From: an uncultured Gemmatimonadota bacterium
Lineage (GTDB): Bacteria > Gemmatimonadota > Gemmatimonadetes > Gemmatimonadales > Gemmatimonadaceae
Assembly: GCA_903882745.1 (NCBI GenBank)
Contig: CAIRYG010000014.1
Span: 62,001 to 126,000 of the forward strand
DNA: 64,000 bases
Direction: 5' to 3'
Part shown: positions 1-64,000 of the stretch, piece by piece
Numbering within the stretch: position 1 is the stretch's first letter
Layout: each line of letters opens with the position of its first letter
Translations under genes and position numbers: made by a program
Notes under the pieces: model-generated
What the model was told of the DNA's origin: nothing
The model's database searches: none
Seen by the model: only the letters and a program-made list of their open reading frames with translations

Positions 1-1425
1 CGCATTCATCCGATACCGAACGGCTCCGCAGTACGCGGTCGTCAGCTGATCCGTAAACAGCCCCGAGGGATCGTTGATCGTCCAGCCGATGGTCGGCGCA
101 ACGCCAGCGGCCGACGGGGTCGTACTACTCGGCGTGATGCTAATGCTGGGAACAGCTAACGTGAGATTCGACGGCGTCAGTGACCCGAGGACCACTGGAA
201 CGCCCGTCATCGAACCCGTGGCGGCAACCCGCGGGCTCAGCGTGTCACCACTGAGCGAATCGATCGCCGCGATGCGATAGAGGTACGTCCCGGCGGCCGC
301 TGCGGGAAGATCGATGGTTGCCGAGCGAGCGGTCGTCGCGAGCGAGGTGAAGGTAGCCTTGCTCGAGCTGTCCATCGCGATACTCCACGCCAAATACCCG
401 CGGACGGGGACCGGCGAGGTCACCGCGACGCGGATCCCCTGCGCCGGCGCTGCGCCGATCGCCAGCGACGCTTGGGCGGTACGGCCCGCCGCGGTCATGG
501 TGATAGTGGTCGTGCCATTGCCGACCGCGGTCACGATGCCCGTAGAATCCACGGTCGCTTTGGAAGGATCGCTCGAACTCCAGCTCTGCCGCACGCATCC
601 TGCGAGCGGCGCGCCAAGGCTGTCGCGCACGGAAGGGGCGAGGGCGAGCACCTGTCCAACCGAGAGCGACTGCGATGCGGGGGTGACAGCGACGGACGAG
701 ATGGCAGGAATGATCCCCGCCGGAGTTCCGGTGCGCGTGGTGGTGGGCAGGCCAATCGACGCGCGAGCAATCTGCTGCGCATCGATGATGTTCACTGCAC
801 CGTCGGCATTCACGTCGCCGGCGTTGTTCATGAAGAGCGAATTGACAATCGGCAGGGCGACGGCCAATCGCGACACCTGTTGCGCGTCGAGGATGTTCAC
901 GACGGTGTCGCCATTCACATCGCCCCACTTACTGATCGGAACCACACAGACGTCCAGCCCGCGGGACTGCAGCGCAGTGCCAAGCGCAACGCCGGCATCG
1001 GTACCACCAGAGACGCCATTCAAGGCAACCCGCGTGCCACCGATCGTGGGCTGCGCGGTAAAGTAGAGCGTCGCGATCGTGGTGCGGGTGGTGGCGCCGG
1101 TTGTGGTAAAGAGCGAGAGTGCCGCCTTGCCGTTGGCGGCGTCGGCGGTGTTCGTGGTGAGGGTGCCAAATCCAGCCGCGACCACCGAGTCCAACGTCAT
1201 GCGCCCTGGCGTCCAGTTCAGCTGTGCCGAGAGGGAGGCGATGTTGCCCCCACTACTTGGCGTCACGACCATGGGGATCGCGATCTTACCACCGGGTGCA
1301 ACTTGCGCGGCTGGCGTTGCGCCGACCGAGACAATGACCGGTGATTGGGCAACAACAGCGGCCGGCGCGCTCGCGAGGAGCGCGCTGACCGCCGCGAGTC
1401 CAAGCGGCGGAAAGAGACGACGCAT
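1..1425 (-). CDS. Secreted cohesin-like/dockerin-like/Ig-like protein, 3' end cut by window edge
   Basis: An open frame runs from an ATG at 1425 to the left edge without a stop, so about 475 residues are visible. Residues 1-27 form a signal peptide (hydrophobic core, AxA-type end before QSP). Residues about 29-158 are a cohesin-like beta-sandwich. Residues 168-228 carry two dockerin-like loops, DVNGDTVVNILD and DVNADGAVNIID, which match the DxNxDxxxNxxD calcium pattern, each followed by an AQQ helix. Residues about 244-330 are a bacterial Ig-like (Big2) domain. The start lies 4 bases after the stop of the upstream gene and has no Shine-Dalgarno sequence, so translational coupling is likely. 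It is the last visible gene of the five-gene operon. Its architecture up to here copies that of the upstream 2046-residue protein; whether RCC1 blades follow cannot be seen. Confidence 0.85.
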   Translation of the reverse strand, partial: MRRLFPPLGLAAVSALLASAPAAVVAQSPVIVSVGATPAAQVAPGGKIAIPMVVTPSSGGNIASLSAQLNWTPGRMTLDSVVAAGFGTLTTNTADAANGKAALSLFTTTGATTRTTIATLYFTAQPTIGGTRVALNGVSGGTDAGVALGTALQSRGLDVCVVPISKWGDVNGDTVVNILDAQQVSRLAVALPIVNSLFMNNAGDVNADGAVNIIDAQQIARASIGLPTTTRTGTPAGIIPAISSVAVTPASQSLSVGQVLALAPSVRDSLGAPLAGCVRQSWSSSDPSKATVDSTGIVTAVGNGTTTITMTAAGRTAQASLAIGAAPAQGIRVAVTSPVPVRGYLAWSIAMDSSSKATFTSLATTARSATIDLPAAAAGTYLYRIAAIDSLSGDTLSPRVAATGSMTGVPVVLGSLTPSNLTLAVPSISITPSSTTPSAAGVAPTIGWTINDPSGLFTDQLTTAYCGAVRYRMNA

Positions 1426-1429
1426 GACG

Positions 1430-4400
1430 TTAGATGCCAGTGACGGTGAACACGACGTTTCCGAGACCGGAGACCGTCGCGGTGACAGTGTTGATACCAG
1501 GGGTGGAGCCGAGAATCCAAGCGGGAAGGGTGGCGACACCGCTCCCACTGGTGACCACAGTCGTGGTGGTCACGACCGACGTCGAGCTGAGTGAGCCGCC
1601 GCCGGTAGTGACCGTGAAGGTCACCGTGGCGTTGGACACACCGTTCCCGGTGTAGTCGCGGACCTTCACCGAGAGCGCATTACTGAGCGTTGAGCCAACC
1701 GCTGCCGATGCGGCGGGGTTGGTATTCGCAATCACGGCAATCGCGGTGCCTGCGGTACCCGTGATCCAATTGGTCGGCGTGAGCACCGCTGAACCATTGG
1801 CGGTGTTATTTCCGATGGCGCCATTGCTGCCAGTGCCAGCGCAGAAGGGGACGCCGCCCGTGCTGATGCCGCAGCTGTTGCTACCAGAGAGGCGTACCGA
1901 GGTCAGCGTCAATCCACCGAGCGCGGCAACGGGGAGCGTGCGACTCGTGGTGGTCGTGGTCCCGTCGGCAAGGCGGCCATCGGTGCTGGCGTAGCCCCAG
2001 CACCAGAGCGCGCCGGCGGCGTTTAGACCGCACGCATGGCTGATGCCGAGAGCCAGACTCACGAACGGTTGCGTGGTGACGACTTCGGTGGGCGATGTTC
2101 TGTTTGCCGAGGACCCATTCCCGAGCTGCCCTTGGCTGTTCTGGCCCCAGCAGAGTGTCGTGCTCGTTGTTGTGATGCCGCAGGCGAACTGCTCGCCCAC
2201 CCGCAGCTGCGTATAGCTGCGTCCATCGTTGACGCGCGTGGGGGTCGGTCGCACCGTAAAGGCCGCATTGACGGGCGATCCGCCCGTGGTCCCATCAGCG
2301 GTGAAGCTGCCGCCGCCCCAGCAGTACAGGGCGCCCGCGCTCGACAGTCCGCACGCGAGGTTGCGTCCCACACCCATCTGCGAGAACGCAACGCCGCCGG
2401 TATTGACGAGCTGCGGGGTGAGCGAGGTCGTGCCCAGTACGCCGTCACCGAGGAGCGACAGATCATTGGAGCCCCAGCAATACATGGCGCCGGCGGCCGT
2501 GAGACCGCAGCTCGAGCTCCGACTCACGGCAAGCTGGGTGAACACAAGGATGCCCTTCACCGCGACCGGCGCCGTGGCGTCGGTATAGGTGCTGTCGCCA
2601 ATCTCGCCGAAGCTGTTCGAGCCCCAGCAATACGCGGCGCCTGCGGCGGTGAGACCGCACGTATGATCCGCGGTGCCCACCGACAGCTTCGTGAAGGTCA
2701 GTCCGCCGGACACGGCGGTTGGAACGTTGCGCGCCGTCAGCGTTCCATCCCCAATCTGACCGCGGCTGTTAAATCCCCAGCACGCGGCGCTGCCCGTGCT
2801 CGTCAGGGCACAGTTGGCATTGGAACCGTTGTCCAGGCTGTACGATCCCACTGTGGTAGCTGTGAACGTCACGGGTGAGAGACCGCTGACCGTGGCGGTC
2901 GCGGTATTCGTGGTCGACTGCGTCCCGCCCAATGTGTAGGTGACCTTGGCGATTCCGTTGGCGTCGGTCACCGCCGTCGCCGGCAGGGAGCCAGCTCCCG
3001 CGGTGACGGCGAAGCTCACGGTGATGCCGGACAGCGGATTTCCGCCGGCGTCCCGCACAATGACACCGATCGACCCAGGGAGCGCGGCGCCGGCGAACTG
3101 TCGCTGCTGATTGCCAAACGCCATCGCAACCGTCGCGGGACTGTTCGTCACTACGGAGTTCACAGCGAGCGTCAACATCGGCAGCCCATCGACCACTGCG
3201 CCGATCGTGACGGCCGCCGCGGTAGACGGGAGGATATACCCCGAGGTGGACGCGAGCCCCGTGGAATCGGTCTTGACGATGCTCCCAATCAGGGTGCCGC
3301 CCCCACTCAGAATGCTGAATGTCACGGTGGTTCCAACCACCGGTCGCCCAAGGCGATCGCGCACCAGCACCTGTGGCGGTGTGGTGAGCGTCGCTCCTGC
3401 GTTGGCCGATTGTCCGTTCAACCAGGCCGTCGTCGGGAGAATCGTAGCGGCAATTCCAGCACCCGGACCATCCGGCCACCCGACGACCATCGCGGGGGTG
3501 GTGCGTCTTCCACCTGCCGCCACAACAGTCGTGCTGTCACCCAGCTGCCCGTAGCTGTTTTGGCCCCAGCAGTAGAGTTCTCCGCTTACCACTCGACCGC
3601 AGCGGCCGCGGAAGCTCACGGTTCCTGCATCCACAAACGACATCCCCTGCAGCTCGACGGGCGAGGTTCTCGTCTGGAGGTCGCCGAGACCAAGCTGCCC
3701 GCCAGTGTTCGAGCCCCAGCAAAAGAGATGTCCGTCGACCCGCCGAGCGCAGACCGAGTAGTTGCCAATCGAGACGTCCACAAACCGTCCATCGTCCGGC
3801 ACAATCTCGGCCGGGAAATTCCGAGCGTCCGTCGTAGTGCCGTCGCCGAGCGCTCCGGTGGAGCCACCAACGCCCCAGCATGCTACGTTCCCGCTCGTGG
3901 TAACGGCACACATGTTCACTGTGGAGCCGGCGATGCGCGCGACGGTGAGCCCGCCAAGAATCGGCGTGAAGGCAAAGCGATTCGTAAAGGTGCCGTCACC
4001 GACGGTCCCGGCGGAATTGTCGCCCGCGCACTGCACCTCTCCAGAGGGCGTCACCCCGCAGATGCCGTTGCCCCACAGCGCAATCTGCTTGAAGCTCGCC
4101 GTGCCAAGGGTGACGAGCACCGGGCTCAGCGACCGGCGGTCACGGAGTTCCACGTGGCCCATCCCGGACGACTGCATGTAGCCCCAGCAGTACACACTTC
4201 CGGATGTTGTCAGTGCGCAGGTCGTGCTCTCGAGAGTGACGATTTGCGTAAAAATTGCGGTCGTTGCTACGGCAATCGGTGTGCTGCGGTCGGTCGTGGT
4301 TCCATCGCCGAGCTGACCGGCGTGGTTCGCACCCCAGCAATAGGCGGCGCCTGCCGCGGTCAGTGCGCACGCGTGCTGCGAGAACCCATCTGAAATTTTT

Positions 4401-7400
4401 GCGAAGACTTGGGACCCCGAGACCGGGCGTGCATAGTTGCGCGCGCCGGTGGTGGTCCCGTCCCCGAGCTGTCCCCGTTCGCCCTCGCCCCAGCAATACA
4501 CGGTTCCTGCTTTCGCGAGCGTACAGTGCGTATTCCGGAGCAACGCACCCGCAAAAAAGCCCGGATGGAAATAGGTGAAGGTTACCCCAGAGGAAACACC
4601 TGATGCCGACGCGGTAATTGTGACGGTCGACGGCGTTGGGAGCGTCAGTGTGGAGAGCGAATCCACCCCCATCACCGCCAATCCGGTGCTATCGCTCGTA
4701 ACGATTGCACTGCCGCCACTCGACAAAGCGAACGTGACGGGAATGCCCGCAGCGGCTGTTCCTGCCGCGGTGAGCACCCGAACGGTTGGCGAGAGCAGGG
4801 GCAACACCTGTGACCGAGTAATGCTGTCACCGTCAACCTTTACCATGCTCACCGCAGACGAAACCGCGCTCGCCTTCGCATAGAAGAGCACCGACGCGCT
4901 CGTGCCATTCGCCATCGCAGCGGTCGCCTTCAGCACCTGAATCCCGACGGCCGACCCGAGCACCCAGCTCCCAACGGAGGCGCTCCCCGAGGCGTTCGTC
5001 GTGGTGGTCCCGCCCGTGACTGATCCGCCGCCACTCACCACACTAAACGTCACCGTCACACCCGCCACGCCATTCGATCGCGAATCACGAATGGCCAACG
5101 TTGGCGCGCTTGCTACGGCCGCATTGATCACGCCCGCCTGCTGAAACGATCCGCCATCTTGACGCATGGTCGCGGCACCGCTGCTCGAGCCGGCGGAGAG
5201 CACCACAGACGTCGGAAGCGTCCGCGCTGTCGCGGTCCCGTCGCCAATCTGCCCGGCGCCGTTCTGCCCCCAGCACATAACCCCGAGTCCACCGGTCGCA
5301 AGCGCGCAGGTGTGTCCCATGGCCTGCATGAAGCCACCGGACACAAGCTGCGAGCCTGTTCCCATCACCGGCACCGGCGCCGTCCGCGTGGGGCCGCTCG
5401 AGACGTTGTCGCCGAGCTGGCCATAGCCGTCATTGCCCCAGCACCAGAGCGATCCATCCGCTTTCGCCGCGCAGGTTTTCTCATCGCCCGCGCTGATTTC
5501 TGTAAACTGGTGTCCACCACGTACCGGACTGGGCGACAACCGCGACACCAACGTACCCGCCTCGAGGTCAGCACCATCGCCAACGGCATTGCTCTGGCCC
5601 CAGCACCAGGCGGCGCCGGCACTGGTGAGGGCACAGCTGTGCGAGTTACCCGCCGAAATCGCGGTCAGTCCGCTCAGGCCAACGATCGCCGTCGGGGTGT
5701 TGACGGTCGTCGTCGTTCCAGAACCCAAGGCGCCGTCATGGCCATAGCCCCAGCAGTAGGCGGTGCCGGCGTTCGAAATCGCACAGGTGAAGCCACTTCC
5801 GGCAGATAGATCCGTAAACGTCACGCCCGTTGGCATCTTCACGGCGCGCGGTACGGCGGAGAAGTTCCCCCAGGTGCTGTCACCGAACTGCCCGGCGACA
5901 TTCAGGCCCCAGCAATACGCGAGTCCCGTCGTGGTCAGCCCGCAGCTGTGCGCCGCACCGGTGGAAATCTTGCTGAAGCGGAGATTGCCCGCGACGAGCG
6001 TTGGCACCGAGCGGTTGGTGCGCGAGCTGTCACCGACCTGTCCCGCGGAGTTAGAGCCCCAGCAGTAGCCGACGCCGGCCGTGGAAACCCCGCACATGTG
6101 ATCGCCCGTATTGTGCTGCGTGAGCGACGCAAAGGTCACCCCGCCAGAGACGGGTACCGGAACCGAACTGCCCCCCGTGCCGCCATTGCCCAACTGCCCG
6201 AGACTGCCGTTGCCCCAGCAGTAGGCCGCGCTCCCCACAAGTCGGCAGCTGTGCTGTCCGGTAGGTGTCGCGATCACGCCGAGATTGAAGGTGGCGTTCG
6301 CGCCATTGTCGAGGGTCGCTGTCACGGTCACGGCGCCTGGAGTCGTGCCCAACAGCAATGCGCCCGGCAGCGCGGCAATGCCCGCATCGTCGGTGCGTCC
6401 CTGCGCGCTGGTGATGCTCGCGCCATTGAGCTGCAACGTCGCATTGGTCATGCTCCACTGCACATTCCCCCGCACAACCGGCGCGCCATACGGGTCGAGC
6501 ACACGCACCGTGGGGACCATCGGCAGCGGATAGTTCGCAATGCCGTACTGCGCGTCCCCGGCCACCACCGACAGCGTTGTTCCCGTGCCCGACGTCGACG
6601 CACCAACGGTGGCCGTCACCGTCGCGCTCTTGGAGCCAACCGTTGCCGTCAGCGTCGCCGATCCGAGCGCGACGCCCAGCACGTCACCGGCATCGGTGAC
6701 TTTCACTTTCGTGGTATCGCTACTGCGCCACCGCACCGGCACGCAGCCCGCCAACGGCATGGTGTTGACGCTCAACGCCAGCGCCGACACTTTGCCCCCC
6801 GATCCCACACCGACCGAAATACCCGAGGCGGGGGTCGCGGTCACCGAAGCGACGGCCGGCATCACGAAGGTGCTCCCGCCAATCCGCGTCGGCGCCGACA
6901 ATCCAATCGCAAAACGCGCAATCTGCTGCGCGTCGATGATGTTCACGGTACTGTCCGCCGTCACATCGCCGGTCGAGCCGAACTGCTCGGGATTCGCGAC
7001 CGAAAGTCCCACCGCCGCGCGCGCAATCTGCTGCGCATCAAGAATGTTGATGACGCTGTCGCCATTCACATCGCCCCACTTCCCGAACGGAGCCACGCAC
7101 ACATCCAAGCCGCGGCTCGCCCGAGGGGTCGCGAGCTTGCTCCCCATAAGATTCGACGCTTCCGACACATCGAGCGCAAGCTGTGAACCCGCCAGCGAGT
7201 AGCTCCCCGTGAACCACGCAATCGCAATGGTGCTGCTCCCAGCAGCCACCGTGCTACTAAACACGCCAAGCACCGCTCGGCCGTTGTACTGATCAATCAT
7301 CGGGCGGTCGATGGCACCGAACGTACCGGCTGTCACCGAATCCAACGTCAGGGCAACAGGGTTCCAGGTCAGCTGCGCCGCAAGCGACGCGACCGGCGCG

Positions 7401-7570
7401 CCTCCCGCTTTGGTCACGTCAAGAATCAACGGGACGCGGAGCGTGCCGCCCAGCGCGACCTGCGCGGTCGCTGCAGGACCGGCCGACAGCAGAATCGTTG
7501 TTTGCGCAGCCATCGTCACCGGCAACGCGGTGGCGATCGCAACAGACAGAACACGACGAAAAACGGACAT
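1430..7570 (-). CDS. Giant secreted cohesin-like/dockerin-like protein with three 7-blade RCC1 propellers
   Basis: The protein has 2046 residues when started at the ATG at 7570, which opens a clean signal peptide (MSVFRRVLSVAIATALPVTMAAQ region, residues 1-23). The longer frame to 7642 would put 24 non-signal residues in front. Residues about 27-158 are cohesin-like. Residues 165-225 are a dockerin-like pair (DVNGDSVINILD and DVTADSTVNIID). Residues 240-330 are Big2-like, followed by a Big_1-like domain. Then come 21 RCC1-type blades in three groups of seven (DNA about 6260-5230, 4530-3500 and 2830-1800), separated by Big_1-like domains, with one more Big_1-like domain at the C terminus. Every blade has a cysteine pair spaced about 9 residues, the second usually in CWG. 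Blades recur every 148-168 bp. No sorting signal is visible. It is the fourth gene of the operon, and its ligand is unknown. Confidence 0.9.
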   Translation of the reverse strand: MSVFRRVLSVAIATALPVTMAAQTTILLSAGPAATAQVALGGTLRVPLILDVTKAGGAPVASLAAQLTWNPVALTLDSVTAGTFGAIDRPMIDQYNGRAVLGVFSSTVAAGSSTIAIAWFTGSYSLAGSQLALDVSEASNLMGSKLATPRASRGLDVCVAPFGKWGDVNGDSVINILDAQQIARAAVGLSVANPEQFGSTGDVTADSTVNIIDAQQIARFAIGLSAPTRIGGSTFVMPAVASVTATPASGISVGVGSGGKVSALALSVNTMPLAGCVPVRWRSSDTTKVKVTDAGDVLGVALGSATLTATVGSKSATVTATVGASTSGTGTTLSVVAGDAQYGIANYPLPMVPTVRVLDPYGAPVVRGNVQWSMTNATLQLNGASITSAQGRTDDAGIAALPGALLLGTTPGAVTVTATLDNGANATFNLGVIATPTGQHSCRLVGSAAYCWGNGSLGQLGNGGTGGSSVPVPVSGGVTFASLTQHNTGDHMCGVSTAGVGYCWGSNSAGQVGDSSRTNRSVPTLVAGNLRFSKISTGAAHSCGLTTTGLAYCWGLNVAGQFGDSTWGNFSAVPRAVKMPTGVTFTDLSAGSGFTCAISNAGTAYCWGYGHDGALGSGTTTTVNTPTAIVGLSGLTAISAGNSHSCALTSAGAAWCWGQSNAVGDGADLEAGTLVSRLSPSPVRGGHQFTEISAGDEKTCAAKADGSLWCWGNDGYGQLGDNVSSGPTRTAPVPVMGTGSQLVSGGFMQAMGHTCALATGGLGVMCWGQNGAGQIGDGTATARTLPTSVVLSAGSSSGAATMRQDGGSFQQAGVINAAVASAPTLAIRDSRSNGVAGVTVTFSVVSGGGSVTGGTTTTNASGSASVGSWVLGSAVGIQVLKATAAMANGTSASVLFYAKASAVSSAVSMVKVDGDSITRSQVLPLLSPTVRVLTAAGTAAAGIPVTFALSSGGSAIVTSDSTGLAVMGVDSLSTLTLPTPSTVTITASASGVSSGVTFTYFHPGFFAGALLRNTHCTLAKAGTVYCWGEGERGQLGDGTTTGARNYARPVSGSQVFAKISDGFSQHACALTAAGAAYCWGANHAGQLGDGTTTDRSTPIAVATTAIFTQIVTLESTTCALTTSGSVYCWGYMQSSGMGHVELRDRRSLSPVLVTLGTASFKQIALWGNGICGVTPSGEVQCAGDNSAGTVGDGTFTNRFAFTPILGGLTVARIAGSTVNMCAVTTSGNVACWGVGGSTGALGDGTTTDARNFPAEIVPDDGRFVDVSIGNYSVCARRVDGHLFCWGSNTGGQLGLGDLQTRTSPVELQGMSFVDAGTVSFRGRCGRVVSGELYCWGQNSYGQLGDSTTVVAAGGRRTTPAMVVGWPDGPGAGIAATILPTTAWLNGQSANAGATLTTPPQVLVRDRLGRPVVGTTVTFSILSGGGTLIGSIVKTDSTGLASTSGYILPSTAAAVTIGAVVDGLPMLTLAVNSVVTNSPATVAMAFGNQQRQFAGAALPGSIGVIVRDAGGNPLSGITVSFAVTAGAGSLPATAVTDANGIAKVTYTLGGTQSTTNTATATVSGLSPVTFTATTVGSYSLDNGSNANCALTSTGSAACWGFNSRGQIGDGTLTARNVPTAVSGGLTFTKLSVGTADHTCGLTAAGAAYCWGSNSFGEIGDSTYTDATAPVAVKGILVFTQLAVSRSSSCGLTAAGAMYCWGSNDLSLLGDGVLGTTSLTPQLVNTGGVAFSQMGVGRNLACGLSSAGALYCWGGGSFTADGTTGGSPVNAAFTVRPTPTRVNDGRSYTQLRVGEQFACGITTTSTTLCWGQNSQGQLGNGSSANRTSPTEVVTTQPFVSLALGISHACGLNAAGALWCWGYASTDGRLADGTTTTTSRTLPVAALGGLTLTSVRLSGSNSCGISTGGVPFCAGTGSNGAIGNNTANGSAVLTPTNWITGTAGTAIAVIANTNPAASAAVGSTLSNALSVKVRDYTGNGVSNATVTFTVTTGGGSLSSTSVVTTTTVVTSGSGVATLPAWILGSTPGINTVTATVSGLGNVVFTVTGI

Positions 7571-7657
7571 GCGCTTCAGCCCAGTTCGGGGGAGACTCAG
7601 CACTTCACAAACACGGGGGCACTTGTTGAACGCGTGCATCACCGTGTGTAGTTCAGA

Positions 7658-8176
7658 TCAGCGTGACTCAGGAGACCGACGACCGCTGCCTGCAGGGCGC
7701 GCGTCCTCGATCCCCGACGAACCCATGAGCGCGCGCTTCGCAATCGCGTGCCCCTCGACATCTCCTGCCACTTCAAGCGTCACCACCAGCGCCGCCTTCT
7801 CCAGCGACGATCGGCGATGCGCCACCAGCCGTACCGCGTCCGTGCCAACAAATCCCGTCGCCGTAAATCCAGCGAACCGCACCGACCCTTTACTCACCGC
7901 GTTGGGATTCACAAATCGAAAGCCATCACGTCCAGCGCTCACACTATCCACCACCAGCACTGCCGGATCAAACGTCATCGTCCCCTGATACGAGCCGAGG
8001 GCGAACCCCGAGGCGTCCACGTGCAGGGTGAGCACGGTATGCGCATCCGTCGACCCCGCCTCGCGCTCCACATGTGTCCGCACCGACGGCGCAGCCGTCA
8101 CGCGTTGTGCGGCGGTCGTGGATGGTAGCTGCCACACACTTCCCACCACGGTCGCGCACGCCAGCCACCGGAGCAT
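7658..8176 (-). CDS. Small secreted cohesin-like protein
   Basis: The protein has 172 residues. The first 23 form a signal peptide ending in TAAQ, and there is no lipobox, so it should be soluble in the periplasm or outside the cell. The mature part looks like one cohesin-like beta-sandwich, with YQGTMTFDPAVLVVDSV resembling the cohesin pattern of a Dp..L core strand and GSVRFAGF a later strand. It is a clear paralogue of the lipoprotein just upstream (shared YQG..TFDP, GFRFVN/EFRIVN, VRFAGF, and related C-terminal strands). GAGG lies 6 bases before the ATG, next to the stop of the upstream gene, 8 bases away. The C-terminal tail (GSGRRSPESR) is polar. The cohesin assignment rests on sequence pattern only. 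Confidence 0.8.
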   Translation of the reverse strand: MLRWLACATVVGSVWQLPSTTAAQRVTAAPSVRTHVEREAGSTDAHTVLTLHVDASGFALGSYQGTMTFDPAVLVVDSVSAGRDGFRFVNPNAVSKGSVRFAGFTATGFVGTDAVRLVAHRRSSLEKAALVVTLEVAGDVEGHAIAKRALMGSSGIEDARPAGSGRRSPESR

Positions 8177-8184
8177 CGGGATCC

Positions 8185-8736
8185 TCAGCGTACCACCACC
8201 ATCCCGCTGTAGAGATCGCGCAACGCGTTGCTCGCCTTGAGCGACGAGGCACGAATCGACGACCCGGTGGTCTCACCGGCGACGTCGAGCTTGCCCACGA
8301 TGTTCACCGGCACCTTGCCGGGCTTGAAGACGCCGACCAAGCGGAAGGCTTCGGTGTTCGAAAACTTTTCCGTGGCAAACCCGGCGAACCGCACGGTGCC
8401 GCTCGCCACCTCGGCGGCATTCACAATGCGGAACTCGCCAGTGGTCCCGGTTGGCGTCGGCACCTGACTGATCGACATCGCGTTCGGGTCAAAGGTCAGC
8501 ACCCCTTGGTAGGACGCGACCGGCACACCATTGCCGACGACGCTGACCACGAAGATTGCGCTGTCGCCACTGGTGCGCGTGTCCTGCTGCACCATGACTT
8601 GCACATTCCCCGTGCCCACCAGGGTCACCAGGTCCGTCTTGGGTGCGGTGGGATGCTTCTCCGCGCACGACGTGACCACGACCATCGCCGCGAGAGCGGC
8701 ACCGGCAAGACTCAGTTTGATTGCGCGCGACTTCAT
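8185..8736 (-). CDS. Cohesin-like lipoprotein
   Basis: The protein has 183 residues when started at the ATG at 8736, chosen because GGAGGA lies 7 bases upstream and because this start opens a lipoprotein signal (MKSRAIKLSLAGAALAAMVV then TSC, lipobox cysteine near residue 23). The mature part holds a single cohesin-like domain (YQGVLTFDPNAMSIS, FRIVNAAEVASGTVRFAGFA). It would be tethered to a membrane by the lipid. It is paralogous to the next gene downstream, which has a normal signal peptide instead of a lipobox. It lies 30 bases after the stop of the 816-residue lipoprotein, in the same operon. A role as an anchored receptor for the dockerin-bearing proteins downstream is inference. Confidence 0.82.
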   Translation of the reverse strand: MKSRAIKLSLAGAALAAMVVVTSCAEKHPTAPKTDLVTLVGTGNVQVMVQQDTRTSGDSAIFVVSVVGNGVPVASYQGVLTFDPNAMSISQVPTPTGTTGEFRIVNAAEVASGTVRFAGFATEKFSNTEAFRLVGVFKPGKVPVNIVGKLDVAGETTGSSIRASSLKASNALRDLYSGMVVVR

Positions 8737-8743
8737 AACGACA

Positions 8744-8749
8744 TCCTCC
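8744..8749 (-). promoter_or_regulatory. Shine-Dalgarno GGAGGA that fixes the start of the cohesin-like lipoprotein
   Basis: GGAGGA on the minus strand with a 7-base spacer to the ATG at 8736. It rules out the upstream in-frame start at 8766, and is one of the strongest ribosome sites in the window. Confidence 0.7.
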
Positions 8750-8766
8750 AAGGGAAATCCGAACAA

Positions 8767-11217
8767 CTACGGGACGATAGTGACGAGCAACGGACGTACG
8801 GCGAGCGGAACAGCGGCGGCGTTTTCATTGCCCGCAGCGGTCGCGACGAGTCCGACGGTGGATGTGGTATTCGCGGCGCCACTCTTCGGGCGCAGCGTAA
8901 TCGTGTACAGCGTGGTGGTCGCGGTCGCCGCCGTCGGCGAGAACACGCCAACCGTGACCTTGCCGCTCGACGCCGCACTCGTGTTCTCGAACACGGAGCC
9001 GAAGGTGCCGACCGCACTGGAGACGAAGGAGAACTTGGTGCTGTCGAACATGATGTCAAAGCTGGCCGATGCGAGGGTGTTCCCCTGCGGATACGTCAGG
9101 TCGAGCACCACGGGAATGGTGAGTGTCCCAGCCATCGCGACCGAGGCGCTCGCAATGCTCGCCTCACTGCCAGCGTTCAGCGTGAGTCCGCGTGCGCGTC
9201 CGGCGGCGGTGAAGGTCGTGGGGGCCGTGACCCCCGCGCAGCTGGCGGTCAGTGTCTGCGCTCCCACCGTGGAGCCAAGGGTCCAGCTGCTGCTGATCGT
9301 GGCGGTCGCTCCGGTCACGCCACTGGCCGTTCCAACCAATCCACCACTGTTCGCCGCAAAGGTGACGGTGGCGCCGCTGATCATGTTTCCATTCGCGTCA
9401 GCGACCTGCACCATCGGCGCAATCGGCAACAGGGCACCAACGAAATAGCTCTGCGCCGTAGCGCTGACAGGCGTGCAAACCGCCGGCGCACCAACCGCGA
9501 TAGCGAAGGCCGAGCTCGTTGCCGCGGTGACCCCAGACGCTGTCGCGCTCACCTGATATCCCGTCCCCGCGCGCGTGATGCGGGCGGCGTTGAACGTCGC
9601 GACGCCGTTCACTGGTGTGGCGGTGACGGTACCGCCGAGCACGGCGGTAATCACGCCGGTCGTCGCCGTGTTCGCGAGGGAGAGCGATACTGGTGTGGTG
9701 AACCCGGTGGCCAGATTGCCGTAACTGTCGAGCGCACGGATCACGAACGTCGGAATCGGGCCATCGGCCGTGCCGTTCGTGGGTTGGGTGCCGAACTGCA
9801 ACGAGACCGCCGCCGCAGGGGTGACCGCAACCGCGCTGGTCGTAGCGCTCGTGAGCCCGGTCGCGGTCGCGCTCAGCGTGTAGCCGGTCCCGACTTTCGT
9901 CAACTGAAGACCACCGAAGGTGACAACGCCGGCGTTGGCGGTGCTTGTGGTGGTGCCGAGCAGCGAGGCGCCGGTCGCGCCGGTCCCAGTGGCACCACCC
10001 GCCAACGCCACCGTCACCGATCCGACAAACGAGGTCGCGGTGTTACCGAACACATCGCGCGCCGTGAACTGCACGTTGCCGAGTGACTGTCCTGCCGTCA
10101 CGGACGCGGGCGGATTCGTAGTGGCCGCGAGTGCCGTGGCAACGCCCGGCGTGGCCGTGGCCTTGAACGTCACTGGCGAACCGCTGAGTCCGGTGGCAGC
10201 GAAGGTCGCCGTCTGCGAACCCGCAGTCCCGCCCAACGTCCAGGTCGTGGTGGCCAAGCCGTTCGCATCGGTGGTCAACTGCGAGACCGGCGCCGTTGCA
10301 CCAGTGCCGAAGGTCACCGTGATCGGCGTGCCTGCCAGAGGCAATGCATCGGACCCGAGCACACGCACCACCAGCGGATTCGTGAGCGGCTGTCCCACCA
10401 CACCCGTTTGGTTGTCGCCAGAAACAGCCGCAACCGACGATGCCGCGGCATTGACCGTGAGCACGACCGTGTCCTTGGGGCCCGTCAACAGCTCGGCGAC
10501 AATACGCGCCGTCCCACGCTTGTTCGCGGTGCCAACACCAGTTGCAGCGTTCGTGATCGAGGCCACCGCGGTGTCGAGCGATGTCCACTTGATCGGGGTG
10601 TTCGCGACCGCGTTGCCGCCGGCATCCAGTGCGTTCGCTGTCCACGTGAATGACTGACCGATAAACACTTGCTGCGTACGCGGGCTGATCACGACGGACT
10701 TCGTCGTTGCACCCGTGCCGGTGTAGGTCACCGTCACCGTGACTTGCGCCGGAGTTGGCGTGGTGCCGCCCGTGCCGCTGGTGCCAGTGACGGCCGTCGC
10801 CACGATTGGCGCCGCGCCGCGGAATACGGTGTCGCCGGCGGGACTCACATACTTCAGGTTCATGTTCAGCGGCTCGCCCGTCGACGGCGCTGACGGCGAG
10901 AGCGGAACTTCCATGCTCACCGTGACGGAGTCCTTGCCATCAGGGAAGGTGACCATCGTGTCGAGCGCCACCGTGCTATCTGCGCGATACAAAACGACTC
11001 GCACCTTCGCCACAGGCACCAACGCGCTCGTGCCCGGCGCAATATCGCGAAGCGCCTCCGGGAACCTGGTCAGAAAGCTGATCCCGCGTGACATAATCCG
11101 AAGTCCACGACCAGGAGCCGTAACCTCACGCGCACAACTCGCGGCCCCCGCAATCAGGAGCAGCATGAGAAGCGCGTATCGACGCAGCGAACGACCGACG
11201 GGCACGTGCAGACGCAT
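8767..11217 (-). CDS. Large Ig-domain lipoprotein with C-terminal cohesin-like domain
   Basis: The protein has 816 residues from the ATG at 11217; an AAGG lies about 10 bases upstream. The N terminus is basic, then hydrophobic (YALLMLLLIAGAASC), with a candidate lipid-attachment cysteine at residue 28. The lipobox is imperfect because the -3 residue is Ala. After a region of about 120 residues come at least four Ig-like modules: a Big2-like one (about 165-245), a Big_1-like one opening with SGDNQT (about 255-355), then two related modules with ARD/RALD..GN motifs. Residues from about 675 on are cohesin-like (LTIPVVLDL, ASFDIMFDSTKF, GKVTVGVFSP). It is the first gene of the five-gene operon and faces the SURF1 gene across 244 bases. 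A cell-surface scaffold role is inferred from its lipid anchor, length and C-terminal cohesin-like domain. Confidence 0.85.
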   Translation of the reverse strand: MRLHVPVGRSLRRYALLMLLLIAGAASCAREVTAPGRGLRIMSRGISFLTRFPEALRDIAPGTSALVPVAKVRVVLYRADSTVALDTMVTFPDGKDSVTVSMEVPLSPSAPSTGEPLNMNLKYVSPAGDTVFRGAAPIVATAVTGTSGTGGTTPTPAQVTVTVTYTGTGATTKSVVISPRTQQVFIGQSFTWTANALDAGGNAVANTPIKWTSLDTAVASITNAATGVGTANKRGTARIVAELLTGPKDTVVLTVNAAASSVAAVSGDNQTGVVGQPLTNPLVVRVLGSDALPLAGTPITVTFGTGATAPVSQLTTDANGLATTTWTLGGTAGSQTATFAATGLSGSPVTFKATATPGVATALAATTNPPASVTAGQSLGNVQFTARDVFGNTATSFVGSVTVALAGGATGTGATGASLLGTTTSTANAGVVTFGGLQLTKVGTGYTLSATATGLTSATTSAVAVTPAAAVSLQFGTQPTNGTADGPIPTFVIRALDSYGNLATGFTTPVSLSLANTATTGVITAVLGGTVTATPVNGVATFNAARITRAGTGYQVSATASGVTAATSSAFAIAVGAPAVCTPVSATAQSYFVGALLPIAPMVQVADANGNMISGATVTFAANSGGLVGTASGVTGATATISSSWTLGSTVGAQTLTASCAGVTAPTTFTAAGRARGLTLNAGSEASIASASVAMAGTLTIPVVLDLTYPQGNTLASASFDIMFDSTKFSFVSSAVGTFGSVFENTSAASSGKVTVGVFSPTAATATTTLYTITLRPKSGAANTTSTVGLVATAAGNENAAAVPLAVRPLLVTIVP

Positions 11218-11461
11218 CCGGAAGGACCTTGGACGGAGAGCGAGACGTCGCGGTAAGTAACCCGCGGGTTTTGGTGCTCTAATCGACAAAAGTTACAACT
11301 ATATAGGCACAGGTGACAAGATGTGCCACGCGTGCCGTGGCCCGGCCGCTACCACCGCGCCAGGAACGACGGCGGGGATAGGATTTGAGCCACGGTCGAA
11401 CGATACTTCAGAAATCCGCCGCGCACGGTGCGCGCCGTCACATTTCTCGCCCAACGGCTTC

Positions 11462-12199
11462 ATGCCAAAGCGTCTCAAGCTGATCCTCACCCTCGCGATT
11501 CCCCTCGCGTGCGCTTCGGTGTTTATTCGACTCGGCGTGTGGCAGCTCTCCCGCCTCGCAGAACGCCGGGCCTTCAACGCGGTCCTCGCGGGTAGAACAA
11601 CAGCGCAACCCGTTTCTTTTCAATCACTTACACGCGATACAGCCCTCGGGCACTATCGGCGTGTGACGGCCGCAGGTCGCTTCGATTACGACCACCAAAT
11701 CGTCTACGCGGGACGCTCGCGGGAGGGTTCCCCTGGGGTCTATTTGATCACCCCACTGCAGGTCGCGGGCACCGATACCGCGGTCATGGTCAACCGCGGA
11801 TGGGTCTACTCCCCGGATGCCGCCACGGTCGACGAGTCCCGGTGGCGTGAAGCCGACTCGGCCTCAATCACCGGCTACGCCGAAACGTTCGTGGTCGCAG
11901 ATCCGCGGGTCAGTCCGGCCACGCCCCGGCGTCTCCACACCCTGGATCAGCCAACGATCGCGAAACTCGTGGCGGCACCCATCGCGCCCTATGTGATCGT
12001 TCGCAACGACACCACTGTGCGCGCGGCGCTGCCGGCGGGAGTGCCACCAGCCGTCGATTCCACACCGGCGCGACTCACCCTCCCTCCGCTCGACGAAGGG
12101 TCCCACCAGTCGTACGCCTTTCAGTGGTTTGCCTTTGCGGCCATCGCAATCGTCGGCGGCGTGATGCTGACCCGAAACACGCGCGAACGTCAGGCCTAG
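11462..12199 (+). CDS. SURF1-family cytochrome c oxidase assembly protein
   Basis: The protein has 245 residues from the ATG at 11462; the in-frame start at 11321 would add a non-conserved, non-hydrophobic stretch. SURF1 proteins help insert heme a into cytochrome oxidase at the inner membrane. Family features seen: an N-terminal membrane segment (about 4-24) running into RLGVWQLSRLAERR, a central GRFDYDHQIVYAGR and MVNRGWVYSP region that fits the SURF1 core, and a C-terminal membrane segment after SYAFQWFAFAAIAI, the usual two-helix layout. It is a single gene, divergent from the cohesin operon and convergent with the transporter that follows. No oxidase subunit lies nearby. Confidence 0.88.
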   Translation: MPKRLKLILTLAIPLACASVFIRLGVWQLSRLAERRAFNAVLAGRTTAQPVSFQSLTRDTALGHYRRVTAAGRFDYDHQIVYAGRSREGSPGVYLITPLQVAGTDTAVMVNRGWVYSPDAATVDESRWREADSASITGYAETFVVADPRVSPATPRRLHTLDQPTIAKLVAAPIAPYVIVRNDTTVRAALPAGVPPAVDSTPARLTLPPLDEGSHQSYAFQWFAFAAIAIVGGVMLTRNTRERQA

Positions 12200-12214
12200 G
12201 CGGCGCCCCGAGGG

Positions 12215-13150
12215 TTAAGCCACCCGCTCACGGCGATACTGCAACAGCACCACCGCCGCGACGATCATCACCCCACCACCCATCACGCTCGGCGTGAGCG
12301 GCTGCGCGAGCACAACGGCGCCGAGGAGTGCGGTGAGCAGGGGCTCGACAGCGGAGACCTGCCCCGCGCGAACGGGGCCAAGGCGGCCGAGTCCTTTCAG
12401 GAAAAACAGACGCGGCAGCACGGTGCTGAAGAGCGCGAGCGCGAGAATCGCGCCCCACGCACGGCCGCTGATCGACAGCGTGAGCGATCGTTCGCCAACG
12501 GTGAGCATCAGGAAACAGAGGGCAGCCCCGATATTGGCATATGCGCTCGTCACCGCAATCGGGTGCGACTTCTGCATCCACTGCATGAGCGGGATGTACA
12601 GGCCGTAGACGGCCGCTGCGCCAAGCGCGAGCGCGATACCGTGCGCCGTGCCACTCCCCGCGAACGGCGAGAGATCACGCGTCCCGCTATTCGCGAGCTG
12701 CAACACGATGATCCCAACTCCGCCACACACACCGACGAGCGCGAGTGCACGCCGCGCGCTAAGTGCTTCCGCGCCGCGGAGCAGCTGCACCAGCGTGATC
12801 CACGCCGGAAAGGTGAAAAACAGGAACCCAAGAGTCGCGGCCGTGATAAACTGGAGACTCGACAGTGCGAGCCCCACGAACAACGCCTGTCCGCCACCGC
12901 CGAGGACGATGAGCCGCATCGCCTCCTTCCACGCCACTTTGGGATATCGGCGGGTTCCGACCCACATCACCATCACCACGGCGCTGAGCGTGTAGCGCCA
13001 GGTCAGGACGGTGAACAACGACACTCGCTCGCTGACCGCGAGACTGGTGAGAGTGCTCACCGCGGCAAACCCCAGTGCGGCGAGCAACATCCATCCGAGG
13101 CCCGAGCCCAGCGATGTGGCGTCGGCGTGCGTCGTGCGCGGCGGGGTCAC
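12215..13150 (-). CDS. EamA/DMT-family transporter
   Basis: The protein has 311 residues and starts at a GTG at 13150, four bases after the mgtE stop. About ten hydrophobic segments are spread over two similar halves, as in EamA (drug/metabolite transporter) exporters. Recognisable stretches are WRYTLSAVVMVMW in half one and YANIGAALCFLMLTVGE plus SAVEPLLTALLGAVVL in half two; the last is the typical end of an EamA domain. The substrate cannot be told from sequence. Being placed directly behind mgtE suggests cotranscription but not necessarily a shared function. Confidence 0.88.
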   Translation of the reverse strand: MTPPRTTHADATSLGSGLGWMLLAALGFAAVSTLTSLAVSERVSLFTVLTWRYTLSAVVMVMWVGTRRYPKVAWKEAMRLIVLGGGGQALFVGLALSSLQFITAATLGFLFFTFPAWITLVQLLRGAEALSARRALALVGVCGGVGIIVLQLANSGTRDLSPFAGSGTAHGIALALGAAAVYGLYIPLMQWMQKSHPIAVTSAYANIGAALCFLMLTVGERSLTLSISGRAWGAILALALFSTVLPRLFFLKGLGRLGPVRAGQVSAVEPLLTALLGAVVLAQPLTPSVMGGGVMIVAAVVLLQYRRERVA

Positions 13151-13154
13151 CGCG

Positions 13155-14579
13155 TCAGCCCATGTACTTCCCGAGGACGATCAACGCCACCGTGAAGTAG
13201 ATGATCAGTCCCGTGACGTCCACGAGCGTCGCGACGAACGGCGCGGACGAACTCGCCGGATCGAAGCCAAGGCGTTTGAGCAAGAAGGGCAGCATCGAGC
13301 CGGTGAGTGACCCGAAGGTCACGATCCCGGTGAGCGCGATGAACGTGTTGAGCGCGACGAGCACATACGGCGCTTGATGTCCGTAATCGTAGAATCCCGC
13401 CTTCTGCCACACGATGACGCGAATGAAGCCAATGACGCCGAGAATCGCACCGAGGGTCATGCTCGTGGGGAGTTCGCGCAGCGCGACGCGCCACCAATCG
13501 CTGAGCTCAACTTCCTTGAGCGCCATCGCGCGGGTGATCAACGACGTGGCCTGCGAGCCCGAGTTGCCACCGCTGCTCATGACGAGCGGTACAAATAGCA
13601 TGAGCACAGGAAGCTTCTGCAGTTCTTGGTCGAAGTATTGCAACGCACTCGTGGTGAACATCTCGCTCACCATGAGCACGGACAGCCAGCCCGCGCGCTT
13701 CTTGAGCATCCCGACAATCCCCATCTGCATGTAGGGTTCGTCGAGGGCTTCCATACCGCCCATCTTCTGAACGTCTTCGGTCTGTTCTTCTTGGATCGCG
13801 TCGATGACGTCGTCGACGGTGACCACGCCCAGCACGCGTTCGGTGTCATCCACTACGGGCACGGCGACGAGATCGTACTCCGAAATCACGCGTGCGACTT
13901 CTTCACGGTCGGAGGTCGGATGCACGTGCCGCACTTCGGTCCAGGCGACATCGCTGACCCGCGCTCCTTCCGGTGCGGCCAGCAGCTCGCGCAGGGAGAG
14001 CACGCCGCGCAGGATCCCCTTGTCATCCACCGAGTACACGACATTCATCGCTTCGCGCCGACCACCGCGGGCAATCTCGCGCACGCGACGCAGGGCAACC
14101 TCCACGGTATCGGTCTCTGGTACCGACACGAACTCGGTGGTCATGAGACCGCCGGCGCTGTCGGTGGCGTATTCGAGGAGTTGCTCGGTGACGCGCCGAT
14201 CCTCTTCCGGCAGCGCTTCGACGATGTCTTCGGCGTGCTCTTCGTCGATCTCGTCGAGCGCATCAACGCGATCGTCCGGCGTCATCTGTGCGATGAGCTT
14301 GGCCGCTTGCTCGGGGCTCATCTCCTCGAGGAGCTCCACGCGGAGCTCCTCGCTCACATACTCAAGAACCGCAGCAGCGCGATCTGGCGGGAGTGCGGCA
14401 AAGAAGGCCGGGAGCTGCGATCGCGGAAGCTTCTCGACGACGTCGGCTAAGTCGGCCGGGTGGACTTCCTCGGTCTCGGCGGCAATCGCGCCAGGGTCCG
14501 ACTCGAGAAGGTCGAGAAGGTCCGGTGCGAGGAGGGACGCGATTGACGGCTCGTCACCGTGCGTCTGTCTGGCTTTCAT
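13155..14579 (-). CDS. mgtE: Magnesium transporter MgtE
   Basis: The protein has 474 residues, the usual MgtE length (about 450). Order: acidic N-terminal superhelical domain (about 20-130, with PEQAAKLIAQMTPDDRVDAL), two CBS domains (about 135-255, GVLSLRELL and GVVTVDDVIDAI), then five membrane helices from about 285, with the family motif SSGGNSGSQA in the pore region. MgtE is a homodimeric Mg2+ channel whose cytosolic domains close when Mg2+ is high. An AGGAGG lies 4 bases before the ATG. I looked for an M-box leader in the bases upstream and could not recognise one. Confidence 0.95.
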   Translation of the reverse strand: MKARQTHGDEPSIASLLAPDLLDLLESDPGAIAAETEEVHPADLADVVEKLPRSQLPAFFAALPPDRAAAVLEYVSEELRVELLEEMSPEQAAKLIAQMTPDDRVDALDEIDEEHAEDIVEALPEEDRRVTEQLLEYATDSAGGLMTTEFVSVPETDTVEVALRRVREIARGGRREAMNVVYSVDDKGILRGVLSLRELLAAPEGARVSDVAWTEVRHVHPTSDREEVARVISEYDLVAVPVVDDTERVLGVVTVDDVIDAIQEEQTEDVQKMGGMEALDEPYMQMGIVGMLKKRAGWLSVLMVSEMFTTSALQYFDQELQKLPVLMLFVPLVMSSGGNSGSQATSLITRAMALKEVELSDWWRVALRELPTSMTLGAILGVIGFIRVIVWQKAGFYDYGHQAPYVLVALNTFIALTGIVTFGSLTGSMLPFLLKRLGFDPASSSAPFVATLVDVTGLIIYFTVALIVLGKYMG

Positions 14580-14712
14580 GATCCCTCCTTTCCGACCGTC
14601 GGGTGTCGCCGCGCCTGCACCTGGGCAGTGCGCTAATCCAAGCCTCTAAGGTTGCACGCGGGGAAGCTAACCGTCGGCGACGGCGGATAACACCCCTGCG
14701 CCGTTTCGATGC

Positions 14713-14961
14713 TCAGGGGGAATCCTCGAGCGGAGCGAGCAGGGGGAGCTGCGCAGGGAGGCGCTCGATGTGGGTTACGCGGCACCCCACCGTTTCGACC
14801 GCGCCCCGCAGCTCGGCCTCGTCGAGCGCCGTGCCCTCGACAATCGCCTCTCCCATCTCCACCTCGGCGCTGACAATCCCAGGTACGCCAGTCATCGCGG
14901 TGAATACCGCGCGCTTGGCGTGCACCGAGAGCATCCCGTCAATCATGAGGCGGAGTCGCAT
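14713..14961 (-). CDS. HMA-like small protein lacking metal-binding cysteines
   Basis: The 82-residue protein has the heavy-metal-associated (HMA) ferredoxin-like pattern: first strand MRLRLMIDGM, helix with KRAVFTAMTGVPGI, strand VSAEVEMGEAIVEG, then LDEAELRGAVETVGCRV. In true CopZ-like proteins the first loop reads MxCxxC; here it reads MLSVHA, so both metal ligands are gone. A longer in-frame extension exists upstream, but it runs antisense through the dehydrogenase gene and is unlike any protein. The gene is divergent from the dehydrogenase. With cysteines missing, copper transfer is not expected; some HMA-like domains act in other ways, so the function is unknown. Confidence 0.6.
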   Translation of the reverse strand: MRLRLMIDGMLSVHAKRAVFTAMTGVPGIVSAEVEMGEAIVEGTALDEAELRGAVETVGCRVTHIERLPAQLPLLAPLEDSP

Positions 14962-15070
14962 ACGAGAATGATTGGCGATGTGCGGTCGCTTCGGAAGCTG
15001 CCGCACAGGGGTGGCGTCGGCCGCGCAGCCCTGTGACCTTTCGTACAGCATCCTCTTGCCCATCACTGCC

Positions 15071-15961
15071 ATGACCCACGTCGCCTTCCTCGGCCTCGGC
15101 GCTATCGGAACTCCGATGGCCCGCCATCTCGCCGCCCCTGAGTTCACACTCGCCATCTGGAACCGAACCGCCAGCAAGGCGGCGGCATTCGGCGCCGAGT
15201 TCGGGAGTCGCGTCGCGACCAGCCCCGCGGACGCCGCAAAGGGTGCCGCCGTCGTGGTTACCTGTCTGCCGACCTCGAAAGAAGTCGAGGCACTCCTCGA
15301 CGGTCCGGACGGACTGCTCGCCACGATGGCGCGCGGCACGGTGCTCGTGGACTGCACCTCGGGCGATCCGGCGAGTTCGCAGCGGATCGCCAAGCGGCTG
15401 CATGATCACGGCATCGGATTCCTCGACGCGCCGGTCAGCGGTGGTGTGACAGGCGCCGAGATTGGCACGTTGACGGTAATGGTCGGCGGCGATGCTGGCT
15501 TGCTCGCGCGCGTGATGCCGGTGATTGAAGCGTTCGGCGAGAAGATCATTCACTGCGGCCCAATCGGGGCTGGCCACGCGGTGAAAGCGGTGAACCAGGC
15601 CTTGCTGTCGCTCCACATCTGGGGACTGGGCGAAGGGCTCTTGGCCTTGAGTAAGGCCGGCGTCGCACCGGCCGTGGCGCTCGACGTGATCAACGGCTCG
15701 AGCGGGCGCTCGAATGTGTCGCAGAACCTGTTTACGCAGCGCGTGGTGGGACGTGCGTTCCCGCGCACCTTCCGCCTGGCGCTCATGGACAAGGACATCA
15801 AGATCGCCGCGCAGTTGTTGCGCGAGCAGGGCGTGCCCTCGCCACTCTTGCAGATGATGACTGAACTGACGAGCGCCGCCCATCTCGCACTTGGTGAAGA
15901 AGCGGATCACGTGGAGATGGTGAAGTACATCGAACAGATTGCTGGATCGGAGATCGTCTGA
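15071..15961 (+). CDS. NAD(P)-dependent beta-hydroxyacid dehydrogenase (HIBADH/GLYR family)
   Basis: The protein has 296 residues from the ATG at 15071, where the Rossmann fold begins at once (HVAFLGLGAIGTPMARHL, GxGxxG). Further family signatures: DAPVSGGVTGAEIGTLTVMVGG for the substrate-binding loop and GAGHAVKAVNQALL, whose Lys (about residue 171) is the usual catalytic lysine. This family includes 3-hydroxyisobutyrate dehydrogenase, tartronate semialdehyde reductase and glyoxylate/succinic-semialdehyde reductases; which one cannot be decided here. The PLP enzyme that follows starts 2 bases after this stop, so they form an operon. Confidence 0.9.
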   Translation: MTHVAFLGLGAIGTPMARHLAAPEFTLAIWNRTASKAAAFGAEFGSRVATSPADAAKGAAVVVTCLPTSKEVEALLDGPDGLLATMARGTVLVDCTSGDPASSQRIAKRLHDHGIGFLDAPVSGGVTGAEIGTLTVMVGGDAGLLARVMPVIEAFGEKIIHCGPIGAGHAVKAVNQALLSLHIWGLGEGLLALSKAGVAPAVALDVINGSSGRSNVSQNLFTQRVVGRAFPRTFRLALMDKDIKIAAQLLREQGVPSPLLQMMTELTSAAHLALGEEADHVEMVKYIEQIAGSEIV

Positions 15962-15963
15962 CC

Positions 15964-17202
15964 ATGGCCGACGCTCAGGGCACGACAAAATCACTCGACG
16001 AGATCCGCGCGCTCTTTCCGGCGCTGGAACGCACGCATAACGGCTATCCGGTAGCCTATTTCGACGGACCCGGCGGAACGCAGGTGCCGCTGTCGGTCGT
16101 ACAGGCGATGGGTGGGTATTTGTTGCACCACAATGCCAACACGCACTGGGTGTATCCGACGAGCGTGGAGACGGACGCGCTGCTCGATCAGTCGCGCCTC
16201 GCCGCGGCCGATTTTCTGAACGCCAAGGTGTCGGAAGTCGCCTTCGGCAACAACATGACCACCCTCACGTTCCACTTGGCGCGCGCCCTTGGCTCCTGGT
16301 GGGGCCCGGGCGACGAAGTGGTGATCACCGATCTCGATCACCACGCCAACGTCGCGCCGTGGAAGCGGCTAGAGCGCGAGCGTGGCATTACCGTGCGCCA
16401 CGCCAAGGTGAACCTCAAGACCGGACAGATCGACTTCGACAGCTTGGCGAAGGTGCTCGGCAAGAAAACGAAGTTGCTCGCGATTGGCGCAGGTTCGAAT
16501 GCGTTGGGCACGATCACCGACGTGCAGCGTGCCGGTGCCATGGCGCACGCAGTCGGCGCCCTCGTGTTTGTGGATGCCGTGCATTTCGCCCCCCATTCGC
16601 TTGTTGATGTGCATGCGATGGACTGCGATTTCCTCGGCTGCAGCGCGTACAAGTTTTATGGTCCGCACGCGGGAATGCTCTATGGGCGACAGGCGCTGAT
16701 TGAAGCGCTCAACGTGCCGCGGCTTGACCCAGCCCCGAACTGGTCACCCGAGCGACTCGAGACGGGCACACAGAATCACGAAGGGATTGTAGGCACCGGT
16801 GCGGCCATCGATTTTCTGGCGCACCTCAGCGAAGGTGCCACGCGCCGCGAGCGACTCGAGCAGACGTTCTCCACGCTGCATGCACGCGGCCAAGCACTAC
16901 TCGAGCAGCTCTGGACCGGACTCGGCGCCATTCCTGGAGTGACGCTCTACGGGCCGACGCCGGATCAGCCGCGCACGCCAACGGTGGCGTTCACGGTGGA
17001 GGGGCACACATCAGAAGCTGTCGCCCGGCATCTCGCTGAGCTCGGCGTGTTTGTGTCGAATGGCGATTTCTATGCCTCAACCATCATCGCGCTGCTGAAC
17101 CGCGGCGATGATGGGGTCGTCCGTGCGGGCTGCTCCTGCTACACCTCGGCAGACGAGGTGCAGCGCCTGATCACCGGCGTGCAGGCGCTGCTGCAGGGGT
17201 AA
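15964..17202 (+). CDS. Cysteine-desulfurase-like class V aminotransferase
   Basis: The protein has 412 residues. It is a PLP enzyme of fold type I, class V: DLDHHANVAPW resembles the SufS substrate/PLP region, VFVDAVHFAPH has the PLP-binding Asp, and GCSAYKFYGPHAGMLY carries the Schiff-base Lys. The C-terminal VVRAGCSCYT stands where SufS/CsdA enzymes have RAGHHCA, so the sulfur-accepting cysteine may be one of the two in this motif. This matches the 'cysteine desulfurase-like' branch rather than canonical SufS, and no suf or isc scaffold genes are near. The 3' end overlaps the convergent DUF4015 gene by 32 bases. Confidence 0.85.
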   Translation: MADAQGTTKSLDEIRALFPALERTHNGYPVAYFDGPGGTQVPLSVVQAMGGYLLHHNANTHWVYPTSVETDALLDQSRLAAADFLNAKVSEVAFGNNMTTLTFHLARALGSWWGPGDEVVITDLDHHANVAPWKRLERERGITVRHAKVNLKTGQIDFDSLAKVLGKKTKLLAIGAGSNALGTITDVQRAGAMAHAVGALVFVDAVHFAPHSLVDVHAMDCDFLGCSAYKFYGPHAGMLYGRQALIEALNVPRLDPAPNWSPERLETGTQNHEGIVGTGAAIDFLAHLSEGATRRERLEQTFSTLHARGQALLEQLWTGLGAIPGVTLYGPTPDQPRTPTVAFTVEGHTSEAVARHLAELGVFVSNGDFYASTIIALLNRGDDGVVRAGCSCYTSADEVQRLITGVQALLQG

Positions 17203-18331
17203 CGTAGGCCTTCTTCCGCGACACGGTCGTCTTTTCGAGGCCGGCGAGGAAGGGCTCGTACTTGGAACCCGGGTGCCAGAGCACCCAGCCGTCGTACCCC
17301 GCGTCGTACACCGCACGCTTCTGCTCGCGGATTTCTTCGGGGCCGTACGCCGGCTTGCCAAGGGTGAAGGCTTGGAGCCAGGGGCGCACGCGCTCGCCGG
17401 TGAGACCAAGCTTGTTGTTGCGGTCGTGCGCTTTGGAAATCGCCATGAAGATCGTCTTGTACGGATCCGCATTTGGGCGCGGGATGTTGAACGAGCCCGG
17501 CGGATAGTGCGAGGGGTAGACCATCGGCAGGAGCACATCGGTCACGGGAGCGACCTTCTCCCACTCTTGGCCGACTTCCAGCGCGCCAGGGACCGTGGTG
17601 ACCAGTCCGAAAATGTCGGCGGTGGTGCGCACGCCAAGCTTTGAGAGCCGCGTACGCGCGAGCTTCAAGTATTCGGCCAACGCCGCAGGCTTGGGCTCAT
17701 TGTTCGACCCCGGAAAGACCTGCGGCGGGAGCGACTTGTACGGTTCGGGGAAGCGGATGTAGTCGAACTGTATCTCACCAAAGCCGAGCTTGGCTGCTTC
17801 CTCGGCGACGCGAATGTTGTAGTCCCACAGCTCGCGATTGTACGGGTTCACCCAGAGCATCCCCTTCTTGTCGCGCCAGGGGGACCCGTCTGCCTTTCGG
17901 ATATCCCACGCCGGATTCACACGCGCGGTAACGGAGTCCTTGAACACAACAATACGCGCCACGGCCAGGATCTTGTGCGCCTTGAGTGTGTCGAGGAGCG
18001 CCGCGAGGTTCTTGATGACCCCTGCTTTGCCGGCGTTGCGCTGCACTTTGGGATCAGACGACTCGTAGTTGAGTCCGAACTCGTCCTTGATGTCGATAAT
18101 GAGGGCGTTGACCTCGGTCTCGTCGGCCATCTGGATGAGCTGCTTCATGCGCTTGGTGCTTTGCGCAGCGAAGCGGTTCACATAGAGGCCGCGCACGATG
18201 CCGGGGTCGGCGGCCGCGGGCGAGGCCGCTGCGGGGGCTGCTGCTTGCTTGGCCGCGGCAGCCGACGACTGCGCGGGGGACTGCGCGAGCACAGGGGCGG
18301 CGCAGCAGAGGAGCATGAGAGTGTATTTCAC
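17171..18331 (-). CDS. Secreted DUF4015 putative glycoside hydrolase
   Basis: The protein has 386 residues, starting with GTG at 18331. Residues 1-16 form a signal peptide (MKYTLMLLCCAAPVLAQ), followed by an Ala/Gln-rich spacer to about 45. The rest is a DUF4015-type TIM-barrel: GIVRGLYVNRFAA, NALIIDIKDEFG, ILAVARIVVFKD, and LGFGEIQFDYIRFPE with the acidic pair expected at the barrel mouth. The family is predicted to act on polysaccharide, but its substrate is not established. It is divergent from the lipoprotein gene by only 17 bases and convergent with, and overlapping, the PLP enzyme. Confidence 0.85.
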   Translation of the reverse strand: MKYTLMLLCCAAPVLAQSPAQSSAAAAKQAAAPAAASPAAADPGIVRGLYVNRFAAQSTKRMKQLIQMADETEVNALIIDIKDEFGLNYESSDPKVQRNAGKAGVIKNLAALLDTLKAHKILAVARIVVFKDSVTARVNPAWDIRKADGSPWRDKKGMLWVNPYNRELWDYNIRVAEEAAKLGFGEIQFDYIRFPEPYKSLPPQVFPGSNNEPKPAALAEYLKLARTRLSKLGVRTTADIFGLVTTVPGALEVGQEWEKVAPVTDVLLPMVYPSHYPPGSFNIPRPNADPYKTIFMAISKAHDRNNKLGLTGERVRPWLQAFTLGKPAYGPEEIREQKRAVYDAGYDGWVLWHPGSKYEPFLAGLEKTTVSRKKAYVTPAAAPARR

Positions 18332-18336
18332 GGATG

Positions 18337-18342
18337 TATATT
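18337..18342 (+). promoter_or_regulatory. Candidate -10 (TATATT) six bases before an ATG, within a dyad
   Basis: TATATT, then six bases, then the ATG at 18349. It sits in a perfect 13-base dyad (ATATT-AGC-AATAT, 18338-18350) between two divergent starts only 17 bases apart. No -35 is convincing. It would give a leaderless mRNA for the lipoprotein. Confidence 0.4.
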
Positions 18343-18348
18343 AGCAAT

Positions 18349-19632
18349 ATGGTGCGTGCCTGTTGCACTCCCTCCGTGCGGGGGATCCTCGCGGGGGTTC
18401 TCCTCGCTGCTGCCTGTGGCGGGGAACGCGCAGGCCCCAAACTGCCTGCAGACTTCCTGCTGACGACCGCGGACTCGACCTATTGGGTTTCGTCGGGACC
18501 GAACGGACTGCGGATGCGCAGCGCGCCGATCTTCATTGCGCGGGTCGATGGCCGCCTCAGTGAGCTGTACACCACCGATGTGGATCGCTCGTACTTCGAT
18601 GCGGTCTTCCTCGGCCAGCGCATCTTCCTGCGCGATTTGGTGCGCGGCGATTCCACCGAACTCATGAGCGACACCACGGTGGCGGCGCTCGAACAACGGT
18701 TCCGGCGCGACCATCCATCGGAACGACTGCTCGACCCGGACGAAGACACCGCTGCCGACCCATCGATTTCGGCGTCGGCCACGCTCGATATTCTCGATGT
18801 GCACGGGCCGTATCTGAGTTTCGAGTACCACACCGACATCGACGTCAAGCGGAGCGGTCCCGTGGTGGATCGTCACACGGGGCGACGCGGGGTGTTGGAC
18901 CTCCGTAGTCGCCACGCGGGGACACTCACGCAGCTCTTTGGCGATTCGCTCTCCACGCAGCTTGTGAAAGCCGCCACCCAGGAATGGAGTGCCGCGTCGC
19001 GGGCCCTCGCCGCGCACACCGAGTCCGCAGGGCGGGTGGCCGCCGAGTCCATGCGAGGGTTCGCGGTCGATGCGACCAGTTTCTCGCTCGATGCGTTGGA
19101 CGGAAAACCGCTCGTGGTGATGGCCGTGCCTGGCACCCGCCGCAAGAGCACCACCGAACCCGTGGCGCTCACGCCGCAGGAGGTCGGTGTGCCTGCGTGG
19201 TGGCGTGATGTCCAAGCGACGCTCCCCGTTGGCTCCGATTCCGTGCGCCGCTGGACGCGAACCGCGTCACAGGTCACGGTGCAAATCACGGCCCGGAGTA
19301 CCGATCGTGAGCACGCACGTCTCGTGGTCCGCGACGACAACGCCCGCGACTGGGATCTGGGCCTGATTACCGCGCCCGTGCAGCACCTGCTCTGGCTCGA
19401 CCAGGGCACCCCCGCCGACAATCGTCGGGCGCTCGAACGCGCCTTCGACGCGTCGGCCACCGCGAGCGGTTCCACGCAAGTGGCCACTCGAACGCCCCGC
19501 AGCCCCTCTCTCAATGTCGCAGCCCACTCGTCCGACGCGCACGGTGCGCGAATCCGCACATACGAGCTCCGCCCTCATGATGCCGATGGACGAAAACGTC
19601 CTGGGGCACGTGTTCGGCGGAACGATTCTTAG
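18349..19632 (+). CDS. Lipoprotein of unknown function
   Basis: The protein has 427 residues from the ATG at 18349; an ATG five codons upstream is also possible. The N terminus (VRGILAGVLLAAAC) ends in a lipobox with Cys near residue 23. The body (about 40-400) is rich in charged residues and shows no motif I can name. It has a stretch PYLSFEYHTDIDVKRSG and several predicted amphipathic strands, which would suit a periplasmic DUF3298/RsiV-like fold, but that is weak. The last 40 residues are low-quality sequence (PHDADGRKRPGARVRRNDS) and overlap the next gene by 119 bases in another frame, so the original stop may have been lost. Confidence 0.7.
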   Translation: MVRACCTPSVRGILAGVLLAAACGGERAGPKLPADFLLTTADSTYWVSSGPNGLRMRSAPIFIARVDGRLSELYTTDVDRSYFDAVFLGQRIFLRDLVRGDSTELMSDTTVAALEQRFRRDHPSERLLDPDEDTAADPSISASATLDILDVHGPYLSFEYHTDIDVKRSGPVVDRHTGRRGVLDLRSRHAGTLTQLFGDSLSTQLVKAATQEWSAASRALAAHTESAGRVAAESMRGFAVDATSFSLDALDGKPLVVMAVPGTRRKSTTEPVALTPQEVGVPAWWRDVQATLPVGSDSVRRWTRTASQVTVQITARSTDREHARLVVRDDNARDWDLGLITAPVQHLLWLDQGTPADNRRALERAFDASATASGSTQVATRTPRSPSLNVAAHSSDAHGARIRTYELRPHDADGRKRPGARVRRNDS

Positions 19633-19981
19633 TCTGATCGACAAAACCGCTGCGGTCTGCGCCATGCGCCACGCCCGCGCGTCCGCCGTGACCGTGTCGA
19701 TGGATAAGGTCGATTTCCGCGAACCGATCCGCGTGGGGGAGCTCGTGCACGTGATGGCGAGTGTGAATTGGACGGGGCGCACGAGCATGGAGATCGGGGT
19801 GCGCGTGGAGGCCGAGAACATCATGACCGGTGTTCGGCGGCACACCAACTCGTGCTACGTCACCTTCGTGGCAATCGACCACAGCGGCACTCCGACGGAG
19901 GTGCCATCGCTCGTGTGCGAGACGGAAGAGGAACTGCGTCGAAATCAGGCGGCCGCGGCGCGTCGTAGAGGTGGACGCTGA
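19514..19981 (+). CDS. Acyl-CoA thioesterase, hotdog fold
   Basis: The protein has 155 residues. It is a single 4HBT hotdog domain like YciA/BACH thioesterases: MMPMDENVLGHVFGGTILSLID carries the N-G-H..GG pattern, followed by the long central helix (AAVCAMRHARASAVTVSMDKVDF) and EPIRVGELVHVMASVNWTGRTSMEIGVRVEAEN strands. It hydrolyses acyl-CoA to free acid and CoA; chain preference is unknown. The start at 19514 lies inside the upstream lipoprotein gene; a start at MMP (19577) would shorten but not remove the overlap. The C terminus is an Arg-rich tail. Confidence 0.88.
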   Translation: MSQPTRPTRTVRESAHTSSALMMPMDENVLGHVFGGTILSLIDKTAAVCAMRHARASAVTVSMDKVDFREPIRVGELVHVMASVNWTGRTSMEIGVRVEAENIMTGVRRHTNSCYVTFVAIDHSGTPTEVPSLVCETEEELRRNQAAAARRRGGR

Positions 19982-20011
19982 ATCTTTAAGGCCTCGGCGG
20001 CATTCCGTCCG

Positions 20012-20812
20012 CTACCCGCGTCGCTGCGCAAACACGGCCCAACAGCCGTTGTTCGCCACGTTCTTCGTGCACCGATACCCCACGTCCTCGAGGTACGCGA
20101 TCAGCGCGGTGACGTTCCGTCCCTCGCCGGGCAGATCGTGCACTTCCAGAAAAATCGCGTGCACGCCCCACCACAGTTCGCGTGGGGACTCGTAGATAAT
20201 CGGGTACTCGCTCCCTTCGCAGTCGAGCTTCAGGAGATCGACCTTCTCGAGCCCCTGCGCGCGCATGAGATCCGCCAACGAAATCGCCGGCACACGCACG
20301 CTTCGGGTGTTATGCGAATCGAACTCACGTAGCACGCTCGCCGTCACCGAGTTCGCCTCGGCCTCGGCGAAGATCTCAATGCTGTCGGTTGGAGATCCCG
20401 TGACCGCCGCATGGTGCACGTGCACCTGCGTGGAGAGGCCCGGGTTCCGGTCGACGTTCGCCGTGTACAGCGCGAAGTTCTCCGGCATCGCCTCGTACGC
20501 GTAAATCGTGGCGTCGGGAATACGCGACACGAGCATCATGGCGAAGTAGCCCGCATTCCCGCCGATGTCGATCACCACCGGCGCTTTGGGGAGCGCGCCG
20601 GCGAGATGCCGGATGTCGTAGAAATCGGAGAGGAAAATCTCTTTGAACACCAGGTAGAGCCCTTTGCTCGACACGCGAAAGCTGAGCGGGCGTCCCTTGG
20701 TGGTGATCGTCAGCGGGGCGAAGGGGCGCTGGCGCTTCTCACGAAAGTACTCGCCCCAGTTCTCCACGAAGGTGAACAGGTTGCGGTAGCGGGCGAACGT
20801 GCCGGTGTTCAT
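20012..20812 (-). CDS. FkbM-family methyltransferase
   Basis: The protein has 266 residues. It has a SAM-binding Rossmann core: VVIDIGGNAGYFAMML (motif I, about residues 78-93), IYAYEAMPENFALYTANVDRN (acidic residue at the end of strand 2), and VDLLKLDCEGSEYPIIY, the most typical FkbM stretch. FkbM enzymes O-methylate sugars, polyketides and other hydroxyls; the substrate is not predictable. The ATG overlaps the rnz stop as ATGA, so the two are translationally coupled, but the pairing gives no functional hint. Confidence 0.88.
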   Translation of the reverse strand: MNTGTFARYRNLFTFVENWGEYFREKRQRPFAPLTITTKGRPLSFRVSSKGLYLVFKEIFLSDFYDIRHLAGALPKAPVVIDIGGNAGYFAMMLVSRIPDATIYAYEAMPENFALYTANVDRNPGLSTQVHVHHAAVTGSPTDSIEIFAEAEANSVTASVLREFDSHNTRSVRVPAISLADLMRAQGLEKVDLLKLDCEGSEYPIIYESPRELWWGVHAIFLEVHDLPGEGRNVTALIAYLEDVGYRCTKNVANNGCWAVFAQRRG

Positions 20813-21765
20813 GCGTTTCCAGTCGGTGGGGAGTCCGGTGACTCGGCATCGGAGAACGGGACATCGACAGCCATGCCGTCACGCGCACACTGCGTGGGCG
20901 CGAATCGCTCGCGTGCTTCGCGCGCGAGATCGGATGGATCACTCGAGTAGCGTGCGGAGAAGTGCGTGAGCACCAGTCGGCGGGCCCCGGCGCGTGCGGC
21001 GACATCCGCGGCCTCGCGTGCAGTGCTATGCCCCGTCTCGACGGCGCGTGCGGCTTCCTCATCACCGAACGTGGCCTCGTGCACAATCAAATCGGCGCCA
21101 GCGCTTGCCTCAACGGTCGCGTCGCACGGGCGCGTGTCGCCGGTGATCACCACGCGGCGTCCCACCCGTGTCGGGCCAACGAGCACCGAGGGGGCTACCG
21201 TGCTCCCGTCCTCGAGCGTGATCGTTTCGCCCTTGTGGATCTTCCCCCAGAGCGGACCCTCAGGGATCCCCATCGAGCGGGCGAGCTCGGGGTCGAAACG
21301 ACCACGACGTTCCTCTTCGATCAACGCCCATCCCACCGCGAGCTGATTGCGATGGCTCACGGGGAAGGGGAGCATCACGTAGCCGTCGCGCTTCACCGGC
21401 TCTCCAGGAGTAATCTCCGTGACCTCAAGCGGGAACGACAGCCGCTCGCTCCCTAGCCCATCGGTCTTCTTGAGCAGCGCGGTGAGTCCTTTGGGCCCCC
21501 ACAGCCGCAGCGGCTCCGCGCGCGCTTGCAGCGTCAGCGTGCGGAGCAATCCCAAGAAGCCGAGGTAGTGATCAGTGTGAAAATGCGTGAAGAAAATGTC
21601 GCCCAGGGCGAACGACACCCCATAGCGCATCATCTGACGCTGGGTGCCTTCCCCGCAGTCCACGAGCATCGTCTCGCCATCGCGAACAATGGCGACGGAA
21701 GACACCCCGCGCTCAATCGTTGGGCGCGAGGCGGAGGTGCCGAGGAACTGGACAGAAAGGGTCAC
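20809..21765 (-). CDS. rnz: Ribonuclease Z
   Basis: The protein has 318 residues, the short RNase Z form. It removes the 3' trailer of tRNA precursors. Metallo-beta-lactamase motifs: FLGTSASRPTIERG at the start, VDCGEGTQRQM (typical of RNase Z), HFHTDHYLGFLGLL (zinc His/Asp motif), VVITGDTRPCD, and HEATFGDEEA with LTHFSARYS near the end. The start codon is GTG at 21765, with TATCTT exactly six bases upstream and no Shine-Dalgarno sequence. It lies 33 bases after the dehydratase gene and overlaps the methyltransferase gene. Confidence 0.95.
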   Translation of the reverse strand: MTLSVQFLGTSASRPTIERGVSSVAIVRDGETMLVDCGEGTQRQMMRYGVSFALGDIFFTHFHTDHYLGFLGLLRTLTLQARAEPLRLWGPKGLTALLKKTDGLGSERLSFPLEVTEITPGEPVKRDGYVMLPFPVSHRNQLAVGWALIEEERRGRFDPELARSMGIPEGPLWGKIHKGETITLEDGSTVAPSVLVGPTRVGRRVVITGDTRPCDATVEASAGADLIVHEATFGDEEAARAVETGHSTAREAADVAARAGARRLVLTHFSARYSSDPSDLAREARERFAPTQCARDGMAVDVPFSDAESPDSPPTGNA

Positions 21766-21771
21766 AACAGA

Positions 21772-21777
21772 AAGATA
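21772..21777 (-). promoter_or_regulatory. Candidate -10 (TATCTT) six bases before the rnz GTG
   Basis: Minus-strand TATCTT then six bases then GTG. It fits a leaderless rnz transcript starting inside the run of minus-strand genes. No clear -35 box. Confidence 0.35.
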
Positions 21778-21798
21778 CTCGGCAGGTGCCGTTCCGCC

Positions 21799-22785
21799 CT
21801 ACCGCGCGGGAAAGTTGCCAGCCACAATCGCCTGGTGCCGAGCCTCGTCGATGTTGCTTCCGGAGACGATCACCACCACGGGGAATGCGGTCGGGCGTAC
21901 GCGGCCCGTCATCAGCGCGGCTGTCCCCACGGCTCCGCCACCTTCGACCGTGAGCCCCTCGTGCGTCCACAGCGCCTGAATCGCGCGGGCGATGTCGTCC
22001 TCGCTGACCGTCACGATGTCATCGAGGGCGGCCTGTCCCTGCGCCAGCATCTCGTCGTCAACGAGCCCGGCAAGTCCGTCGGCGAGGGTTGGGAGGTCGG
22101 GAATATCGGTCGCCTCCCCTGCGGCCAGGGCGAGTGACATGGCGTTGGTGAGTTCCGACTGCGCGCCAATAATTCGGGTGCTCGGCGACTCCGCGCGGAG
22201 CAGCCCGGCCACGCCACCGGCGAGCCCGCCCCCTCCGACGCACACCATCAGGGTGCCGAGCGTTGCGCCCTGTTCGGCCAGCTGCTCAACGATCTCGAGT
22301 GCGACCGTCCCTTGGCCAGCCAGCAGCTCACGCCCCGTGCACGGACTCACGAATCGCGCACCGCTGTCGAGCGCCGCGACCCGCGCGTACGACTCCGCCT
22401 CGTCGTAGGTGCGCGCGGAGGCGTGCACCGATGCCCCCAGCGCGGCGATCTTGTCACGCTTGATCCGTGGCGCGCTCGCCGGCACGTAGATCGTCGCCGC
22501 AATACCAAGCGCGTGGGCCGCGGAGGCGATGCCGAGTCCGTGGTTGCCGGCGCTTGATGCCACCACCCCCGCGGCGCGTTCCTCGGCCGTCAGTTGGGCG
22601 AGAACGTTGGTGGCGCCACGAAGCTTGAAGGAGCCGGTGTGCTGCTCACATTCACGTTTGAGGTAGACGTCTCCTCCAGCAACGGAGGAGAGGTACTCAG
22701 AGCGTGTGAGCGCGGTCTGTACGACGAAGCCGTCAATTCGGGCAGCTGCTGCCCGAATCTCGGCAGGTGAGGGAAGCGAAGTCAC
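21799..22785 (-). CDS. Threonine/serine dehydratase-like PLP enzyme
   Basis: The protein has 328 residues, the length of catabolic threonine dehydratase or serine racemase without a regulatory ACT domain. Fold type II PLP motifs: KRECEQHTGSFKLRGATN with the Schiff-base Lys (about residue 55), SAGNHGLGIASAA for the asparagine loop, and CVGGGGLAGGVAGLL, the glycine-rich phosphate loop. The reaction would be deamination of threonine or serine to the 2-oxoacid. Racemase activity cannot be excluded. It follows the photolyase by 9 bases. Confidence 0.9.
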   Translation of the reverse strand: MTSLPSPAEIRAAAARIDGFVVQTALTRSEYLSSVAGGDVYLKRECEQHTGSFKLRGATNVLAQLTAEERAAGVVASSAGNHGLGIASAAHALGIAATIYVPASAPRIKRDKIAALGASVHASARTYDEAESYARVAALDSGARFVSPCTGRELLAGQGTVALEIVEQLAEQGATLGTLMVCVGGGGLAGGVAGLLRAESPSTRIIGAQSELTNAMSLALAAGEATDIPDLPTLADGLAGLVDDEMLAQGQAALDDIVTVSEDDIARAIQALWTHEGLTVEGGGAVGTAALMTGRVRPTAFPVVVIVSGSNIDEARHQAIVAGNFPAR

Positions 22786-22794
22786 GCGCCAAAT

Positions 22795-24252
22795 CTACTG
22801 TGCAGCACCCCTCCAGCGCGCGATGTACCCCTCGGCATCGAACTTTTCGTACGCGCGAGGGATCGACATCGGGCGAATGAGCCCCCAAATCGGCTTGTCG
22901 AACCACGGGCGGTCGAACTTCCCAAAGCACCATTGGATGCCGCCGAAGCTCGAGGGATCGCGCCCGTCGAGCCCCCACTTGTTGTTGAGCAGAATGAGGT
23001 GGTCGAGGGCGGTCTTGTAGCGCGGCGTCCACAGAATCACACTCTTGCCCCAGAGCATCCGCACCACGTTGTGGATGGCCCCCGTCTCCTGCAGTTCGCG
23101 CTGCGCCGCGTTCCAGAGCGGCTCGTGGGTACGGGCTTCCTCGAGTTGGGCGAGGGTGTAGTGCACCTCGCGAGGATCGTCCTTATGGGCCTCCATGGTC
23201 TTGTGGACCCAGTCGGGAAGCCCGCGGAGCTTGCCGTGGTTCGGATTGAGCCGGCAAAAGTTGAAGGAGAGTTCGCGCCAGGTGATCAGCTCGTCGAGGA
23301 ACTTCTCCACCGGGGCCGCAGGGCCTGTTGCGATCGCCGCACGCGCCACGTCGGCGGCGCTGATCTGCCCGAAGTGGAGGTACGGCGACATCCGGCTCGA
23401 GCCGTCGCGATCGGTGGGCTCGTTGCGGCGCTCGGCGTAGTCCTCGAGCGCAAAGGTCGTAAAGTCAGCCAAGCGGTCGCGCGCGGCGGTGAGGCCGCTC
23501 ACGATGTGTTCGGCACTCACGGGCGGCACGCTGTGGTCGATCTCGCAGCGCGCCAGTTCCGTGGTGAGCGCGGCATCTGACAGCGTGGCCACGTCGAGCG
23601 GGGTGATGTCGAGTCCGTCCAGGAGTGCGCGGTCGAAGCGCTTGCGCGGGGCGCGATCTTCGACCGGTTCGAGGCAGAGGTCGCGCAGTTTGGCGAGCTT
23701 CGGGCGGATCGTGCGCGCGGCGAACTCCTCCTTGCCGTCGAAATGGGCCGAGGGAACAACGCAGTGCGACTCCACGGCCACCACTCGACAGGCGGCACGG
23801 CTGGCAAAGCGCGCCGTGCGCTCGGCGATGCCGCAGGTGGGGAAGTCGTCGGTGACGACGATGGTTGCGCGCGAGGCGAGGCGGTCGACCACGCGGCGGT
23901 CGTCGTCGCGGGTGCGGCGGAGCACGAACTGGTACTCGAGTCCAAGCGACGGCGCGCGTTGCGCGAGCTCGCGGGCGTTCTGGATGATGAAGCTGTGAAT
24001 GCGATCGCTGGCGTGTTCGTAGGTCGGGTCGAGCCCTTGATGGATCAGGAGCGGCACATTCAGTCGGTCCGCTTCGAGCACGGCAAAGCGGAGCGCCCAG
24101 TTGTCCTCGAACCGGTGCGACGACTGCATCCAGTAGAGGACGTAGCGCCCGTCGGGCTGGAGCCGCACGTCGTTCATGGTGCGCGCCCGGAGTGCGAGCT
24201 GCGCGGCGGCGAAATCAGAACGGAGTGGATGCGGCGACGTGGGCGAAGGCAT
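22795..24252 (-). CDS. Class II CPD photolyase
   Basis: The protein has 485 residues from the ATG at 24252. It has the N-terminal photolyase alpha/beta domain (YVLYWMQSSHRFEDNWAL, typical of class II rather than class I) and a C-terminal FAD-binding helical domain from about 230. Recognisable stretches there are SRMSPYLHFGQISAADVARAA, FLDELITWRELSFNFC, and ARMLWGKSVILW-type segments with WTPRYKTALDHLILLNNKWGLDGRDPSSFGGIQWCFG, the class II signature with tryptophans for electron transfer. It splits cyclobutane pyrimidine dimers using light. It is the first gene of a run with dehydratase, rnz and the methyltransferase. Confidence 0.94.
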   Translation of the reverse strand: MPSPTSPHPLRSDFAAAQLALRARTMNDVRLQPDGRYVLYWMQSSHRFEDNWALRFAVLEADRLNVPLLIHQGLDPTYEHASDRIHSFIIQNARELAQRAPSLGLEYQFVLRRTRDDDRRVVDRLASRATIVVTDDFPTCGIAERTARFASRAACRVVAVESHCVVPSAHFDGKEEFAARTIRPKLAKLRDLCLEPVEDRAPRKRFDRALLDGLDITPLDVATLSDAALTTELARCEIDHSVPPVSAEHIVSGLTAARDRLADFTTFALEDYAERRNEPTDRDGSSRMSPYLHFGQISAADVARAAIATGPAAPVEKFLDELITWRELSFNFCRLNPNHGKLRGLPDWVHKTMEAHKDDPREVHYTLAQLEEARTHEPLWNAAQRELQETGAIHNVVRMLWGKSVILWTPRYKTALDHLILLNNKWGLDGRDPSSFGGIQWCFGKFDRPWFDKPIWGLIRPMSIPRAYEKFDAEGYIARWRGAAQ

Positions 24253-24315
24253 GGTACGGAGAGTAACGAGAACGGCGCTGGTGCGGTTCCTCCCGAATAT
24301 ACACCGAAGCACTAC

Positions 24316-24343
24316 TTGACTTGACGCATCCTCGCGGTACTTT
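24316..24343 (+). promoter_or_regulatory. Candidate sigma-70-type promoter for tRNA-Ala
   Basis: TTGACT (24316-24321), 16-base spacer, TACTTT (24338-24343), about 100 bases upstream of the tRNA. An imperfect hairpin (GCCCTGCC...GGCGGGGC, about 24361-24384) follows in the leader. Confidence 0.45.
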
Positions 24344-24444
24344 TCTACCAGTGATGTCGGCCCTGCCCGATTTTCGGCGGGGCTGGTGCGTTTTTAGGAC
24401 CCGGGTGCGACCGGCTGCTCGATGCTACCGCACCTAGTTCAATT

Positions 24445-24517
24445 GGGGCTGTAGCTCAGCTGGGAGAGCGCTGCAATCGCACTGCAGAGGTCAGGGGTTC
24501 GATCCCCCTCAGCTCCA
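24445..24517 (+). tRNA. tRNA-Ala (anticodon CGC)
   Basis: The acceptor stem GGGGCTG pairs with CAGCTCC (one G-U), the D arm is GCTC/GAGC, the anticodon stem CTGCA/TGCAG encloses the loop ATCGCAC (anticodon CGC), and the T arm is AGGGG-TTCGATC-CCCCT. The discriminator is A and CCA is not encoded. It reads GCG codons. Confidence 0.96.
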
Positions 24518-24632
24518 CTGATTTTCGCTTTTTGATTCGGATGTCGTTGCAATGTTTGCCCGCCGTTCGGCGGTAGGACGCAGAGTTCCAATGCCGGCGC
24601 GCGAGGCACTTGCAAGGCACCCGAAACTTCTC

Positions 24633-24662
24633 AGGCCGTTAGCTCTTACGAGCTGACGGCCT
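24633..24662 (+). terminator. Hairpin between tRNA-Ala and the YfiT-like gene
   Basis: AGGCCGTTAGCTC pairs with GAGCTGACGGCCT (13 pairs, one G-U) around TTAC, followed by TTGTCGTTC. It can end both the tRNA transcript and, in the other direction, the DinB/YfiT gene. The 115 bases between the tRNA and this hairpin show no gene, only a T-rich run just after the tRNA. Confidence 0.7.
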
Positions 24663-24681
24663 TTGTCGTTCTCTATCGTTC

Positions 24682-25209
24682 CTACCAGCCCAGTCGTTCC
24701 CGGAGCGTGGTGATCTGCGCCGCGTGGTGGCGGCTGTGCCAGGCGTACATCTCGAAGATGGCGTCGAGTGTCATGTCGCCGTTGGCGGGGTGGAAGACCG
24801 TACGCGTGTAGTGCTCCGCCGTCAGCGTGTGCGCGAGCGCGGCCCAGCGCTGGTGGAGACCGTCGATCATGGCGAGCGACGGCGCCACGGCGAGCGTGCG
24901 CGCGTCGATCAAATCGGCCCACGAGTTTTCGTCGTACGGCTTGACCGTTGGGTGGTGTTCGGTGAGGCAGAACCGTACGCGGATGTAGGCGTTTGCGTGC
25001 GAGTCGGCAACGTGATGCACCACTTGGCGCACCGTCCAGCCGCCGTCGCGGTAGGGGGTGTCGAGCTGTCCGTCGGAGAGCCCCTCGACGGCGGCGCGGT
25101 ATGCTGCCGGCGCGCGTTCGATAGCCGCAATGCGAGCGGCGCGATCAGCGGCGGTTGAGGTGGTTGGCCGCACATAGGGGCCAATGGGATAGCGTGGGTC
25201 GAGAGTCAT
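24682..25209 (-). CDS. DinB/YfiT-family metal-dependent hydrolase or transferase
   Basis: The protein has 175 residues. It is a four-helix DinB-like protein of the YfiT/BstA type: the start DPRYPIGPYVRP and RQVVHHVADSHANAY and EMYAWHSRHHAAQI supply the three-His metal site. YfiT-like proteins include bacillithiol S-transferases and uncharacterised hydrolases; I cannot tell whether a low-molecular-weight thiol is the substrate here. It is a single gene between two tRNAs, with the shared hairpin downstream. Confidence 0.85.
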   Translation of the reverse strand: MTLDPRYPIGPYVRPTTSTAADRAARIAAIERAPAAYRAAVEGLSDGQLDTPYRDGGWTVRQVVHHVADSHANAYIRVRFCLTEHHPTVKPYDENSWADLIDARTLAVAPSLAMIDGLHQRWAALAHTLTAEHYTRTVFHPANGDMTLDAIFEMYAWHSRHHAAQITTLRERLGW

Positions 25210-25371
25210 AAGCGTGGCGGAGTGATAGAATGCCGACGGCGGTTGCGGGGAATGTACGCAAACCGAATGGTTTCGGTGCCTTCGGGGTTGCTCGGCACGG
25301 TCGGATTAGCTAAACTTCGGATTCCGGTGAAGAACGTCTTCCAGAGCGTTGTTTATCGGTGTGCGACCCGA

Positions 25372-25444
25372 TGCCCCTTGGTGTAACTGGCAACACGTCT
25401 GCCTCTGGAGCAGAAGAGTCCAGGTTCGACCCCTGGAGGGGCAA
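25372..25444 (+). tRNA. tRNA-Gln (anticodon CTG)
   Basis: The acceptor stem TGCCCCT pairs fully with AGGGGCA, the D arm is GTGTAACTGGCAACAC, the anticodon stem TCTGC/GCAGA encloses CTCTGGA (anticodon CTG), and the T arm is CCAGG-TTCGACC-CCTGG. The U1-A72 pair is typical of glutamine tRNA. It reads CAG. Confidence 0.96.
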
Positions 25445-25447
25445 CTA

Positions 25448-25479
25448 CAGGCGGGCCAACTGAAAGGTTGGCCCGCCTG
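25448..25479 (+). terminator. Terminator of tRNA-Gln
   Basis: CAGGCGGGCCAAC pairs perfectly with GTTGGCCCGCCTG (13 pairs, loop TGAAAG) three bases after the tRNA, followed by a short TTTT. Confidence 0.85.
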
Positions 25480-25524
25480 CGCCGTTTTGGGCATGTCTAC
25501 GCCGATGCTGTGTCACGGTTTGGT

Positions 25525-25530
25525 TACATT
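25525..25530 (+). promoter_or_regulatory. Candidate -10 (TACATT) six bases before the sulfatase ATG
   Basis: TACATT, six bases, then ATG at 25537. There is no Shine-Dalgarno sequence, and a terminator just upstream isolates the gene, so a leaderless transcript is plausible. No -35 is evident. Confidence 0.4.
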
Positions 25531-25536
25531 ACGGCT

Positions 25537-27237
25537 ATGTCCGTCGCTCCCCCTGCGACCACCGCCGAATCCCGCCGTACTGGGGCGGCCGTGGCCCTCT
25601 TCGGCACCATCGCCTCCTATAAGCTCGTCATCATCGGCCTCGGCCATCCGCTTGCGTGGGTGACCGGCTTGAGCATCGATGTGGCCTTCGTGGGGCTGCT
25701 GTGGCTCGGGGCGGTTAGGGCTGGGCGGTCGCGCCTGAGCGGCGCGCGGTGGATGAGCGCGGGGCTGTATTGGCCGCTCCTCCTGCTCTGGTTTGCGAGC
25801 GCCTTTGGCTACACCTATTTCCATGATGCGGCAGCGGGTCGGCATTACTCGCTGCTGAATGTGAGTCTGTACGAGGTCGCGTATTTCTTCCGCGATCTAT
25901 TGCCGCTGACCGGCTGGCTGCAACTCGGAGCGCTGATACTGGTCGGGGTGGTGAGCGCCGTGTGGTGCGCGCGCCGGATCACGGTTGGTCCGTTGGTGGT
26001 GTCGACGCGCGTCACCGCGCTTGTGGTGGGAGCGGCCTGTACGCTGGGGTGGAATGTTCCCGACGTGCCGAGTCCGCTGATGGATATTGCCCGCGATCTT
26101 CACGTGCGACTTTCGGAGCACGCGATTGCTCCGGTGACGTCGAATCGCGCGGTGCCCTCGATCGCCTTGTTCGACAAGAGCGCGACCGATCCAGCGCCCC
26201 TGCGCCCGCAGTTCACGAAGATTGTGGTCATTGTGATGGAGACGATGGCGATTGATACCTATCGCCAAGAGCTCGCCGCACTGCCGCCGGGCAATATGCT
26301 GCGCACGCTGGCCGCGCATGCGCACAGCGTTGAGCAGTACTACACCGCCAATCAGGACAGCCGCACGGCGATGCTCGATATGTTGCTGTCGCGCTTTATT
26401 CCGTATGAGGCGTACGACGACGCGACCTTTCCGTCGTACGAGCACGCCTACAAACTGAGCAATCTGCCGGCCCTGTTGCACGAGCAGGGCTACGCGACGG
26501 CGTACGCGTTGGCACAGGAGGACCGCGAGCAGGTGGTAGCGGAGTTGCCCTGGCAGCAGGTGATAAGCCTGACGCCGCCGCAGATTGCGGCACTCAAGCC
26601 GCACGCCCTCTGTTTCAATCCGTTTGAGTTTGAGAACAGCTGCGAGGACAAAGTCCTGCTGCCGGACGTGGTGCGGTTTTTAGCCGCGCACGATCGGGCG
26701 TTTGTGTATCAGGAAATGATGTGGGGGCACGATCTCGAGTACAACAAGGCCTCGGGGAAGGGGAACGTGCAGTATGTGGGGGAGTACGTGGACTCGCTCT
26801 GGAAGGAGCTTGGACGTCGTGGCCTCGCGGATCGGACGTTGCTCGTGCTCACGGGTGATCACGGCGACAAGGAAGAGGACCGGCTGCGCCAGGCGGTGAA
26901 CTACCAGGTCCCGATGTTCTTTTATGCGTCGCAATTTTCGCCGCGCCATGTGCGTGGGATGTACACCCATCTCGATTTCAAAAATTTATTGTTGCGCGAA
27001 CTCGATCCTCGGCGGGCCATGCCGGCGCCGACCCCCTTTGTACAAGTGGTGGGGCCGACGAACTCGCTGACGCGCGTGGTGGTGGATTCCGCGGGGGGGC
27101 TCGTGCAGTTCAAGGAGCGCAGCGGAAAAACGTTCGTCACGTTTGCGAGTGCGGGACGGCCGCCGGAGGCGAGCGTGCACCTGCGGATGTATGAGGACTA
27201 CCGACGGTGGTGGGAGCAGATGGTGCCGCGGAAGTAG
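25537..27237 (+). CDS. Membrane-anchored sulfatase-fold enzyme (LtaS/EptA-like)
   Basis: The protein has 566 residues from the ATG at 25537; the longer frame adds 23 residues that overlap the tRNA terminator. About five membrane segments fill residues 15-190, followed by a periplasmic alkaline-phosphatase-superfamily domain. KIVVIVMETMAID has the first metal acidic residue, NQDSRTAMLDMLLS contains the likely nucleophilic Thr, and VLTGDHGDKEEDR has the Asp-His pair. This layout is shared by lipoteichoic acid synthases and phosphoethanolamine transferases, which move phospho-groups from lipids onto envelope polymers. The true substrate is unknown; aryl-sulfatase activity is unlikely because the CxPxR motif is absent. 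Confidence 0.85.
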   Translation: MSVAPPATTAESRRTGAAVALFGTIASYKLVIIGLGHPLAWVTGLSIDVAFVGLLWLGAVRAGRSRLSGARWMSAGLYWPLLLLWFASAFGYTYFHDAAAGRHYSLLNVSLYEVAYFFRDLLPLTGWLQLGALILVGVVSAVWCARRITVGPLVVSTRVTALVVGAACTLGWNVPDVPSPLMDIARDLHVRLSEHAIAPVTSNRAVPSIALFDKSATDPAPLRPQFTKIVVIVMETMAIDTYRQELAALPPGNMLRTLAAHAHSVEQYYTANQDSRTAMLDMLLSRFIPYEAYDDATFPSYEHAYKLSNLPALLHEQGYATAYALAQEDREQVVAELPWQQVISLTPPQIAALKPHALCFNPFEFENSCEDKVLLPDVVRFLAAHDRAFVYQEMMWGHDLEYNKASGKGNVQYVGEYVDSLWKELGRRGLADRTLLVLTGDHGDKEEDRLRQAVNYQVPMFFYASQFSPRHVRGMYTHLDFKNLLLRELDPRRAMPAPTPFVQVVGPTNSLTRVVVDSAGGLVQFKERSGKTFVTFASAGRPPEASVHLRMYEDYRRWWEQMVPRK

Positions 27238-27251
27238 TGGGCGAGATGCAG

Positions 27252-27288
27252 AACGGGGGGCGAGGCCAGTGTGGCCTCGCCCCCCGTT
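27252..27288. terminator. Bidirectional terminator between sulfatase and SGDNQ-repeat gene
   Basis: AACGGGGGGCGAGGCCA pairs with TGGCCTCGCCCCCCGTT (17 perfect pairs, 3-base loop) between two convergent genes; A/T ends on both sides serve both directions. Confidence 0.85.
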
Positions 27289-27307
27289 CGTACGTACGGT
27301 CTGTGGC

Positions 27308-30300
27308 TTAGGGTTGCGCGTTCAGATGGAAGGTGGCGACGGTGCCGTTGAATGCAGCGGTGATTTGGCACTGTCCGGCTGCGTAATAGATAAAGGCGGG
27401 GCTCCCGCCCATCTTGTTGAGGGTCGCGCTGCCGCTGGCATCAGTCATTACCGTCGACTGCGATGCTCCGGCGGGCTCGATCTGACAGGCCATTGCTGCA
27501 GGCTTGGTACCGACCGCCCACACAATCGGCGCATTGACGAGCGGATTGCCATTCGCGTCAATCAGCTTGACGACGAGCGGAGAAAACAGCGCGGTGGGAA
27601 TCCCCGAATTCGACCAGGGGGAATCGGTAATCGTCTTTGGCGAGGCCGTTTGATTGTCCCCGCTCACCATCAACATCTTCGGTGGTACGGAGTTGAGATG
27701 GAAGGTGACGCTGGCGGCGCCGGAGGTGGCGATGATTTGGCACTGTCCGTCGGCGTAGTAAATGCGCGCCGAGTAGGAGCCGGTGGTGTTCGACATCTTG
27801 CCAAGGGTCGCCGTGCCGTTGTCGTCGGTGACGATCGTGCTCTGCGCGTCACCACCAGGCTCAAACTGACAGGCCATAGCCCCCGGCTTGGTGCCGAGGC
27901 TGAAGATTACCGGAGTCTTGGCCAGCGGCTTCCCCGTCCAGTCGCGCAGGACAACGGTGAGCGGCGTGTAGAAGGCCTCGCCGCCCTGAATGTTGGTGCC
28001 CATGCGCGAGGCGTTCTGATTGTCACCGCTCACAATCGCGAGGGTGGGTGGGCCTGGCACGGACGACCTGAGGTGGAAGGTCACGGGTGCTGCGGACCCT
28101 GACGTTGCCACGATTTCGCAGTCGCCGTCCGCGTAGTAGATGCGCGCGGAGTTTCCGCTCATTTTGTTCATCGTGGCGATGCCTGAGGCATCGGCGTACG
28201 TGAACCCGGGGTTGATGCCGGAGGGCTCGAACTGGCAGGCCATCGCGGCGGGCTTGTTGCCCAGCTTCCAGGTGATGAGTGCGCCCGGGATCGGCTTACC
28301 AGCCGGATCGTTCGCACGGACCACCAGCGGCGCATAGTACGCCTCGCCGCCCTGAATGTTTGTACCCGAGCGCGTGGAGACTTGATTGTCACCGCTCATG
28401 AGCGACAGCGATGCCGCGGTCTGACCGGTCGGTCCAGAAGCACCCGCGACATTCAAGTGGAACGTGGCGGTCACCGGACCCGCCGAGACAATCACTTGGC
28501 ATTCGCCATCGGCGTAGTACGCGAAGACTGGGGCTGGTGCACCCGTCGGCGCCGTTAGCGTTGCAATACCGTTGGCATCGGCAGTCACGGTCCCGTTCGG
28601 AATGGCCATCTGACAGGCCATGGCATTGGGTTTAGCGCCGATGGAGAAAATCACCACCGCGCCCGGAATCGGCTTGCCATTCGCATCCTTTGCCACGACG
28701 GCGAGCGGAGCGAAAAGCGCTGCCGGAATCCCGGCGCCCGGCAAGAGTTGATTGCGCGCGACCGTTTGGTTGTCGCCGGACACGATGCTCAACGCACTCG
28801 GCGCGGCTGGCGGACCCGCTGTGGTGGCCCCGGCAATCGCGTTGAGGTTGAACGGTGCCGAGCGGTTGTAGGCGGTGGCGGTCGCGATGATCTGGCACTG
28901 GCCTTCGGCGCCCGAGACAATCGCGGATACGTTGCTGCCCTTGCCGAGCTGTGACCGCCCATTCACATCGGTGATGTCTGTGAAATCTGTGCCCATGTTG
29001 GGGCCGAGCACGCACGTCATGTTAGCCGGATGCGCACCGACCTTCCACAAGATTGGCGTACCCGGGATGGGCTTGCTGCTGAAGTCGCGAATTTCGATTT
29101 CCATCGGGGCAAACGTGGCGCTTTGGGCACCGTTGACCATCTGCGACTGCGCGACGGTCTGATTGAACCCCATGTTGAGCAACAGCATGACCGTGGGTGT
29201 GGTGCTCGTAGTGCCACCGGTCGTGGTGCCGCCGGTCGTGGTGCCGCCGGTCGTGGTGCCGCCGGTCGTGGTGCCACCGGTGTTGGTGCCGGTGGTGGTG
29301 GCAGCGGTGGTGGCGTTCAGGCGGAAGGTTACCTGCGGGGCACCGTTCGCCATGGCGAAGATCTGACAGTCCCCGTCCTGTCCGGCGATACCGGCGGACA
29401 TCCCGTTCAGTTTCGCCAGGACGGCACTGCCGGACGCATCGGTCACACCGGAGACGGACCCGCTGTTGCTGGGGTCAATGGTGCATGTCATAGCGGCCGG
29501 ATGCGGTCCGACCGTCCAGGTTACCGGGATGCCACCAAGCGCCTTGCCGTTGGCGTCTTTCGCAAAGACCACGAGTGGCGCAAAGACGGCCACCAACTGG
29601 CCGTTGACGGTCTGGTTACGAGCGGCGCTCTGTCCGTCGCCGCTCACGGGGCTGAGCCCGGCGACGATCGGCGCGTTGCCGGTGGTCGAACCACCGGTCG
29701 TGCCACCGGTCGTGCCACCGGTCGTGCCGCCGGTCGTGCCACCGGTCGTGCTACCCGTCGTGCCGCCGGTCGTGCCGCCGGTCGTGCCGCCGGTCGTGCC
29801 GCCGGTCGTGCCGCCGGTCGTGCCGCCGGTCGTGCCGCCGGTCGTGCCGCCGGTCGTGCCGCTCGCGGCTGTCGCTGCGACCATTGGGGTGGCCGTCAGG
29901 CGGAACGCCGCGGTGGACGAACCATATTTTGCCGTGATCACGCACTGGCCAGCCGCGCCGAAAATCAGCGCCGAGCTTCCGTACACGTTGTTCGCCAGGG
30001 TTGACGCACCGGTGGCGTCCGTGATGACCGAGTAGACCGTTTTGCCTTGCCCGTCGAGAGTGCAGGTCATGCCCTGCGCTTTCGAGGTTACCGACCAAGA
30101 GACCGTCAATCCGCTGCCGAGCGCCTTTCCGTTTCCGTCCTTGAGCTGAACGGAGAGTGGCTTGTAGAGGGCGGTCGGGATGTTATTGCTCTGCTGTAGC
30201 AACGCCGTGGACTGGCCGTCACCACTCAGGATTGACAGCATTCCCGTGGCTGCGCCCGTATTGGCGGCAGCGGTCTGCCCAGCCACCGGGGCTGTGGCGG

Positions 30301-30721
30301 TGAGGTGGAATGTGACGTTGGCGGCGCCCTGCGCTTGAACATTCACCAAGCACAGCCCGTTGTCGCCGAAAATGGCAGCGCCGAGGGTTCCGGGCAGCTT
30401 GACCAGGCTCGCCGTTCCGGTCGCGTCCGTGGTAACTCGGCTATTCGTGACCGTATTCGGGTCAATAATGCAGGTCATCTTCGCCGGGTGCGTTCCCACA
30501 GTAAAGATCACCACCGAGTTCGCGACTGGCTGGCCGGTCGCGTTCTTGACCAGCACCGTGAGCGGCGCGAATGACGCGGTCGGCGTGCCGTTCGCCAGTG
30601 TGAGGCGCGGTTGCGTTTGGTTGTCGCCAGACACAATCGTGATGGTGTTCTGCGCGAGAGCGGTTACGCTCACGCAAAGCGTCGCGGCCAGCGTGACCAG
30701 CACAGCGTGAATTTTCTTCAC
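27308..30721 (-). CDS. Secreted protein with eight SGDNQ Ig-like repeats and Thr/Gly linkers
   Basis: The protein has 1137 residues when started at the GTG at 30721, which opens a signal peptide (KKIHAVLVTLAATLCVSVTALAQ region) with AGGA upstream. A longer frame starts with TTG at 30781 and lacks signal features. The mature protein is eight Ig-like repeats of about 110-125 residues. Each typically begins SGDNQT (SGDGQS in two; diverged to NMGFNQT in one), continues FAPLVVxxKDANGKP, and has a cysteine in AMxCQ and a second in ADGQCQI, with TFHLNA at the end. Two linkers of Thr and Gly separate repeats 2/3 and 3/4 and are encoded by 12-bp and 15-bp tandem arrays. It has no anchor, no enzyme domain and no name. 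Probably extracellular; adhesion or binding is a guess. Confidence 0.85.
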   Translation of the reverse strand: MKKIHAVLVTLAATLCVSVTALAQNTITIVSGDNQTQPRLTLANGTPTASFAPLTVLVKNATGQPVANSVVIFTVGTHPAKMTCIIDPNTVTNSRVTTDATGTASLVKLPGTLGAAIFGDNGLCLVNVQAQGAANVTFHLTATAPVAGQTAAANTGAATGMLSILSGDGQSTALLQQSNNIPTALYKPLSVQLKDGNGKALGSGLTVSWSVTSKAQGMTCTLDGQGKTVYSVITDATGASTLANNVYGSSALIFGAAGQCVITAKYGSSTAAFRLTATPMVAATAASGTTGGTTGGTTGGTTGGTTGGTTGGTTGGTTGGTTGSTTGGTTGGTTGGTTGGTTGGSTTGNAPIVAGLSPVSGDGQSAARNQTVNGQLVAVFAPLVVFAKDANGKALGGIPVTWTVGPHPAAMTCTIDPSNSGSVSGVTDASGSAVLAKLNGMSAGIAGQDGDCQIFAMANGAPQVTFRLNATTAATTTGTNTGGTTTGGTTTGGTTTGGTTTGGTTSTTPTVMLLLNMGFNQTVAQSQMVNGAQSATFAPMEIEIRDFSSKPIPGTPILWKVGAHPANMTCVLGPNMGTDFTDITDVNGRSQLGKGSNVSAIVSGAEGQCQIIATATAYNRSAPFNLNAIAGATTAGPPAAPSALSIVSGDNQTVARNQLLPGAGIPAALFAPLAVVAKDANGKPIPGAVVIFSIGAKPNAMACQMAIPNGTVTADANGIATLTAPTGAPAPVFAYYADGECQVIVSAGPVTATFHLNVAGASGPTGQTAASLSLMSGDNQVSTRSGTNIQGGEAYYAPLVVRANDPAGKPIPGALITWKLGNKPAAMACQFEPSGINPGFTYADASGIATMNKMSGNSARIYYADGDCEIVATSGSAAPVTFHLRSSVPGPPTLAIVSGDNQNASRMGTNIQGGEAFYTPLTVVLRDWTGKPLAKTPVIFSLGTKPGAMACQFEPGGDAQSTIVTDDNGTATLGKMSNTTGSYSARIYYADGQCQIIATSGAASVTFHLNSVPPKMLMVSGDNQTASPKTITDSPWSNSGIPTALFSPLVVKLIDANGNPLVNAPIVWAVGTKPAAMACQIEPAGASQSTVMTDASGSATLNKMGGSPAFIYYAAGQCQITAAFNGTVATFHLNAQP
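29221..29280 (-). repeat. 15-bp tandem repeat, four copies
   Basis: Unit TCGTGGTGCCGCCGG on the plus strand, copies almost exact, with degenerate copies at both edges. It encodes TTTGG-type linker residues between repeats 3 and 4. Changes in copy number stay in frame. Confidence 0.9.
29691..29860 (-). repeat. 12-bp minisatellite, about 14 copies
   Basis: Unit CCGCCGGTCGTG (plus strand), mostly exact with a few CCACCGG variants and one altered copy near 29750. It encodes the TTGG linker between repeats 2 and 3. Copy-number change alters linker length without a frameshift. Confidence 0.92.
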
Positions 30722-30902
30722 GACGTAGTCCTGAAAAGGGTGAAGACCAACGGGACCAATGGAGCGTTGCTGCCACGGCAAACGTAGCGGTGGTGCTTGT
30801 GGAGCATTACCAAGGAACGACTTCGGGCTGTCACAAAACTACTCCAGCTGAACACCAAGCGTATCGGCTGAACGTGCGGTGTTCGAGACGGTTACTCCGG
30901 GC

Positions 30903-31709
30903 CTATTTGGTCGTGGCGTTGAGATGGAACGTGACCGTCGAGGTCCCCAGGGTGGCCAGGATCTGGCACTGGCCGTCGGCGTAGTAGATGCGGGCAGAGT
31001 ACGCGCCGGCGGCGTTGGACATCTTCCGAAGCGTGGCGAGGCCGGCGGCATCAGAGATCGCGGTGCTGGAGGCGTCGCCGCTGGGATCGAACTGGCAGGC
31101 CATGGCCGCCGGCTTGACGCCCTGCGAGAAGACAACAGGCACACCGGCAAGGGGCTTGCCGGCGGCATCCGTTACGAGAACGGAAAGGGGGGCGAAGATC
31201 GCTTCTCCCCCGACGCTGTTCGTGCCCAGGCGCGTGGCGGTTTGATTGTCACCGCTGGCGATGGTTATTGAGGGGGCGGCGGCGTTGAGATGGAAGGTGA
31301 CCGTCGAGGTCCCGAGGGTGGCCACGATCTGGCACTGGCCGTCGGCGTAGTAGATGCGGGCAGAGTACGCGCCGGCGGCGTTGGACATCTTCCGAAGCGT
31401 GGCGAGGCCGGTGGCATCAGAGATCGCGGTGCTGGAGGCGTCGCCGCTCGGATCAAACTGGCAGGCCATGGCCGCCGGCTTGACGCCCTGCGAGAAGACC
31501 ACAGGCACACCGGCAAGGGGCTTGCCGGTGGCATCCTTTACGAGAACGGAAAGGGGGGCGTAGAGCGCTTCACCCCCCTGGCTGTTTGTGCCCACTCGCG
31601 TGGCGGTCTGGTTATCGCCGCTCGCGAGGGATAGGCTACCTTGGGCTCCGGCCGTAGTTGCGAGGACGGCGCAAACACTCCAAACTAATGTAGATTCGAA
31701 GCGGAACAT
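30903..31709 (-). CDS. Secreted protein of two near-identical SGDNQ Ig-like repeats
   Basis: The protein has 268 residues. The signal peptide is residues 1-22 (LVWSVCAVLATTAGAQ). Two repeats of 122 residues follow, differing at only about ten positions, each with SGDNQTATR, APLSVLV, AMACQFDPSGD, IYYADGQCQI and TFHLNA. They belong to the same domain family as the repeats of the 1137-residue protein downstream and most resemble its repeats 6 and 7 (GTNxxGGEA). The gene lies 181 bases upstream of that gene on the same strand; the gap has no gene and only a weak hairpin. The function is unknown; each repeat could hold one disulfide. Confidence 0.85.
   Translation of the reverse strand: MFRFESTLVWSVCAVLATTAGAQGSLSLASGDNQTATRVGTNSQGGEALYAPLSVLVKDATGKPLAGVPVVFSQGVKPAAMACQFDPSGDASSTAISDATGLATLRKMSNAAGAYSARIYYADGQCQIVATLGTSTVTFHLNAAAPSITIASGDNQTATRLGTNSVGGEAIFAPLSVLVTDAAGKPLAGVPVVFSQGVKPAAMACQFDPSGDASSTAISDAAGLATLRKMSNAAGAYSARIYYADGQCQILATLGTSTVTFHLNATTK
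30915..31646 (-). repeat. Direct repeat, two 366-bp copies
   Basis: Copy one begins near 30915 and copy two near 31281. Long stretches are identical at the DNA level, including silent positions, which points to recent duplication or gene conversion. Confidence 0.88.
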
Positions 31710-31928
31710 TCAAAAGCCCAGAAGTAGTGAAGTGGCATTGTCAGAAACCAGAGCCACAACGGGTAACTGTTCTTTTTCGATTCATTTAAAAGTAACTCTG
31801 ACTGTCAATAAACTACATACCCAAGCATCATCAGCAACCCCTCGAGTAGATCGAATGTATTTCATAAGTATCTGATTTGAAGTGATTTACGTCACATTTG
31901 TTGGTCTATCTCTTTGGTGAGGACAGCA
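31710..31928. other. AT-rich divergent intergenic region
   Basis: 219 bases between two divergent exported-protein genes, clearly richer in A/T than the flanks. A minus-strand TTGACA lies at 31803-31808, with only a weak -10 candidate (TAAATG, spacer 14). A GAGG before 31929 is the ribosome site of the plus-strand gene. No ORF is convincing. Confidence 0.4.
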
Positions 31929-33074
31929 ATGAAAGGACTCGCGATGCGTACTTTTAGTGCCTTGTTTCTATTCATTTCCGTGCTGGCCGCCGTTGCTGAG
32001 CCGGTAAGTGCCATGCCCCAAGGTGTACAGGGGGTACAGGGAGTACAGCTTGTACAACAACAGGGGGTCAAGCCCTGCAATGCGGGAGACGGGACCCTGA
32101 GCGCCCCGTTGCCGTCGGCGGCGGTGTATCGCCTCACCCCAGACTGCCTCGCCGAGTTGCGCTCGGCGCTCAATGCCGGATCATTCGGCCGGGCCCTCGA
32201 GATCTATTTTGGCGACTCCTACAACCCGAAGCTCGTGAACTGGGTGGTGTACGTCCGAGCCGATGGATCGGTCAAGCAGGGGGTTATTCAGAACGGGGTG
32301 GTCACCGATCTGTTGCGGGGCCAGAAATACATCTACGCCGCGGCGTTCTTTGAAGCGGTGCCAACGAATCCCGCAGACTCTATCAACCCGTCGCTCGAGT
32401 TGTCGCGCCGCTCGATCAACTTCACCAAGGACCAGTTCACGACGGTCTTGGTGAATGCGTTCGGTGCGGGCAAGATTCCGACGTTTGACGCGGGGGCAAC
32501 GGTTGGTGACCTCGACCGCCAGATGTCGCTGCGCATGGTGTCGGACGATCCCCGGGTCGCCCTCTGGGCGGGGTCAGCGCGTGTTGAGATCGGCGAGAAC
32601 ACCGATGTGCAGCTGTCGCTCGGGGCGAATGGACGGCAGCGGTTGCCTGGGACGCTCTCGCGTCTCTATACGACGGTGAACAACGCGAAGGCCACGCGCT
32701 GGGACCTCGGGCTCGGGATCGCCTCGTCCTTTGGGCCAGGCGCCACGACGTTCGATGGTGTCAGCGAAAAGGTGGGGTCGTCCTTGAAGACCAACATCTA
32801 TCTGACGACCTATCTCAACCTGCTCCCCGCACGGCTACCGCGCTTTCGGCGCTCATGGTCGATCGTTGGAGGAACCAACATCGCGAACGGGTCCTTGCTG
32901 GACGACCTGCTGACCGGCGTCGCGGTCGGTCGTGTTGTTGGCGACGCGGGGCTCATGACGGGGGTCCTCTGGGAAACGCGGAAGCGCGACTCCGTGGATC
33001 CCGTCACGCACGCGAATCGTTCCTCAGAATATCGTCAGCCGCGCTTCTTCATTGGATTTGACCTGCGCGCCTGA
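31929..33074 (+). CDS. Exported protein of unknown function, likely outer-membrane associated
   Basis: The protein has 381 residues from the ATG at 31929 (GAGG six bases upstream); an ATG at 31944 also has an AAAGGA and would still keep the signal peptide. The signal region (RTFSALFLFISVLAAVAEPVSA) is followed by a short VQG-repeat stretch encoded by 9-bp repeats. Residues about 45-160 look like a soluble domain with VYRLTPDCLAELRSAL and VNWVVYVRADGS. Later segments alternate hydrophobic residues (WDLGLGIASSFGPG, SSLKTNIYLTTYLNLL, FFIGFDLRA), suggesting beta-strands. No family is recognised. Confidence 0.7.
   Translation: MKGLAMRTFSALFLFISVLAAVAEPVSAMPQGVQGVQGVQLVQQQGVKPCNAGDGTLSAPLPSAAVYRLTPDCLAELRSALNAGSFGRALEIYFGDSYNPKLVNWVVYVRADGSVKQGVIQNGVVTDLLRGQKYIYAAAFFEAVPTNPADSINPSLELSRRSINFTKDQFTTVLVNAFGAGKIPTFDAGATVGDLDRQMSLRMVSDDPRVALWAGSARVEIGENTDVQLSLGANGRQRLPGTLSRLYTTVNNAKATRWDLGLGIASSFGPGATTFDGVSEKVGSSLKTNIYLTTYLNLLPARLPRFRRSWSIVGGTNIANGSLLDDLLTGVAVGRVVGDAGLMTGVLWETRKRDSVDPVTHANRSSEYRQPRFFIGFDLRA
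32022..32057 (+). repeat. 9-bp tandem repeat after the signal peptide
   Basis: About four copies of a GGNGTACAG-like unit encode GVQGVQGVQLVQ at the start of the mature protein. Confidence 0.75.
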
Positions 33075-33160
33075 TCGGGTGGGGCGGGGGGCGTCGCGTT
33101 TCGCTGTCCACGGCGTGTCGTGGTCGTCGCGGCGCCCTCGCTGATGTCCTACTTCGAGCA

Positions 33161-33904
33161 TCAGCTCCCGGGCTCGTCGGACGCGAAGTAGTCGAGCACC
33201 ATCTGCTTCCCCTGCGCCCGGGTGTACACGTCCCCTGCGCGCGAGTCGATGACTCCGGCAATCACGGCCGCAACCTCATCCACCGTCTGCGAGTTCGGGA
33301 AGGTGCGCGAGTCGGGACCGCCGTGCAGGGCGTTGTTTCCGAAATCGGTCTGCACCACACCGGGCGAGACCAACGAGAACTGGATGCCGGGGTGCGTGGC
33401 GCGCACCTCGGTTCGGAAGTTCGCCGTCAGCGAGTTCACCATGTGCTTCGCCGCGCTGTACGCGGCGCGCATGGGCGCCATGGGCATCCGGCCGAGCATT
33501 GACGAGATGTTGATCACCTGCCCACTCCCACGCTCCTGGAAATGCGGGAGGACTTCCTGCATGCCATACAGGACGCTCTTCACGTTGATGCGGACCATGT
33601 CGTCGATGTCCGCGTCGGTGATAGCCGTGGGCATCCGGGTGATCCCGCGCCCCGCGTTGTTCACCCACACGTCGATGTGGCCAAAGCGCTCGATCGCCGA
33701 GCGCACCACGCGCTGGACGTCGTCACGCACCGTGACATCAGCCACGACTGGCAGCGCGTGCGGGCCGCAGGCGACCGCGACGCGGTGCAACTCCGCTTCG
33801 CGCCGCGCGGCGAGCACCACGGAATCACCCCGCCGTGCGAGGAGCTCGGCGAGTGCTGCACCGATGCCGGAGCTTGCGCCGGTAATAACAATGACTTTGG
33901 ACAT
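33161..33904 (-). CDS. Short-chain dehydrogenase/reductase
   Basis: The protein has 247 residues from the ATG at 33904, which starts the Rossmann strand directly (VIVITGASSGIG, TGxxxGxG). Other classical SDR marks: NNAGRG (about residue 86), a Ser in INISSMLGRMP, and the catalytic YSAAKHMV (YxxxK). The C-terminal ISLVSPGVVQTDF-type stretch is the usual PG motif. The substrate is not predictable. It is on the same strand as the flavin cassette, 56 bases after its last gene, so it may be its last member or a separate unit. Confidence 0.9.
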   Translation of the reverse strand: MSKVIVITGASSGIGAALAELLARRGDSVVLAARREAELHRVAVACGPHALPVVADVTVRDDVQRVVRSAIERFGHIDVWVNNAGRGITRMPTAITDADIDDMVRINVKSVLYGMQEVLPHFQERGSGQVINISSMLGRMPMAPMRAAYSAAKHMVNSLTANFRTEVRATHPGIQFSLVSPGVVQTDFGNNALHGGPDSRTFPNSQTVDEVAAVIAGVIDSRAGDVYTRAQGKQMVLDYFASDEPGS

Positions 33905-33960
33905 AGTTCGAAGAGTGCGAGCGGTGTGAGGTGACTGTATGGAAATGAGCGTGTTGCGCG

Positions 33961-34785
33961 CTACGCCGCAATCGGCTCGCGCGCGTTGCCACGGCGTGAC
34001 TTTCTCCATCCTTCCCAGACGTTTGCCACCAGCAGGCCCGCGAGCAGGAAGTAGGCGGCGCCGACCAACTCGAACACAGCGAAACTCACGACGGCGACAA
34101 TTACGCCATAGATGAGCTGGTCGCGATGCTTTGGCGGCGAGGTTGGGGGGTCTGTCACCATAAAGAACGCAAAGAAGAGTGCGGCATGGAGGTCGGGCTC
34201 CCGATACAACTCCGCAACGTGCCCAGGGTCGCCGAAAAAGGCGAAGGCGGTGGCCAGCGCGTAGTACGAGCCAAGGAAGGCGAGCACGAGCGGTCCTTTA
34301 TTCATACGGATCGTGATAAAGACGCCGGTCGCTACGAGTGCGCTAATCCAGAGGATCGACATCTCGGGGAGCGCGCCCCACCAACTCTGCCCGGTGTCGA
34401 AGACGTAGAACGTCGCCACGAGGGCAAGCGCCGCGGGATTGAACACGTTGGCTTTCCGCGCCCGAACGAGGTACTTACTCACGACACCTACGACCGCGGT
34501 GATTGCTGCGACATGCCACGGTTCGTGCGGACTCAAAATGAGAGCGACGATCCATCCGGTGAGCATCGCCCCGTCTGGAAACACCCACCGTCCCCCGCGC
34601 CACCGGAGCAAGGGCGCGTCCACGAGCATCGCGGCGAACACGGCACCGAGCAGCGGCGGAGCGACCAGTCGCCAGCCTTCGTGCGGTGCAGCGATCACCG
34701 TGAGAATCGCTAAGACAATGGTGAACAGCCCCTTTGGCGTGCGAAGATACCGCTGGATGGCGCTGGATTTATGCGGACGTGACAT
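33961..34785 (-). CDS. RnfD/NqrB-like membrane protein
   Basis: The protein has 274 residues from the ATG at 34785, shorter than RnfD (about 350). Eight or so membrane helices carry the family stretches KYLVRARKANVFNPAALAL and FFAFFMVTDPPTSPPKHRDQ, the latter a hallmark of RnfD/NqrB. I do not find the SGAT motif that carries covalent FMN in RnfD/NqrB, so this version may hold its flavin differently or not at all. It overlaps the apbE gene by 17 bases. In family members this protein passes electrons across the membrane; here it would connect to the FMN-binding protein encoded two genes upstream. Confidence 0.85.
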   Translation of the reverse strand: MSRPHKSSAIQRYLRTPKGLFTIVLAILTVIAAPHEGWRLVAPPLLGAVFAAMLVDAPLLRWRGGRWVFPDGAMLTGWIVALILSPHEPWHVAAITAVVGVVSKYLVRARKANVFNPAALALVATFYVFDTGQSWWGALPEMSILWISALVATGVFITIRMNKGPLVLAFLGSYYALATAFAFFGDPGHVAELYREPDLHAALFFAFFMVTDPPTSPPKHRDQLIYGVIVAVVSFAVFELVGAAYFLLAGLLVANVWEGWRKSRRGNAREPIAA

Positions 34786-35698
34786 CGGCGGTGTCGTAGT
34801 ATTGGCGCATCCCCGGCGTTTCGGTCCGCTGGAGATCTGGTGAAATAATGATGCCGTCAACGCGCTGGCGTTCCAGGAAGGCGATGCCGCGATCGGGCCC
34901 TAAGACAAAGGCAGCGGTCGCCAGCGCATCGGCGACCAGTGCACGCGGCGCAATCACGGTCACGCTTGCGACGCGGGAGGCCGAGATCCCGACGCGCGGA
35001 TCCATAATGTGGTGCCCGTCGCCGAGTGGTGATGGACGCTCGTAGTCGCCGCTGGTACACACCGCAGCGTTCGAGATGCGAAGCCGAGCCACGTGCGTGT
35101 CGAGGTCGCGCGGATGCCGCACGCCGACCGCCCAGGGTGCGTGGTGCATGTTGCGTCCGGCAAGGAAGAGGTCGCCGCCGGCGTCGATGGCGAAGTTGCC
35201 GATGTCGGTGAGTTCGGCTGCGGCAAGATCGATCGCCAGTCCTTTGGCCACCGATCCGAGATCGAGGACCAACGGGCGATGTAGCGTAATGGTGTGTTCG
35301 TCTTCATCGAGTTCGACGTCCCGCCATGACACGGTGTCGTCGACGGGCAGTCGCGACGGCGTGCGTTCGCCACTGCGCCAGGCAACGTCAAAGCCGCGCG
35401 CCTCCATGGTGGTGCCGACCGTTGGATCGAAGGCTCCGTCGCTTGCGCGCGCGACGGCAATCGCAAAGCGCGTGGCTTCAAACAGAATCTCGCTGGCGGC
35501 GAAGGGATGCCCCACGTGATTCACCAGCTGGCGGATTTCGCTGGAGGGGTCGAAGCGACTGCAGCACTCCTCGACTCGCGAGAACCAGTCGAGCGCACGC
35601 TGGGCCCGCACGGGACGATCCCCCGCGTCTTCCCCAGCGATTCGCACGGTGACCAAGGTTCCCATCGCCGTGGTGGTGCGTTCGAAGGCGGCGGTCAC
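34769..35698 (-). CDS. apbE: FAD:protein FMN transferase ApbE
   Basis: The protein has 309 residues. ApbE attaches FMN from FAD through a phosphoester to Thr/Ser in exported proteins. Motifs: TAMGTLVTVRI at the start, DGAFDPTVG (FAD/Mg binding), LDLGSVAKGLAIDLA, FAIDAGGDLFLAG, HHIMDPRVG and the ADALATAAFVLG region with the metal-binding Asp. No clear signal peptide or lipobox is present, unlike many periplasmic ApbE proteins, so its location is uncertain. It overlaps both neighbours by 4 and 17 bases; its likely target is the SGAT protein encoded just upstream. Confidence 0.93.
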   Translation of the reverse strand: MTAAFERTTTAMGTLVTVRIAGEDAGDRPVRAQRALDWFSRVEECCSRFDPSSEIRQLVNHVGHPFAASEILFEATRFAIAVARASDGAFDPTVGTTMEARGFDVAWRSGERTPSRLPVDDTVSWRDVELDEDEHTITLHRPLVLDLGSVAKGLAIDLAAAELTDIGNFAIDAGGDLFLAGRNMHHAPWAVGVRHPRDLDTHVARLRISNAAVCTSGDYERPSPLGDGHHIMDPRVGISASRVASVTVIAPRALVADALATAAFVLGPDRGIAFLERQRVDGIIISPDLQRTETPGMRQYYDTADVTSA

Positions 35699-36516
35699 CG
35701 CGATTTGTTGAGTGCTTCGACGACCGCGTAGTAGAACGCGTTGGTGCTCTGGGTGGCGCCCGACACGAAATCGACGTCAGCGCTCTGGCGCACCACCACC
35801 TGCTGTTGCAAGTGCGCAATCCACGAGCATGAGTAGCGCGTGAGGCACCGTGAAATCTGGGCCGAGACGATATGTCCGTCGGCGATGACCACCGTGGCTT
35901 CGATGTCGCCGTGCCGTGATGTGCCCCATCCCGTGTAGCTCCCGTCGTGCCACTGCGACCTTGGCCGCTCCGGCTCATGCGGTGCCGGCGCAGGCGCTGC
36001 CTTGGGTGCTGGCGGCGGCGGGGCAGAAGTCGGTGCGCTGGCCGGAGCCGCGGCGACAGGTGCCGGCGCGACCACTGGTGCGGCAACGATCGCCGGCGAG
36101 GGAGCGGAGGGCGAGTCGTTCGTGATGTTCGCGGCAGCGGGCTTGTTTGGTTCCGACGCGATGGCTGCCGCGGGGGCTGATGGCGCCGTTGGCGCGGCTG
36201 GCGCGGTTGCTAGTGCCGCAGGCGCGAGGCTCCCGGCCCCTGTGCCGGATGTCGGGGTTCGGCGAGGCGGGGCTGCCGCCACGGTCGTGGAAGCCGAGGG
36301 AGTGCTCGAGGGGCGCGCATGGGCGTCCGCCTCGTCCGAGAACTTATCGGCTGCGGCACGTGTCCGTTGGAAGCCCGCGCCATAGATGGTGAGCACGGCC
36401 GCAGATCCGATCGCCAGCAAGTTATTCGGGATCCGGGCCAAGCCCGCCTTCTCACGCGCGGGCGCTCCATCCCCGCCAGGCGGGGTTCCAATGGGCGGAC
36501 GCGGAGACGTGGGCAT
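35695..36516 (-). CDS. Exported FMN-binding-domain protein with long Ala/Pro linker
   Basis: The protein has 273 residues from the ATG at 36516; a TTG at 36564 would add 16 basic residues. One N-terminal membrane segment (NNLLAIGSAAVLTIYGAGF) is followed by a roughly 130-residue Ala/Pro/Thr linker (about 60-185) and a C-terminal FMN_bind domain of about 85 residues (DGSYTGWGTSRHGDIEATVVI). The DFVSGATQST motif near the end carries the Thr that ApbE flavinylates in RnfG/NqrC. The linker could let the flavin domain reach across the periplasm. Its stop overlaps the apbE start by 4 bases. Confidence 0.87.
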   Translation of the reverse strand: MPTSPRPPIGTPPGGDGAPAREKAGLARIPNNLLAIGSAAVLTIYGAGFQRTRAAADKFSDEADAHARPSSTPSASTTVAAAPPRRTPTSGTGAGSLAPAALATAPAAPTAPSAPAAAIASEPNKPAAANITNDSPSAPSPAIVAAPVVAPAPVAAAPASAPTSAPPPPAPKAAPAPAPHEPERPRSQWHDGSYTGWGTSRHGDIEATVVIADGHIVSAQISRCLTRYSCSWIAHLQQQVVVRQSADVDFVSGATQSTNAFYYAVVEALNKSR

Positions 36517-36627
36517 TGAGGCGCGTGGATTCGAGGGGCGCTTGGTTTTGGTAGCAGGCCGCAAAGGGACGCGAAACCCTGCTCAAATAGACGGCTGAGC
36601 GAGCGATTCTGTTGAAGCGGACGACGG

Positions 36628-37413
36628 TTACTTTGGTGGTCGGGCGAGCGCGTCGCGAATTGCCGGTTCGAGAAGCGACGCCATGATAGCGTACCCGGCC
36701 GCATTCGGATGCACGCCATCGGACGCCAGTTCGGCGCGCATGCCCTGTCTTTCGTCAGACATTGCCGAGTGGAAGTCGAGATAGACGGCCCCACGCGAGG
36801 CCGCAAACTGCCGCATCCACTGATTCAACGCGACAATCTTTGGGGCCGGTTCAAGGCCCCGCTTCCACGGGTAATCCAAGACCGGGAGCACGGAGCAGAG
36901 CACCACACGGATGCCATTGGCCTGCGCCATTTCGGTCATCGCCGCGAGGTTGTCCTCAATCATTTCGAGGGTCGACGGCCCGGTATTTCCGGCGATGTCG
37001 TTGGTTCCGCCGAGGATAACGACCACCGCGGGCTTGAGGGCAATGACATCCTGATGGAATCGCAGGACCATCTGGGGGGTGGTCTGTCCGCTGATCCCGC
37101 GCCCGATGTACGGCTTGCCCGGAAACTGCGTGGGAAAGAGCGGAGCCCACGACTCGGTGATGGAGTTCCCCATGAACACGACCCGCGGTTGATTTGGCAC
37201 TGGGGCGGGGAGTTGGGCGTTGGCCGCGCGGAACTGGGCGAGGCTGGCCCAGTCTTGTGCGTGCGTCGGGGCAGCGAGGATAACCACAAGCAGGACCAGC
37301 CACGACACGGTTCGCGCGCACCAGAGACCGCACGCGAGACCGCGTGCGAGACCGCGCGCGAGACCGCACGCGAGACCGCGCGCGTGCTGCGCCCACGGTG
37401 CGCCCAAACTCAC
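36628..37413 (-). CDS. SGNH/GDSL-type hydrolase
   Basis: The protein has 261 residues from an ATG overlapping the upstream stop (ATGA). An alternative GTG at 37305 (VSWLVLLVVILAAPTHAQ) would give an ordinary signal peptide and leave the repeat array untranslated. The SGNH blocks are all present: VVFMGNSITESW (Ser nucleophile block), IGRGISGQTTPQM (Gly), VVILGGTNDIAGN (Asn) and LASDGVHPNAAGYAIM (Asp-His). It should act as a secreted esterase or lipase, possibly on acetylated polysaccharide. It is coupled to the metallophosphoesterase. Confidence 0.9.
   Translation of the reverse strand: MSLGAPWAQHARGLACGLARGLARGLACGLWCARTVSWLVLLVVILAAPTHAQDWASLAQFRAANAQLPAPVPNQPRVVFMGNSITESWAPLFPTQFPGKPYIGRGISGQTTPQMVLRFHQDVIALKPAVVVILGGTNDIAGNTGPSTLEMIEDNLAAMTEMAQANGIRVVLCSVLPVLDYPWKRGLEPAPKIVALNQWMRQFAASRGAVYLDFHSAMSDERQGMRAELASDGVHPNAAGYAIMASLLEPAIRDALARPPK
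37321..37380 (-). repeat. 12-bp tandem repeat, five copies, in signal-peptide region
   Basis: Five 12-base units of the type CGCGAGACCGCG fill 37321-37380 and encode alternating GLAR/GLAC residues in front of the hydrophobic core of the SGNH hydrolase. Confidence 0.88.
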
Positions 37414-38543
37414 GGCGTCTTGTCCTGCATCGAGATCCCGCTGGACCGGTAGGGCGCGAAGCCCTTCCCCCAGTCGACGCCAACGACCTCGAGGCTAATC
37501 TTGTCGCCATCGACGTGCACAATCACGAAATGAAACGGGTTCGCCCCCGGATCGGTGGACGGACGAGCGAGGTGTTCAAGGTTCACCTTCGCCTCCGCGC
37601 CGGCCTTGGTGTACGCCGTGAGGTCGGGTTCGCCGACGTACTGGTAGAGCGGCGCGCCCCCGCCGCCGCTGACGATTTGATCGATGCGGTGTGCACCCGA
37701 TGCGTCGGTGTACCGCTCCACCCAGTGTTCGTAGAGGTGCTCGTGCCCGACGAGTAGGAGGCGCACGTGCTGTGCGCGGAAGAGCGGCGCCCACTTCGCG
37801 CGCAGCGATGCCGTCTGCTTTTCAATGATCGCTCCGCCGTGTGGGCCCGACGAGAAGAGCGGATGATGGAAGAAGAGCGCGACATTCACGTAACGCGTCC
37901 GGTCGAGCGACTCCAGTTGCGCCTTGACCCAGGCAAACTGAACCGAGTCGTCGGGAATGTTGGAGTCGAAGCCGATGAAGTAGGTGTTGCCGTAGCCGAA
38001 GGAGAAGGTCGAATAGCCTTTCAGGCGGTGCGCGGAGCCATCGGGCGGGAGCAGTCGTGAGTTCGCGTCGAGGAAGTTGCGTATTCCCGCAACGCGACGC
38101 GGATCAGCCAGATCGAACGACGCGCCGACATCATGATTCCCGACGGTGAAGAAATAGGGCACCCCGGCGTCCTGCGTCAATCGCTCGATGATCGGGATGT
38201 AGCTCACCGTCAACGCCTTGGCGATTGAGCCGTTGACCACGGCGTCCCCACTCTGGAGTACGAACCGAATCGGATCGGGCCCGCCGGCGGACTTCTTGAT
38301 GGCGGACAGCATCCCCTCTACCACGAGTGTGTGCTCCGCCTGGAGTTCGGTTCCGTCGTGGCGGCCGCGCGTGTCGCCGTAGGCGATGAAGCTGAACTTG
38401 GTTACCCCAGCGGTCGCGGCTTCGGCGGGGAGCGGATTCTTGGGTGGACGAATCGGCGTGACACTGTCACGCGCCGCCGCGCCCTGCGCGATCAGCGCGG
38501 TTGGGACGAACGCAAGAACGGCGAAGTGGCGAACGAACGACAT
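37410..38543 (-). CDS. Secreted calcineurin-like metallophosphoesterase
   Basis: The protein has 377 residues. The signal peptide ends near residue 24 (VPTALIAQGAAA). Metallophosphoesterase motifs in order: FIAYGDTRGRHDG (D-x-H variant), VLQSGDAVVNG (GD), VGNHDVG (GNHD), FFHHPLFSSG and LLVGHEHLYEH (GHxH). The C-terminal part (VSGGGGAPLY) is typical of purple-acid-phosphatase-like enzymes. It could be a phosphatase or phosphodiesterase; the substrate is unknown. It is followed by the SGNH hydrolase with a 4-base overlap; GGAG lies upstream of the ATG. Confidence 0.9.
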   Translation of the reverse strand: MSFVRHFAVLAFVPTALIAQGAAARDSVTPIRPPKNPLPAEAATAGVTKFSFIAYGDTRGRHDGTELQAEHTLVVEGMLSAIKKSAGGPDPIRFVLQSGDAVVNGSIAKALTVSYIPIIERLTQDAGVPYFFTVGNHDVGASFDLADPRRVAGIRNFLDANSRLLPPDGSAHRLKGYSTFSFGYGNTYFIGFDSNIPDDSVQFAWVKAQLESLDRTRYVNVALFFHHPLFSSGPHGGAIIEKQTASLRAKWAPLFRAQHVRLLLVGHEHLYEHWVERYTDASGAHRIDQIVSGGGGAPLYQYVGEPDLTAYTKAGAEAKVNLEHLARPSTDPGANPFHFVIVHVDGDKISLEVVGVDWGKGFAPYRSSGISMQDKTP

Positions 38544-38615
38544 CGGGGCAATCTCCGGATCAACGAGTATCCCGAAAGCTCCACCACTGAGCGTCGCTCC
38601 ACCAGCCCCGCGATT

Positions 38616-40190
<1,575 letters not shown>

Positions 40191-40229
40191 CTAACCGCGG
40201 TGCGCTGCTGATGCGTGCTGCGCAGCCGA

Positions 40230-42605
40230 CTAGTGCAGTGGCTGGAACACGTAGCTCGCCTTGAGGAAGAAGGCGTCAGCGGTGCGGCGCAGCTGATTGA
40301 ACGCCAGCGGCGCGGGTTCGGTCATCGTGTCGCCGTAGCCGGCAAAGACCACGGTGCCTGGTGATGGGCGATACGAGAACAGGAAGTCGGTGCGCAGGTT
40401 GTTGGTCACGCGCCGTGTGCTGGGCGTGTAGCTCGTGCCTGATCCGGTGAGGAGCGTGCGCCCAGTGGTCGGATCGATCAGTGCCTCCCGGACCGATGCT
40501 TCGTACTGCGAGACGACGCGCACAAACACCGCGCGCGAAATCTGGTACTCCGTCTTGAGTCGTGGAATACGCGTGGTCGCCGTCTGCACGCCATCGCGCA
40601 CGCGGGTGAAGTTCGAGCTCACCCACGTTGCGGTTACGCGCAGCTGTTCGGTGGGACGCAGGTCGAGCGAGGCGCTGACATCCCGGCGATGCACGGGCGT
40701 GACTTCGAGAAAATCCACGTCTTGGCCGAGTGTCGTACTGAGCGACGCGGTGAATCGACGGAACTGCGGGGTTGTGACGCTGAGGTTGACAATCGCGCCG
40801 TTGAGTTGATCGCGCGGGACGTAGGGCCGCGCAACACCCGCGGCATCGGGGACGCGCGTGCCGGTGTAGGCCGCAGAATCAAAGGCGTAGCGTGTGAAGG
40901 TCGGGCTCGCACCAAGGGTCCACCCGCCGCGAAAGGTGAACGAGTTGTTCATGCTCGCGGTCCGCTCCAGCACCGATTGTCCAGCAAAGAAATCGTCGTA
41001 CTTCCAGGTGCCGATCAGTCGGAGGAAGCCCGTGTAGCGTTCAAACACGCTTCCGGGCGCGCCGTACACCGAGATACGATTCGCGATCGTTGGTTGCACA
41101 ATACCGGTGCGCGCCACGAAGCCGTTGTCGGCAGCGAAATTCGGGTGAATGCCGAGCACGCTGTAATGGAACCCGAAGGCGCGGCCCGTCGCGTCGATCA
41201 GGGCCTCCCACATCGGTCCGCTACGGCTCGTGCTCCCAGACTCCGTTGTGCTCTGCACTAACTGAAACTGCACGTAGTACAGTTTCTTAAAGACAATTTT
41301 GGTGTCGGCACCGATGACACGATTGGTGCGGCCGCCGCCGGTGCGATCACTGAACAGCAGCCCTGCCGTGTTCTGTTGATCGAACGCTTGTTGGAGGCGG
41401 AGGATATTGACCGCGGGATGTGCCGTTCCCGTTCCCTGGCCGTCGACGGCCGAAAGCAAGGCGATGTCGGCACGTCCGACTTTGCCGGTGAACTTCGCCG
41501 CGGCGTCTGGCTGTGCGATCCGTCTCGTGTACACGAGGGTGTTCGGCACGTTGAACTGATCGCTGCCTTCGACAAAGAAGGGGCGGCGTTCTGGGTAGAA
41601 CAGTGCGAAGCGTGCATCGGTCGCAATCTGCTGTGCATCAGCCTCGACTTGCGAGAAGTCGGGCTTGATCGTGCCGTTCACGACGAAGTTGCTGCCGATG
41701 CCCCAGCGGATATTACCGCCGAGTTGCGGACTGGCCGTGTACTTCCAGCCAGTGTTCGCGGGGCCACTGGCACCGGTAACCGCGTCGGTGACCTCGGGAT
41801 TCACGGCAAGCGTTTGGCCGTGGATCATGCCCGACAATCCGGTAATCGTCCCTTCTTGCGCAATGAAACTCGCACCAGCCTTGAGCGCAGGGGTCCACGT
41901 TTCTTCGTAGCCGTTGTGCTGAACTTTTCGATCGATCTGCAATCCCCAGCTCTGGTTGCTGCCAATAGGATAGCGGAGCGATTTGAACGGAATGCGGACT
42001 TCGACTTGGTAGCCGAAGTCGGTGAGCTGACCCTTGGACTCCCACACAAAGTCCGCACTCAGATCGTTCATGCCTGGCGACACGTTCGCGCCGGGAATGA
42101 ATCCTCCTCCTTCTGCTTTCGTACCATCCGCTTGTACGCCCAGCGGATTCACAATGAATACGAACGCGCGGCGTCGCTCGAGAAAGGTGTCGAGGTGCAG
42201 TTCGACGTTGTCGTCGGCGCTAATGCGATCGCGGTCGGCGAGCGTAGCGGCGACCGTACCGTGCGGTTCGAAGGCCCGAATGCCAAAGTGGATCGCGGTC
42301 GCCGAGTACCACACGAGCACTTCGGTGGAGTCGGGGGCGGGTCGTTGATCGACGGGTGCGTAGAGCGAGAACCCGGTGAGTAGCGCGGCGGATTGCCAGA
42401 CCGGTTCGTCGAGTTTTCCATCGACGGTGATCGTGGCGTCCGACATCGGCATACGGGCGGACAGCTGACCGGACCGCCCGTGGTACACGACGACGCTCGG
42501 CGCAGCAGTGGGTGTGACCGACGACCGCGTGATTGATGACGGTGTCGCAGCCGGGCCGCCTTGAGCGGCGGCAACCTGCAACCCGAACAGGAACGGTACG
42601 ATCAT
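40230..42605 (-). CDS. DUF5916 outer-membrane protein with CBM9-like N-terminal domain
   Basis: The protein has 791 residues. The start gives a short signal-like stretch (IVPFLFGLQVAAAQ) without basic residues; no better start exists before the upstream stop. Residues about 50-250 are the carbohydrate-binding CBM9-like domain typical of DUF5916 proteins (ITVDGKLDEPVWQ, DDNVELHLDTF, WGLQIDRKV). The rest has FSQVEADAQQI and RFALFYPERRPFFVEG, the family signature, and then a run of amphipathic strands that looks like a large beta-barrel. Function is not established; a role in surface binding or import is inferred. It lies 24 bases after the response-regulator gene, so they likely share a transcript. 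Confidence 0.85.
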   Translation of the reverse strand: MIVPFLFGLQVAAAQGGPAATPSSITRSSVTPTAAPSVVVYHGRSGQLSARMPMSDATITVDGKLDEPVWQSAALLTGFSLYAPVDQRPAPDSTEVLVWYSATAIHFGIRAFEPHGTVAATLADRDRISADDNVELHLDTFLERRRAFVFIVNPLGVQADGTKAEGGGFIPGANVSPGMNDLSADFVWESKGQLTDFGYQVEVRIPFKSLRYPIGSNQSWGLQIDRKVQHNGYEETWTPALKAGASFIAQEGTITGLSGMIHGQTLAVNPEVTDAVTGASGPANTGWKYTASPQLGGNIRWGIGSNFVVNGTIKPDFSQVEADAQQIATDARFALFYPERRPFFVEGSDQFNVPNTLVYTRRIAQPDAAAKFTGKVGRADIALLSAVDGQGTGTAHPAVNILRLQQAFDQQNTAGLLFSDRTGGGRTNRVIGADTKIVFKKLYYVQFQLVQSTTESGSTSRSGPMWEALIDATGRAFGFHYSVLGIHPNFAADNGFVARTGIVQPTIANRISVYGAPGSVFERYTGFLRLIGTWKYDDFFAGQSVLERTASMNNSFTFRGGWTLGASPTFTRYAFDSAAYTGTRVPDAAGVARPYVPRDQLNGAIVNLSVTTPQFRRFTASLSTTLGQDVDFLEVTPVHRRDVSASLDLRPTEQLRVTATWVSSNFTRVRDGVQTATTRIPRLKTEYQISRAVFVRVVSQYEASVREALIDPTTGRTLLTGSGTSYTPSTRRVTNNLRTDFLFSYRPSPGTVVFAGYGDTMTEPAPLAFNQLRRTADAFFLKASYVFQPLH

Positions 42606-42629
42606 CGCGCCGAAGCCAACGCCTGCTCG

Positions 42630-43037
42630 TTAGAGATCGGCGTGATCAGGCGCGCTGTCGTCCGTTGCGGCGTTGTCGAGCAGCGCCGCAACGAGATCGA
42701 CGAGTTCGCCCTGCTCGAAGGGTTTTTGGAGCACCGCATTCGCCCCGAAGGTGGTGGCGAGGCGCAGGTAGTCGGTTCCGGTCGCGTAACCACCGCCCGA
42801 CATCGCGATAATCGGGACGTGTTGATTGTCCTTGCGCAGCTCGCGAATGGTCTCGAGTCCCTCTTTCTCCGGCATCAAGATGTCGGTGAGCACGAGGTCG
42901 ATCGGCTGTGCGCGGAAGGCGGCGAGTCCCGAGTTCCCATCGGCGGCGAGCACGCCAGTGTGTCCCGCACGTTCCAGCCGTTTCAGGATGGCACGCCCGA
43001 GCTCTGGATTGTCGTCGATCACGAGGATTCTCGCCAT
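42630..43037 (-). CDS. CheY-like single-domain response regulator
   Basis: The protein has 135 residues. It is one receiver domain: acidic pair in LVIDDN, phosphoacceptor Asp in LVLTDILMP (about residue 52), Ser/Thr position in IIAMSGGGY and Lys in VLQKPF. There is no output domain. A single-domain regulator usually acts in a phosphorelay or by protein contact. The hybrid kinase at 47278-49725 is the only kinase in the window, but there is no evidence they pair. Upstream, TTATTT lies six bases before the ATG. Confidence 0.93.
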   Translation of the reverse strand: MARILVIDDNPELGRAILKRLERAGHTGVLAADGNSGLAAFRAQPIDLVLTDILMPEKEGLETIRELRKDNQHVPIIAMSGGGYATGTDYLRLATTFGANAVLQKPFEQGELVDLVAALLDNAATDDSAPDHADL

Positions 43038-43333
43038 AGCTGGAAATAAACACCAATGTGAGCCAGAGCGCGAGTTCTAGGTGCTACGGCGGGGATAGCG
43101 CGCGGGTGACTGGACAGCTATATTTCAATGTATAGAAACGCTTCGATGTTAGTTTTATGGTCAGTGGACATTGTTCCATCGGGAGGCACGATGGATGACG
43201 CCCACTGATTATTATCGGACAGGAAATCGGGTTGTAACCGAACGTTGCTCCACGAACGGAACGGGTGAGTAACCGCCGCCCGCACGATGGGCGAGCGGAT
43301 GACATGTAGCGGGATGCCGAGGAGAATGTTCGC
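43038..43333. other. Intergenic region with candidate structured leader
   Basis: 296 bases between divergent genes. A weak promoter (TGGACA at 43111, 14-base spacer, TATAGA at 43131) would give a leader of about 190 bases to the plus-strand gene. In it GGGAGG precedes a five-codon ORF (43191-43208), and CCGC-GCCC/GGGC-GCGG can form a hairpin near 43271-43300. GAGGAG nine bases before 43334 is the ribosome site. No known riboswitch was recognised. Confidence 0.35.
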
Positions 43334-43783
43334 ATGAATTCGATTGCCCGTGTGGTAGCCGTGATCGTCACAGCTGGCGCCGTTATGGCCGGTGCCGCAG
43401 CGCCCGCCGCTGCACAAACTGCAACCGCAACTGCGACCGCAACCGCGACCGTAACGCCGATCCCTCAGTTCGGGCTCGGTGGTCTCGGCGTCGGCATCGC
43501 CGTCTTTGACGAAGCCGGGCGGATGCAGCGTCCCAGCTTCTGGTCACGCTTCGCCCCGCGCGTCGCAGGACCTGAGGATCACAGCATCCAGCTCGACGGC
43601 ACCATCGGCGTGACGGTCAATGAGACGGTGCCGATTCCAGGCACCGATATGATCAAGGTGGGGCAGGTGCAGGAGGGTGCGTATTCGCAGAACAACAACC
43701 GCAACGCGACGAGCGAGGCGCGGAACTCCAAGTCTGTGCCGCCCGTTGACGCGGCGATTCTCGTCAAGGTCAATCGTCCGTGA
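43334..43783 (+). CDS. Small exported protein of unknown function
   Basis: The protein has 149 residues. The signal peptide ends about residue 28 (VMAGAAAPAAAQ). It is followed by a TATATATATA stretch encoded by six-base repeats. The mature part (about 110 residues) has DHSIQLDGTIGVTVNETVPIPGTDMIKVGQVQEG, suggesting a short beta-rich domain, and a basic C terminus. I recognise no family. The stop and the next ATG overlap as TGATG, so the two are coupled and may work together at the cell surface. Confidence 0.7.
   Translation: MNSIARVVAVIVTAGAVMAGAAAPAAAQTATATATATATVTPIPQFGLGGLGVGIAVFDEAGRMQRPSFWSRFAPRVAGPEDHSIQLDGTIGVTVNETVPIPGTDMIKVGQVQEGAYSQNNNRNATSEARNSKSVPPVDAAILVKVNRP
43421..43456 (+). 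repeat. 6-bp repeats after signal peptide
   Basis: Six hexamers of the type GCAACC/GCGACC encode the Ala-Thr run of the small exported protein. Confidence 0.7.
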
Positions 43784-44988
43784 TGTTCCAGCATCGTTCC
43801 GCTGTTCGCCTATTCGCCTTCGGGCGACTGGCGCTGACGCTGCTCACGGTCAGCGCGTCGCTCAGCGCGTCGCTCAGCGCCCAGGCTCCGGAACCGATCA
43901 CCGTGACCACGACGAGCCGCGACAACCCCACGATTCTGAGCACGGCAGTCGGCGTGCACTTTCAGGGGTACTCGTTCGCAAAAGGCAGTGATGTGGATGC
44001 CTCGCAACTGGGGCTGATTCCATTTTCGTATCAAATCCTGCTCAACCCGCGCATGTCGCTCGATGCCTACACGGTGCACGTGGATGCGCGCGCGAAGTCC
44101 GGCCCGACCACCATCCGGTACAACGGACAACTCGATTCGTGGCTCCGGTTGCGCTGGCAGTACACGCCCAGCACGACACTCGCCGTCGGCGTCAGCTTCC
44201 CAACTGGGCTCTCTAAACAGGACCCCCAGCAGGCTGCGGTCGCCAGCGTCATATCCAACGACCTCCTCGGCTATCGCGAAGGCAACTGGGGGGCCGGCTG
44301 GAGCACGACGGCGGGTATTACCACCGCGTGGCGTCGGGCGGATTGGCGTATCTCAACCGGGGCGAGTCTCCGGCTCTCGAGCCCGTTTGAAACGAAGCCC
44401 GATACCAATCTTCGGTACGCACCCGGCAACGAGTTGCGACTCCGAGTCAGCGGCGAGCGGTCCTATTCGACGGGCATTCTCGCGACTGGATTCACCGTCC
44501 AGTTGTTCCAGAAGGACAAGTACGACAGCAAGAATATCTTTGCCCCGGGGCCTCGCGTCCGGTTCGACCTGTCCTATGATTGGCCAAGCCTGCACCTCGG
44601 GTTCACCAACTTGTGGCGATTCAAGGGCGACCTGTCGGCCGAAGTGCTCAATGCCATCGACGGCACCTACCTGCGCGACACGCTCGTAACGGTTGGCTGG
44701 CAGAACCTGCAGATTTTCACCGCCTCAACCTCAAGGAAACTCACCAAGCAGATCGCCATTGCGCCTGAGCTCGCCTTCAAGTGGCGCACCGCAGACGGTC
44801 AAGCCGGGCGAGGCTGGCTCCTCGTGAGTTCCGTGTTCTTCCCCATGAAGTTCGACGACATGGAGTACTTCCCCGGATTCAAATACGGATTCGGATCGCT
44901 GATTCCATCACTCATCGATGCATCAGCAAAAACGCTGAACGGTGGTGAAATCAGCTTCATTATTCGACATCCGACACGCAAGTTCTGA
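43783..44988 (+). CDS. Outer-membrane beta-barrel-like protein of unknown function
   Basis: The protein has 401 residues from the ATG at 43783, which overlaps the previous stop by one base; a GTG at 43780 is also possible. The signal peptide (FGRLALTLLTVSASLSASLSAQ) contains 12-bp DNA repeats. The mature protein has many alternating strands ending in aromatic residues (WLRLRWQYTPSTTLAVGVSF, WSTTAGITTAWRRADWRISTGASL, LHLGFTNLWRF) and ends in Phe (FIIRHPTRKF), as BAM-inserted barrels do. No family name can be given. A strong terminator follows. Confidence 0.75.
   Translation: MFQHRSAVRLFAFGRLALTLLTVSASLSASLSAQAPEPITVTTTSRDNPTILSTAVGVHFQGYSFAKGSDVDASQLGLIPFSYQILLNPRMSLDAYTVHVDARAKSGPTTIRYNGQLDSWLRLRWQYTPSTTLAVGVSFPTGLSKQDPQQAAVASVISNDLLGYREGNWGAGWSTTAGITTAWRRADWRISTGASLRLSSPFETKPDTNLRYAPGNELRLRVSGERSYSTGILATGFTVQLFQKDKYDSKNIFAPGPRVRFDLSYDWPSLHLGFTNLWRFKGDLSAEVLNAIDGTYLRDTLVTVGWQNLQIFTASTSRKLTKQIAIAPELAFKWRTADGQAGRGWLLVSSVFFPMKFDDMEYFPGFKYGFGSLIPSLIDASAKTLNGGEISFIIRHPTRKF
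43851..43880 (+). repeat. 12-bp repeat in signal-peptide codons
   Basis: CAGCGCGTCGCT occurs twice plus a partial third copy, encoding SASLSASLSA of the barrel protein's signal peptide. Confidence 0.8.
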
Positions 44989-45002
44989 TCTGGGCAATAC
45001 AC

Positions 45003-45037
45003 ACGGGGCGTAGCGGAACACTCCGCCTACGCCCCGT
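45003..45037. terminator. Bidirectional terminator between barrel and GMC genes
   Basis: ACGGGGCGTAG pairs with CTACGCCCCGT, with inner CGGA/TCCG, between convergent genes ending at 44988 and 45060. Confidence 0.8.
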
Positions 45038-45059
45038 TGGTGTAGCCCCGCCGAACGCC

Positions 45060-46673
45060 TCAGTGCGCGCTTTGGTAATTCGCGCCGAGTGCACTCGCGG
45101 CACGAAGTCCGAGCGCGGCGAAGGTCAGTGTGCCGTTGCAGCAACTCGCCGTGACATTCGTGGGCGCGCCGGCAATCACGAGATTCTCGTGGTCGTGCGC
45201 ACGGCCAAAGCCATCGACGACGCTCGTCTCAGGATTGCTTCCCATGCGGCATCCGCCACCGGGATGTTCCTGCCCGATGTCGTTCGCCGAGGACTCGTTG
45301 GAGATAACCTGGCCATCGCCCACGCGGGCCATCTCGCGGAAGAGGGCGCGGAGTGAGTCTTCGCTGTGGCCGCGCAGCGCCACCGATTCCGGCGCATCGC
45401 GGAACTGCAGATTGGGCATCGGATCGCCCCACCGATTCTTGGCCGATGCATCGAGCGTGAGTTCGCTGTGCTTGTCGGGAAGTACATCGTAGTAGCCGCG
45501 CACACGAGCCACGCCAGCCTTGGCGCGCGTTCGCCAGTCGGCCAGCATCGCGTCGCCAAAGAGCACCTCTCCCTTGTCGTCGCGGAGGCGCGGCTCGCTG
45601 CCGTATGCTGACTCCCACACGCGAAGGTCGTGGCGCAAATACTTGTCGAGCTTGCCCGGCCGCATGAACTTCTTGGTCACCAGCGAGTGCTGCGCGTTGA
45701 TACCCGGGAAGATCTGCAGCGGGAGGCGAATCTGCGCGGCCACGTTGCGATGGCCACACAGGTACTTCCCCACGAGCCCGCTCCGGTTCGCGAGGCCGTC
45801 TGGATAGCGCGCGCTCTTGGACAGCAACAGCAGGTGCGGGCTCCAGGTAAAGCCGGCCGCGAGCACGAAGTGCTTGGCGCGATACTCAGTTTCCCGCTCG
45901 GGCCCTGAGGTCGCGTTCGCGGTAGCGTGCGTGATCCGTCCACGCGCGTCGGTGTGCAGGCGTCGCACCAGCGTGTTCGTGTGGAGCGCAATGCGTCCGT
46001 CGCGTACGAGGGCGTCAAAGGTGAAGTCGGGTGAATACTTGGCGCCGGTGGGACAGATCGGGTAGCAGCTATCACAGCGCTGACAGACGCCGCGCCCCTG
46101 ATACGGCACCGAGTTCTTGGCACTCGGCTGACTCCACATGGGAATGCCTGCTTTTGCGGTCCAGTCCTTCAGTTGTTGGAGACTGTAGGACAGCGGGAGT
46201 GCTGGCATCGGGAAGGGCTTGCCGCGCGGGTCAAGCTCGGGTGGCCCCTGCTCGCCGGAGATCCCGATGCGTTCCTCCGCCTCCTGGTAAAACGGATCGA
46301 GGTCCTCATACGAGATGGGCCAATCATCGCCCACGCCGTAGAGGGAGCGCACGTGAAAGTCTTCCGGCGAATAGCGCGGGGTGACCCCGCCCCAGTGCAT
46401 CGCCAGTCCGCCGACGTTCATCGACGGCGAGAATCCATAGGCGGTCCCGAGTGCATTTTGATCGTCGATATGATCGCGCGGCCACGGCGTCTCGCCATAG
46501 GCCTGCCACCGGCGCCGACGTTCGTAGCGTTCCGCGAGCGGGCCGCTCGTGCCGCCCGCCTCGACCACCACCACGTGCACCTTCCGTTCATTCACGAGCT
46601 TCTCGGCCATCATCGCGGCCGTGATGCCCGACCCAATGATGCAGATGTCGGTTTCAATCACGCGTCCGCTCAT
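45060..46673 (-). CDS. GMC oxidoreductase with four-cysteine cluster motif
   Basis: The protein has 537 residues from the ATG at 46673, which overlaps the upstream stop (ATGA). FAD-binding start DICIIGSGITAAMMAEKL and VVEAGG, a mid region with MHWGGVTPRY and a C-terminal GMC block (NVTASCCNGTLTFAALGLRAA). This resembles the large subunit of gluconate/sorbitol-type sugar dehydrogenases. Unlike ordinary GMC flavoenzymes it has CQRCDSCYPICP (CxxCxxCxxxC, about residue 205), which could bind an Fe-S cluster. It has no signal peptide of its own; export would be by hitch-hiking with the Tat-signal subunit encoded just upstream. Confidence 0.88.
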   Translation of the reverse strand: MSGRVIETDICIIGSGITAAMMAEKLVNERKVHVVVVEAGGTSGPLAERYERRRRWQAYGETPWPRDHIDDQNALGTAYGFSPSMNVGGLAMHWGGVTPRYSPEDFHVRSLYGVGDDWPISYEDLDPFYQEAEERIGISGEQGPPELDPRGKPFPMPALPLSYSLQQLKDWTAKAGIPMWSQPSAKNSVPYQGRGVCQRCDSCYPICPTGAKYSPDFTFDALVRDGRIALHTNTLVRRLHTDARGRITHATANATSGPERETEYRAKHFVLAAGFTWSPHLLLLSKSARYPDGLANRSGLVGKYLCGHRNVAAQIRLPLQIFPGINAQHSLVTKKFMRPGKLDKYLRHDLRVWESAYGSEPRLRDDKGEVLFGDAMLADWRTRAKAGVARVRGYYDVLPDKHSELTLDASAKNRWGDPMPNLQFRDAPESVALRGHSEDSLRALFREMARVGDGQVISNESSANDIGQEHPGGGCRMGSNPETSVVDGFGRAHDHENLVIAGAPTNVTASCCNGTLTFAALGLRAASALGANYQSAH

Positions 46674-47281
46674 CGTCCGCGATTCTCCGCCAGTGGGAGT
46701 GGACGGCGCGGCGCATCGGCGAGCACGCGGCACTGATCTTTACCAATCGCAACGCCGTAGGCGAGGTCAGTCGCTGCGCTGGTGTTCGCCCAGTGCGCGA
46801 GGAGCGCTACCGCCACGTGCGGCGCGCCAACGATGTTTGCGGGCAGCCGAAGCCCGCGACCCCGCGGGAGCTGCGGACGCACGAGTGCGCGACGCTGTTC
46901 GACCGTGATGCTCGCGAATCCCTTGCGGTGTTTGCGGTGTGCGAGCAACTCGAGTGCCTCGAGCTGCGAACGCCAGCCCGGCGACGGATCGGCCGCGGTG
47001 TAGGTGATCTCTTGGTCACCATAGCCGTGCATTTCTTCGCTCACGGGGCGGTAGGCGGCGGCCCAGGCGGCGAAGTCGCGAACGGCGAGGCTGCGCACTG
47101 ATGCGCCGACCGATTCCGGAAGGACAGCGTCGCCCAGCGCGGCGAGCAGCCCGAGGTTGAGCACCGCTGGCGGCGCGGAAGTCGTGCCCGCACTGTCCGC
47201 CGACGCGGCCGAGAGGGGAAGGGTGCTCGCGGCCGCTGCGAAGGCGGTTCGCTTCAAAAAATCGCGACGATTCTCATTCAT
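46670..47281 (-). CDS. Tat-exported small subunit, gluconate 2-dehydrogenase subunit 3-like
   Basis: The protein has 203 residues. The N terminus has a twin-arginine signal (NRRDFLKRTAFAAAASTLPL). The mature part (about 35-200) matches the helical subunit 3 of flavin sugar dehydrogenases: LGDAVLPESVG, a GYGDQEITYTA stretch and LPRGRGLRLP. This subunit carries the GMC flavoprotein across the membrane. The third, cytochrome c subunit of classical gluconate dehydrogenase is not next to it. It overlaps the histidine kinase stop and the GMC start, each by 4 bases. Confidence 0.85.
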   Translation of the reverse strand: MNENRRDFLKRTAFAAAASTLPLSAASADSAGTTSAPPAVLNLGLLAALGDAVLPESVGASVRSLAVRDFAAWAAAYRPVSEEMHGYGDQEITYTAADPSPGWRSQLEALELLAHRKHRKGFASITVEQRRALVRPQLPRGRGLRLPANIVGAPHVAVALLAHWANTSAATDLAYGVAIGKDQCRVLADAPRRPLPLAENRGR

Positions 47282-49725
47282 AGTTTTGGTGACGCGGGCT
47301 TTGGTCCAACCGGTTGGAATCCCGGAATCCAGCGCACGAGTACCGCGCGCAGGCCGTTCAACTCAATGGGCTTTGGCGCAAAATCGTTCATCCCCGATTC
47401 GACCGCACGCTGCCGGTCTTCGGCGAACGCGCTCGCGGAGAGCGCAACGATGGGTGTGTTTCTGTTGACGCCCCCAACGGCGCGCACGCGTCGCGTGACT
47501 TCGTAGCCGTCAATTTCTGGCATGTGGCAGTCCATCAACACAAGCGCATATCGCTCCCGACCTAGCAAGTTGAGCGCCTCGGGGCCGCTGCTTGCGCTCA
47601 CGACGTGCGCGCCGAGCGAACCGATCATGGCACGCGCGACCATCAGGTTGAGTTCGACGTCGTCCACCACAAGCACCCGCGGCTTGCCGGCTTCGAGTTC
47701 TGCCTCGCGAATTCCATCGACAGGGAGGGGCGCGATGGCCTCACCGGAGGCGGTCGGCGTCGAGCGCGAAATAACGGGCGCGCCAGCCGCACGGGAGGCG
47801 GCGGCCACTGTGGCGGTAGACACGGGCGCCCGCACGGCTGCGTTGCGCGAGCCCTTCTCACCGGAGGGCAACCGTCCCGCGATCAGGTCCTCGAGTACTG
47901 CAATCAAGTGGTCTTCGCGCACCGGACGTCGCAACTGTGCCGCCGCGCCCATCGCCCGCAGCCGGGCATCGCTGACGGGCTGATGCAACGACGTGAGCAG
48001 GATCACCGGTGGTGCGTTCACGAGTCCGGTGAGCACGGACTCGTTGTCATCGCCAGCACCCGGTGCGTCGGCGATGACGAAGGCGTACGCATTGCTCCCA
48101 CGCAGGCGGCTCACCATTGCTTCTGGATTCACGACCGTTTCGGCCACGAGGCCGTGCCGCGCGAGAATCTCGGCGATACTCTGTCGCGTCAGCGCCAGGC
48201 TGCACGCCACCAGGACCCGCGAACCTGGAATCATGCCCGGTGTGACCAGCGGGTCCCGCGTCGTGGTAGCGACGGGGAGTTGCAGGTCAACCGTGAACTC
48301 GGTCCCCTCTCCCTCGCGGCTCTCGACCGCGATCGTACCGCCCAAGAGAATCACGAGCTGTCGCGAAATCGCGAGGCCAAGCCCTGTCCCGCCGAAGCGA
48401 CGCGACGTGGAGGCCTCTCCCTGCTGAAACTGCTCGAACAGCCGCCCCTGCGCCTCATCGGTAATGCCGATGCCGGTATCCTTCACCGCGAGACGGAGCG
48501 CGATCGTCTTGCGGCCAATCATCACCGTCTCGAGATCGATCTGGACGTGCCCGTTCTGCGTGAACTTCACCGCGTTGCCGACGAAATTGAGCAGCACCTG
48601 CTTGAGGCGCGCCGAGTCGCCCACCGGCCACCGTTCTGCGCGCACGCTCTCGCGGACGACAAGCTCGAGCCCCTTCTCCTCCGCCTTCACTGCAAAGAGG
48701 TCGGTGACGTCGTCCACGAGCGCGCGTGGATCAAACGGGGCGTTCACCAGCTCCACCCGCCCGGCCTCCAGCTTGGAGTAGTCGAGGATGTCGTTCAGAA
48801 TGCCGAGCAGCGATGACGCAGACTTGTTGATGACCGTCAGCGAGCGGCGATCCGTTTCGGAATGCGCGTTGGCAAGCATTGCCTCACTCATGCCGAGTAC
48901 GCCGTGCAACGGCGTACGAATTTCATGGCTCATGTTGGCCAGAAACTCACCTTTGGCGCGGGCATTCGCTTCGGCTGCCGACTTCGAGGCTTCAAGTTCA
49001 CGCGCCGCATCGACGCGGGAGAGTTCGACGCGAAAGGCCGCCAATCCTGAAATCAGTGCGAGAATAAGTCCGAAGGCGCCGCCCAGCAACACAACGCGGT
49101 CGAGATTGGCGATCCATCCGTTGTATCGATTCAGTCCGAGCGTGACCACGACCGCACCAATGACCCGACCGTCACGCGCCCGAAGCGGGGCGGCGGCCTG
49201 GACGTTGAGCACGCCGCTTCGCACCGACGCACTGTCCTCGACGACAGTCGAATCGGCCGCCATCATCTGGCGCACGATAGCGGGGAGTGGAATCCGCTGT
49301 CCAGCGGTAGAAATTCGAGCCGTTGTCGCTTGGCCCTTGGCGCGCGCGTCGAGCGCAAAGACGAAGTCGTTGCCGGCGATCACACCGCTGTACACGCGCT
49401 GCATCGCCACGTTGGCGCCGAGCATGGAGCGCAACGGGCGGGCCGCTGCGTCGTACTCAGCGCCGGTCGTTTGAGCGCTCAGCGCTAGGCGTTCCTGTTG
49501 ATCCGGATCCAGGAGCGACGCACCGGTTGCCGCTGAGGCGCCGAGGTATGACTTGACGTCGTCAAAGAGAAGCCGGCGCTCGTTATAGCTGACAACGCCG
49601 CCAATCAGCCCTGCCGCGATGGCGACCGTCAGTCCGTATGCCAGCGCAACCACCAACGGTCGGCGCATACGGCGTGACGTCTTGGGCCTTGTGGGCTTTC
49701 GCGGGAGTGTGCTCGCACCAACCAT
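47278..49725 (-). CDS. Hybrid sensor histidine kinase with two receiver domains
   Basis: The protein has 815 residues. Order: membrane helix (about 23-45), extracytoplasmic sensor of about 165 residues (dCache/single-Cache-like), second helix (about 212-232), HisKA with SHEIRTPLHG (phospho-His), HATPase with NAVKF, DTGIGI and GGTGLGLAI, then a degenerate receiver (about 505-620) in which the Asp position reads FVIADAPGAG, and a complete C-terminal receiver (LVLMDCHMPEIDG, KPIELNG). There is no output domain. The stop overlaps the Tat-subunit gene by 4 bases, which ties the kinase to the oxidoreductase. The signal sensed is unknown. Confidence 0.92.
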   Translation of the reverse strand: MVGASTLPRKPTRPKTSRRMRRPLVVALAYGLTVAIAAGLIGGVVSYNERRLLFDDVKSYLGASAATGASLLDPDQQERLALSAQTTGAEYDAAARPLRSMLGANVAMQRVYSGVIAGNDFVFALDARAKGQATTARISTAGQRIPLPAIVRQMMAADSTVVEDSASVRSGVLNVQAAAPLRARDGRVIGAVVVTLGLNRYNGWIANLDRVVLLGGAFGLILALISGLAAFRVELSRVDAARELEASKSAAEANARAKGEFLANMSHEIRTPLHGVLGMSEAMLANAHSETDRRSLTVINKSASSLLGILNDILDYSKLEAGRVELVNAPFDPRALVDDVTDLFAVKAEEKGLELVVRESVRAERWPVGDSARLKQVLLNFVGNAVKFTQNGHVQIDLETVMIGRKTIALRLAVKDTGIGITDEAQGRLFEQFQQGEASTSRRFGGTGLGLAISRQLVILLGGTIAVESREGEGTEFTVDLQLPVATTTRDPLVTPGMIPGSRVLVACSLALTRQSIAEILARHGLVAETVVNPEAMVSRLRGSNAYAFVIADAPGAGDDNESVLTGLVNAPPVILLTSLHQPVSDARLRAMGAAAQLRRPVREDHLIAVLEDLIAGRLPSGEKGSRNAAVRAPVSTATVAAASRAAGAPVISRSTPTASGEAIAPLPVDGIREAELEAGKPRVLVVDDVELNLMVARAMIGSLGAHVVSASSGPEALNLLGRERYALVLMDCHMPEIDGYEVTRRVRAVGGVNRNTPIVALSASAFAEDRQRAVESGMNDFAPKPIELNGLRAVLVRWIPGFQPVGPKPASPKL

Positions 49726-49794
49726 GCCGTGAAAAATGGCTCGTTTCCACTCTGTGCGCCATATAGTTGTGCTATTGTGACCCGCGCAGCAGGC

Positions 49795-50385
49795 TCAGTA
49801 CTGGCCGGGGTGCTTCGCCATCCGGGCCTCAAAGTGGCTTTCCAGGAGCCGGAAATCCGCGTCCTTGTCGTCCGTGGGCATCACCGGCGCGTACACCGTG
49901 ATCAGCCGCTGCGGAAAGTCGAACGACACCGGAACGATCGGGACGCCGGCACCTTTGGCGACATAGTAGAACCCCGTTTTCCAGGCCGGGAGTTTCTTGC
50001 GTGTCCCTTCGGGGGAGAGCGCGAGGACCATGCGCTCTCGCGTCCGGAAATACGCCACGGTTTGGTCCACCACGTTGTGCGACGAGGAGCGAATCACCGG
50101 CACCCCCCCCAGCCAGCGCATCACAATGCCAATCGGCCACCGAAACAGGGTGTGCTTCCCGAGAAAGGTGCCGCGCATCCCCATCCCGAACATCGCCATC
50201 AAGCCGATGAAGAAATCCCAATTCGAGGTGTGCGGGGCGACAATCACCACCATCTTCGGGACGTTGGGAAAGGTGCCCGCGAACCGCCAGCCACTGAGCC
50301 GAAAGGCCAGGGCGGACAGGCCGTCGGTGATCCAGTTGCCACGTCGAGGGACTTCAGCGCCCAGGGCGGGGATGTTCGCGTTCAT
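49795..50385 (-). CDS. PlsC-like acyltransferase
   Basis: The protein has 196 residues from the ATG at 50385; the longer frame adds 79 residues antisense to the peptidase start. It is a lysophospholipid acyltransferase fold: VVIVAPHTSNWDFFIG (HX4D catalytic motif), LGGVPVIRSS and LALSPEGTRKK (EGTR motif, substrate phosphate binding). It is shorter than PlsC and resembles the small stand-alone acyltransferases. The acyl acceptor is unknown. It lies 69 bases upstream of the histidine kinase on the same strand and is divergent from the M28 peptidase. Confidence 0.85.
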   Translation of the reverse strand: MNANIPALGAEVPRRGNWITDGLSALAFRLSGWRFAGTFPNVPKMVVIVAPHTSNWDFFIGLMAMFGMGMRGTFLGKHTLFRWPIGIVMRWLGGVPVIRSSSHNVVDQTVAYFRTRERMVLALSPEGTRKKLPAWKTGFYYVAKGAGVPIVPVSFDFPQRLITVYAPVMPTDDKDADFRLLESHFEARMAKHPGQY

Positions 50386-50492
50386 CAGGGGATTGTGGCG
50401 TCCGGTGCAGGCCGTGGCAAGGTGGGTAGGCGTTGAGGACTCACGATGCCAGATTTCGTCCAGGTATCCTTTCTCACCAAACCCAGACTCCA

Positions 50493-51620
50493 ATGCTGCG
50501 TCGTTTTGTGCTCCCGCTGTTGATTGCTGCCGTGTCGCTGGCCTCCCCGCTGGCCTCCCCATTGGCGGCACAGAAGCCAACGACCCCAGCCGACGTCCGT
50601 CGCGTCCTCGGCGCGCTCGCACACGACTCGATGGAAGGGCGGGGTAGCGCCACCGTCGGCGGTGCCCGCGCCGCTCGATTCATTGCCGCGGAGATGAAAA
50701 AGGCCGGCCTCGAACCACTCGGCGACTCCGGCTATTTCCAGCGCGTGCCGGTCACCCGCGACTCCGTGACGGTTCAGCCGCGCGGCACCACCCGTCGCAA
50801 TGCCGACGGCACCGTCACGACAACGCCCCCCGATCCCGCGGCCCCCATTCGGAAGATGGAACGACTCCGTGTGCGCGAGAGTCTCGCTGCGCTCGATACC
50901 GTGCCCCTCGAGCGCAAGCCAGCAGCGGTAAATGTCGTGGGTGTGATTCGCGGCAGCGATCCCACGCTCAAGGATGAATACATCCTCGTCGATGCCCACT
51001 ATGATCACCTCGGCATGCGCGGCCCAGGCGTCAACGGGGACTCGATTTTCAATGGCGCCGACGATGATGCCTCGGGCGTCACCGCCGTGCTCGAGATTGC
51101 GCGGCAGATCAATGCCGGCGCCAAGCCGAAGCGCACGATTGTCTTTGCCGCCACCATGGGCGAGGAAGTCGGACTGCTCGGCACCAACTGGTACATCGCG
51201 CATCCGCCGATCCCGCTCACGCAGATGGCAGCGAACCTCGAGATCGAGATGATCGCACGCCCGGATTCACTCGCCGGCGGTGTCGGTAAGGCCTGGCTGA
51301 CCGGCTACGAACGCTCGAACATGGGCGAGACGCTCGCGGCCAAGGGCGTCCCCATCGTGCCGGACAAGCGCCCAAGCGAGAATTTTTTCCAGCGCAGCGA
51401 CAACATCGCCTTCGCCATGAAGGGGATCGTGGCCCACACGCTGTCGTCGTTCAACCTGCACAAAGATTACCACCAGCTCACTGACGACATCTCACGCGTG
51501 GACTTCGACCACATGGCGGGAGTGATCAACGCCGCGGTCGCCGCCACGCGGATCCTGAGTGATGGCACCAAGCCCGAATGGAAGGCTGGCGGGAAGCCGG
51601 AGCCGCGCACCCGTCCGTAG
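50493..51620 (+). CDS. Secreted M28-family zinc peptidase
   Basis: The protein has 375 residues from the ATG at 50493. The signal peptide (FVLPLLIAAVSLASPLASPLAAQ) contains a 12-bp DNA repeat. Zinc ligands and catalytic residues sit in the usual M28 order: VDAHYDHLGM (His), NGADDDASGV (bridging Asp), MGEEVGLLGT (catalytic Glu plus ligand Glu), LEIEMIARPD (acidic) and HTLSSFNLHKDYH (C-terminal His). It would be an aminopeptidase or carboxypeptidase. It is convergent with the lactate permease, ending 3 bases from it. Confidence 0.92.
   Translation: MLRRFVLPLLIAAVSLASPLASPLAAQKPTTPADVRRVLGALAHDSMEGRGSATVGGARAARFIAAEMKKAGLEPLGDSGYFQRVPVTRDSVTVQPRGTTRRNADGTVTTTPPDPAAPIRKMERLRVRESLAALDTVPLERKPAAVNVVGVIRGSDPTLKDEYILVDAHYDHLGMRGPGVNGDSIFNGADDDASGVTAVLEIARQINAGAKPKRTIVFAATMGEEVGLLGTNWYIAHPPIPLTQMAANLEIEMIARPDSLAGGVGKAWLTGYERSNMGETLAAKGVPIVPDKRPSENFFQRSDNIAFAMKGIVAHTLSSFNLHKDYHQLTDDISRVDFDHMAGVINAAVAATRILSDGTKPEWKAGGKPEPRTRP
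50537..50560 (+). repeat. 12-bp repeat, two copies, in signal-peptide codons
   Basis: GCTGGCCTCCCC occurs twice in tandem and encodes LASPLASP of the M28 peptidase signal peptide. Confidence 0.7.
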
Positions 51621-51623
51621 GCG

Positions 51624-53288
51624 CTACAGGTGCGCTTGGATCATGACGAAGAGCCCCACGAGACTTGCGAGCGCAATCGAGTGCCAGAACACGCGCCGCA
51701 GAATCGTCCCCTCTTGGCCGCGCACATTCGTGGCGGCCCCTGCGACGACAATACTCTGCGCGTCAATCATCTTCCCCATCACACCACCGGAACTGTTCGC
51801 CGCGGCCATCAAAATGGGATTCACCCCGAGCGTCGTAGCGGTCACCACCTGTAATCCGCCGAACAGCACATTGGAGGACGTGTCACTCCCCGTGAGTGCC
51901 ACGCCAAGCCAGCCGAGCAACGCGCCGAAAAAGGGATACATCGTCCCGGTGCGCGCGAAGGCGAGGCCGAGGATGGTGTCTGTGCCCGAGTATCGGGTGA
52001 CATAGCCGAGCGCCATCATCGCGGAGATCGTGAGGAGCGATGGCACCAGGCGACGCGCGTTGTGTGCGTAGGTGCGCGCCATGGTGCGCGGAGAGCAACC
52101 CATCAGCAGTCCGCTGATGATCGCAGCGACCGCGATGCCACTCCCTGATGCGCTCAGCCAGTTGAAGCTGAACACGGCCGCCTCCGGTTTCGCTGAGGCG
52201 ACCACGGGCGGGAGACGCAACACGAGTTCGTGCAGTCCAAGAATTTTGATTTGCGGTGCGGAGATGGCGTTGAGCCAGCTCTTGACCTGTGGTGTGCCCC
52301 AAGCGAAAACCACGACGCTCAGCACGGCCCAGGGGAGCCACGCGCGGAGGACGGCCGCGCGGTCAGGAAGCACAGCGGTGCTCCGTGCCACCACGGCGTC
52401 GCGGCTCGCACCGGCCGAGGATCCGACCACCGACTCGACATTCCGTGGTGACCACACACGCAGGAAAAGGGCGAGCGCTCCCATGGAGCAGACCGAGGCG
52501 GTGACATCCACGAGCCACGGCCCGTGGTACGTGGCCACGAGATACTGCGGCACCGCGAAGGCGATCCCCGCGACCGCGAGTGCGGGCCACACCTCGAGGG
52601 TGCGGCGAAACCCGGCGTAGGCTGCCACCACCCAAAACGGGATGATCATTGAGAAAAGCGGGAGTTGCCGACCGACCATCGCGGAGAGGTCGCGCAGGTC
52701 GAGTCCGGTGACGCCCTGGAGCGCGATCAGCGGTGTGCCAAGGGCACCGAAGGCCACCGGGGCCGTGTTGGCAATGAGCGAATAGACCGACGCGTCGAGC
52801 GCTGGGAAGCCCAGGCCAATGAGTAAGGCGGCGGTGACCGCCACCGGTGTGCCGAACCCTGCCGCGCCCTCGAAGAACGCCCCAAACGAAAAGGCTATCA
52901 ACACCAACTGCAATCGCCGATCGGTGGTGAGGTGTGCGATGCTCTCTTGTAGCACCACAAACAGGCCACGGTCCACGGTCAGTTGATACAGGAAGAGCAC
53001 GTTGAGCAGAATCCACCCAATCGGGAAGAGTCCGTACGCTGCGCCGAAGAGTGCGGCGCGGGCGGCCATGGAGGCTGGCATCCCGACGGCGAACACGGCA
53101 ACGGCGAGCGATGCACACAGGCCGATCACGGCCGCCCAGTGCGCCCGCACCCGATGCGACGATAAGAGTCCCAGCAACAAGAGCACCGGAACGAGCGCGA
53201 CGAGCGTCGAGAGCAACGGCGACCCGAGCGGGTTGTACTGTTGCGACCACTGCAGCGTGGTGGCCGTCGCACCCTGTTCCATGCTCAT
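51624..53288 (-). CDS. lldP: L-lactate permease, LctP family
   Basis: The protein has 554 residues from the ATG at 53288, which overlaps the lldD stop; a second ATG is two codons on. It has about 13 membrane segments with LctP signatures: FSFGAFFEGAAGFGTPVAVTAALLIGLGF, APVAFGALGTPLIALQGVTGLD and LGWLGVALTGSDTSSNVLFG. The protein brings L-lactate (and often glycolate) in with protons. Coupling to lldD makes the lactate assignment firm. Confidence 0.94.
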   Translation of the reverse strand: MSMEQGATATTLQWSQQYNPLGSPLLSTLVALVPVLLLLGLLSSHRVRAHWAAVIGLCASLAVAVFAVGMPASMAARAALFGAAYGLFPIGWILLNVLFLYQLTVDRGLFVVLQESIAHLTTDRRLQLVLIAFSFGAFFEGAAGFGTPVAVTAALLIGLGFPALDASVYSLIANTAPVAFGALGTPLIALQGVTGLDLRDLSAMVGRQLPLFSMIIPFWVVAAYAGFRRTLEVWPALAVAGIAFAVPQYLVATYHGPWLVDVTASVCSMGALALFLRVWSPRNVESVVGSSAGASRDAVVARSTAVLPDRAAVLRAWLPWAVLSVVVFAWGTPQVKSWLNAISAPQIKILGLHELVLRLPPVVASAKPEAAVFSFNWLSASGSGIAVAAIISGLLMGCSPRTMARTYAHNARRLVPSLLTISAMMALGYVTRYSGTDTILGLAFARTGTMYPFFGALLGWLGVALTGSDTSSNVLFGGLQVVTATTLGVNPILMAAANSSGGVMGKMIDAQSIVVAGAATNVRGQEGTILRRVFWHSIALASLVGLFVMIQAHL

Positions 53289-54370
53289 GCGAGAAATCCG
53301 CGGTCGAGGTCCATTGGGGTGCGGCAGCCGGCGAGTCCGAGGGCCAGATGACACTCGTCCTTGAGCAACTCGAGCACCTGACGCGCGCCTGTCTCGCCAT
53401 CCGCAGCGAGCCCCCAGAGCACCGGACGCCCGAGGAGCACGCCGTTCGCCCCCATGGCTAGCGCCTTCAACACATCCGTCCCGCGCCGAATCCCACCGTC
53501 TACGAGCAGGGTACCGCGTCCGGCCATGGCATCAGCCACCTCGGGCAACGCGCGGGCGGTGGGAATCGCGGTGTCGAGTTGCCGCCCCCCATGATTCGAC
53601 ACAATCACCCCGGCCGCCCCGGCATCGAGTGCTAAGACCGCGTCATCGCCGCGCACAATCCCCTTCACGAGAATCGGCAACGTGGTGATCGACTGCAACC
53701 ACTCGAGATCGCGCCACGAAATGCTCCCATCCCAGTGTTGCTCCACGAATGTCGCCAGCGACGAGGCCGTGGCCCCCTGTGCCGCCAGTGTGTCGCGTGG
53801 TCCGCCTGTCAAATTGGGCACGGGCGTCCCGGCGGGCACATGGAAGCCGTTGCGGATGTCGCGCTCCCTGCGCCCAAGCATGGGGGAATCCACGGTCAAT
53901 ACCAACGCATCGCACCCCGCGGCCTGGGCACGCTGCACCAGCGCCCGAGAGGCCTCACGATCGCGGTAGATATACAGCTGGAACCAGAGCGGGCCCGTGC
54001 AGGCGGCGCGCACGTCCTCGATCGACGTCGTCGACAGGGTCGACAGAATCATCCCCGTTCCAGTCGCCCCCGCGGCTCGGGCGGTCGCGAGCTCACCGTC
54101 AGGATGCGCCATCTGCTGAAAGGCCATTGGGGCCACGAACATGGGCCAGGAGAGCTCCTGCCCGAGGATCGCGCAAGCGAGCGAGCGCTGGGAGACATCC
54201 CGCAGCACCCGATAGCGCAGCGCAATGGCATTCCACGCGGCACGCGAGGTGCCGAGCAACACTTCGTCGCCCGCGCCGCCGGCGTAGTAGTCGTAGACCA
54301 TCTGGGAGAGCTCGCGAACGGCCGCGGTCTCAAAGTCGGCGAGGTTAATTCGGGGGGTCGGGTCGGTCAT
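53285..54370 (-). CDS. lldD: FMN-dependent L-lactate dehydrogenase / alpha-hydroxyacid oxidase
   Basis: The protein has 361 residues. It is an FMN-binding TIM barrel of the LldD/glycolate oxidase family: VYDYYAGGAGDE, FVAPMAFQQMAHPDGE, WFQLYIYRDR, LVLTVDSPMLGRRERD, ILVKGIV (Lys), VSNHGGRQLDTAIP (catalytic His-Gly-Gly-Arg) and LLVDGGIRRGTDVLKALA. It converts L-lactate to pyruvate. Its length and lack of N-terminal cytochrome favour the quinone- or oxygen-linked type. First gene of the lactate operon. Confidence 0.94.
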   Translation of the reverse strand: MTDPTPRINLADFETAAVRELSQMVYDYYAGGAGDEVLLGTSRAAWNAIALRYRVLRDVSQRSLACAILGQELSWPMFVAPMAFQQMAHPDGELATARAAGATGTGMILSTLSTTSIEDVRAACTGPLWFQLYIYRDREASRALVQRAQAAGCDALVLTVDSPMLGRRERDIRNGFHVPAGTPVPNLTGGPRDTLAAQGATASSLATFVEQHWDGSISWRDLEWLQSITTLPILVKGIVRGDDAVLALDAGAAGVIVSNHGGRQLDTAIPTARALPEVADAMAGRGTLLVDGGIRRGTDVLKALAMGANGVLLGRPVLWGLAADGETGARQVLELLKDECHLALGLAGCRTPMDLDRGFLA

Positions 54371-54473
54371 GGGTGCTCGGCGGGTGCTGGAACTGAAAAG
54401 AAGATCCGCACGTAGAATGGCGTAGAGGGCTCGCCTTCGCCAATTTCATAGGACTTCTAACCAGGACCCCCCA

Positions 54474-54893
54474 ATGCATACCCGCCGCCTGTTCACCCTC
54501 CTTGCCCTCCTGACCGTTGCCACCCAGGCCTCGGCGCAGGGCGCCGACCCTGCCAAGCCCGCCACGCCGCCTGCGGCCCCCGCGGCCCCAGCCGAGCTCA
54601 ACCCGGTGGGCAGCTACGTGGTCAACCTGACCGCACAGGGCAACCCGATGGCGCTCACCGCGAAGATTGAAAAGAAGAGCGACGGAACTTTTGCCGGCGT
54701 CGTGATGAGCGATGTCTTTCCGCCGATGCCGATCACCAGCGTAAAGGTCGCGGGCGCCAAGATCACCGTGACGATCACCGCCCCAGACGGGTCCGAAGCC
54801 ACGATCAACATGGAAGTGAAGGGCGACGACATCACCGGCGACTGGAGCATGCCGAACGACGGCTCCCGGATCGCGGGAAAGAAGCTCCCGTAA
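54474..54893 (+). CDS. Small secreted beta-rich protein of unknown function
   Basis: The protein has 139 residues. The signal peptide is residues 1-22 (LFTLLALLTVATQASAQ), followed by a Pro/Ala spacer to about 40. The remaining 95 residues form alternating strands (GSYVVNLTAQGNPMALTAKIEKK, TFAGVVMSD, KITVTITAPDG, DITGDWSMP) like a small lipocalin or beta-sandwich that appears in some exported hydrolases as an accessory domain. No family is certain. It stands alone with a strong terminator behind. Confidence 0.75.
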   Translation: MHTRRLFTLLALLTVATQASAQGADPAKPATPPAAPAAPAELNPVGSYVVNLTAQGNPMALTAKIEKKSDGTFAGVVMSDVFPPMPITSVKVAGAKITVTITAPDGSEATINMEVKGDDITGDWSMPNDGSRIAGKKLP

Positions 54894-54914
54894 CACCTGT
54901 CAGGCTGATGTACG

Positions 54915-54952
54915 ACGGGGGCGCCGGACCAACTGGTCCGGCGCCCCCGTTT
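54915..54952. terminator. Strong bidirectional terminator
   Basis: A 16-bp perfect stem (ACGGGGGCGCCGGACC / GGTCCGGCGCCCCCGT) around AACT, with TTT after it, between genes ending at 54893 and 54964. Confidence 0.9.
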
Positions 54953-54963
54953 CACATCCGCTG

Positions 54964-56790
54964 TTACATCCGGCGACTTGAGGCCGGTTCCGGCGTGAAG
55001 TCCTCGCCCGGATTGATGAACTGATCTTTCTCAATCTGGTACTGCTTGTCGTAGAGCTCCTTGTAGCGCCCAGCCTTGGCGATCAGCTCGCGATGGTTCC
55101 CACGCTCCACGATCTCGCCATGCTCGAGCACGAGAATCTGATCCGCACTCTGAATGGTGCTCAATCGGTGGGCAATCACGAAGGTCGTGCGGCCAGCCCG
55201 CAGCGCGCGCAGACCGTCGCGAATGTGTTGCTCGCTCTCCGAATCCAAGCTGCTCGTGGCTTCGTCGAGAATCAGAATTTTCGGATCGGCGAGAATCGCG
55301 CGCGCAATCGCGATGCGCTGACGCTGCCCGCCCGAAAGCTTCACGCCACGCTCGCCGACAATCGTTTCGTAGCCGTCGGGGAAGCCGGCGATAAACTCCT
55401 CGCAGTGCGCAACCTTGGCCACCGCCTCGACCTCGGCGCGCGTCGCGCCGGGTTTTGAGAAGGCGATGTTCTCGGCGATGGTGCCGTCAAACAGGAAGTT
55501 GTCCTGCAACACCACGCCCAGGTGCCGGCGGTAGTCCTTGAGTCGCACCGTCTGCAGGTCGCGCCCCGCAATCAGAATCTGGCCGCGGAGCGGACGCTCA
55601 AAGGCCATAATCAGCGAAATCAGTGTGCTCTTACCCGAGCCACTGCTGCCAACAAGCGCTGTCGTTGTCCCCTCGGGCGCCACAAAGCTCACACCCTTGA
55701 TCACCGGTACATCCTTCCGGTACTCGAACCAGATGTCCTTGAACTCGATCGCGCCGTCGGCGGTCTTGAGCACCGCGCGGTTCTCATCGTCGGCGTCCTC
55801 GGTGGGCGTCGTCATGATCTCGCGAATGCGGTCAAGGCCGGCGAAGGCCTCGCTGATCTGCGTGCCGATAGCGGCCATCTGTACCACCGGAAAGGTCACG
55901 AGTCCTACAAAGAACACGTACATCACGAACTGCCCCGAGGTCATGTTGCCCGCGAGAATATCCTTGCCGCTGACCACCGTCATCAGCACACCAACCACGC
56001 CAATCACCACGGTCGAGAAGGCCGTCACCGCCGAGGTGCCGGTAATCGTGCTCGCGATGTTCCGATACAGCTTGTGCGCACCCTTGGTGAACACAATTTC
56101 CTCGCGCTTCTCTGCCGTGTAGACCTTCACAACACGCGCGCCGCCCAACGCTTGCCCAAGCCGTCCCGACACCTCGGCCGTGATTTTTCCGCGCTCGCGG
56201 AACACCGGGCGCAACTTCGTGAAGGCGTAGGCCATGACCCCGCCAAAGCTTCCAATCACAGCGAGCATCGCGAGCGTGAGCTTCCAGTTCAGCCAGAACA
56301 GCGCACCCAAGGCAATCGCAGCCGTCACGAGCCCGCCGACCAGCTGAATGATTCCCGTGCCGACCAAGTTACGGACGCCCTCGGCGTCGCTCATCACGCG
56401 CGAAATCAGGATGCCGCTCTGCGTCGAGTCGAAAAAGCTCACGGGCAAGCGCAGCAAGCGGGCCTGCACGCGGCGACGCATGTCGGTAATTGCACGCTGG
56501 CCGGCAAGACTCACAACCTGCGAGAGTGCGAACGAACTCGCGGCCTGCACCACCGTCGCGATCCCTGAGGCAATCGCGATCGGCATGAGCAGGGTGCGGT
56601 CGTGCTTGGTGAAGACGTCATCGATGAGCCACTTGGAGCTCGCCGGCAGCACGAATCCGGCGGCGCGGTTGATGAGCATCAAGGTCAGGCCGAGCGCCAA
56701 CTGCCAGCGGTGCGCATGCATGAGCACGCGCGCCTCTTGCCAGGCGTTGTTGTAGTTGACCTTTTTCTTCTTCGGTGCGGCGTCAGCCAT
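54964..56790 (-). CDS. MsbA-like ABC exporter (fused permease and ATPase)
   Basis: The protein has 608 residues from the ATG at 56790. The six-helix permease domain (about 25-320) is followed by an ATPase with Walker A VGSSGSGKST (about residue 390), the signature KLSGGQRQR, Walker B ILILDEATSS and the H-loop AHRLST. Homodimer of half-transporters, as in MsbA and lipid/drug exporters; substrate unknown. The first eight bases overlap the glycerophosphodiesterase gene, which precedes it, giving a hint of a lipid role but not proof. Confidence 0.93.
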   Translation of the reverse strand: MADAAPKKKKVNYNNAWQEARVLMHAHRWQLALGLTLMLINRAAGFVLPASSKWLIDDVFTKHDRTLLMPIAIASGIATVVQAASSFALSQVVSLAGQRAITDMRRRVQARLLRLPVSFFDSTQSGILISRVMSDAEGVRNLVGTGIIQLVGGLVTAAIALGALFWLNWKLTLAMLAVIGSFGGVMAYAFTKLRPVFRERGKITAEVSGRLGQALGGARVVKVYTAEKREEIVFTKGAHKLYRNIASTITGTSAVTAFSTVVIGVVGVLMTVVSGKDILAGNMTSGQFVMYVFFVGLVTFPVVQMAAIGTQISEAFAGLDRIREIMTTPTEDADDENRAVLKTADGAIEFKDIWFEYRKDVPVIKGVSFVAPEGTTTALVGSSGSGKSTLISLIMAFERPLRGQILIAGRDLQTVRLKDYRRHLGVVLQDNFLFDGTIAENIAFSKPGATRAEVEAVAKVAHCEEFIAGFPDGYETIVGERGVKLSGGQRQRIAIARAILADPKILILDEATSSLDSESEQHIRDGLRALRAGRTTFVIAHRLSTIQSADQILVLEHGEIVERGNHRELIAKAGRYKELYDKQYQIEKDQFINPGEDFTPEPASSRRM

Positions 56791-57601
56791 GGGAAGTGCG
56801 TTCCGGAGGTGGGGCTGGGGCGCGAACCGGGCGCCCCGCAGCCGCGAGGATCGCGGCTGGATCGTTCGACAAAATGCCATTCACCCCGCCAGCCCAGTAC
56901 CGCTGGGCCTCCTGCGGAGCATCAACAGTCCAAACGTACGTTGGTACACCGGCGTTTCGAACCATAGACGCAAACCGCAAAATCGGGAGCGGGGTTTTAG
57001 AATACCACGGCGGGATCACGAGTGCGCGGAACGGCGTTGTTGCTGGTCCGCCGGGAAGCAATGTACGTAGGTACAGCCTGCGCACGTCCGATTTACCGGC
57101 GCCGGTCGCAATGCCGGCCGCGCGGAACGGGACCAGCGCCTCATCAATAAACGATCCAACAATGCACCGTTGTTCCGCACCGAAGCGGCGGATCAACCGC
57201 AGGGCCTCGGTTGCTGCCTCGCCCACCTTGAGTTCTAGGATAAATGGCGTGTCGCCGATAGCGCCCAAGACCTCTTCGAGGGTCGGGATTCCAACGCCGC
57301 GATCGCGCCACTGATGAGTGCGCCCGCCGTCTGCCGTAAAGCGATATCCCGCATCCAGCGCGCGGAGCTCGGCCAGCGAGCGCTCCGCGACACGTCCGGT
57401 TCCGTCGGTGGTCCGTTCGAGGGTGGCATCGTGGAATGCGACCACCGTGCCATCCGCACTCACCCGCACGTCAAACTCCACCCCATCGGCCCCGAGATCG
57501 ATCCCTGATCGGAGCGAAACGATCGTGTTCTCCGGGCAGTGGGCCGAGTTGCCACGGTGGGCAATGACCAACCGCGCCGAGAGATTGAAGAGGGGGTGCA
57601 T
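56783..57601 (-). CDS. Glycerophosphodiester phosphodiesterase
   Basis: The protein has 272 residues from the ATG at 57601. It has the GDPD TIM-barrel motifs: VIAHRGNSAHCPENT (catalytic His-Arg), GADGVEFDVRVSADG (metal Glu/Asp) and VAFHDATLERTTDGTG (second His), then LELKVG, PTYVWTVD and GVNGILSNDP. It cleaves glycerophosphodiesters to glycerol-3-phosphate and an alcohol. No signal peptide, so cytoplasmic (UgpQ-like). A TATATC lies eight bases before the ATG. It overlaps the exporter downstream. Confidence 0.93.
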   Translation of the reverse strand: MHPLFNLSARLVIAHRGNSAHCPENTIVSLRSGIDLGADGVEFDVRVSADGTVVAFHDATLERTTDGTGRVAERSLAELRALDAGYRFTADGGRTHQWRDRGVGIPTLEEVLGAIGDTPFILELKVGEAATEALRLIRRFGAEQRCIVGSFIDEALVPFRAAGIATGAGKSDVRRLYLRTLLPGGPATTPFRALVIPPWYSKTPLPILRFASMVRNAGVPTYVWTVDAPQEAQRYWAGGVNGILSNDPAAILAAAGRPVRAPAPPPERTSHG

Positions 57602-57620
57602 CACTGAAAGATATAGCAAA

Positions 57621-57658
57621 GAGAAAGGGAGGCGGGCCGAAGCCCGCCTCCCTTTCTC
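57621..57658 (-). terminator. Terminator of the TonB-dependent receptor gene
   Basis: A 17-bp perfect stem (GAGAAAGGGAGGCGGGC / GCCCGCCTCCCTTTCTC) around CGAA, 33 bases after the receptor stop at 57692. Confidence 0.88.
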
Positions 57659-57691
57659 GGTTACTCCTGTGCTACCGTCCCGCAGGAATCT

Positions 57692-60514
57692 TTAGAACTC
57701 CCAACGGAAGCGGGTCATGATCAGGCGGCCGATCTGCGGCGTGCCGACGAACGTGGCGACGCGGGTGTCGAGCAGGTTGCTGACCGTGATCGCCATGGTG
57801 GTCTTCTTGGCCAAGCGGAACGACGCGCCAACGTCCGCAAGGGTGTAGGCCGGGACCGACGGATACAGGGCCGTGCTAGCGCTGTTCGGCGGGGACCCGA
57901 GCGAGTTGAGCAGGCCCGAGTTGACCGGGAAGGCATCGCTAAAGCGCAGCGAGGCGTCGAAGGTCAGCCCCTCGGTGTCGTCGTTGTAGTGGACCGTGCT
58001 GGAGGCGCGGTACTTCGGCGAGTTCGACATCAACGGGTTGGCCGTGCCGCCCACTTCCGGGAAGACAATCTTGCCGATGTGGGAGAAGGTGCCCGACAAC
58101 ATCCACTTGTCGTCCATCTGGTAATCGAAGGACATGTCGATGCCGTGTACGTCGATTTCGCCCAAGCCCTGCGTGTACGTGGCGATGATCGACTGGTCGT
58201 TCGCGAGCTTCGGGTTCGTGAAGGCCAGGGCGCCCTGGGGGAGCTGCGCCATGAGCGGCACGAGGTTGCCGGCGTACGCGGCGGCCGTCGCATTGGCCGT
58301 CGCGGCCGGCATACCACCAGCCTGCAAGCCGGCCGAGATGTTCGTGGTCAGGTACGAGCCGAGCGTCGTCGGATCAAAGAAGACGAGCGGGTTCGCCTGG
58401 CCGATCGGCGCGCCAACGCCCGAGCGGACCTGATACCAGAGATCAAGCGAGACACGGAGCTTGTCGTTGATGATGCCCTTGTAGCCGAGCTCCATCGTGT
58501 TGTCGAAGCTCGCGGAGAGCGGCGTCAAATCCTTGGCGTCAGCGGCGGTCACGGCGGTCGAGCCGATACGCAGCACGGTGCCAATGTTGGCGGCCGTCGG
58601 ACGCAACGTCGAAAGAATCGGGTTCAGCGAGGTCAGCAGGCCGGTGAGGGCCGCCTTGTTCGCGGCCGACAGCGTGCTGGTCGGCAGCCCGGCGATGATC
58701 GTCGGGAACGCGGCGATGAAGCCCGGGAACGCGACGGCAGCCGAGGAGTTCTGGTTCGCAGCCGTACCGGCGGCGACCCACGGCGAGTGCATGCAGAGAC
58801 CAGCGTTGATTGAGGCATCGCAGCTACGCGCGAACTGCCACCCTTCCTTCGGCGGGTTTCCGACCACGCGCAGGGCAAAGCCCGGGGCCTGGTTCGGGTT
58901 CGAGACCTGGTCGAGGAAGTACGAGAAGCTCGCCGGCGAGTTGAAAGCGCGGTTGAACGTGAGGCGGATGTTGTTCGATGCGTTGGCCTTGTACACGAAG
59001 GCCAAGCGCGGCGAGAACTGTGCGCCCGTGATCCGGTCGCTCATATCACCGCGCAGCGCGCCAATGAGGTTGAGCTTCGGGGTCAGCGGTGCTTCGCCCT
59101 GCAGATATGCGCCGGCCTCGAGAATGTCGGTCGAGCCTTCGTTGCGGCCGAAGATCGAGCCTTCCGAGCGCGGGGCCGTCTTGATGTAGTCAGCGCCGGC
59201 CACGAACTTCGCCGCGCCGATGTTGAAGCCCTGCTGCACCTGGCCGACCAGCACCGTCGACTTGTCGACGACCGGAATGCCGGTGCGGAGGTAGTACGTA
59301 CCGGTCAGGTCGTTCGGATTGGCGTTGCCCGAGTTGTTGGTGTTCAAGAACACCTGGGCAAAGAACTTCTTGTAGCGGAAGCGATCCTGGAAGTTCGAGT
59401 AGGTCCAGTTCTTGACCTGCGCGGCGCCGAACGCCGTGGTGATCTCGATCGCGCTGCCCACCTTGGTGTAGCCGGTGGTGAAGATGTTCTCCAGTTCCTC
59501 GCTCGGCTTGTAGTCGAGGCGGAACTCCCCGGTGTAGCGCATGAGGTTGAAGTCACGCTTCAGCGCCGTGCCCGCGCGCCCAGTCGGGGCGGTGGTCGGG
59601 AACACGGCGGGTTCGTTGGGGTCGTTGTAGGTCCAGTCCGTGCCCTTCATGTATTCGCCGGAGAGCTTATAGCCCCAAGCGCTGCCCAGCACGCCCGCGT
59701 GACGGAACGCGCCACGCATGAGCGCCTGACCGCCACCGTCGATGGTGAAGTTCGTTCCCTGCGACTTGAACGGCGACTTGGTGATGATGTGCATCACGCC
59801 GTTCGCCGAGTTCGGGCCGTAGAGCGCCGACGCCGGGCCGTTGAGTACTTCGATACGGTCGATGTCGTCGTTGGTGCCCGTGAAGAGGAAGGGCACGTTC
59901 ACACGCAACGACGGCACGCCGGCGAAGCGATAATCCTGCAGGTTCAGCATCGCGCCCGAGAAGGCGTTGTTGAAGCCGCGCGACACGATGTTCGACTGCA
60001 CGAGGCCGCCCTGCGAGACCGACAGGCCAGGCGTCGTGGTCAGCACACCCGAGAGGCTCGGGCTGACCGTGTTGGCGATGTGCTCCGACGTCACAACCGA
60101 GATCGAGGCGGGGGCGTCGAGCACCTTGCTCGGCGTCGCGCCACGCGAATCGGTGGTCACAATCGGGTTCAGGATCGCAGCGACTTCCGTCATCGCCACG
60201 TTCGCCGTCGCGCTACCGTTCGAGGTCACGGTGACCCCCTCGACGCGCTTCATGGAGTGTCCGAGCTTCGTCGCGACAACGGTGTACGAACCGGCAGCGA
60301 GGCCGCCGAGCCGGTACGTGCCGTTCTGGCCTGAGATGACCGAAGCGGCGGTCGTGGTCCCAGACATCGCCTGTACGTTGGCGCCGCTGAGGGCGGCACC
60401 AGTAGCGGCGTCGGTGACCTTGCCGGTGATGCTACCCGTCTGAGCCGACGCGGTCTGCGCGAGCCCGACGAACGCCAACACGGCGAACAGTCGACTGACG
60501 ATACGTCCAACCAT
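57692..60514 (-). CDS. TonB-dependent receptor with carboxypeptidase-regulatory-like N-terminal domain
   Basis: The protein has 940 residues. The signal peptide is residues 1-24 (LFAVLAFVGLAQTASAQ). Next is a carboxypeptidase-regulatory-like beta-sandwich (about 26-110; GSITGKVTDAATGAALSGANV, GTYRLGGLAAGSYTVVATKLG), then the plug (about 125-255; DAPASISVVTSEHI, IEVLNGPASALYGPNSANGVMHIITK) and the 22-strand barrel ending in a strand with terminal Phe (TRFRWEF). These transporters use TonB energy to import siderophores, vitamins or sugars. The ligand is not evident. GAGG lies about 8 bases upstream of the ATG; the gene stands alone. Confidence 0.94.
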   Translation of the reverse strand: MVGRIVSRLFAVLAFVGLAQTASAQTGSITGKVTDAATGAALSGANVQAMSGTTTAASVISGQNGTYRLGGLAAGSYTVVATKLGHSMKRVEGVTVTSNGSATANVAMTEVAAILNPIVTTDSRGATPSKVLDAPASISVVTSEHIANTVSPSLSGVLTTTPGLSVSQGGLVQSNIVSRGFNNAFSGAMLNLQDYRFAGVPSLRVNVPFLFTGTNDDIDRIEVLNGPASALYGPNSANGVMHIITKSPFKSQGTNFTIDGGGQALMRGAFRHAGVLGSAWGYKLSGEYMKGTDWTYNDPNEPAVFPTTAPTGRAGTALKRDFNLMRYTGEFRLDYKPSEELENIFTTGYTKVGSAIEITTAFGAAQVKNWTYSNFQDRFRYKKFFAQVFLNTNNSGNANPNDLTGTYYLRTGIPVVDKSTVLVGQVQQGFNIGAAKFVAGADYIKTAPRSEGSIFGRNEGSTDILEAGAYLQGEAPLTPKLNLIGALRGDMSDRITGAQFSPRLAFVYKANASNNIRLTFNRAFNSPASFSYFLDQVSNPNQAPGFALRVVGNPPKEGWQFARSCDASINAGLCMHSPWVAAGTAANQNSSAAVAFPGFIAAFPTIIAGLPTSTLSAANKAALTGLLTSLNPILSTLRPTAANIGTVLRIGSTAVTAADAKDLTPLSASFDNTMELGYKGIINDKLRVSLDLWYQVRSGVGAPIGQANPLVFFDPTTLGSYLTTNISAGLQAGGMPAATANATAAAYAGNLVPLMAQLPQGALAFTNPKLANDQSIIATYTQGLGEIDVHGIDMSFDYQMDDKWMLSGTFSHIGKIVFPEVGGTANPLMSNSPKYRASSTVHYNDDTEGLTFDASLRFSDAFPVNSGLLNSLGSPPNSASTALYPSVPAYTLADVGASFRLAKKTTMAITVSNLLDTRVATFVGTPQIGRLIMTRFRWEF

Positions 60515-60652
60515 AAATACACCTCGTTTGGATGTGAACTGCCGAAGCCGAAACTCCGGTCCTGCCGAGCGCTACTGACGATTTTCTAGCTTATGGGGCT
60601 GACTAAACTTCGTGACTCAACCCCCTATGACGCAAGACGCCTAAGGCAGGCT

Positions 60653-60673
60653 GGGGGAAACGAGATTTCCCCC
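60653..60673. terminator. Short hairpin behind the NlpC/P60 gene
   Basis: GGGGGAAA pairs with TTTCCCCC (loop CGAGA), within the 222-base region between the NlpC/P60 stop and the receptor start. No T-tract, so weak. The rest of that region holds nothing I can name. Confidence 0.4.
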
Positions 60674-60736
60674 CGCTTGGCGCGGATTGGCGAAAATAAC
60701 AGATGTGAGGGACCTGGCAGCGCTCGCGCCGACAGG

Positions 60737-61336
60737 TTACCGGTCGCCCGTGCCGGCGGAGTCGAGGGCAATCACGCGGCGGACGCCCTTCCACTGCAAC
60801 CCGCCGGGGGCGCGGTATTTCATGACCGACGCCTCAACCACCCGGTGGTTGGAGCTCGACGCGTGAATCATGTTCCCGTTGCCGATGTAGATCCCGACGT
60901 GCGAAATCCGGGATCCCTTGCCGAATACGAGCAAGTCGCCCGGCTGCATCACCGAGGTGTCCTTGCCCACGGAGCCTCCCAGCTTGGCCAACTCGGCGGC
61001 GCGGTGGGGCAGGTCGATGCCGAGCTTGGCGAAGACGTACTTCACAAAGCCCGAGCAGTCGAGCCCCTTATCGGGGTTGGTACCCGCCCACTTGTACTTC
61101 ACGCCCAAGAGCTGGTTGGCGTGCTCGATAATCGAGTCGCGCTGCGTATTGGAGACGCTGGCGAGGTTCGAGAAGGGCGCTTTGCGGCTGACTTCTCGCT
61201 CGAGGAGTGCCTTGAGCGGAGCCTTGGGCGTCACCTTCTTGGCCGAATGCGACGTCCGCGCCTGTGCCTGCGCTGCCGCGGGTGCCGCGAGGGCACCGCA
61301 GAAGAGCGTGGCAAGCAGAAGCGGACGGAGATGCAC
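60737..61336 (-). CDS. Secreted NlpC/P60 cell-wall peptidase
   Basis: The protein has 199 residues. The signal peptide ends near residue 24 (GALAAPAAAQAQ), followed by a basic spacer (about 25-60) and one NlpC/P60 domain: GLDCSGFVKYVF (catalytic Cys), HVGIYIGNGNMIHAS (catalytic His) and a downstream polar residue. These enzymes cut the gamma-D-Glu-diamino acid bond in peptidoglycan. It stands 66 bases after queD. A c-di-AMP riboswitch, common before such genes in Firmicutes, does not fit in this space. Confidence 0.92.
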   Translation of the reverse strand: MHLRPLLLATLFCGALAAPAAAQAQARTSHSAKKVTPKAPLKALLEREVSRKAPFSNLASVSNTQRDSIIEHANQLLGVKYKWAGTNPDKGLDCSGFVKYVFAKLGIDLPHRAAELAKLGGSVGKDTSVMQPGDLLVFGKGSRISHVGIYIGNGNMIHASSSNHRVVEASVMKYRAPGGLQWKGVRRVIALDSAGTGDR

Positions 61337-61402
61337 TGGCGTGTCCTTGCAGAGGGAACTTCGACGTCGGAAATCTAACCGATTTGAGGGCCGGGGGGAA
61401 CC

Positions 61403-61804
61403 TCACTCCCGGTAGGTGACCCCAGCGTTCCCCGTTTCCCGGATTTCCACCAGGGCCAGGCCCGGGAGGGCCGGCCTGAGGGCCCGCCATATCCACTGGG
61501 CCAGCCGCTCGCTGGTCGGGTTTTCGAGCCCCGGAACCCCATTCAAATAATGGTGGTCGAGCTGCTCATGGAGCGGCCCCCAGGCTCGGTGGAGATCTGC
61601 GAAGTCCACCACGAAGCCGGTGGTGGGGTCAATCGGCCCCCGGACCGTGAGGCGCACGAGAAAGGTGTGCCCGTGGAGCCGGGCGCAGGAGTGCTCTGGG
61701 GGGACGCCGGTGAGTTGCCGCGAGGCGGCCACCGTGAACTCGACGGAGGCGTCGCACGTATACGCGGGGGTGGGCGACGACGTGGGGGGGTGGCGCTCAC
61801 TCAT
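61403..61804 (-). CDS. queD: 6-carboxytetrahydropterin synthase QueD
   Basis: The protein has 133 residues. It is the second step of preQ0 synthesis: 7,8-dihydroneopterin triphosphate to 6-carboxytetrahydropterin. Zinc-site and catalytic residues: VAASRQL (first His is absent or shifted in this stretch), EHSCARLHGHTF (active Cys and two zinc His), FVVDFADL and LDHHYLN (catalytic Asp-His), and IRETGNAGVTYRE at the end. The first zinc-ligand His, usually in the FxAAH motif, reads AASRQL here, which is odd and should be checked. It overlaps queE by 4 bases. Confidence 0.88.
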   Translation of the reverse strand: MSERHPPTSSPTPAYTCDASVEFTVAASRQLTGVPPEHSCARLHGHTFLVRLTVRGPIDPTTGFVVDFADLHRAWGPLHEQLDHHYLNGVPGLENPTSERLAQWIWRALRPALPGLALVEIRETGNAGVTYRE

Positions 61805-62448
61805 CGGATTCCGACCGCCTTGTGGGTCTGAACGCTCAGGCGCCAGGCGGGGTGCGCCAGGCAGTAGGCGATGGCCGCTTCGGTGTTGGCGCGGGTCGTC
61901 GGCGCGTCCTTGGCGTCCATCGGCTGCAGGAAGAAATGGGTGAAATCCATCTGCTCAAAGCGCCCTGGCGCCCCGTCCGGGTGGGTCTGCGGGTAGACGA
62001 GCTTGAGCTCGTGTCCGGTGCGGAGGACCAGCTCTGAGCCCGCCTTCGGGCTCACGCAGATCCAGTCCAGTCCAAGCGGGGCCGGCTGGGTGCCGTTGGT
62101 CTCGACGGCCACGGAAAAGCCGCGGTCATGGAGCGCCTTGATGGCGGGGGCGTCGAGCTGGAGTAGGGGTTCGCCCCCGGTGCAGACCACAAAGCGCCGG
62201 CCGCCGCTCCCCTCTGGCCAACGCGCGGCGACATGATCCGCGAGTTGCGCTGGAGTCTCGAACTTCCCGCCGTCCGGGCCAACGCCGACGAAGTCGGTAT
62301 CGCAGAACTGGCACACCGCGCTCGCCCGATCAGCCTCGCGCCCGGTCCACAGGTTGCATCCGCTGAAACGGAGAAAGACCGCGGGACGCCCGGCGTGAAA
62401 GCCCTCACCCTGAAGCGTGTAGAAGCACTCCTTCACGGTGTAGGTCAC
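61801..62448 (-). CDS. queE: 7-carboxy-7-deazaguanine synthase QueE
   Basis: The protein has 215 residues with a GTG start overlapping the queC stop (GTGA). It is a radical SAM enzyme with the longer cluster motif CX14CX2C (GCN...VCQFC), as in the E. coli-type QueE rather than plain CX3CX2C. Other marks: [43 protein letters not shown] and WICVSPKAG. It rearranges 6-carboxytetrahydropterin to 7-carboxy-7-deazaguanine. Third gene of the visible operon. Confidence 0.95.
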
Positions 62449-63134
62449 GGACGGTACACGGCAGGATCTTCGGTGCCAGCCTGCTCAAAGCCGCGGAGTC
62501 GCAGCTGACAGGCGTCGCAGTGGCCGCAGGCCGAGCCGTCGGGGGAGGGGTCGTAGCAGCTTGAGGTGACCGAATAGTCCACGTCCATCGAGATCCCGAG
62601 CTCGATAATCTCTTTCTTGCTCAACTGCATCAGCGGGGTGCGGATGTTCATGCGCGCGGTCCCCTCGACGCCAGCGCGCGTGGCGAGGTTCGCCATGGAT
62701 TCATAGGCGCGAATGTATTCGGGACGACAGTCCGGATAGCCGCTGTAGTCGAGCGCGTTCACGCCGATAAAAATATCGGTCGCGTTCAGGACCTCAGCCC
62801 ACGCCAGGGCGAACGACAGAAAAATGGTATTCCGCGCGGGCACGTAGGTGATTGGAATGCCGTGCGTCAGATCATCGGCCGACCGGTCCTTGGGCACGTC
62901 GATGTCGCTCGTGAGCGCCGAGCCCCCGAACTGTCGCAGATCAATGTCGGCCACCACGTGGCGTGCCACGCGATACTGCTCAGCGATACGCCGCGCGCGG
63001 TCGATCTCCACGCCGTGGCGCTGCCCATACCGGAAGGTCAATGCGTTGATCTCGTAGCCTTCCTTCGTCGCGAGCGCGAGCAACGTGGTGGAGTCGAGTC
63101 CACCACTCAGCAATAAGACCGCTGGTGTTCCCAT
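62445..63134 (-). CDS. queC: 7-cyano-7-deazaguanine synthase QueC
   Basis: The protein has 229 residues. It makes preQ0 from 7-carboxy-7-deazaguanine, ATP and ammonia. Motifs: [16 protein letters not shown] (PP-loop), [33 protein letters not shown], and at the end [22 protein letters not shown], the four-Cys zinc site. It starts 3 bases after the agmatine-deiminase stop. No queF, tgt or dpd gene lies in view, so whether preQ0 goes to queuosine or to another 7-deazapurine cannot be told. Confidence 0.95.
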
Positions 63135-63137
63135 GGC

Positions 63138-64000
63138 CTACGCCTCCTGCGCGGCGGGTTGCTGCTGCGAGAGACAATGCAGCGTGCCGAGTCCCCAGAC
63201 GAGATCCACGGCGTGAATCCCAATGATTGCGCGGTCTGGCATGAGGTCGGCAAGAATGTTGAGCGCCACGCGATCGTTCGCGTCGTTGAAGGTCGGCACG
63301 AGCACGACCCCGTTGGCGATGTAAAAGTTGGCATAGCTCGCCGGGAGTCGCTGCCCGTCCATCACCACCGCGCGCGGATACGGCAGCGTCACCACCCGAA
63401 TGGGTGCGCCGGTCGCATCGGTGGCGCCGTGCAAGCGATGCAGATTCTCGAGCGAGCGGCGGTGGTTCTCGTCGGTGGGGTCGGCTTCGTGAGCGAGCAC
63501 CACCACACCAGGCGCAACAAAGCGTGCGATGTCGTCCACATGACCGTGGGTGTCATCACCCACGCAGCCTTCGCCGAGCCAGATGGTTTTGGTGATGCCG
63601 AGGGTGTCGCGAAATATCTGTTCGTAATCGGCACGGCCGAGTCCCGAGTTCCGGACCTGCACGTCCGACAGCAGCCACTCTTCGGTGACGAGGAGTGTGC
63701 CGCGCCCGTCGGTGTCGATCCCGCCCCCTTCGAGCACCACACGACCGCGGCCGTCGGGGCGCTGCGGTTCATGCCGCGGCAGCGCGGACAGCTGCGCCAC
63801 GACACCGCCCACAGCGGCGTCGCGGGCATAGTTGTCGTATTTAGCCCACGCGTTGAAGCCCCAGTGCACGAGCTCCACGGCGCCGCTCGAGGTGATCACC
63901 CCCGTGGGGCCAGAATCCCGAAGCCAGACGCGGTCGGTGGGCACAACATGCAAGCGATACCCCGCCGCATCCACCTGATGCAGGGCGAGGCAGCGCTGCG
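63138..64000 (-). CDS. Agmatine deiminase family protein, N terminus cut by window edge
   Basis: The frame stays open to the right edge (about 287 residues visible of roughly 340), so the apparent GTG at 63974 is probably internal. Peptidyl-arginine/agmatine deiminase motifs: VWLRDSGPTGV, VLEGGGIDTDGRGTLL, GEGCVGDDTHGHVDDIARFV (catalytic His-Asp) and GLGTLHCLSQQQP with the catalytic Cys. It converts agmatine to N-carbamoylputrescine, a route to putrescine. No carbamoylputrescine amidase is next to it. Its stop is 3 bases from queC, so they are probably cotranscribed. Confidence 0.92.
   Translation of the reverse strand, partial: QRCLALHQVDAAGYRLHVVPTDRVWLRDSGPTGVITSSGAVELVHWGFNAWAKYDNYARDAAVGGVVAQLSALPRHEPQRPDGRGRVVLEGGGIDTDGRGTLLVTEEWLLSDVQVRNSGLGRADYEQIFRDTLGITKTIWLGEGCVGDDTHGHVDDIARFVAPGVVVLAHEADPTDENHRRSLENLHRLHGATDATGAPIRVVTLPYPRAVVMDGQRLPASYANFYIANGVVLVPTFNDANDRVALNILADLMPDRAIIGIHAVDLVWGLGTLHCLSQQQPAAQEA

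What the first reader, a model, noticed from the sequence alone, without database searches (positions are those of the whole stretch)
1..11217. Five-gene operon of cohesin-like and dockerin-like surface proteins with no hydrolase
Five co-directional genes, gaps of 30, 8, 87 and 4 bases, all encode exported proteins with a cohesin-like beta-sandwich. Two of these also carry paired DxNxDxxxNxxD loops like dockerins (residues about 165-228 in each). Two others have lipid-anchor signals. Seen: the motifs, signals and spacing. Known: cohesin-dockerin pairs build cellulosomes and occur scattered in non-cellulolytic bacteria. Inferred: a dedicated, calcium-dependent surface complex in which lipoproteins hold the dockerin-bearing RCC1 protein. 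No glycoside hydrolase or CBM is in the operon, so its purpose is open.
Basis: partly seen in the sequence, partly recalled or inferred. Interest (0 to 1): 0.85.

Follow-up and report, generated by a model that had tools for sequence, protein, structure and literature searches.

The report
Cohesin lipoproteins tethering dockerin beta-propeller proteins
A Gemmatimonadota bacterium carries a five-gene operon in which two lipid-anchored proteins bear the 'socket' domain of the cellulosome and two giant secreted proteins bear the matching 'plug', and the same socket-plus-plug gene pair recurs in at least 20 genera of the class, so cellulosome-type docking appears to be used here to hold beta-propeller proteins, not cellulases, on the cell envelope.

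Summary
Five genes on the minus strand (gaps 30, 8, 87 and 4 nt) all encode exported proteins with a cohesin domain. Two (D and E) also carry type-I dockerins over Pfam's cut-off, and two (A and B) have lipoboxes. E runs off the window for another 6 kb. AlphaFold models of B and of the N-terminus of D match solved cohesins best (VIA Z 12.6 and 14.9). No hydrolase or CBM was found in the complete operon.

The same genome has a second, unlinked cassette (contig C2) of cohesin proteins followed by a VPS10/BNR beta-propeller with a C-terminal dockerin. Across 394 genomes of the class, cohesin occurs in 60, dockerin in 66 and both in 45. In 39 of those 45 a separate same-strand cohesin gene lies within 8 kb of the dockerin gene. 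Small cohesin proteins are usually lipoproteins (23 of 33); dockerin proteins almost never are (2 of 42).

Best reading: a non-cellulosomal, calcium-dependent tether in which lipoprotein cohesins hold interchangeable secreted cargo (RCC1, VPS10 or PD40 propellers, beta-helices, some peptidases). Binding and outer-surface location are inferred, not shown. New variant of a known kind.

The parts
8767..11217 (-). Gene A, 816 aa: lipobox (AASC), Ig-like stalk, C-terminal cohesin (clade II)
   Evidence: Cohesin 30.3 bits, over cut-off; Ig-like hits
8770..9198 (-). Cohesin domain of A
8185..8736 (-). Gene B, 183 aa: small lipoprotein (lipobox VTSC) made of one cohesin (clade I); candidate dockerin receptor
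   Evidence: (Z 12.6 to 2jh2)
7658..8176 (-). Gene C, 172 aa: exported single cohesin (clade I), no lipobox
1430..7570 (-). Gene D, 2046 aa: signal peptide, cohesin, dockerin, Ig, three RCC1 propellers with Ig spacers
7151..7504 (-). Cis cohesin of D (residues 23-140, clade II)
   Evidence: (Z 14.9 to 4uyp)
6899..7078 (-). Dockerin of D: two F-hand repeats, recognition helices NILDAQQIAR / NIIDAQQIAR
6596..6862 (-). Big_2-like Ig domain of D
5201..6283 (-). RCC1 block 1 of D (7 CWG blade motifs; limits approximate)
3491..4558 (-). RCC1 block 2 of D (7 CWG blade motifs; limits approximate)
1766..2848 (-). RCC1 block 3 of D (7 CWG blade motifs; limits approximate)
1..1425 (-). Gene E, 2472 aa (continues outside the window to G000:C14:56007): signal peptide, cohesin, dockerin, Big_2, about seven tandem modules of 215-320 aa without a Pfam family, Big_1
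973..1341 (-). Cis cohesin of E (clade II)
751..927 (-). Dockerin of E: recognition helices NILDAQQVSR / NIIDAQQIAR

Best explanation
The operon encodes a non-cellulosomal cohesin-dockerin tether. B (and probably A) are lipoproteins that sit in the envelope and present a cohesin. D and E are secreted giants whose dockerins (two calcium-binding F-hands) dock onto those cohesins, which fixes D's three RCC1 beta-propellers and E's repeat modules at the cell envelope. D and E share almost the same recognition helices in both repeats, so they probably compete for or share the same cohesins, and the docking probably has the two-fold (dual) mode known from type-I dockerins. The propeller cargo probably binds an extracellular ligand; which one is unknown. 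SHOWN: domains, folds of B and of D's N-terminus, lipoboxes, operon order, and recurrence of linked cohesin and dockerin genes across the class. INFERRED: physical binding, calcium dependence, outer-surface location, and ligand binding by the propellers.
For: Cohesin identity: Pfam for A; a family profile against PDB sequences returns cohesins almost only (2vn5 6e-9, 1g1k, nagJ, 2xdh); AF2 plus Foldseek/VIA for B and D. Dockerin identity: Pfam 4.4e-7 and 1.3e-9; conserved ligand residues in all four repeats but for one T. Second cassette in the same genome on C2. Class-wide, 45 of 394 genomes have both domains (60 cohesin, 66 dockerin; Fisher 5e-30, not phylogeny-corrected; 2.6e-13 with genera as units); 39 of the 45 have a linked separate cohesin gene, and the cohesin is upstream in 45 of 51 linked places. 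The same order in another family of the order: G031 has A, B and then four cohesin-dockerin giants. Minimal pairs in family f8, a small cohesin lipoprotein plus a giant with N-terminal dockerin and no cis cohesin, one cargo carrying RCC1. Lipobox in 23 of 33 small cohesin proteins against 2 of 42 dockerin proteins. Cohesin and dockerin distances correlate across 25 loci (Mantel r 0.46, p 0.0002), and B's nearest cohesins outside its close relative are beside D's nearest dockerins (L097, L098), not in the same genome's other locus.
Against: No binding data, and AlphaFold-Multimer was not available. Co-inheritance of whole cassettes would also produce the correlated distances. 21 genomes have a dockerin hit without a cohesin hit and 15 the reverse, though sensitivity explains at least one of them (G001 has a weak cohesin in L051). 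C has no lipid anchor, so it is not an anchored receptor. Only 5 of 17 'big' A-type proteins passed the lipobox rule, partly because start codons were not refined. The outer face of the outer membrane is not shown.
Confidence: 0.75

Rival explanations
1. The dockerin of D and E packs against the cohesin next to it in the same chain (an intramolecular module), and the small cohesin proteins serve something else.
For: Cohesin and dockerin are adjacent with a short linker that carries a conserved cysteine. The N-terminal module of D is predicted with good confidence (pTM 0.74). Cis cohesins are kept in many genera.
Against: Family f8 and the VPS10-type cassettes have dockerin proteins without any detected cis cohesin but with an adjacent separate cohesin gene. 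Small cohesins form their own supported group and are usually lipoproteins.
Confidence: 0.12
2. D and E chain head to tail: the dockerin of one molecule binds the cis cohesin of the next, giving a calcium-dependent fibre that starts on A or B. (Compatible with the best explanation, as an addition to it.)
For: Each giant carries one cohesin and one dockerin. G031 has four such giants in one operon. One-cohesin/one-dockerin adaptors are known in cellulosomes (own knowledge).
Against: Cis cohesins belong to a different group from the minimal-pair receptor, so the same dockerin need not bind both. There is no interaction evidence.
Confidence: 0.2
3. The cohesin and dockerin domains are generic structural beta-sandwich and EF-hand modules of adhesin-like surface proteins, with no docking between them.
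For: Ig-like and cohesin-like sandwiches are common in surface proteins. Weaker structural matches (rank 42 onward) include collagen-binding adhesins and a CLIPPER adhesin domain.
Against: Top structural and profile matches are cohesins. Genomic co-occurrence and gene linkage of the two domains far exceed chance. Recognition helices are near-identical between the two repeats of the window dockerins.
Confidence: 0.1

Closest known systems
Non-cellulosomal cohesin/dockerin proteins, e.g. the Archaeoglobus fulgidus cohesin (2xdh) and Clostridium perfringens NagJ cohesin (2jh2)
   Same: Single cohesins outside cellulosomes; B and D match these folds among the best.
   Different: Here two lipoprotein cohesins and dockerin giants form one operon that recurs across a class; cargo is mainly beta-propeller or beta-helix proteins.
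Proposed 'planctosome' of freshwater Planctomycetes (PMC6461901)
   Same: Non-cellulolytic; an anchoring protein with a cohesin, an adaptor with both a dockerin and a cohesin, and dockerin-bound cargo. Also a genomic model only.
   Different: Its anchor is a lamin-tail protein and its cargo peptidases. Here the anchors are lipoproteins and the window cargo has no catalytic domain, although a few relatives carry S8, M6 or M8 peptidases.
Cohesin/dockerin proteins of ANME archaea and their bacterial partners (PMC9012536, PMC10553843)
   Same: Non-cellulosomal docking proposed for extracellular assembly and adhesion.
   Different: Those include multi-cohesin scaffoldins and ABC substrate-binding cargo; here one cohesin per protein.
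Clostridial cellulosome
   Same: Type-I-like dockerins with two F-hands; cohesin folds near to cellulosomal cohesins.
   Different: No multi-cohesin scaffoldin, CBM or glycoside hydrolase in the operon; cohesins on lipoproteins of a diderm bacterium.

Membership tests
Cohesin (PF00963) | Sequence match over the family's cut-off | tested here: inconclusive
   Met for A (30.3 bits) and for G031 homologues of A, B and D; below cut-off for C and E, not listed for B and D.
Cohesin (PF00963) | Nine-stranded cohesin beta-sandwich | tested here: met
   AF2 of B and of D residues 22-330; best Foldseek and VIA matches are cohesins, Z 12.6 and 14.9. A, C and E were not modelled.
Cohesin (PF00963) | Binds a dockerin | not testable with these tools
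   No complex prediction or binding assay available.
Dockerin type I (PF00404) | Match over cut-off with two F-hand repeats and calcium ligands | tested here: met
   D 30.4 and E 38.6 bits against cut-off 22.9; D/N at the ligand positions of all repeats except one T in D repeat 2; three helices in the model.
Dockerin type I (PF00404) | Near-symmetrical recognition residues (dual binding mode) | tested here: met
   D NILDAQQIAR/NIIDAQQIAR, E NILDAQQVSR/NIIDAQQIAR. The link to dual binding is from own knowledge.
Cellulosome | Scaffoldin with several cohesins | tested here: not met
   At most one detected cohesin per protein in the genome.
Cellulosome | Dockerin-bearing glycoside hydrolases and CBM | tested here: not met
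   No GH or CBM in A-E. The third dockerin protein (C2) is a VPS10/BNR propeller with only a sub-cut-off NCBIfam glycosylhydrolase match, 110 against 175 bits.
Non-cellulosomal cohesin-dockerin system | Complementary cohesin and dockerin proteins in one genome, without cellulolytic partners | tested here: met
   Two cassettes in this genome; linked pairs in 39 genomes. Complementarity is by domain content and linkage, not by binding.
Non-cellulosomal cohesin-dockerin system | Location on the outer cell surface | not testable with these tools
   Lipoboxes on A and B, and a GspD-like secretin followed by a GspE-like ATPase, allow it but do not show it.

The most novel reading that the evidence does not exclude
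D and E form calcium-dependent head-to-tail chains through their own cohesin-dockerin pairs, nucleated on lipoprotein cohesins, making a modular surface fibre whose subunits are beta-propellers or beta-helices, with two cohesin clades dividing the roles of anchor and chain link.
Probability: 0.2. Interest if true: 0.8.

Novelty: new variant of a known kind. Interest (0 to 1): 0.62.

Why it matters
It would show that cohesin-dockerin docking works in a diderm phylum as a general lipoprotein-based tether with exchangeable, mostly non-enzymatic cargo, unrelated to cellulose. The cassettes give natural cohesin-dockerin pairs of at least three recognition classes for binding tests and protein engineering. 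They also give a first handle on what the exported RCC1 and VPS10 propellers of these bacteria do.

Tried and rejected
Whole-protein Pfam scan missed the cohesin of A, B and D; the genome scan, a family profile and structure prediction were needed. Profile A1 'hits' in 389 of 394 genomes are mostly its Ig part (positions about 210-305) and were not used. A named-genome scan with alignment A1 failed for lack of conserved stretches; a single-protein scan worked and gave Gemmatimonadetes MAGs. A type IX secretion search with SprA_N found nothing, but nothing rang in the controls either, so absence is not shown. Promoter and terminator scan gave no more than chance. Literature searches found no description of a Gemmatimonadota cohesin-dockerin system in the held library; Peer et al. 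2009 was not held. The E-values come from models that contain the window sequences and are used for mapping only. A first run of the distance test failed on a wrong ORF key and was repeated.
Full report
WHAT IS THERE. The window is G000:C14:62001-126000 of a 3.06-Mb genome. Named relatives of the D module are Gemmatimonadetes MAGs, the closest from Lake Pavin at 91% identity. On the minus strand five genes follow each other: A 11217-8767, B 8736-8185, C 8176-7658, D 7570-1430 and E from 1425, with gaps of 30, 8, 87 and 4 nt. E is cut by the window edge and ends at C14:56007. The genes on either side run the other way.

DOMAINS. A is a lipoprotein with an Ig stalk and a C-terminal cohesin (Pfam 30.3 bits, over cut-off). 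B is a small lipoprotein that is essentially one cohesin. C is similar but has no lipobox. D has a signal peptide, a cohesin, a type-I dockerin, an Ig domain and 21 CWG-type blade motifs in three groups of seven, which is what three seven-bladed RCC1 propellers would give, separated by Ig domains. E has the same N-terminal cohesin-dockerin-Ig module followed by about seven repeats of a kind without a Pfam family. No catalytic or CBM family was found in any of the five.

FOLD TESTS. A family profile of 31 small and A-type cohesins, searched against PDB sequences, returns cohesins almost only, best 2vn5 at 6e-9. AlphaFold2 of B (pLDDT 82, pTM 0.75) has as best matches the C. perfringens cohesin 2jh2 (Z 12.6) and, close behind, the A. 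fulgidus cohesin 2xdh (Z 11.8); the first 41 VIA rows are cohesins. AlphaFold2 of D residues 22-330 (pLDDT 89, pTM 0.74) gives a cohesin (Z 14.9 to 4uyp), three dockerin helices and an Ig domain.

RECURRENCE. A second cassette lies on contig C2 of the same genome: Ig-plus-cohesin protein, small cohesin lipoprotein, cohesin-plus-TIG protein, and a VPS10/BNR propeller with a C-terminal dockerin whose first F-hand is degenerate. In 394 genomes of the class the cohesin profile hits 60 and Dockerin_1 hits 66, with 45 in common; Fisher 5e-30 with genomes as units and 2.6e-13 with genera as units, neither corrected for phylogeny beyond that. In 39 of the 45, from 20 genera and five families, a separate same-strand cohesin gene lies within 8 kb of the dockerin gene, and in 45 of 51 linked places a cohesin is upstream.

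VARIANTS. G031, of another family in the order, has A, B and four cohesin-dockerin giants that overlap each other by 4 nt, with beta-helix or PD40-propeller bodies. Genomes of family f8 show the minimal form: a ~175-aa cohesin lipoprotein next to a 1000-2500-aa protein with an N-terminal dockerin and no cis cohesin; cargo with RCC1 repeats occurs there too. Other cargo includes VPS10/BNR propellers, NIDO, and in three cases peptidases of families S8, M6 and M8. By a simple rule a lipobox is present in 23 of 33 small cohesin proteins and in 2 of 42 dockerin proteins. Near-identical loci from sister genomes are among these counts.

SPECIFICITY. The dockerins fall into classes by their recognition helices. 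D, E and seven relatives have NI(I/L)DAQQ(I/V)xR or nearly so in both repeats; the G031/G331 group mostly has xRDALxxLS; the VPS10 group is asymmetric. Cohesin and dockerin distances correlate over 25 de-duplicated loci (Mantel r 0.46, p 0.0002). Leaving out the close relative G014, B's nearest cohesins are those of L097 and L098, whose dockerins are also nearest to D's, while the other locus of the same genome is far on both counts. Whole-cassette inheritance would give the same pattern, so this supports cognate sets but does not prove binding. A tree of 70 cohesins splits small proteins (B, C) from A-type and cis cohesins with support 99/98, with a few rows of each label on the other side; many inner forks are unresolved.

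MECHANISM. The most likely reading is a tether: lipoprotein cohesins hold secreted dockerin proteins at the envelope through calcium-loaded F-hands. The minimal pairs point to B as receptor. What A's cohesin and the cis cohesins do is open; a chain of D and E is possible. The genome has a GspD-like secretin followed by a GspE-like ATPase, and a second secretin, so a route across the outer membrane may exist, but surface location was not shown.

COMPARISON. It works like a cellulosome joint but is not a cellulosome: no multi-cohesin scaffoldin, glycoside hydrolase or CBM. The nearest proposals are the planctosome, the ANME and partner proteins and the Cloacimonadota complex. No paper on such a system in Gemmatimonadota was found in the held library.

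Noticed in passing
G000:C2:2159-8049 (L006), outside the window: Second cohesin/dockerin cassette of the same genome with a VPS10/BNR propeller; such dockerin proteins in the genus end in a conserved C-x-G-x-x-R tail.
   Followed up: yes
G000:C14:306234-306299 (L009, ORF of 331 aa): A single F-hand loop (DVDEDGRITYLD) inside an exported protein that looks like a peptidase M15 (by eye); sub-cut-off Dockerin_1 hits at E about 0.004-0.01 in similarly sized ORFs of several genus and family members.
   Followed up: no
window 1-1425 and L005:12007-19425: E consists of about seven tandem modules with a VDSGGL-like motif that match no Pfam family.
   Followed up: no
L040:18376-19500: In G031 the gene just upstream of the cassette encodes an exported protein of at least 374 aa without a Pfam match that looks like an outer-membrane barrel (by eye).
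   Followed up: no
L106, L107, L097: Dockerin proteins with peptidase domains (S8, M6, M8) in relatives, so cargo is not always non-catalytic.
   Followed up: partly

Follow-up and report, generated by a model that had tools for sequence, protein, structure and literature searches.

Three overlapping genes on the minus strand (33961-36516) form a compact cassette in the window, the 64,000-nucleotide stretch of Gemmatimonadota DNA that was analyzed as a whole. They encode an FMN-binding protein (F), an ApbE-type FMN transferase (A) and an RnfD/NqrB-like membrane protein (R), in that order, with overlaps of 4 bases between F and A and 17 bases between A and R. The gene set agrees with the original prediction, which was made from the sequence alone. 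Each product exceeds the curated Pfam cut-off of its family: F matches PF04205 with 25.6 bits (cut-off 22), A matches PF02424 with 203 bits (cut-off 25.6) and R matches PF03116 with 62.1 bits (cut-off 27.7). For R, the ATG at 34785 is the preferred start, and an alternative ORF of 299 aa begins further inside A. The features are as follows, with the short motifs identified by sequence reading.

35695..36516, minus strand: F, FMN-binding protein with an N-terminal membrane anchor, an Ala/Pro-rich linker and one FMN_bind domain (ATG at 36516, 273 aa; PF04205 over cut-off)
36370..36426, minus strand: membrane anchor of F (NNLLAIGSAAVLTIYGAGF), a motif conserved among relatives
35827..35847, minus strand: cysteine pair of F, C-x5-C (CLTRYSC), conserved in F domains
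35752..35763, minus strand: SGAT of F, the predicted FMN attachment site (79 of 86 F domains have the canonical form)
34769..35698, minus strand: A, FMN transferase of the ApbE type, with no signal peptide (309 aa; PF02424, E 8e-60)
33961..34785, minus strand: R, RnfD/NqrB-like membrane protein without the covalent-flavin loop and without an NAD domain (274 aa; PF03116 over cut-off)
34135..34167, minus strand: FFMVTDPPTSP motif of R (TDPPT is common among R proteins)

The host assembly comprises 3.06 Mb in 14 contigs (completeness 100%, contamination 1.33). Genome-wide profile searches recover one PF03116 protein (R), one PF04205 protein (F) and two PF02424 proteins. The second ApbE is encoded on contig 3 (43704-44492, L043), where it is fused to DUF2271 and adjoins a PepSY_TM protein and a TonB-dependent receptor, an arrangement that resembles published PepSY flavinylation clusters. 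The N-terminal sequence of this second ApbE resembles a signal peptide.

Elsewhere in the window, two minus-strand genes (27308-30781 and 30903-31709) encode large repeat proteins. The product of 30903-31709 matches the bacterial Ig-like family Big_1, and that of 27308-30781 has, by reading, similar repeats and long Gly-Thr stretches. A tyrosine phenol-lyase is encoded at 38616-40190 (NCBIfam equivalog model, 758 bits, cut-off 720.7).

Conservation of the gene trio

The F-A-R trio is a conserved unit, not a chance arrangement. Besides the host's own genome, R occurs at 62-97% identity in 12 of 60 related genomes, and 6 more have distant matches only. All 12 close loci keep the F-A-R order, and their flanks vary. 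A scan with an R profile, using one genome per species, retrieved 105 relatives, and the top 80 were taken forward; 77 loci were of sufficient length, and dereplication at 85% identity left 63. Among these 63 loci, drawn from the best 80 of the 105 relatives, F is encoded upstream on the same strand in 61, A in 57 and both in 56. F is absent from L046 and L119, and A from L081, L110, L116, L119, L120 and L121, with L119 and L121 situated at or near contig ends. The loci derive mostly from Gemmatimonadota, Acidobacteriota, Verrucomicrobiota (Opitutae) and Chloroflexota. Bins labeled as Kuenenia (L070), Bordetella (L083), Bifidobacterium (L120) and Gammaproteobacteria (L112) look mislabeled and are not counted as additional phyla. 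Automated gene calling overlooked or split some genes, among them F in L032 and R on three contigs, and all counts therefore rest on stop-to-stop ORFs and profiles.

The same pattern appears when the search starts from F. Of the phylum's 395 genomes, 40 contain matches to an F-domain profile, 41 in all and each with E ≤ 2.2e-36 at a threshold of 1e-8. Twelve of the matches belong to loci already covered above; at the other 29 A and the cysteine pair of F are both present in 29 of 29, and R in 28 of 29. The single locus without R lies on a contig that breaks off within A. In L199 and L200 a contig end truncates R, and in L202 R is split across two reading frames. No F-R fusion occurs among the ORFs of the examined loci.

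The original prediction suggested looking for a conserved neighbor that supplies or takes electrons, and named a fourth gene that would give a known complex as the finding that would speak against it. Within four genes on either side, no further family recurs in more than 7 of the 63 loci (neighbor clusters linked at E 1e-6, both strands allowed), and a conserved fourth gene was rejected on this ground. By reading only, the commonest neighbor clusters are ABC-permease-like, beta-lactamase-like and glycosidase/sortilin-like. The short-chain dehydrogenase at 33161-34009 was considered as a partner and rejected: it adjoins R only in the window and in the 97% identical L025, and not in the other 11 loci.

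The membrane protein and its flavin partner

The structure model of R (mean pLDDT 93.8) has Azotobacter RnfD as its top PDB match (8rbq_D, E 2.1e-8, TM-score 0.71), followed by NqrB structures with TM-scores of 0.58-0.63. The NCBIfam rnfD and nqrB models match R far below their cut-offs (48.4 bits for rnfD, where 207 are required), which makes R kin to RnfD and NqrB and not a standard form of either. Positions 31-130 and 138-234 of the R profile align to residues 41-142 and 216-312 of RnfD 8ahx_D, leaving 7 profile positions to cover the 73 intervening residues of the chain. The gap indicates that a loop of ~70 residues is missing in R. In RnfD, this region carries the covalent FMN.

As anticipated, the window's R contains FFMVTDPPTSP and no SGAT, or any other form of [ST]GA[ST]. 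The latter pattern is absent in 91 of 92 R proteins, the single match being FTGASFLG in L121. FNPAA is present in 89 of 89 R proteins and TDPPT in 81 of 89, and R with its tail spans ≤ 339 residues in 88 of 88. A regular expression for an N-terminal R motif fits only 44 of 89, because ORFs were cut at the profile start, and is not counted as support.

The flavin domain of F was modeled with a pLDDT of 88.1, and its best PDB fold matches are the single FMN_bind domains 8p2a (TM-score 0.75) and 8p2b. The linker between anchor and flavin domain, predicted at about 130 residues, is 137 residues long (32% Ala, 22% Pro). Such linkers are common to the relatives, with a median of 136.5 residues and a range of 26-197 in the 66 of 86 F proteins that have a locatable anchor motif. 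As the original prediction proposed, the linker may serve to reach a distant partner. F is predicted to carry covalent FMN at SGAT. The canonical [ST]G[ACS][ST] motif is found in all but 7 of the 86 F domains. [ST]RAT replaces [ST]GAT in six F domains (L083, L091, L105, L106, L112 and L123), and AGAT occupies the FMN site of the L081 protein; in all of these the rest of the domain is intact.

Electron source, topology and the cysteine pair

What might the trio do? We consider that it probably constitutes a minimal extracytoplasmic electron route, namely a two-subunit transmembrane flavin conduit encoded together with its maturation enzyme. R would be the membrane part, with an RnfD/NqrB fold that lost the loop bearing covalent FMN in RnfD but kept FNPAA and TDPPT, probably around a non-covalent flavin. 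F would be anchored beside R by its conserved helix. Its single FMN, attached at SGAT by A, would be tethered outside the membrane through a long flexible linker. Electrons would pass between the membrane and the FMN of F via R. The partner on the outside would presumably be variable or diffusible.

The rest of the Rnf or Nqr machinery, which the original prediction held to be lacking, was sought genome-wide through PF02508, the family of RnfA, RnfE, NqrD and NqrE. It has no match in the host genome (4 of 14 control genomes are positive), and there is no second RnfD or FMN_bind protein. On the PF02508 result, a full Rnf or Nqr elsewhere in the genome that lacks its own D and G genes, the other finding named in advance as telling against the prediction, was rejected. 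Among 40 carrier genomes, PF02508 over cut-off is absent in 34, and 6 have Rnf/Nqr genes elsewhere.

The NAD-binding module is missing as well. PF00175, the FNR/NqrF-type NAD-binding family, has no match in the host genome (10 of 14 control genomes are positive), and is absent in 11 of 11 further Gemmatimonadota carriers and in 13 of 17 additional ones, with 4 of the 17 positive. Of 4 genus mates that lack the cassette, 1 has a PF00175 protein, and so do 30 of 40 carriers of several phyla somewhere in their genomes. These carrier sets overlap, with some genomes included twice, and the counts are not to be summed. The absences indicate that the cassette needs no PF00175 protein in Gemmatimonadota. 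NqrB works with quinone, which makes quinol a natural candidate for the donor. Since the cassette lacks an NAD(P)H module and the host genome contains no member of that family, the quinol pool would be the likeliest partner on the membrane side and quinol the likeliest electron donor.

An alternative is that the cassette is an NAD(P)H-driven system of the NQR/RNF-like type, with a separate NAD(P)H reductase docking under R. In the published relatives PF00175 is fused to R and the F-A-R order is the same, and the PF00175 proteins in 30 of the 40 carriers and in 4 of the 17 make a reductase acting in trans possible there. A flavin reductase that uses NAD(P)H but is unrelated to PF00175 may also play this role. 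However, the host genome and most of the further Gemmatimonadota carriers lack PF00175 altogether, and no PF00175 gene is conserved beside the cassette. We judge this arrangement unlikely.

The preferred conduit reading places the flavin of F outside the membrane, and the charges that flank the anchor favor this. The N-terminal side of the anchor is the more positive in 46 of 66 proteins, equal in 14 and less positive in 6. A twin-arginine pair (RR) occurs in just 6 of 66 anchors, which gives no indication that the F domain is exported folded and pre-loaded with flavin; twin-arginine export of F was dropped.

The transferase, in contrast, should remain cytoplasmic. No signal peptide is recognizable in A in 75 of 75 measured loci (N-termini by reading; 6 of 81 were not measurable). 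In the window, 11 residues precede the MGT of the A domain. The start lies ≤ 18 residues before MGT or MDT in 67 of the 75, and the other 8 have 24-48 residues there, by eye without a clear hydrophobic core. Short A starts also occur in 6 of 6 clusters read in which R is fused to an NAD domain. A review describes most ApbE proteins as secreted, with cytosolic ones known for cytosolic fumarate reductase (PMC12052999). The lack of a signal peptide on A complicates an exported flavin domain of F, and the sites of FMN attachment and of FMN use seem to lie on opposite sides of the membrane. A programmed frameshift that fuses F to A, so that A is exported with F, was considered and dropped because the F-A offset varies among loci. 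Both here and in the NAD-fused clusters, flavin attachment poses a sharp question: the transferase lacks a signal peptide, yet the flavin domain it serves apparently lies outside.

In another reading, the FMN domain of F would be cytoplasmic, held by an N-out anchor, loaded by cytoplasmic A and acting as cytoplasmic donor to or acceptor from R. The uniform lack of a signal peptide on A, here and in the six NAD-fused clusters, fits such an orientation, as do the positive residues that also follow the anchor in many Gemmatimonadota F proteins. The balance of anchor charges (46 against 6 of 66) nevertheless favors N-in, and the long Ala/Pro linkers and the cysteine pair suit an outside location. 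Moreover, the flavin domains of the homologs NqrC and RnfG lie outside. We regard a cytoplasmic F domain as quite improbable.

The cysteine pair of F may hint at where electrons go from the proposed conduit. All 86 F domains have the first Cys, and 80 of the 86 have the second. The [C]RHG turn is readable in 74 distinct domains, and a Cys occupies it in 5 of the 6 that lack the second Cys vs 7 of the 68 that have it (Fisher p 2.7e-4, uncorrected for kinship). All five are from Opitutae and fall in two groups in the tree. In the model, two of the three Cys sites close strands 1 and 3, and the third opens a helix. A real disulfide with a moved partner would allow such a swap, and the pair fits a disulfide of this kind, either structural or redox-active. 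In the redox-active case, electrons might run from quinol through R to the FMN of F, on to its cysteine pair and then to disulfides or other partners outside, a DsbD-like task done by flavins. We put forward this extension as a speculative and rather doubtful one, and a purely structural disulfide explains the same cysteine facts.

That the trio is a functionless relict, the D and G subunits left over from a lost Rnf operon, is scarcely credible: the patchy distribution would suit it (R is lacking in 9 of 17 genus mates; 9 have R besides the host's own genome, minus incomplete bins), but across phyla R retains 46-71% identity to the version in the window, and 21 columns are invariant among 60 sequences, A keeps three of four tested motifs in 79 of 82 proteins (the regular expression for one ApbE motif, fitting only 63 of 82, is not counted as support), the gene order is kept, and R forms one clade apart from RnfD.

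Should the reading as a transmembrane flavin conduit hold, the cassette would rank as the smallest in the Rnf/Nqr line, with one membrane subunit and one flavin protein and without an iron-sulfur or NAD module. It would thus offer a direct test of what RnfD/NqrB alone does across the membrane. The occurrence of the same trio in several phyla without the other machine parts makes the electron source of the cassette a testable question.

Comparison with known systems

In related genomes, other PF03116 membrane proteins of about 290 aa are encoded beside UnbV-type genes (L037-L042); these proteins we take to be like the enediyne UnbU. Their neighbors are large FG-GAP/UnbV_ASPIC proteins (by Pfam, on L041 only). 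Unlike R, they have no F or A in the fetched stretches, and they form a separate clade.

The cassette shares with Na+-NQR the match of R to NqrB structures and a weak match of F to NqrC (4xhf_D, E 0.17), but the host genome lacks NqrD and NqrE and any PF00175 domain such as that of NqrF. With Rnf it shares the RnfD fold of R and, in F, the flavin domain type of RnfG. It differs in that the host genome lacks RnfA and RnfE, that R lacks both the loop corresponding to RnfD 142-216 and SGAT, and that R belongs to a clade apart from RnfD.

The defining trait of the NQR/RNF-like system is a flavinylation cluster whose membrane protein joins a PF03116 domain to PF00175 at the C-terminus, and electrons were proposed to flow in it one way only, starting from NAD(P)H and reaching an FMN domain on the outside (Meheust et al. 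2021, PMC8238504). By this definition, the published flavinylation survey would have excluded the cassette. The NQR/RNF-like membrane subunit is described as being without a flavinylation site, and the FMN of its partner may visit a non-covalent flavin site in that subunit (Huang et al. 2024, PMC11334425). The same report provides a precedent for a conduit made of F and an RnfD-like protein without SGAT (PMC11334425).

The parallels with this class are extensive. Both have a PF03116-type protein clustered with FMN_bind and ApbE proteins, an NqrB/RnfD-like membrane protein without SGAT, an anchored FMN_bind partner with SGAT or TGAT, and an A without a signal peptide. Any PF03116 match occurs in 25 of 151 Chloroflexota genomes, and NAD-fused clusters with the same F-A-R order were found in L155, L159, L162, L164 and L166 of this phylum, where R is about 450-530 residues long. 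Three NAD-fused R proteins were scanned with Pfam; PF00175 is over cut-off in 3 of 3 and PF03116 in 1 of 3. In contrast, the window's R stops at 274 aa and matches PF03116 alone, without a C-terminal PF00175, and the cysteine pair of F is absent in six NAD-fused examples. One member of the NAD-fused clade (L156, 4657-5688) has an R that stops at 343 residues, which may reflect truncation or a sequence error.

Our literature search found no paper on a PF03116-ApbE-FMN_bind cassette without an NAD domain, and such cassettes may sit unremarked in supplementary tables. Given its kinship with the published NQR/RNF-like class, the cassette is not wholly new in kind. In a tree of R (57 rows, quick search), the NAD-fused proteins form one clade (SH-aLRT 100) and the short cassettes another (40 rows, SH-aLRT 98). 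The cassettes with the cysteine pair form one clade inside the latter (37 rows, SH-aLRT 90), and three short Chloroflexota R proteins, whose F proteins lack these cysteines, are placed at its base. The clades indicate that the window's cassette is a sister form of the NAD-fused systems, rather than one strain's cassette that has recently shed its NAD domain.
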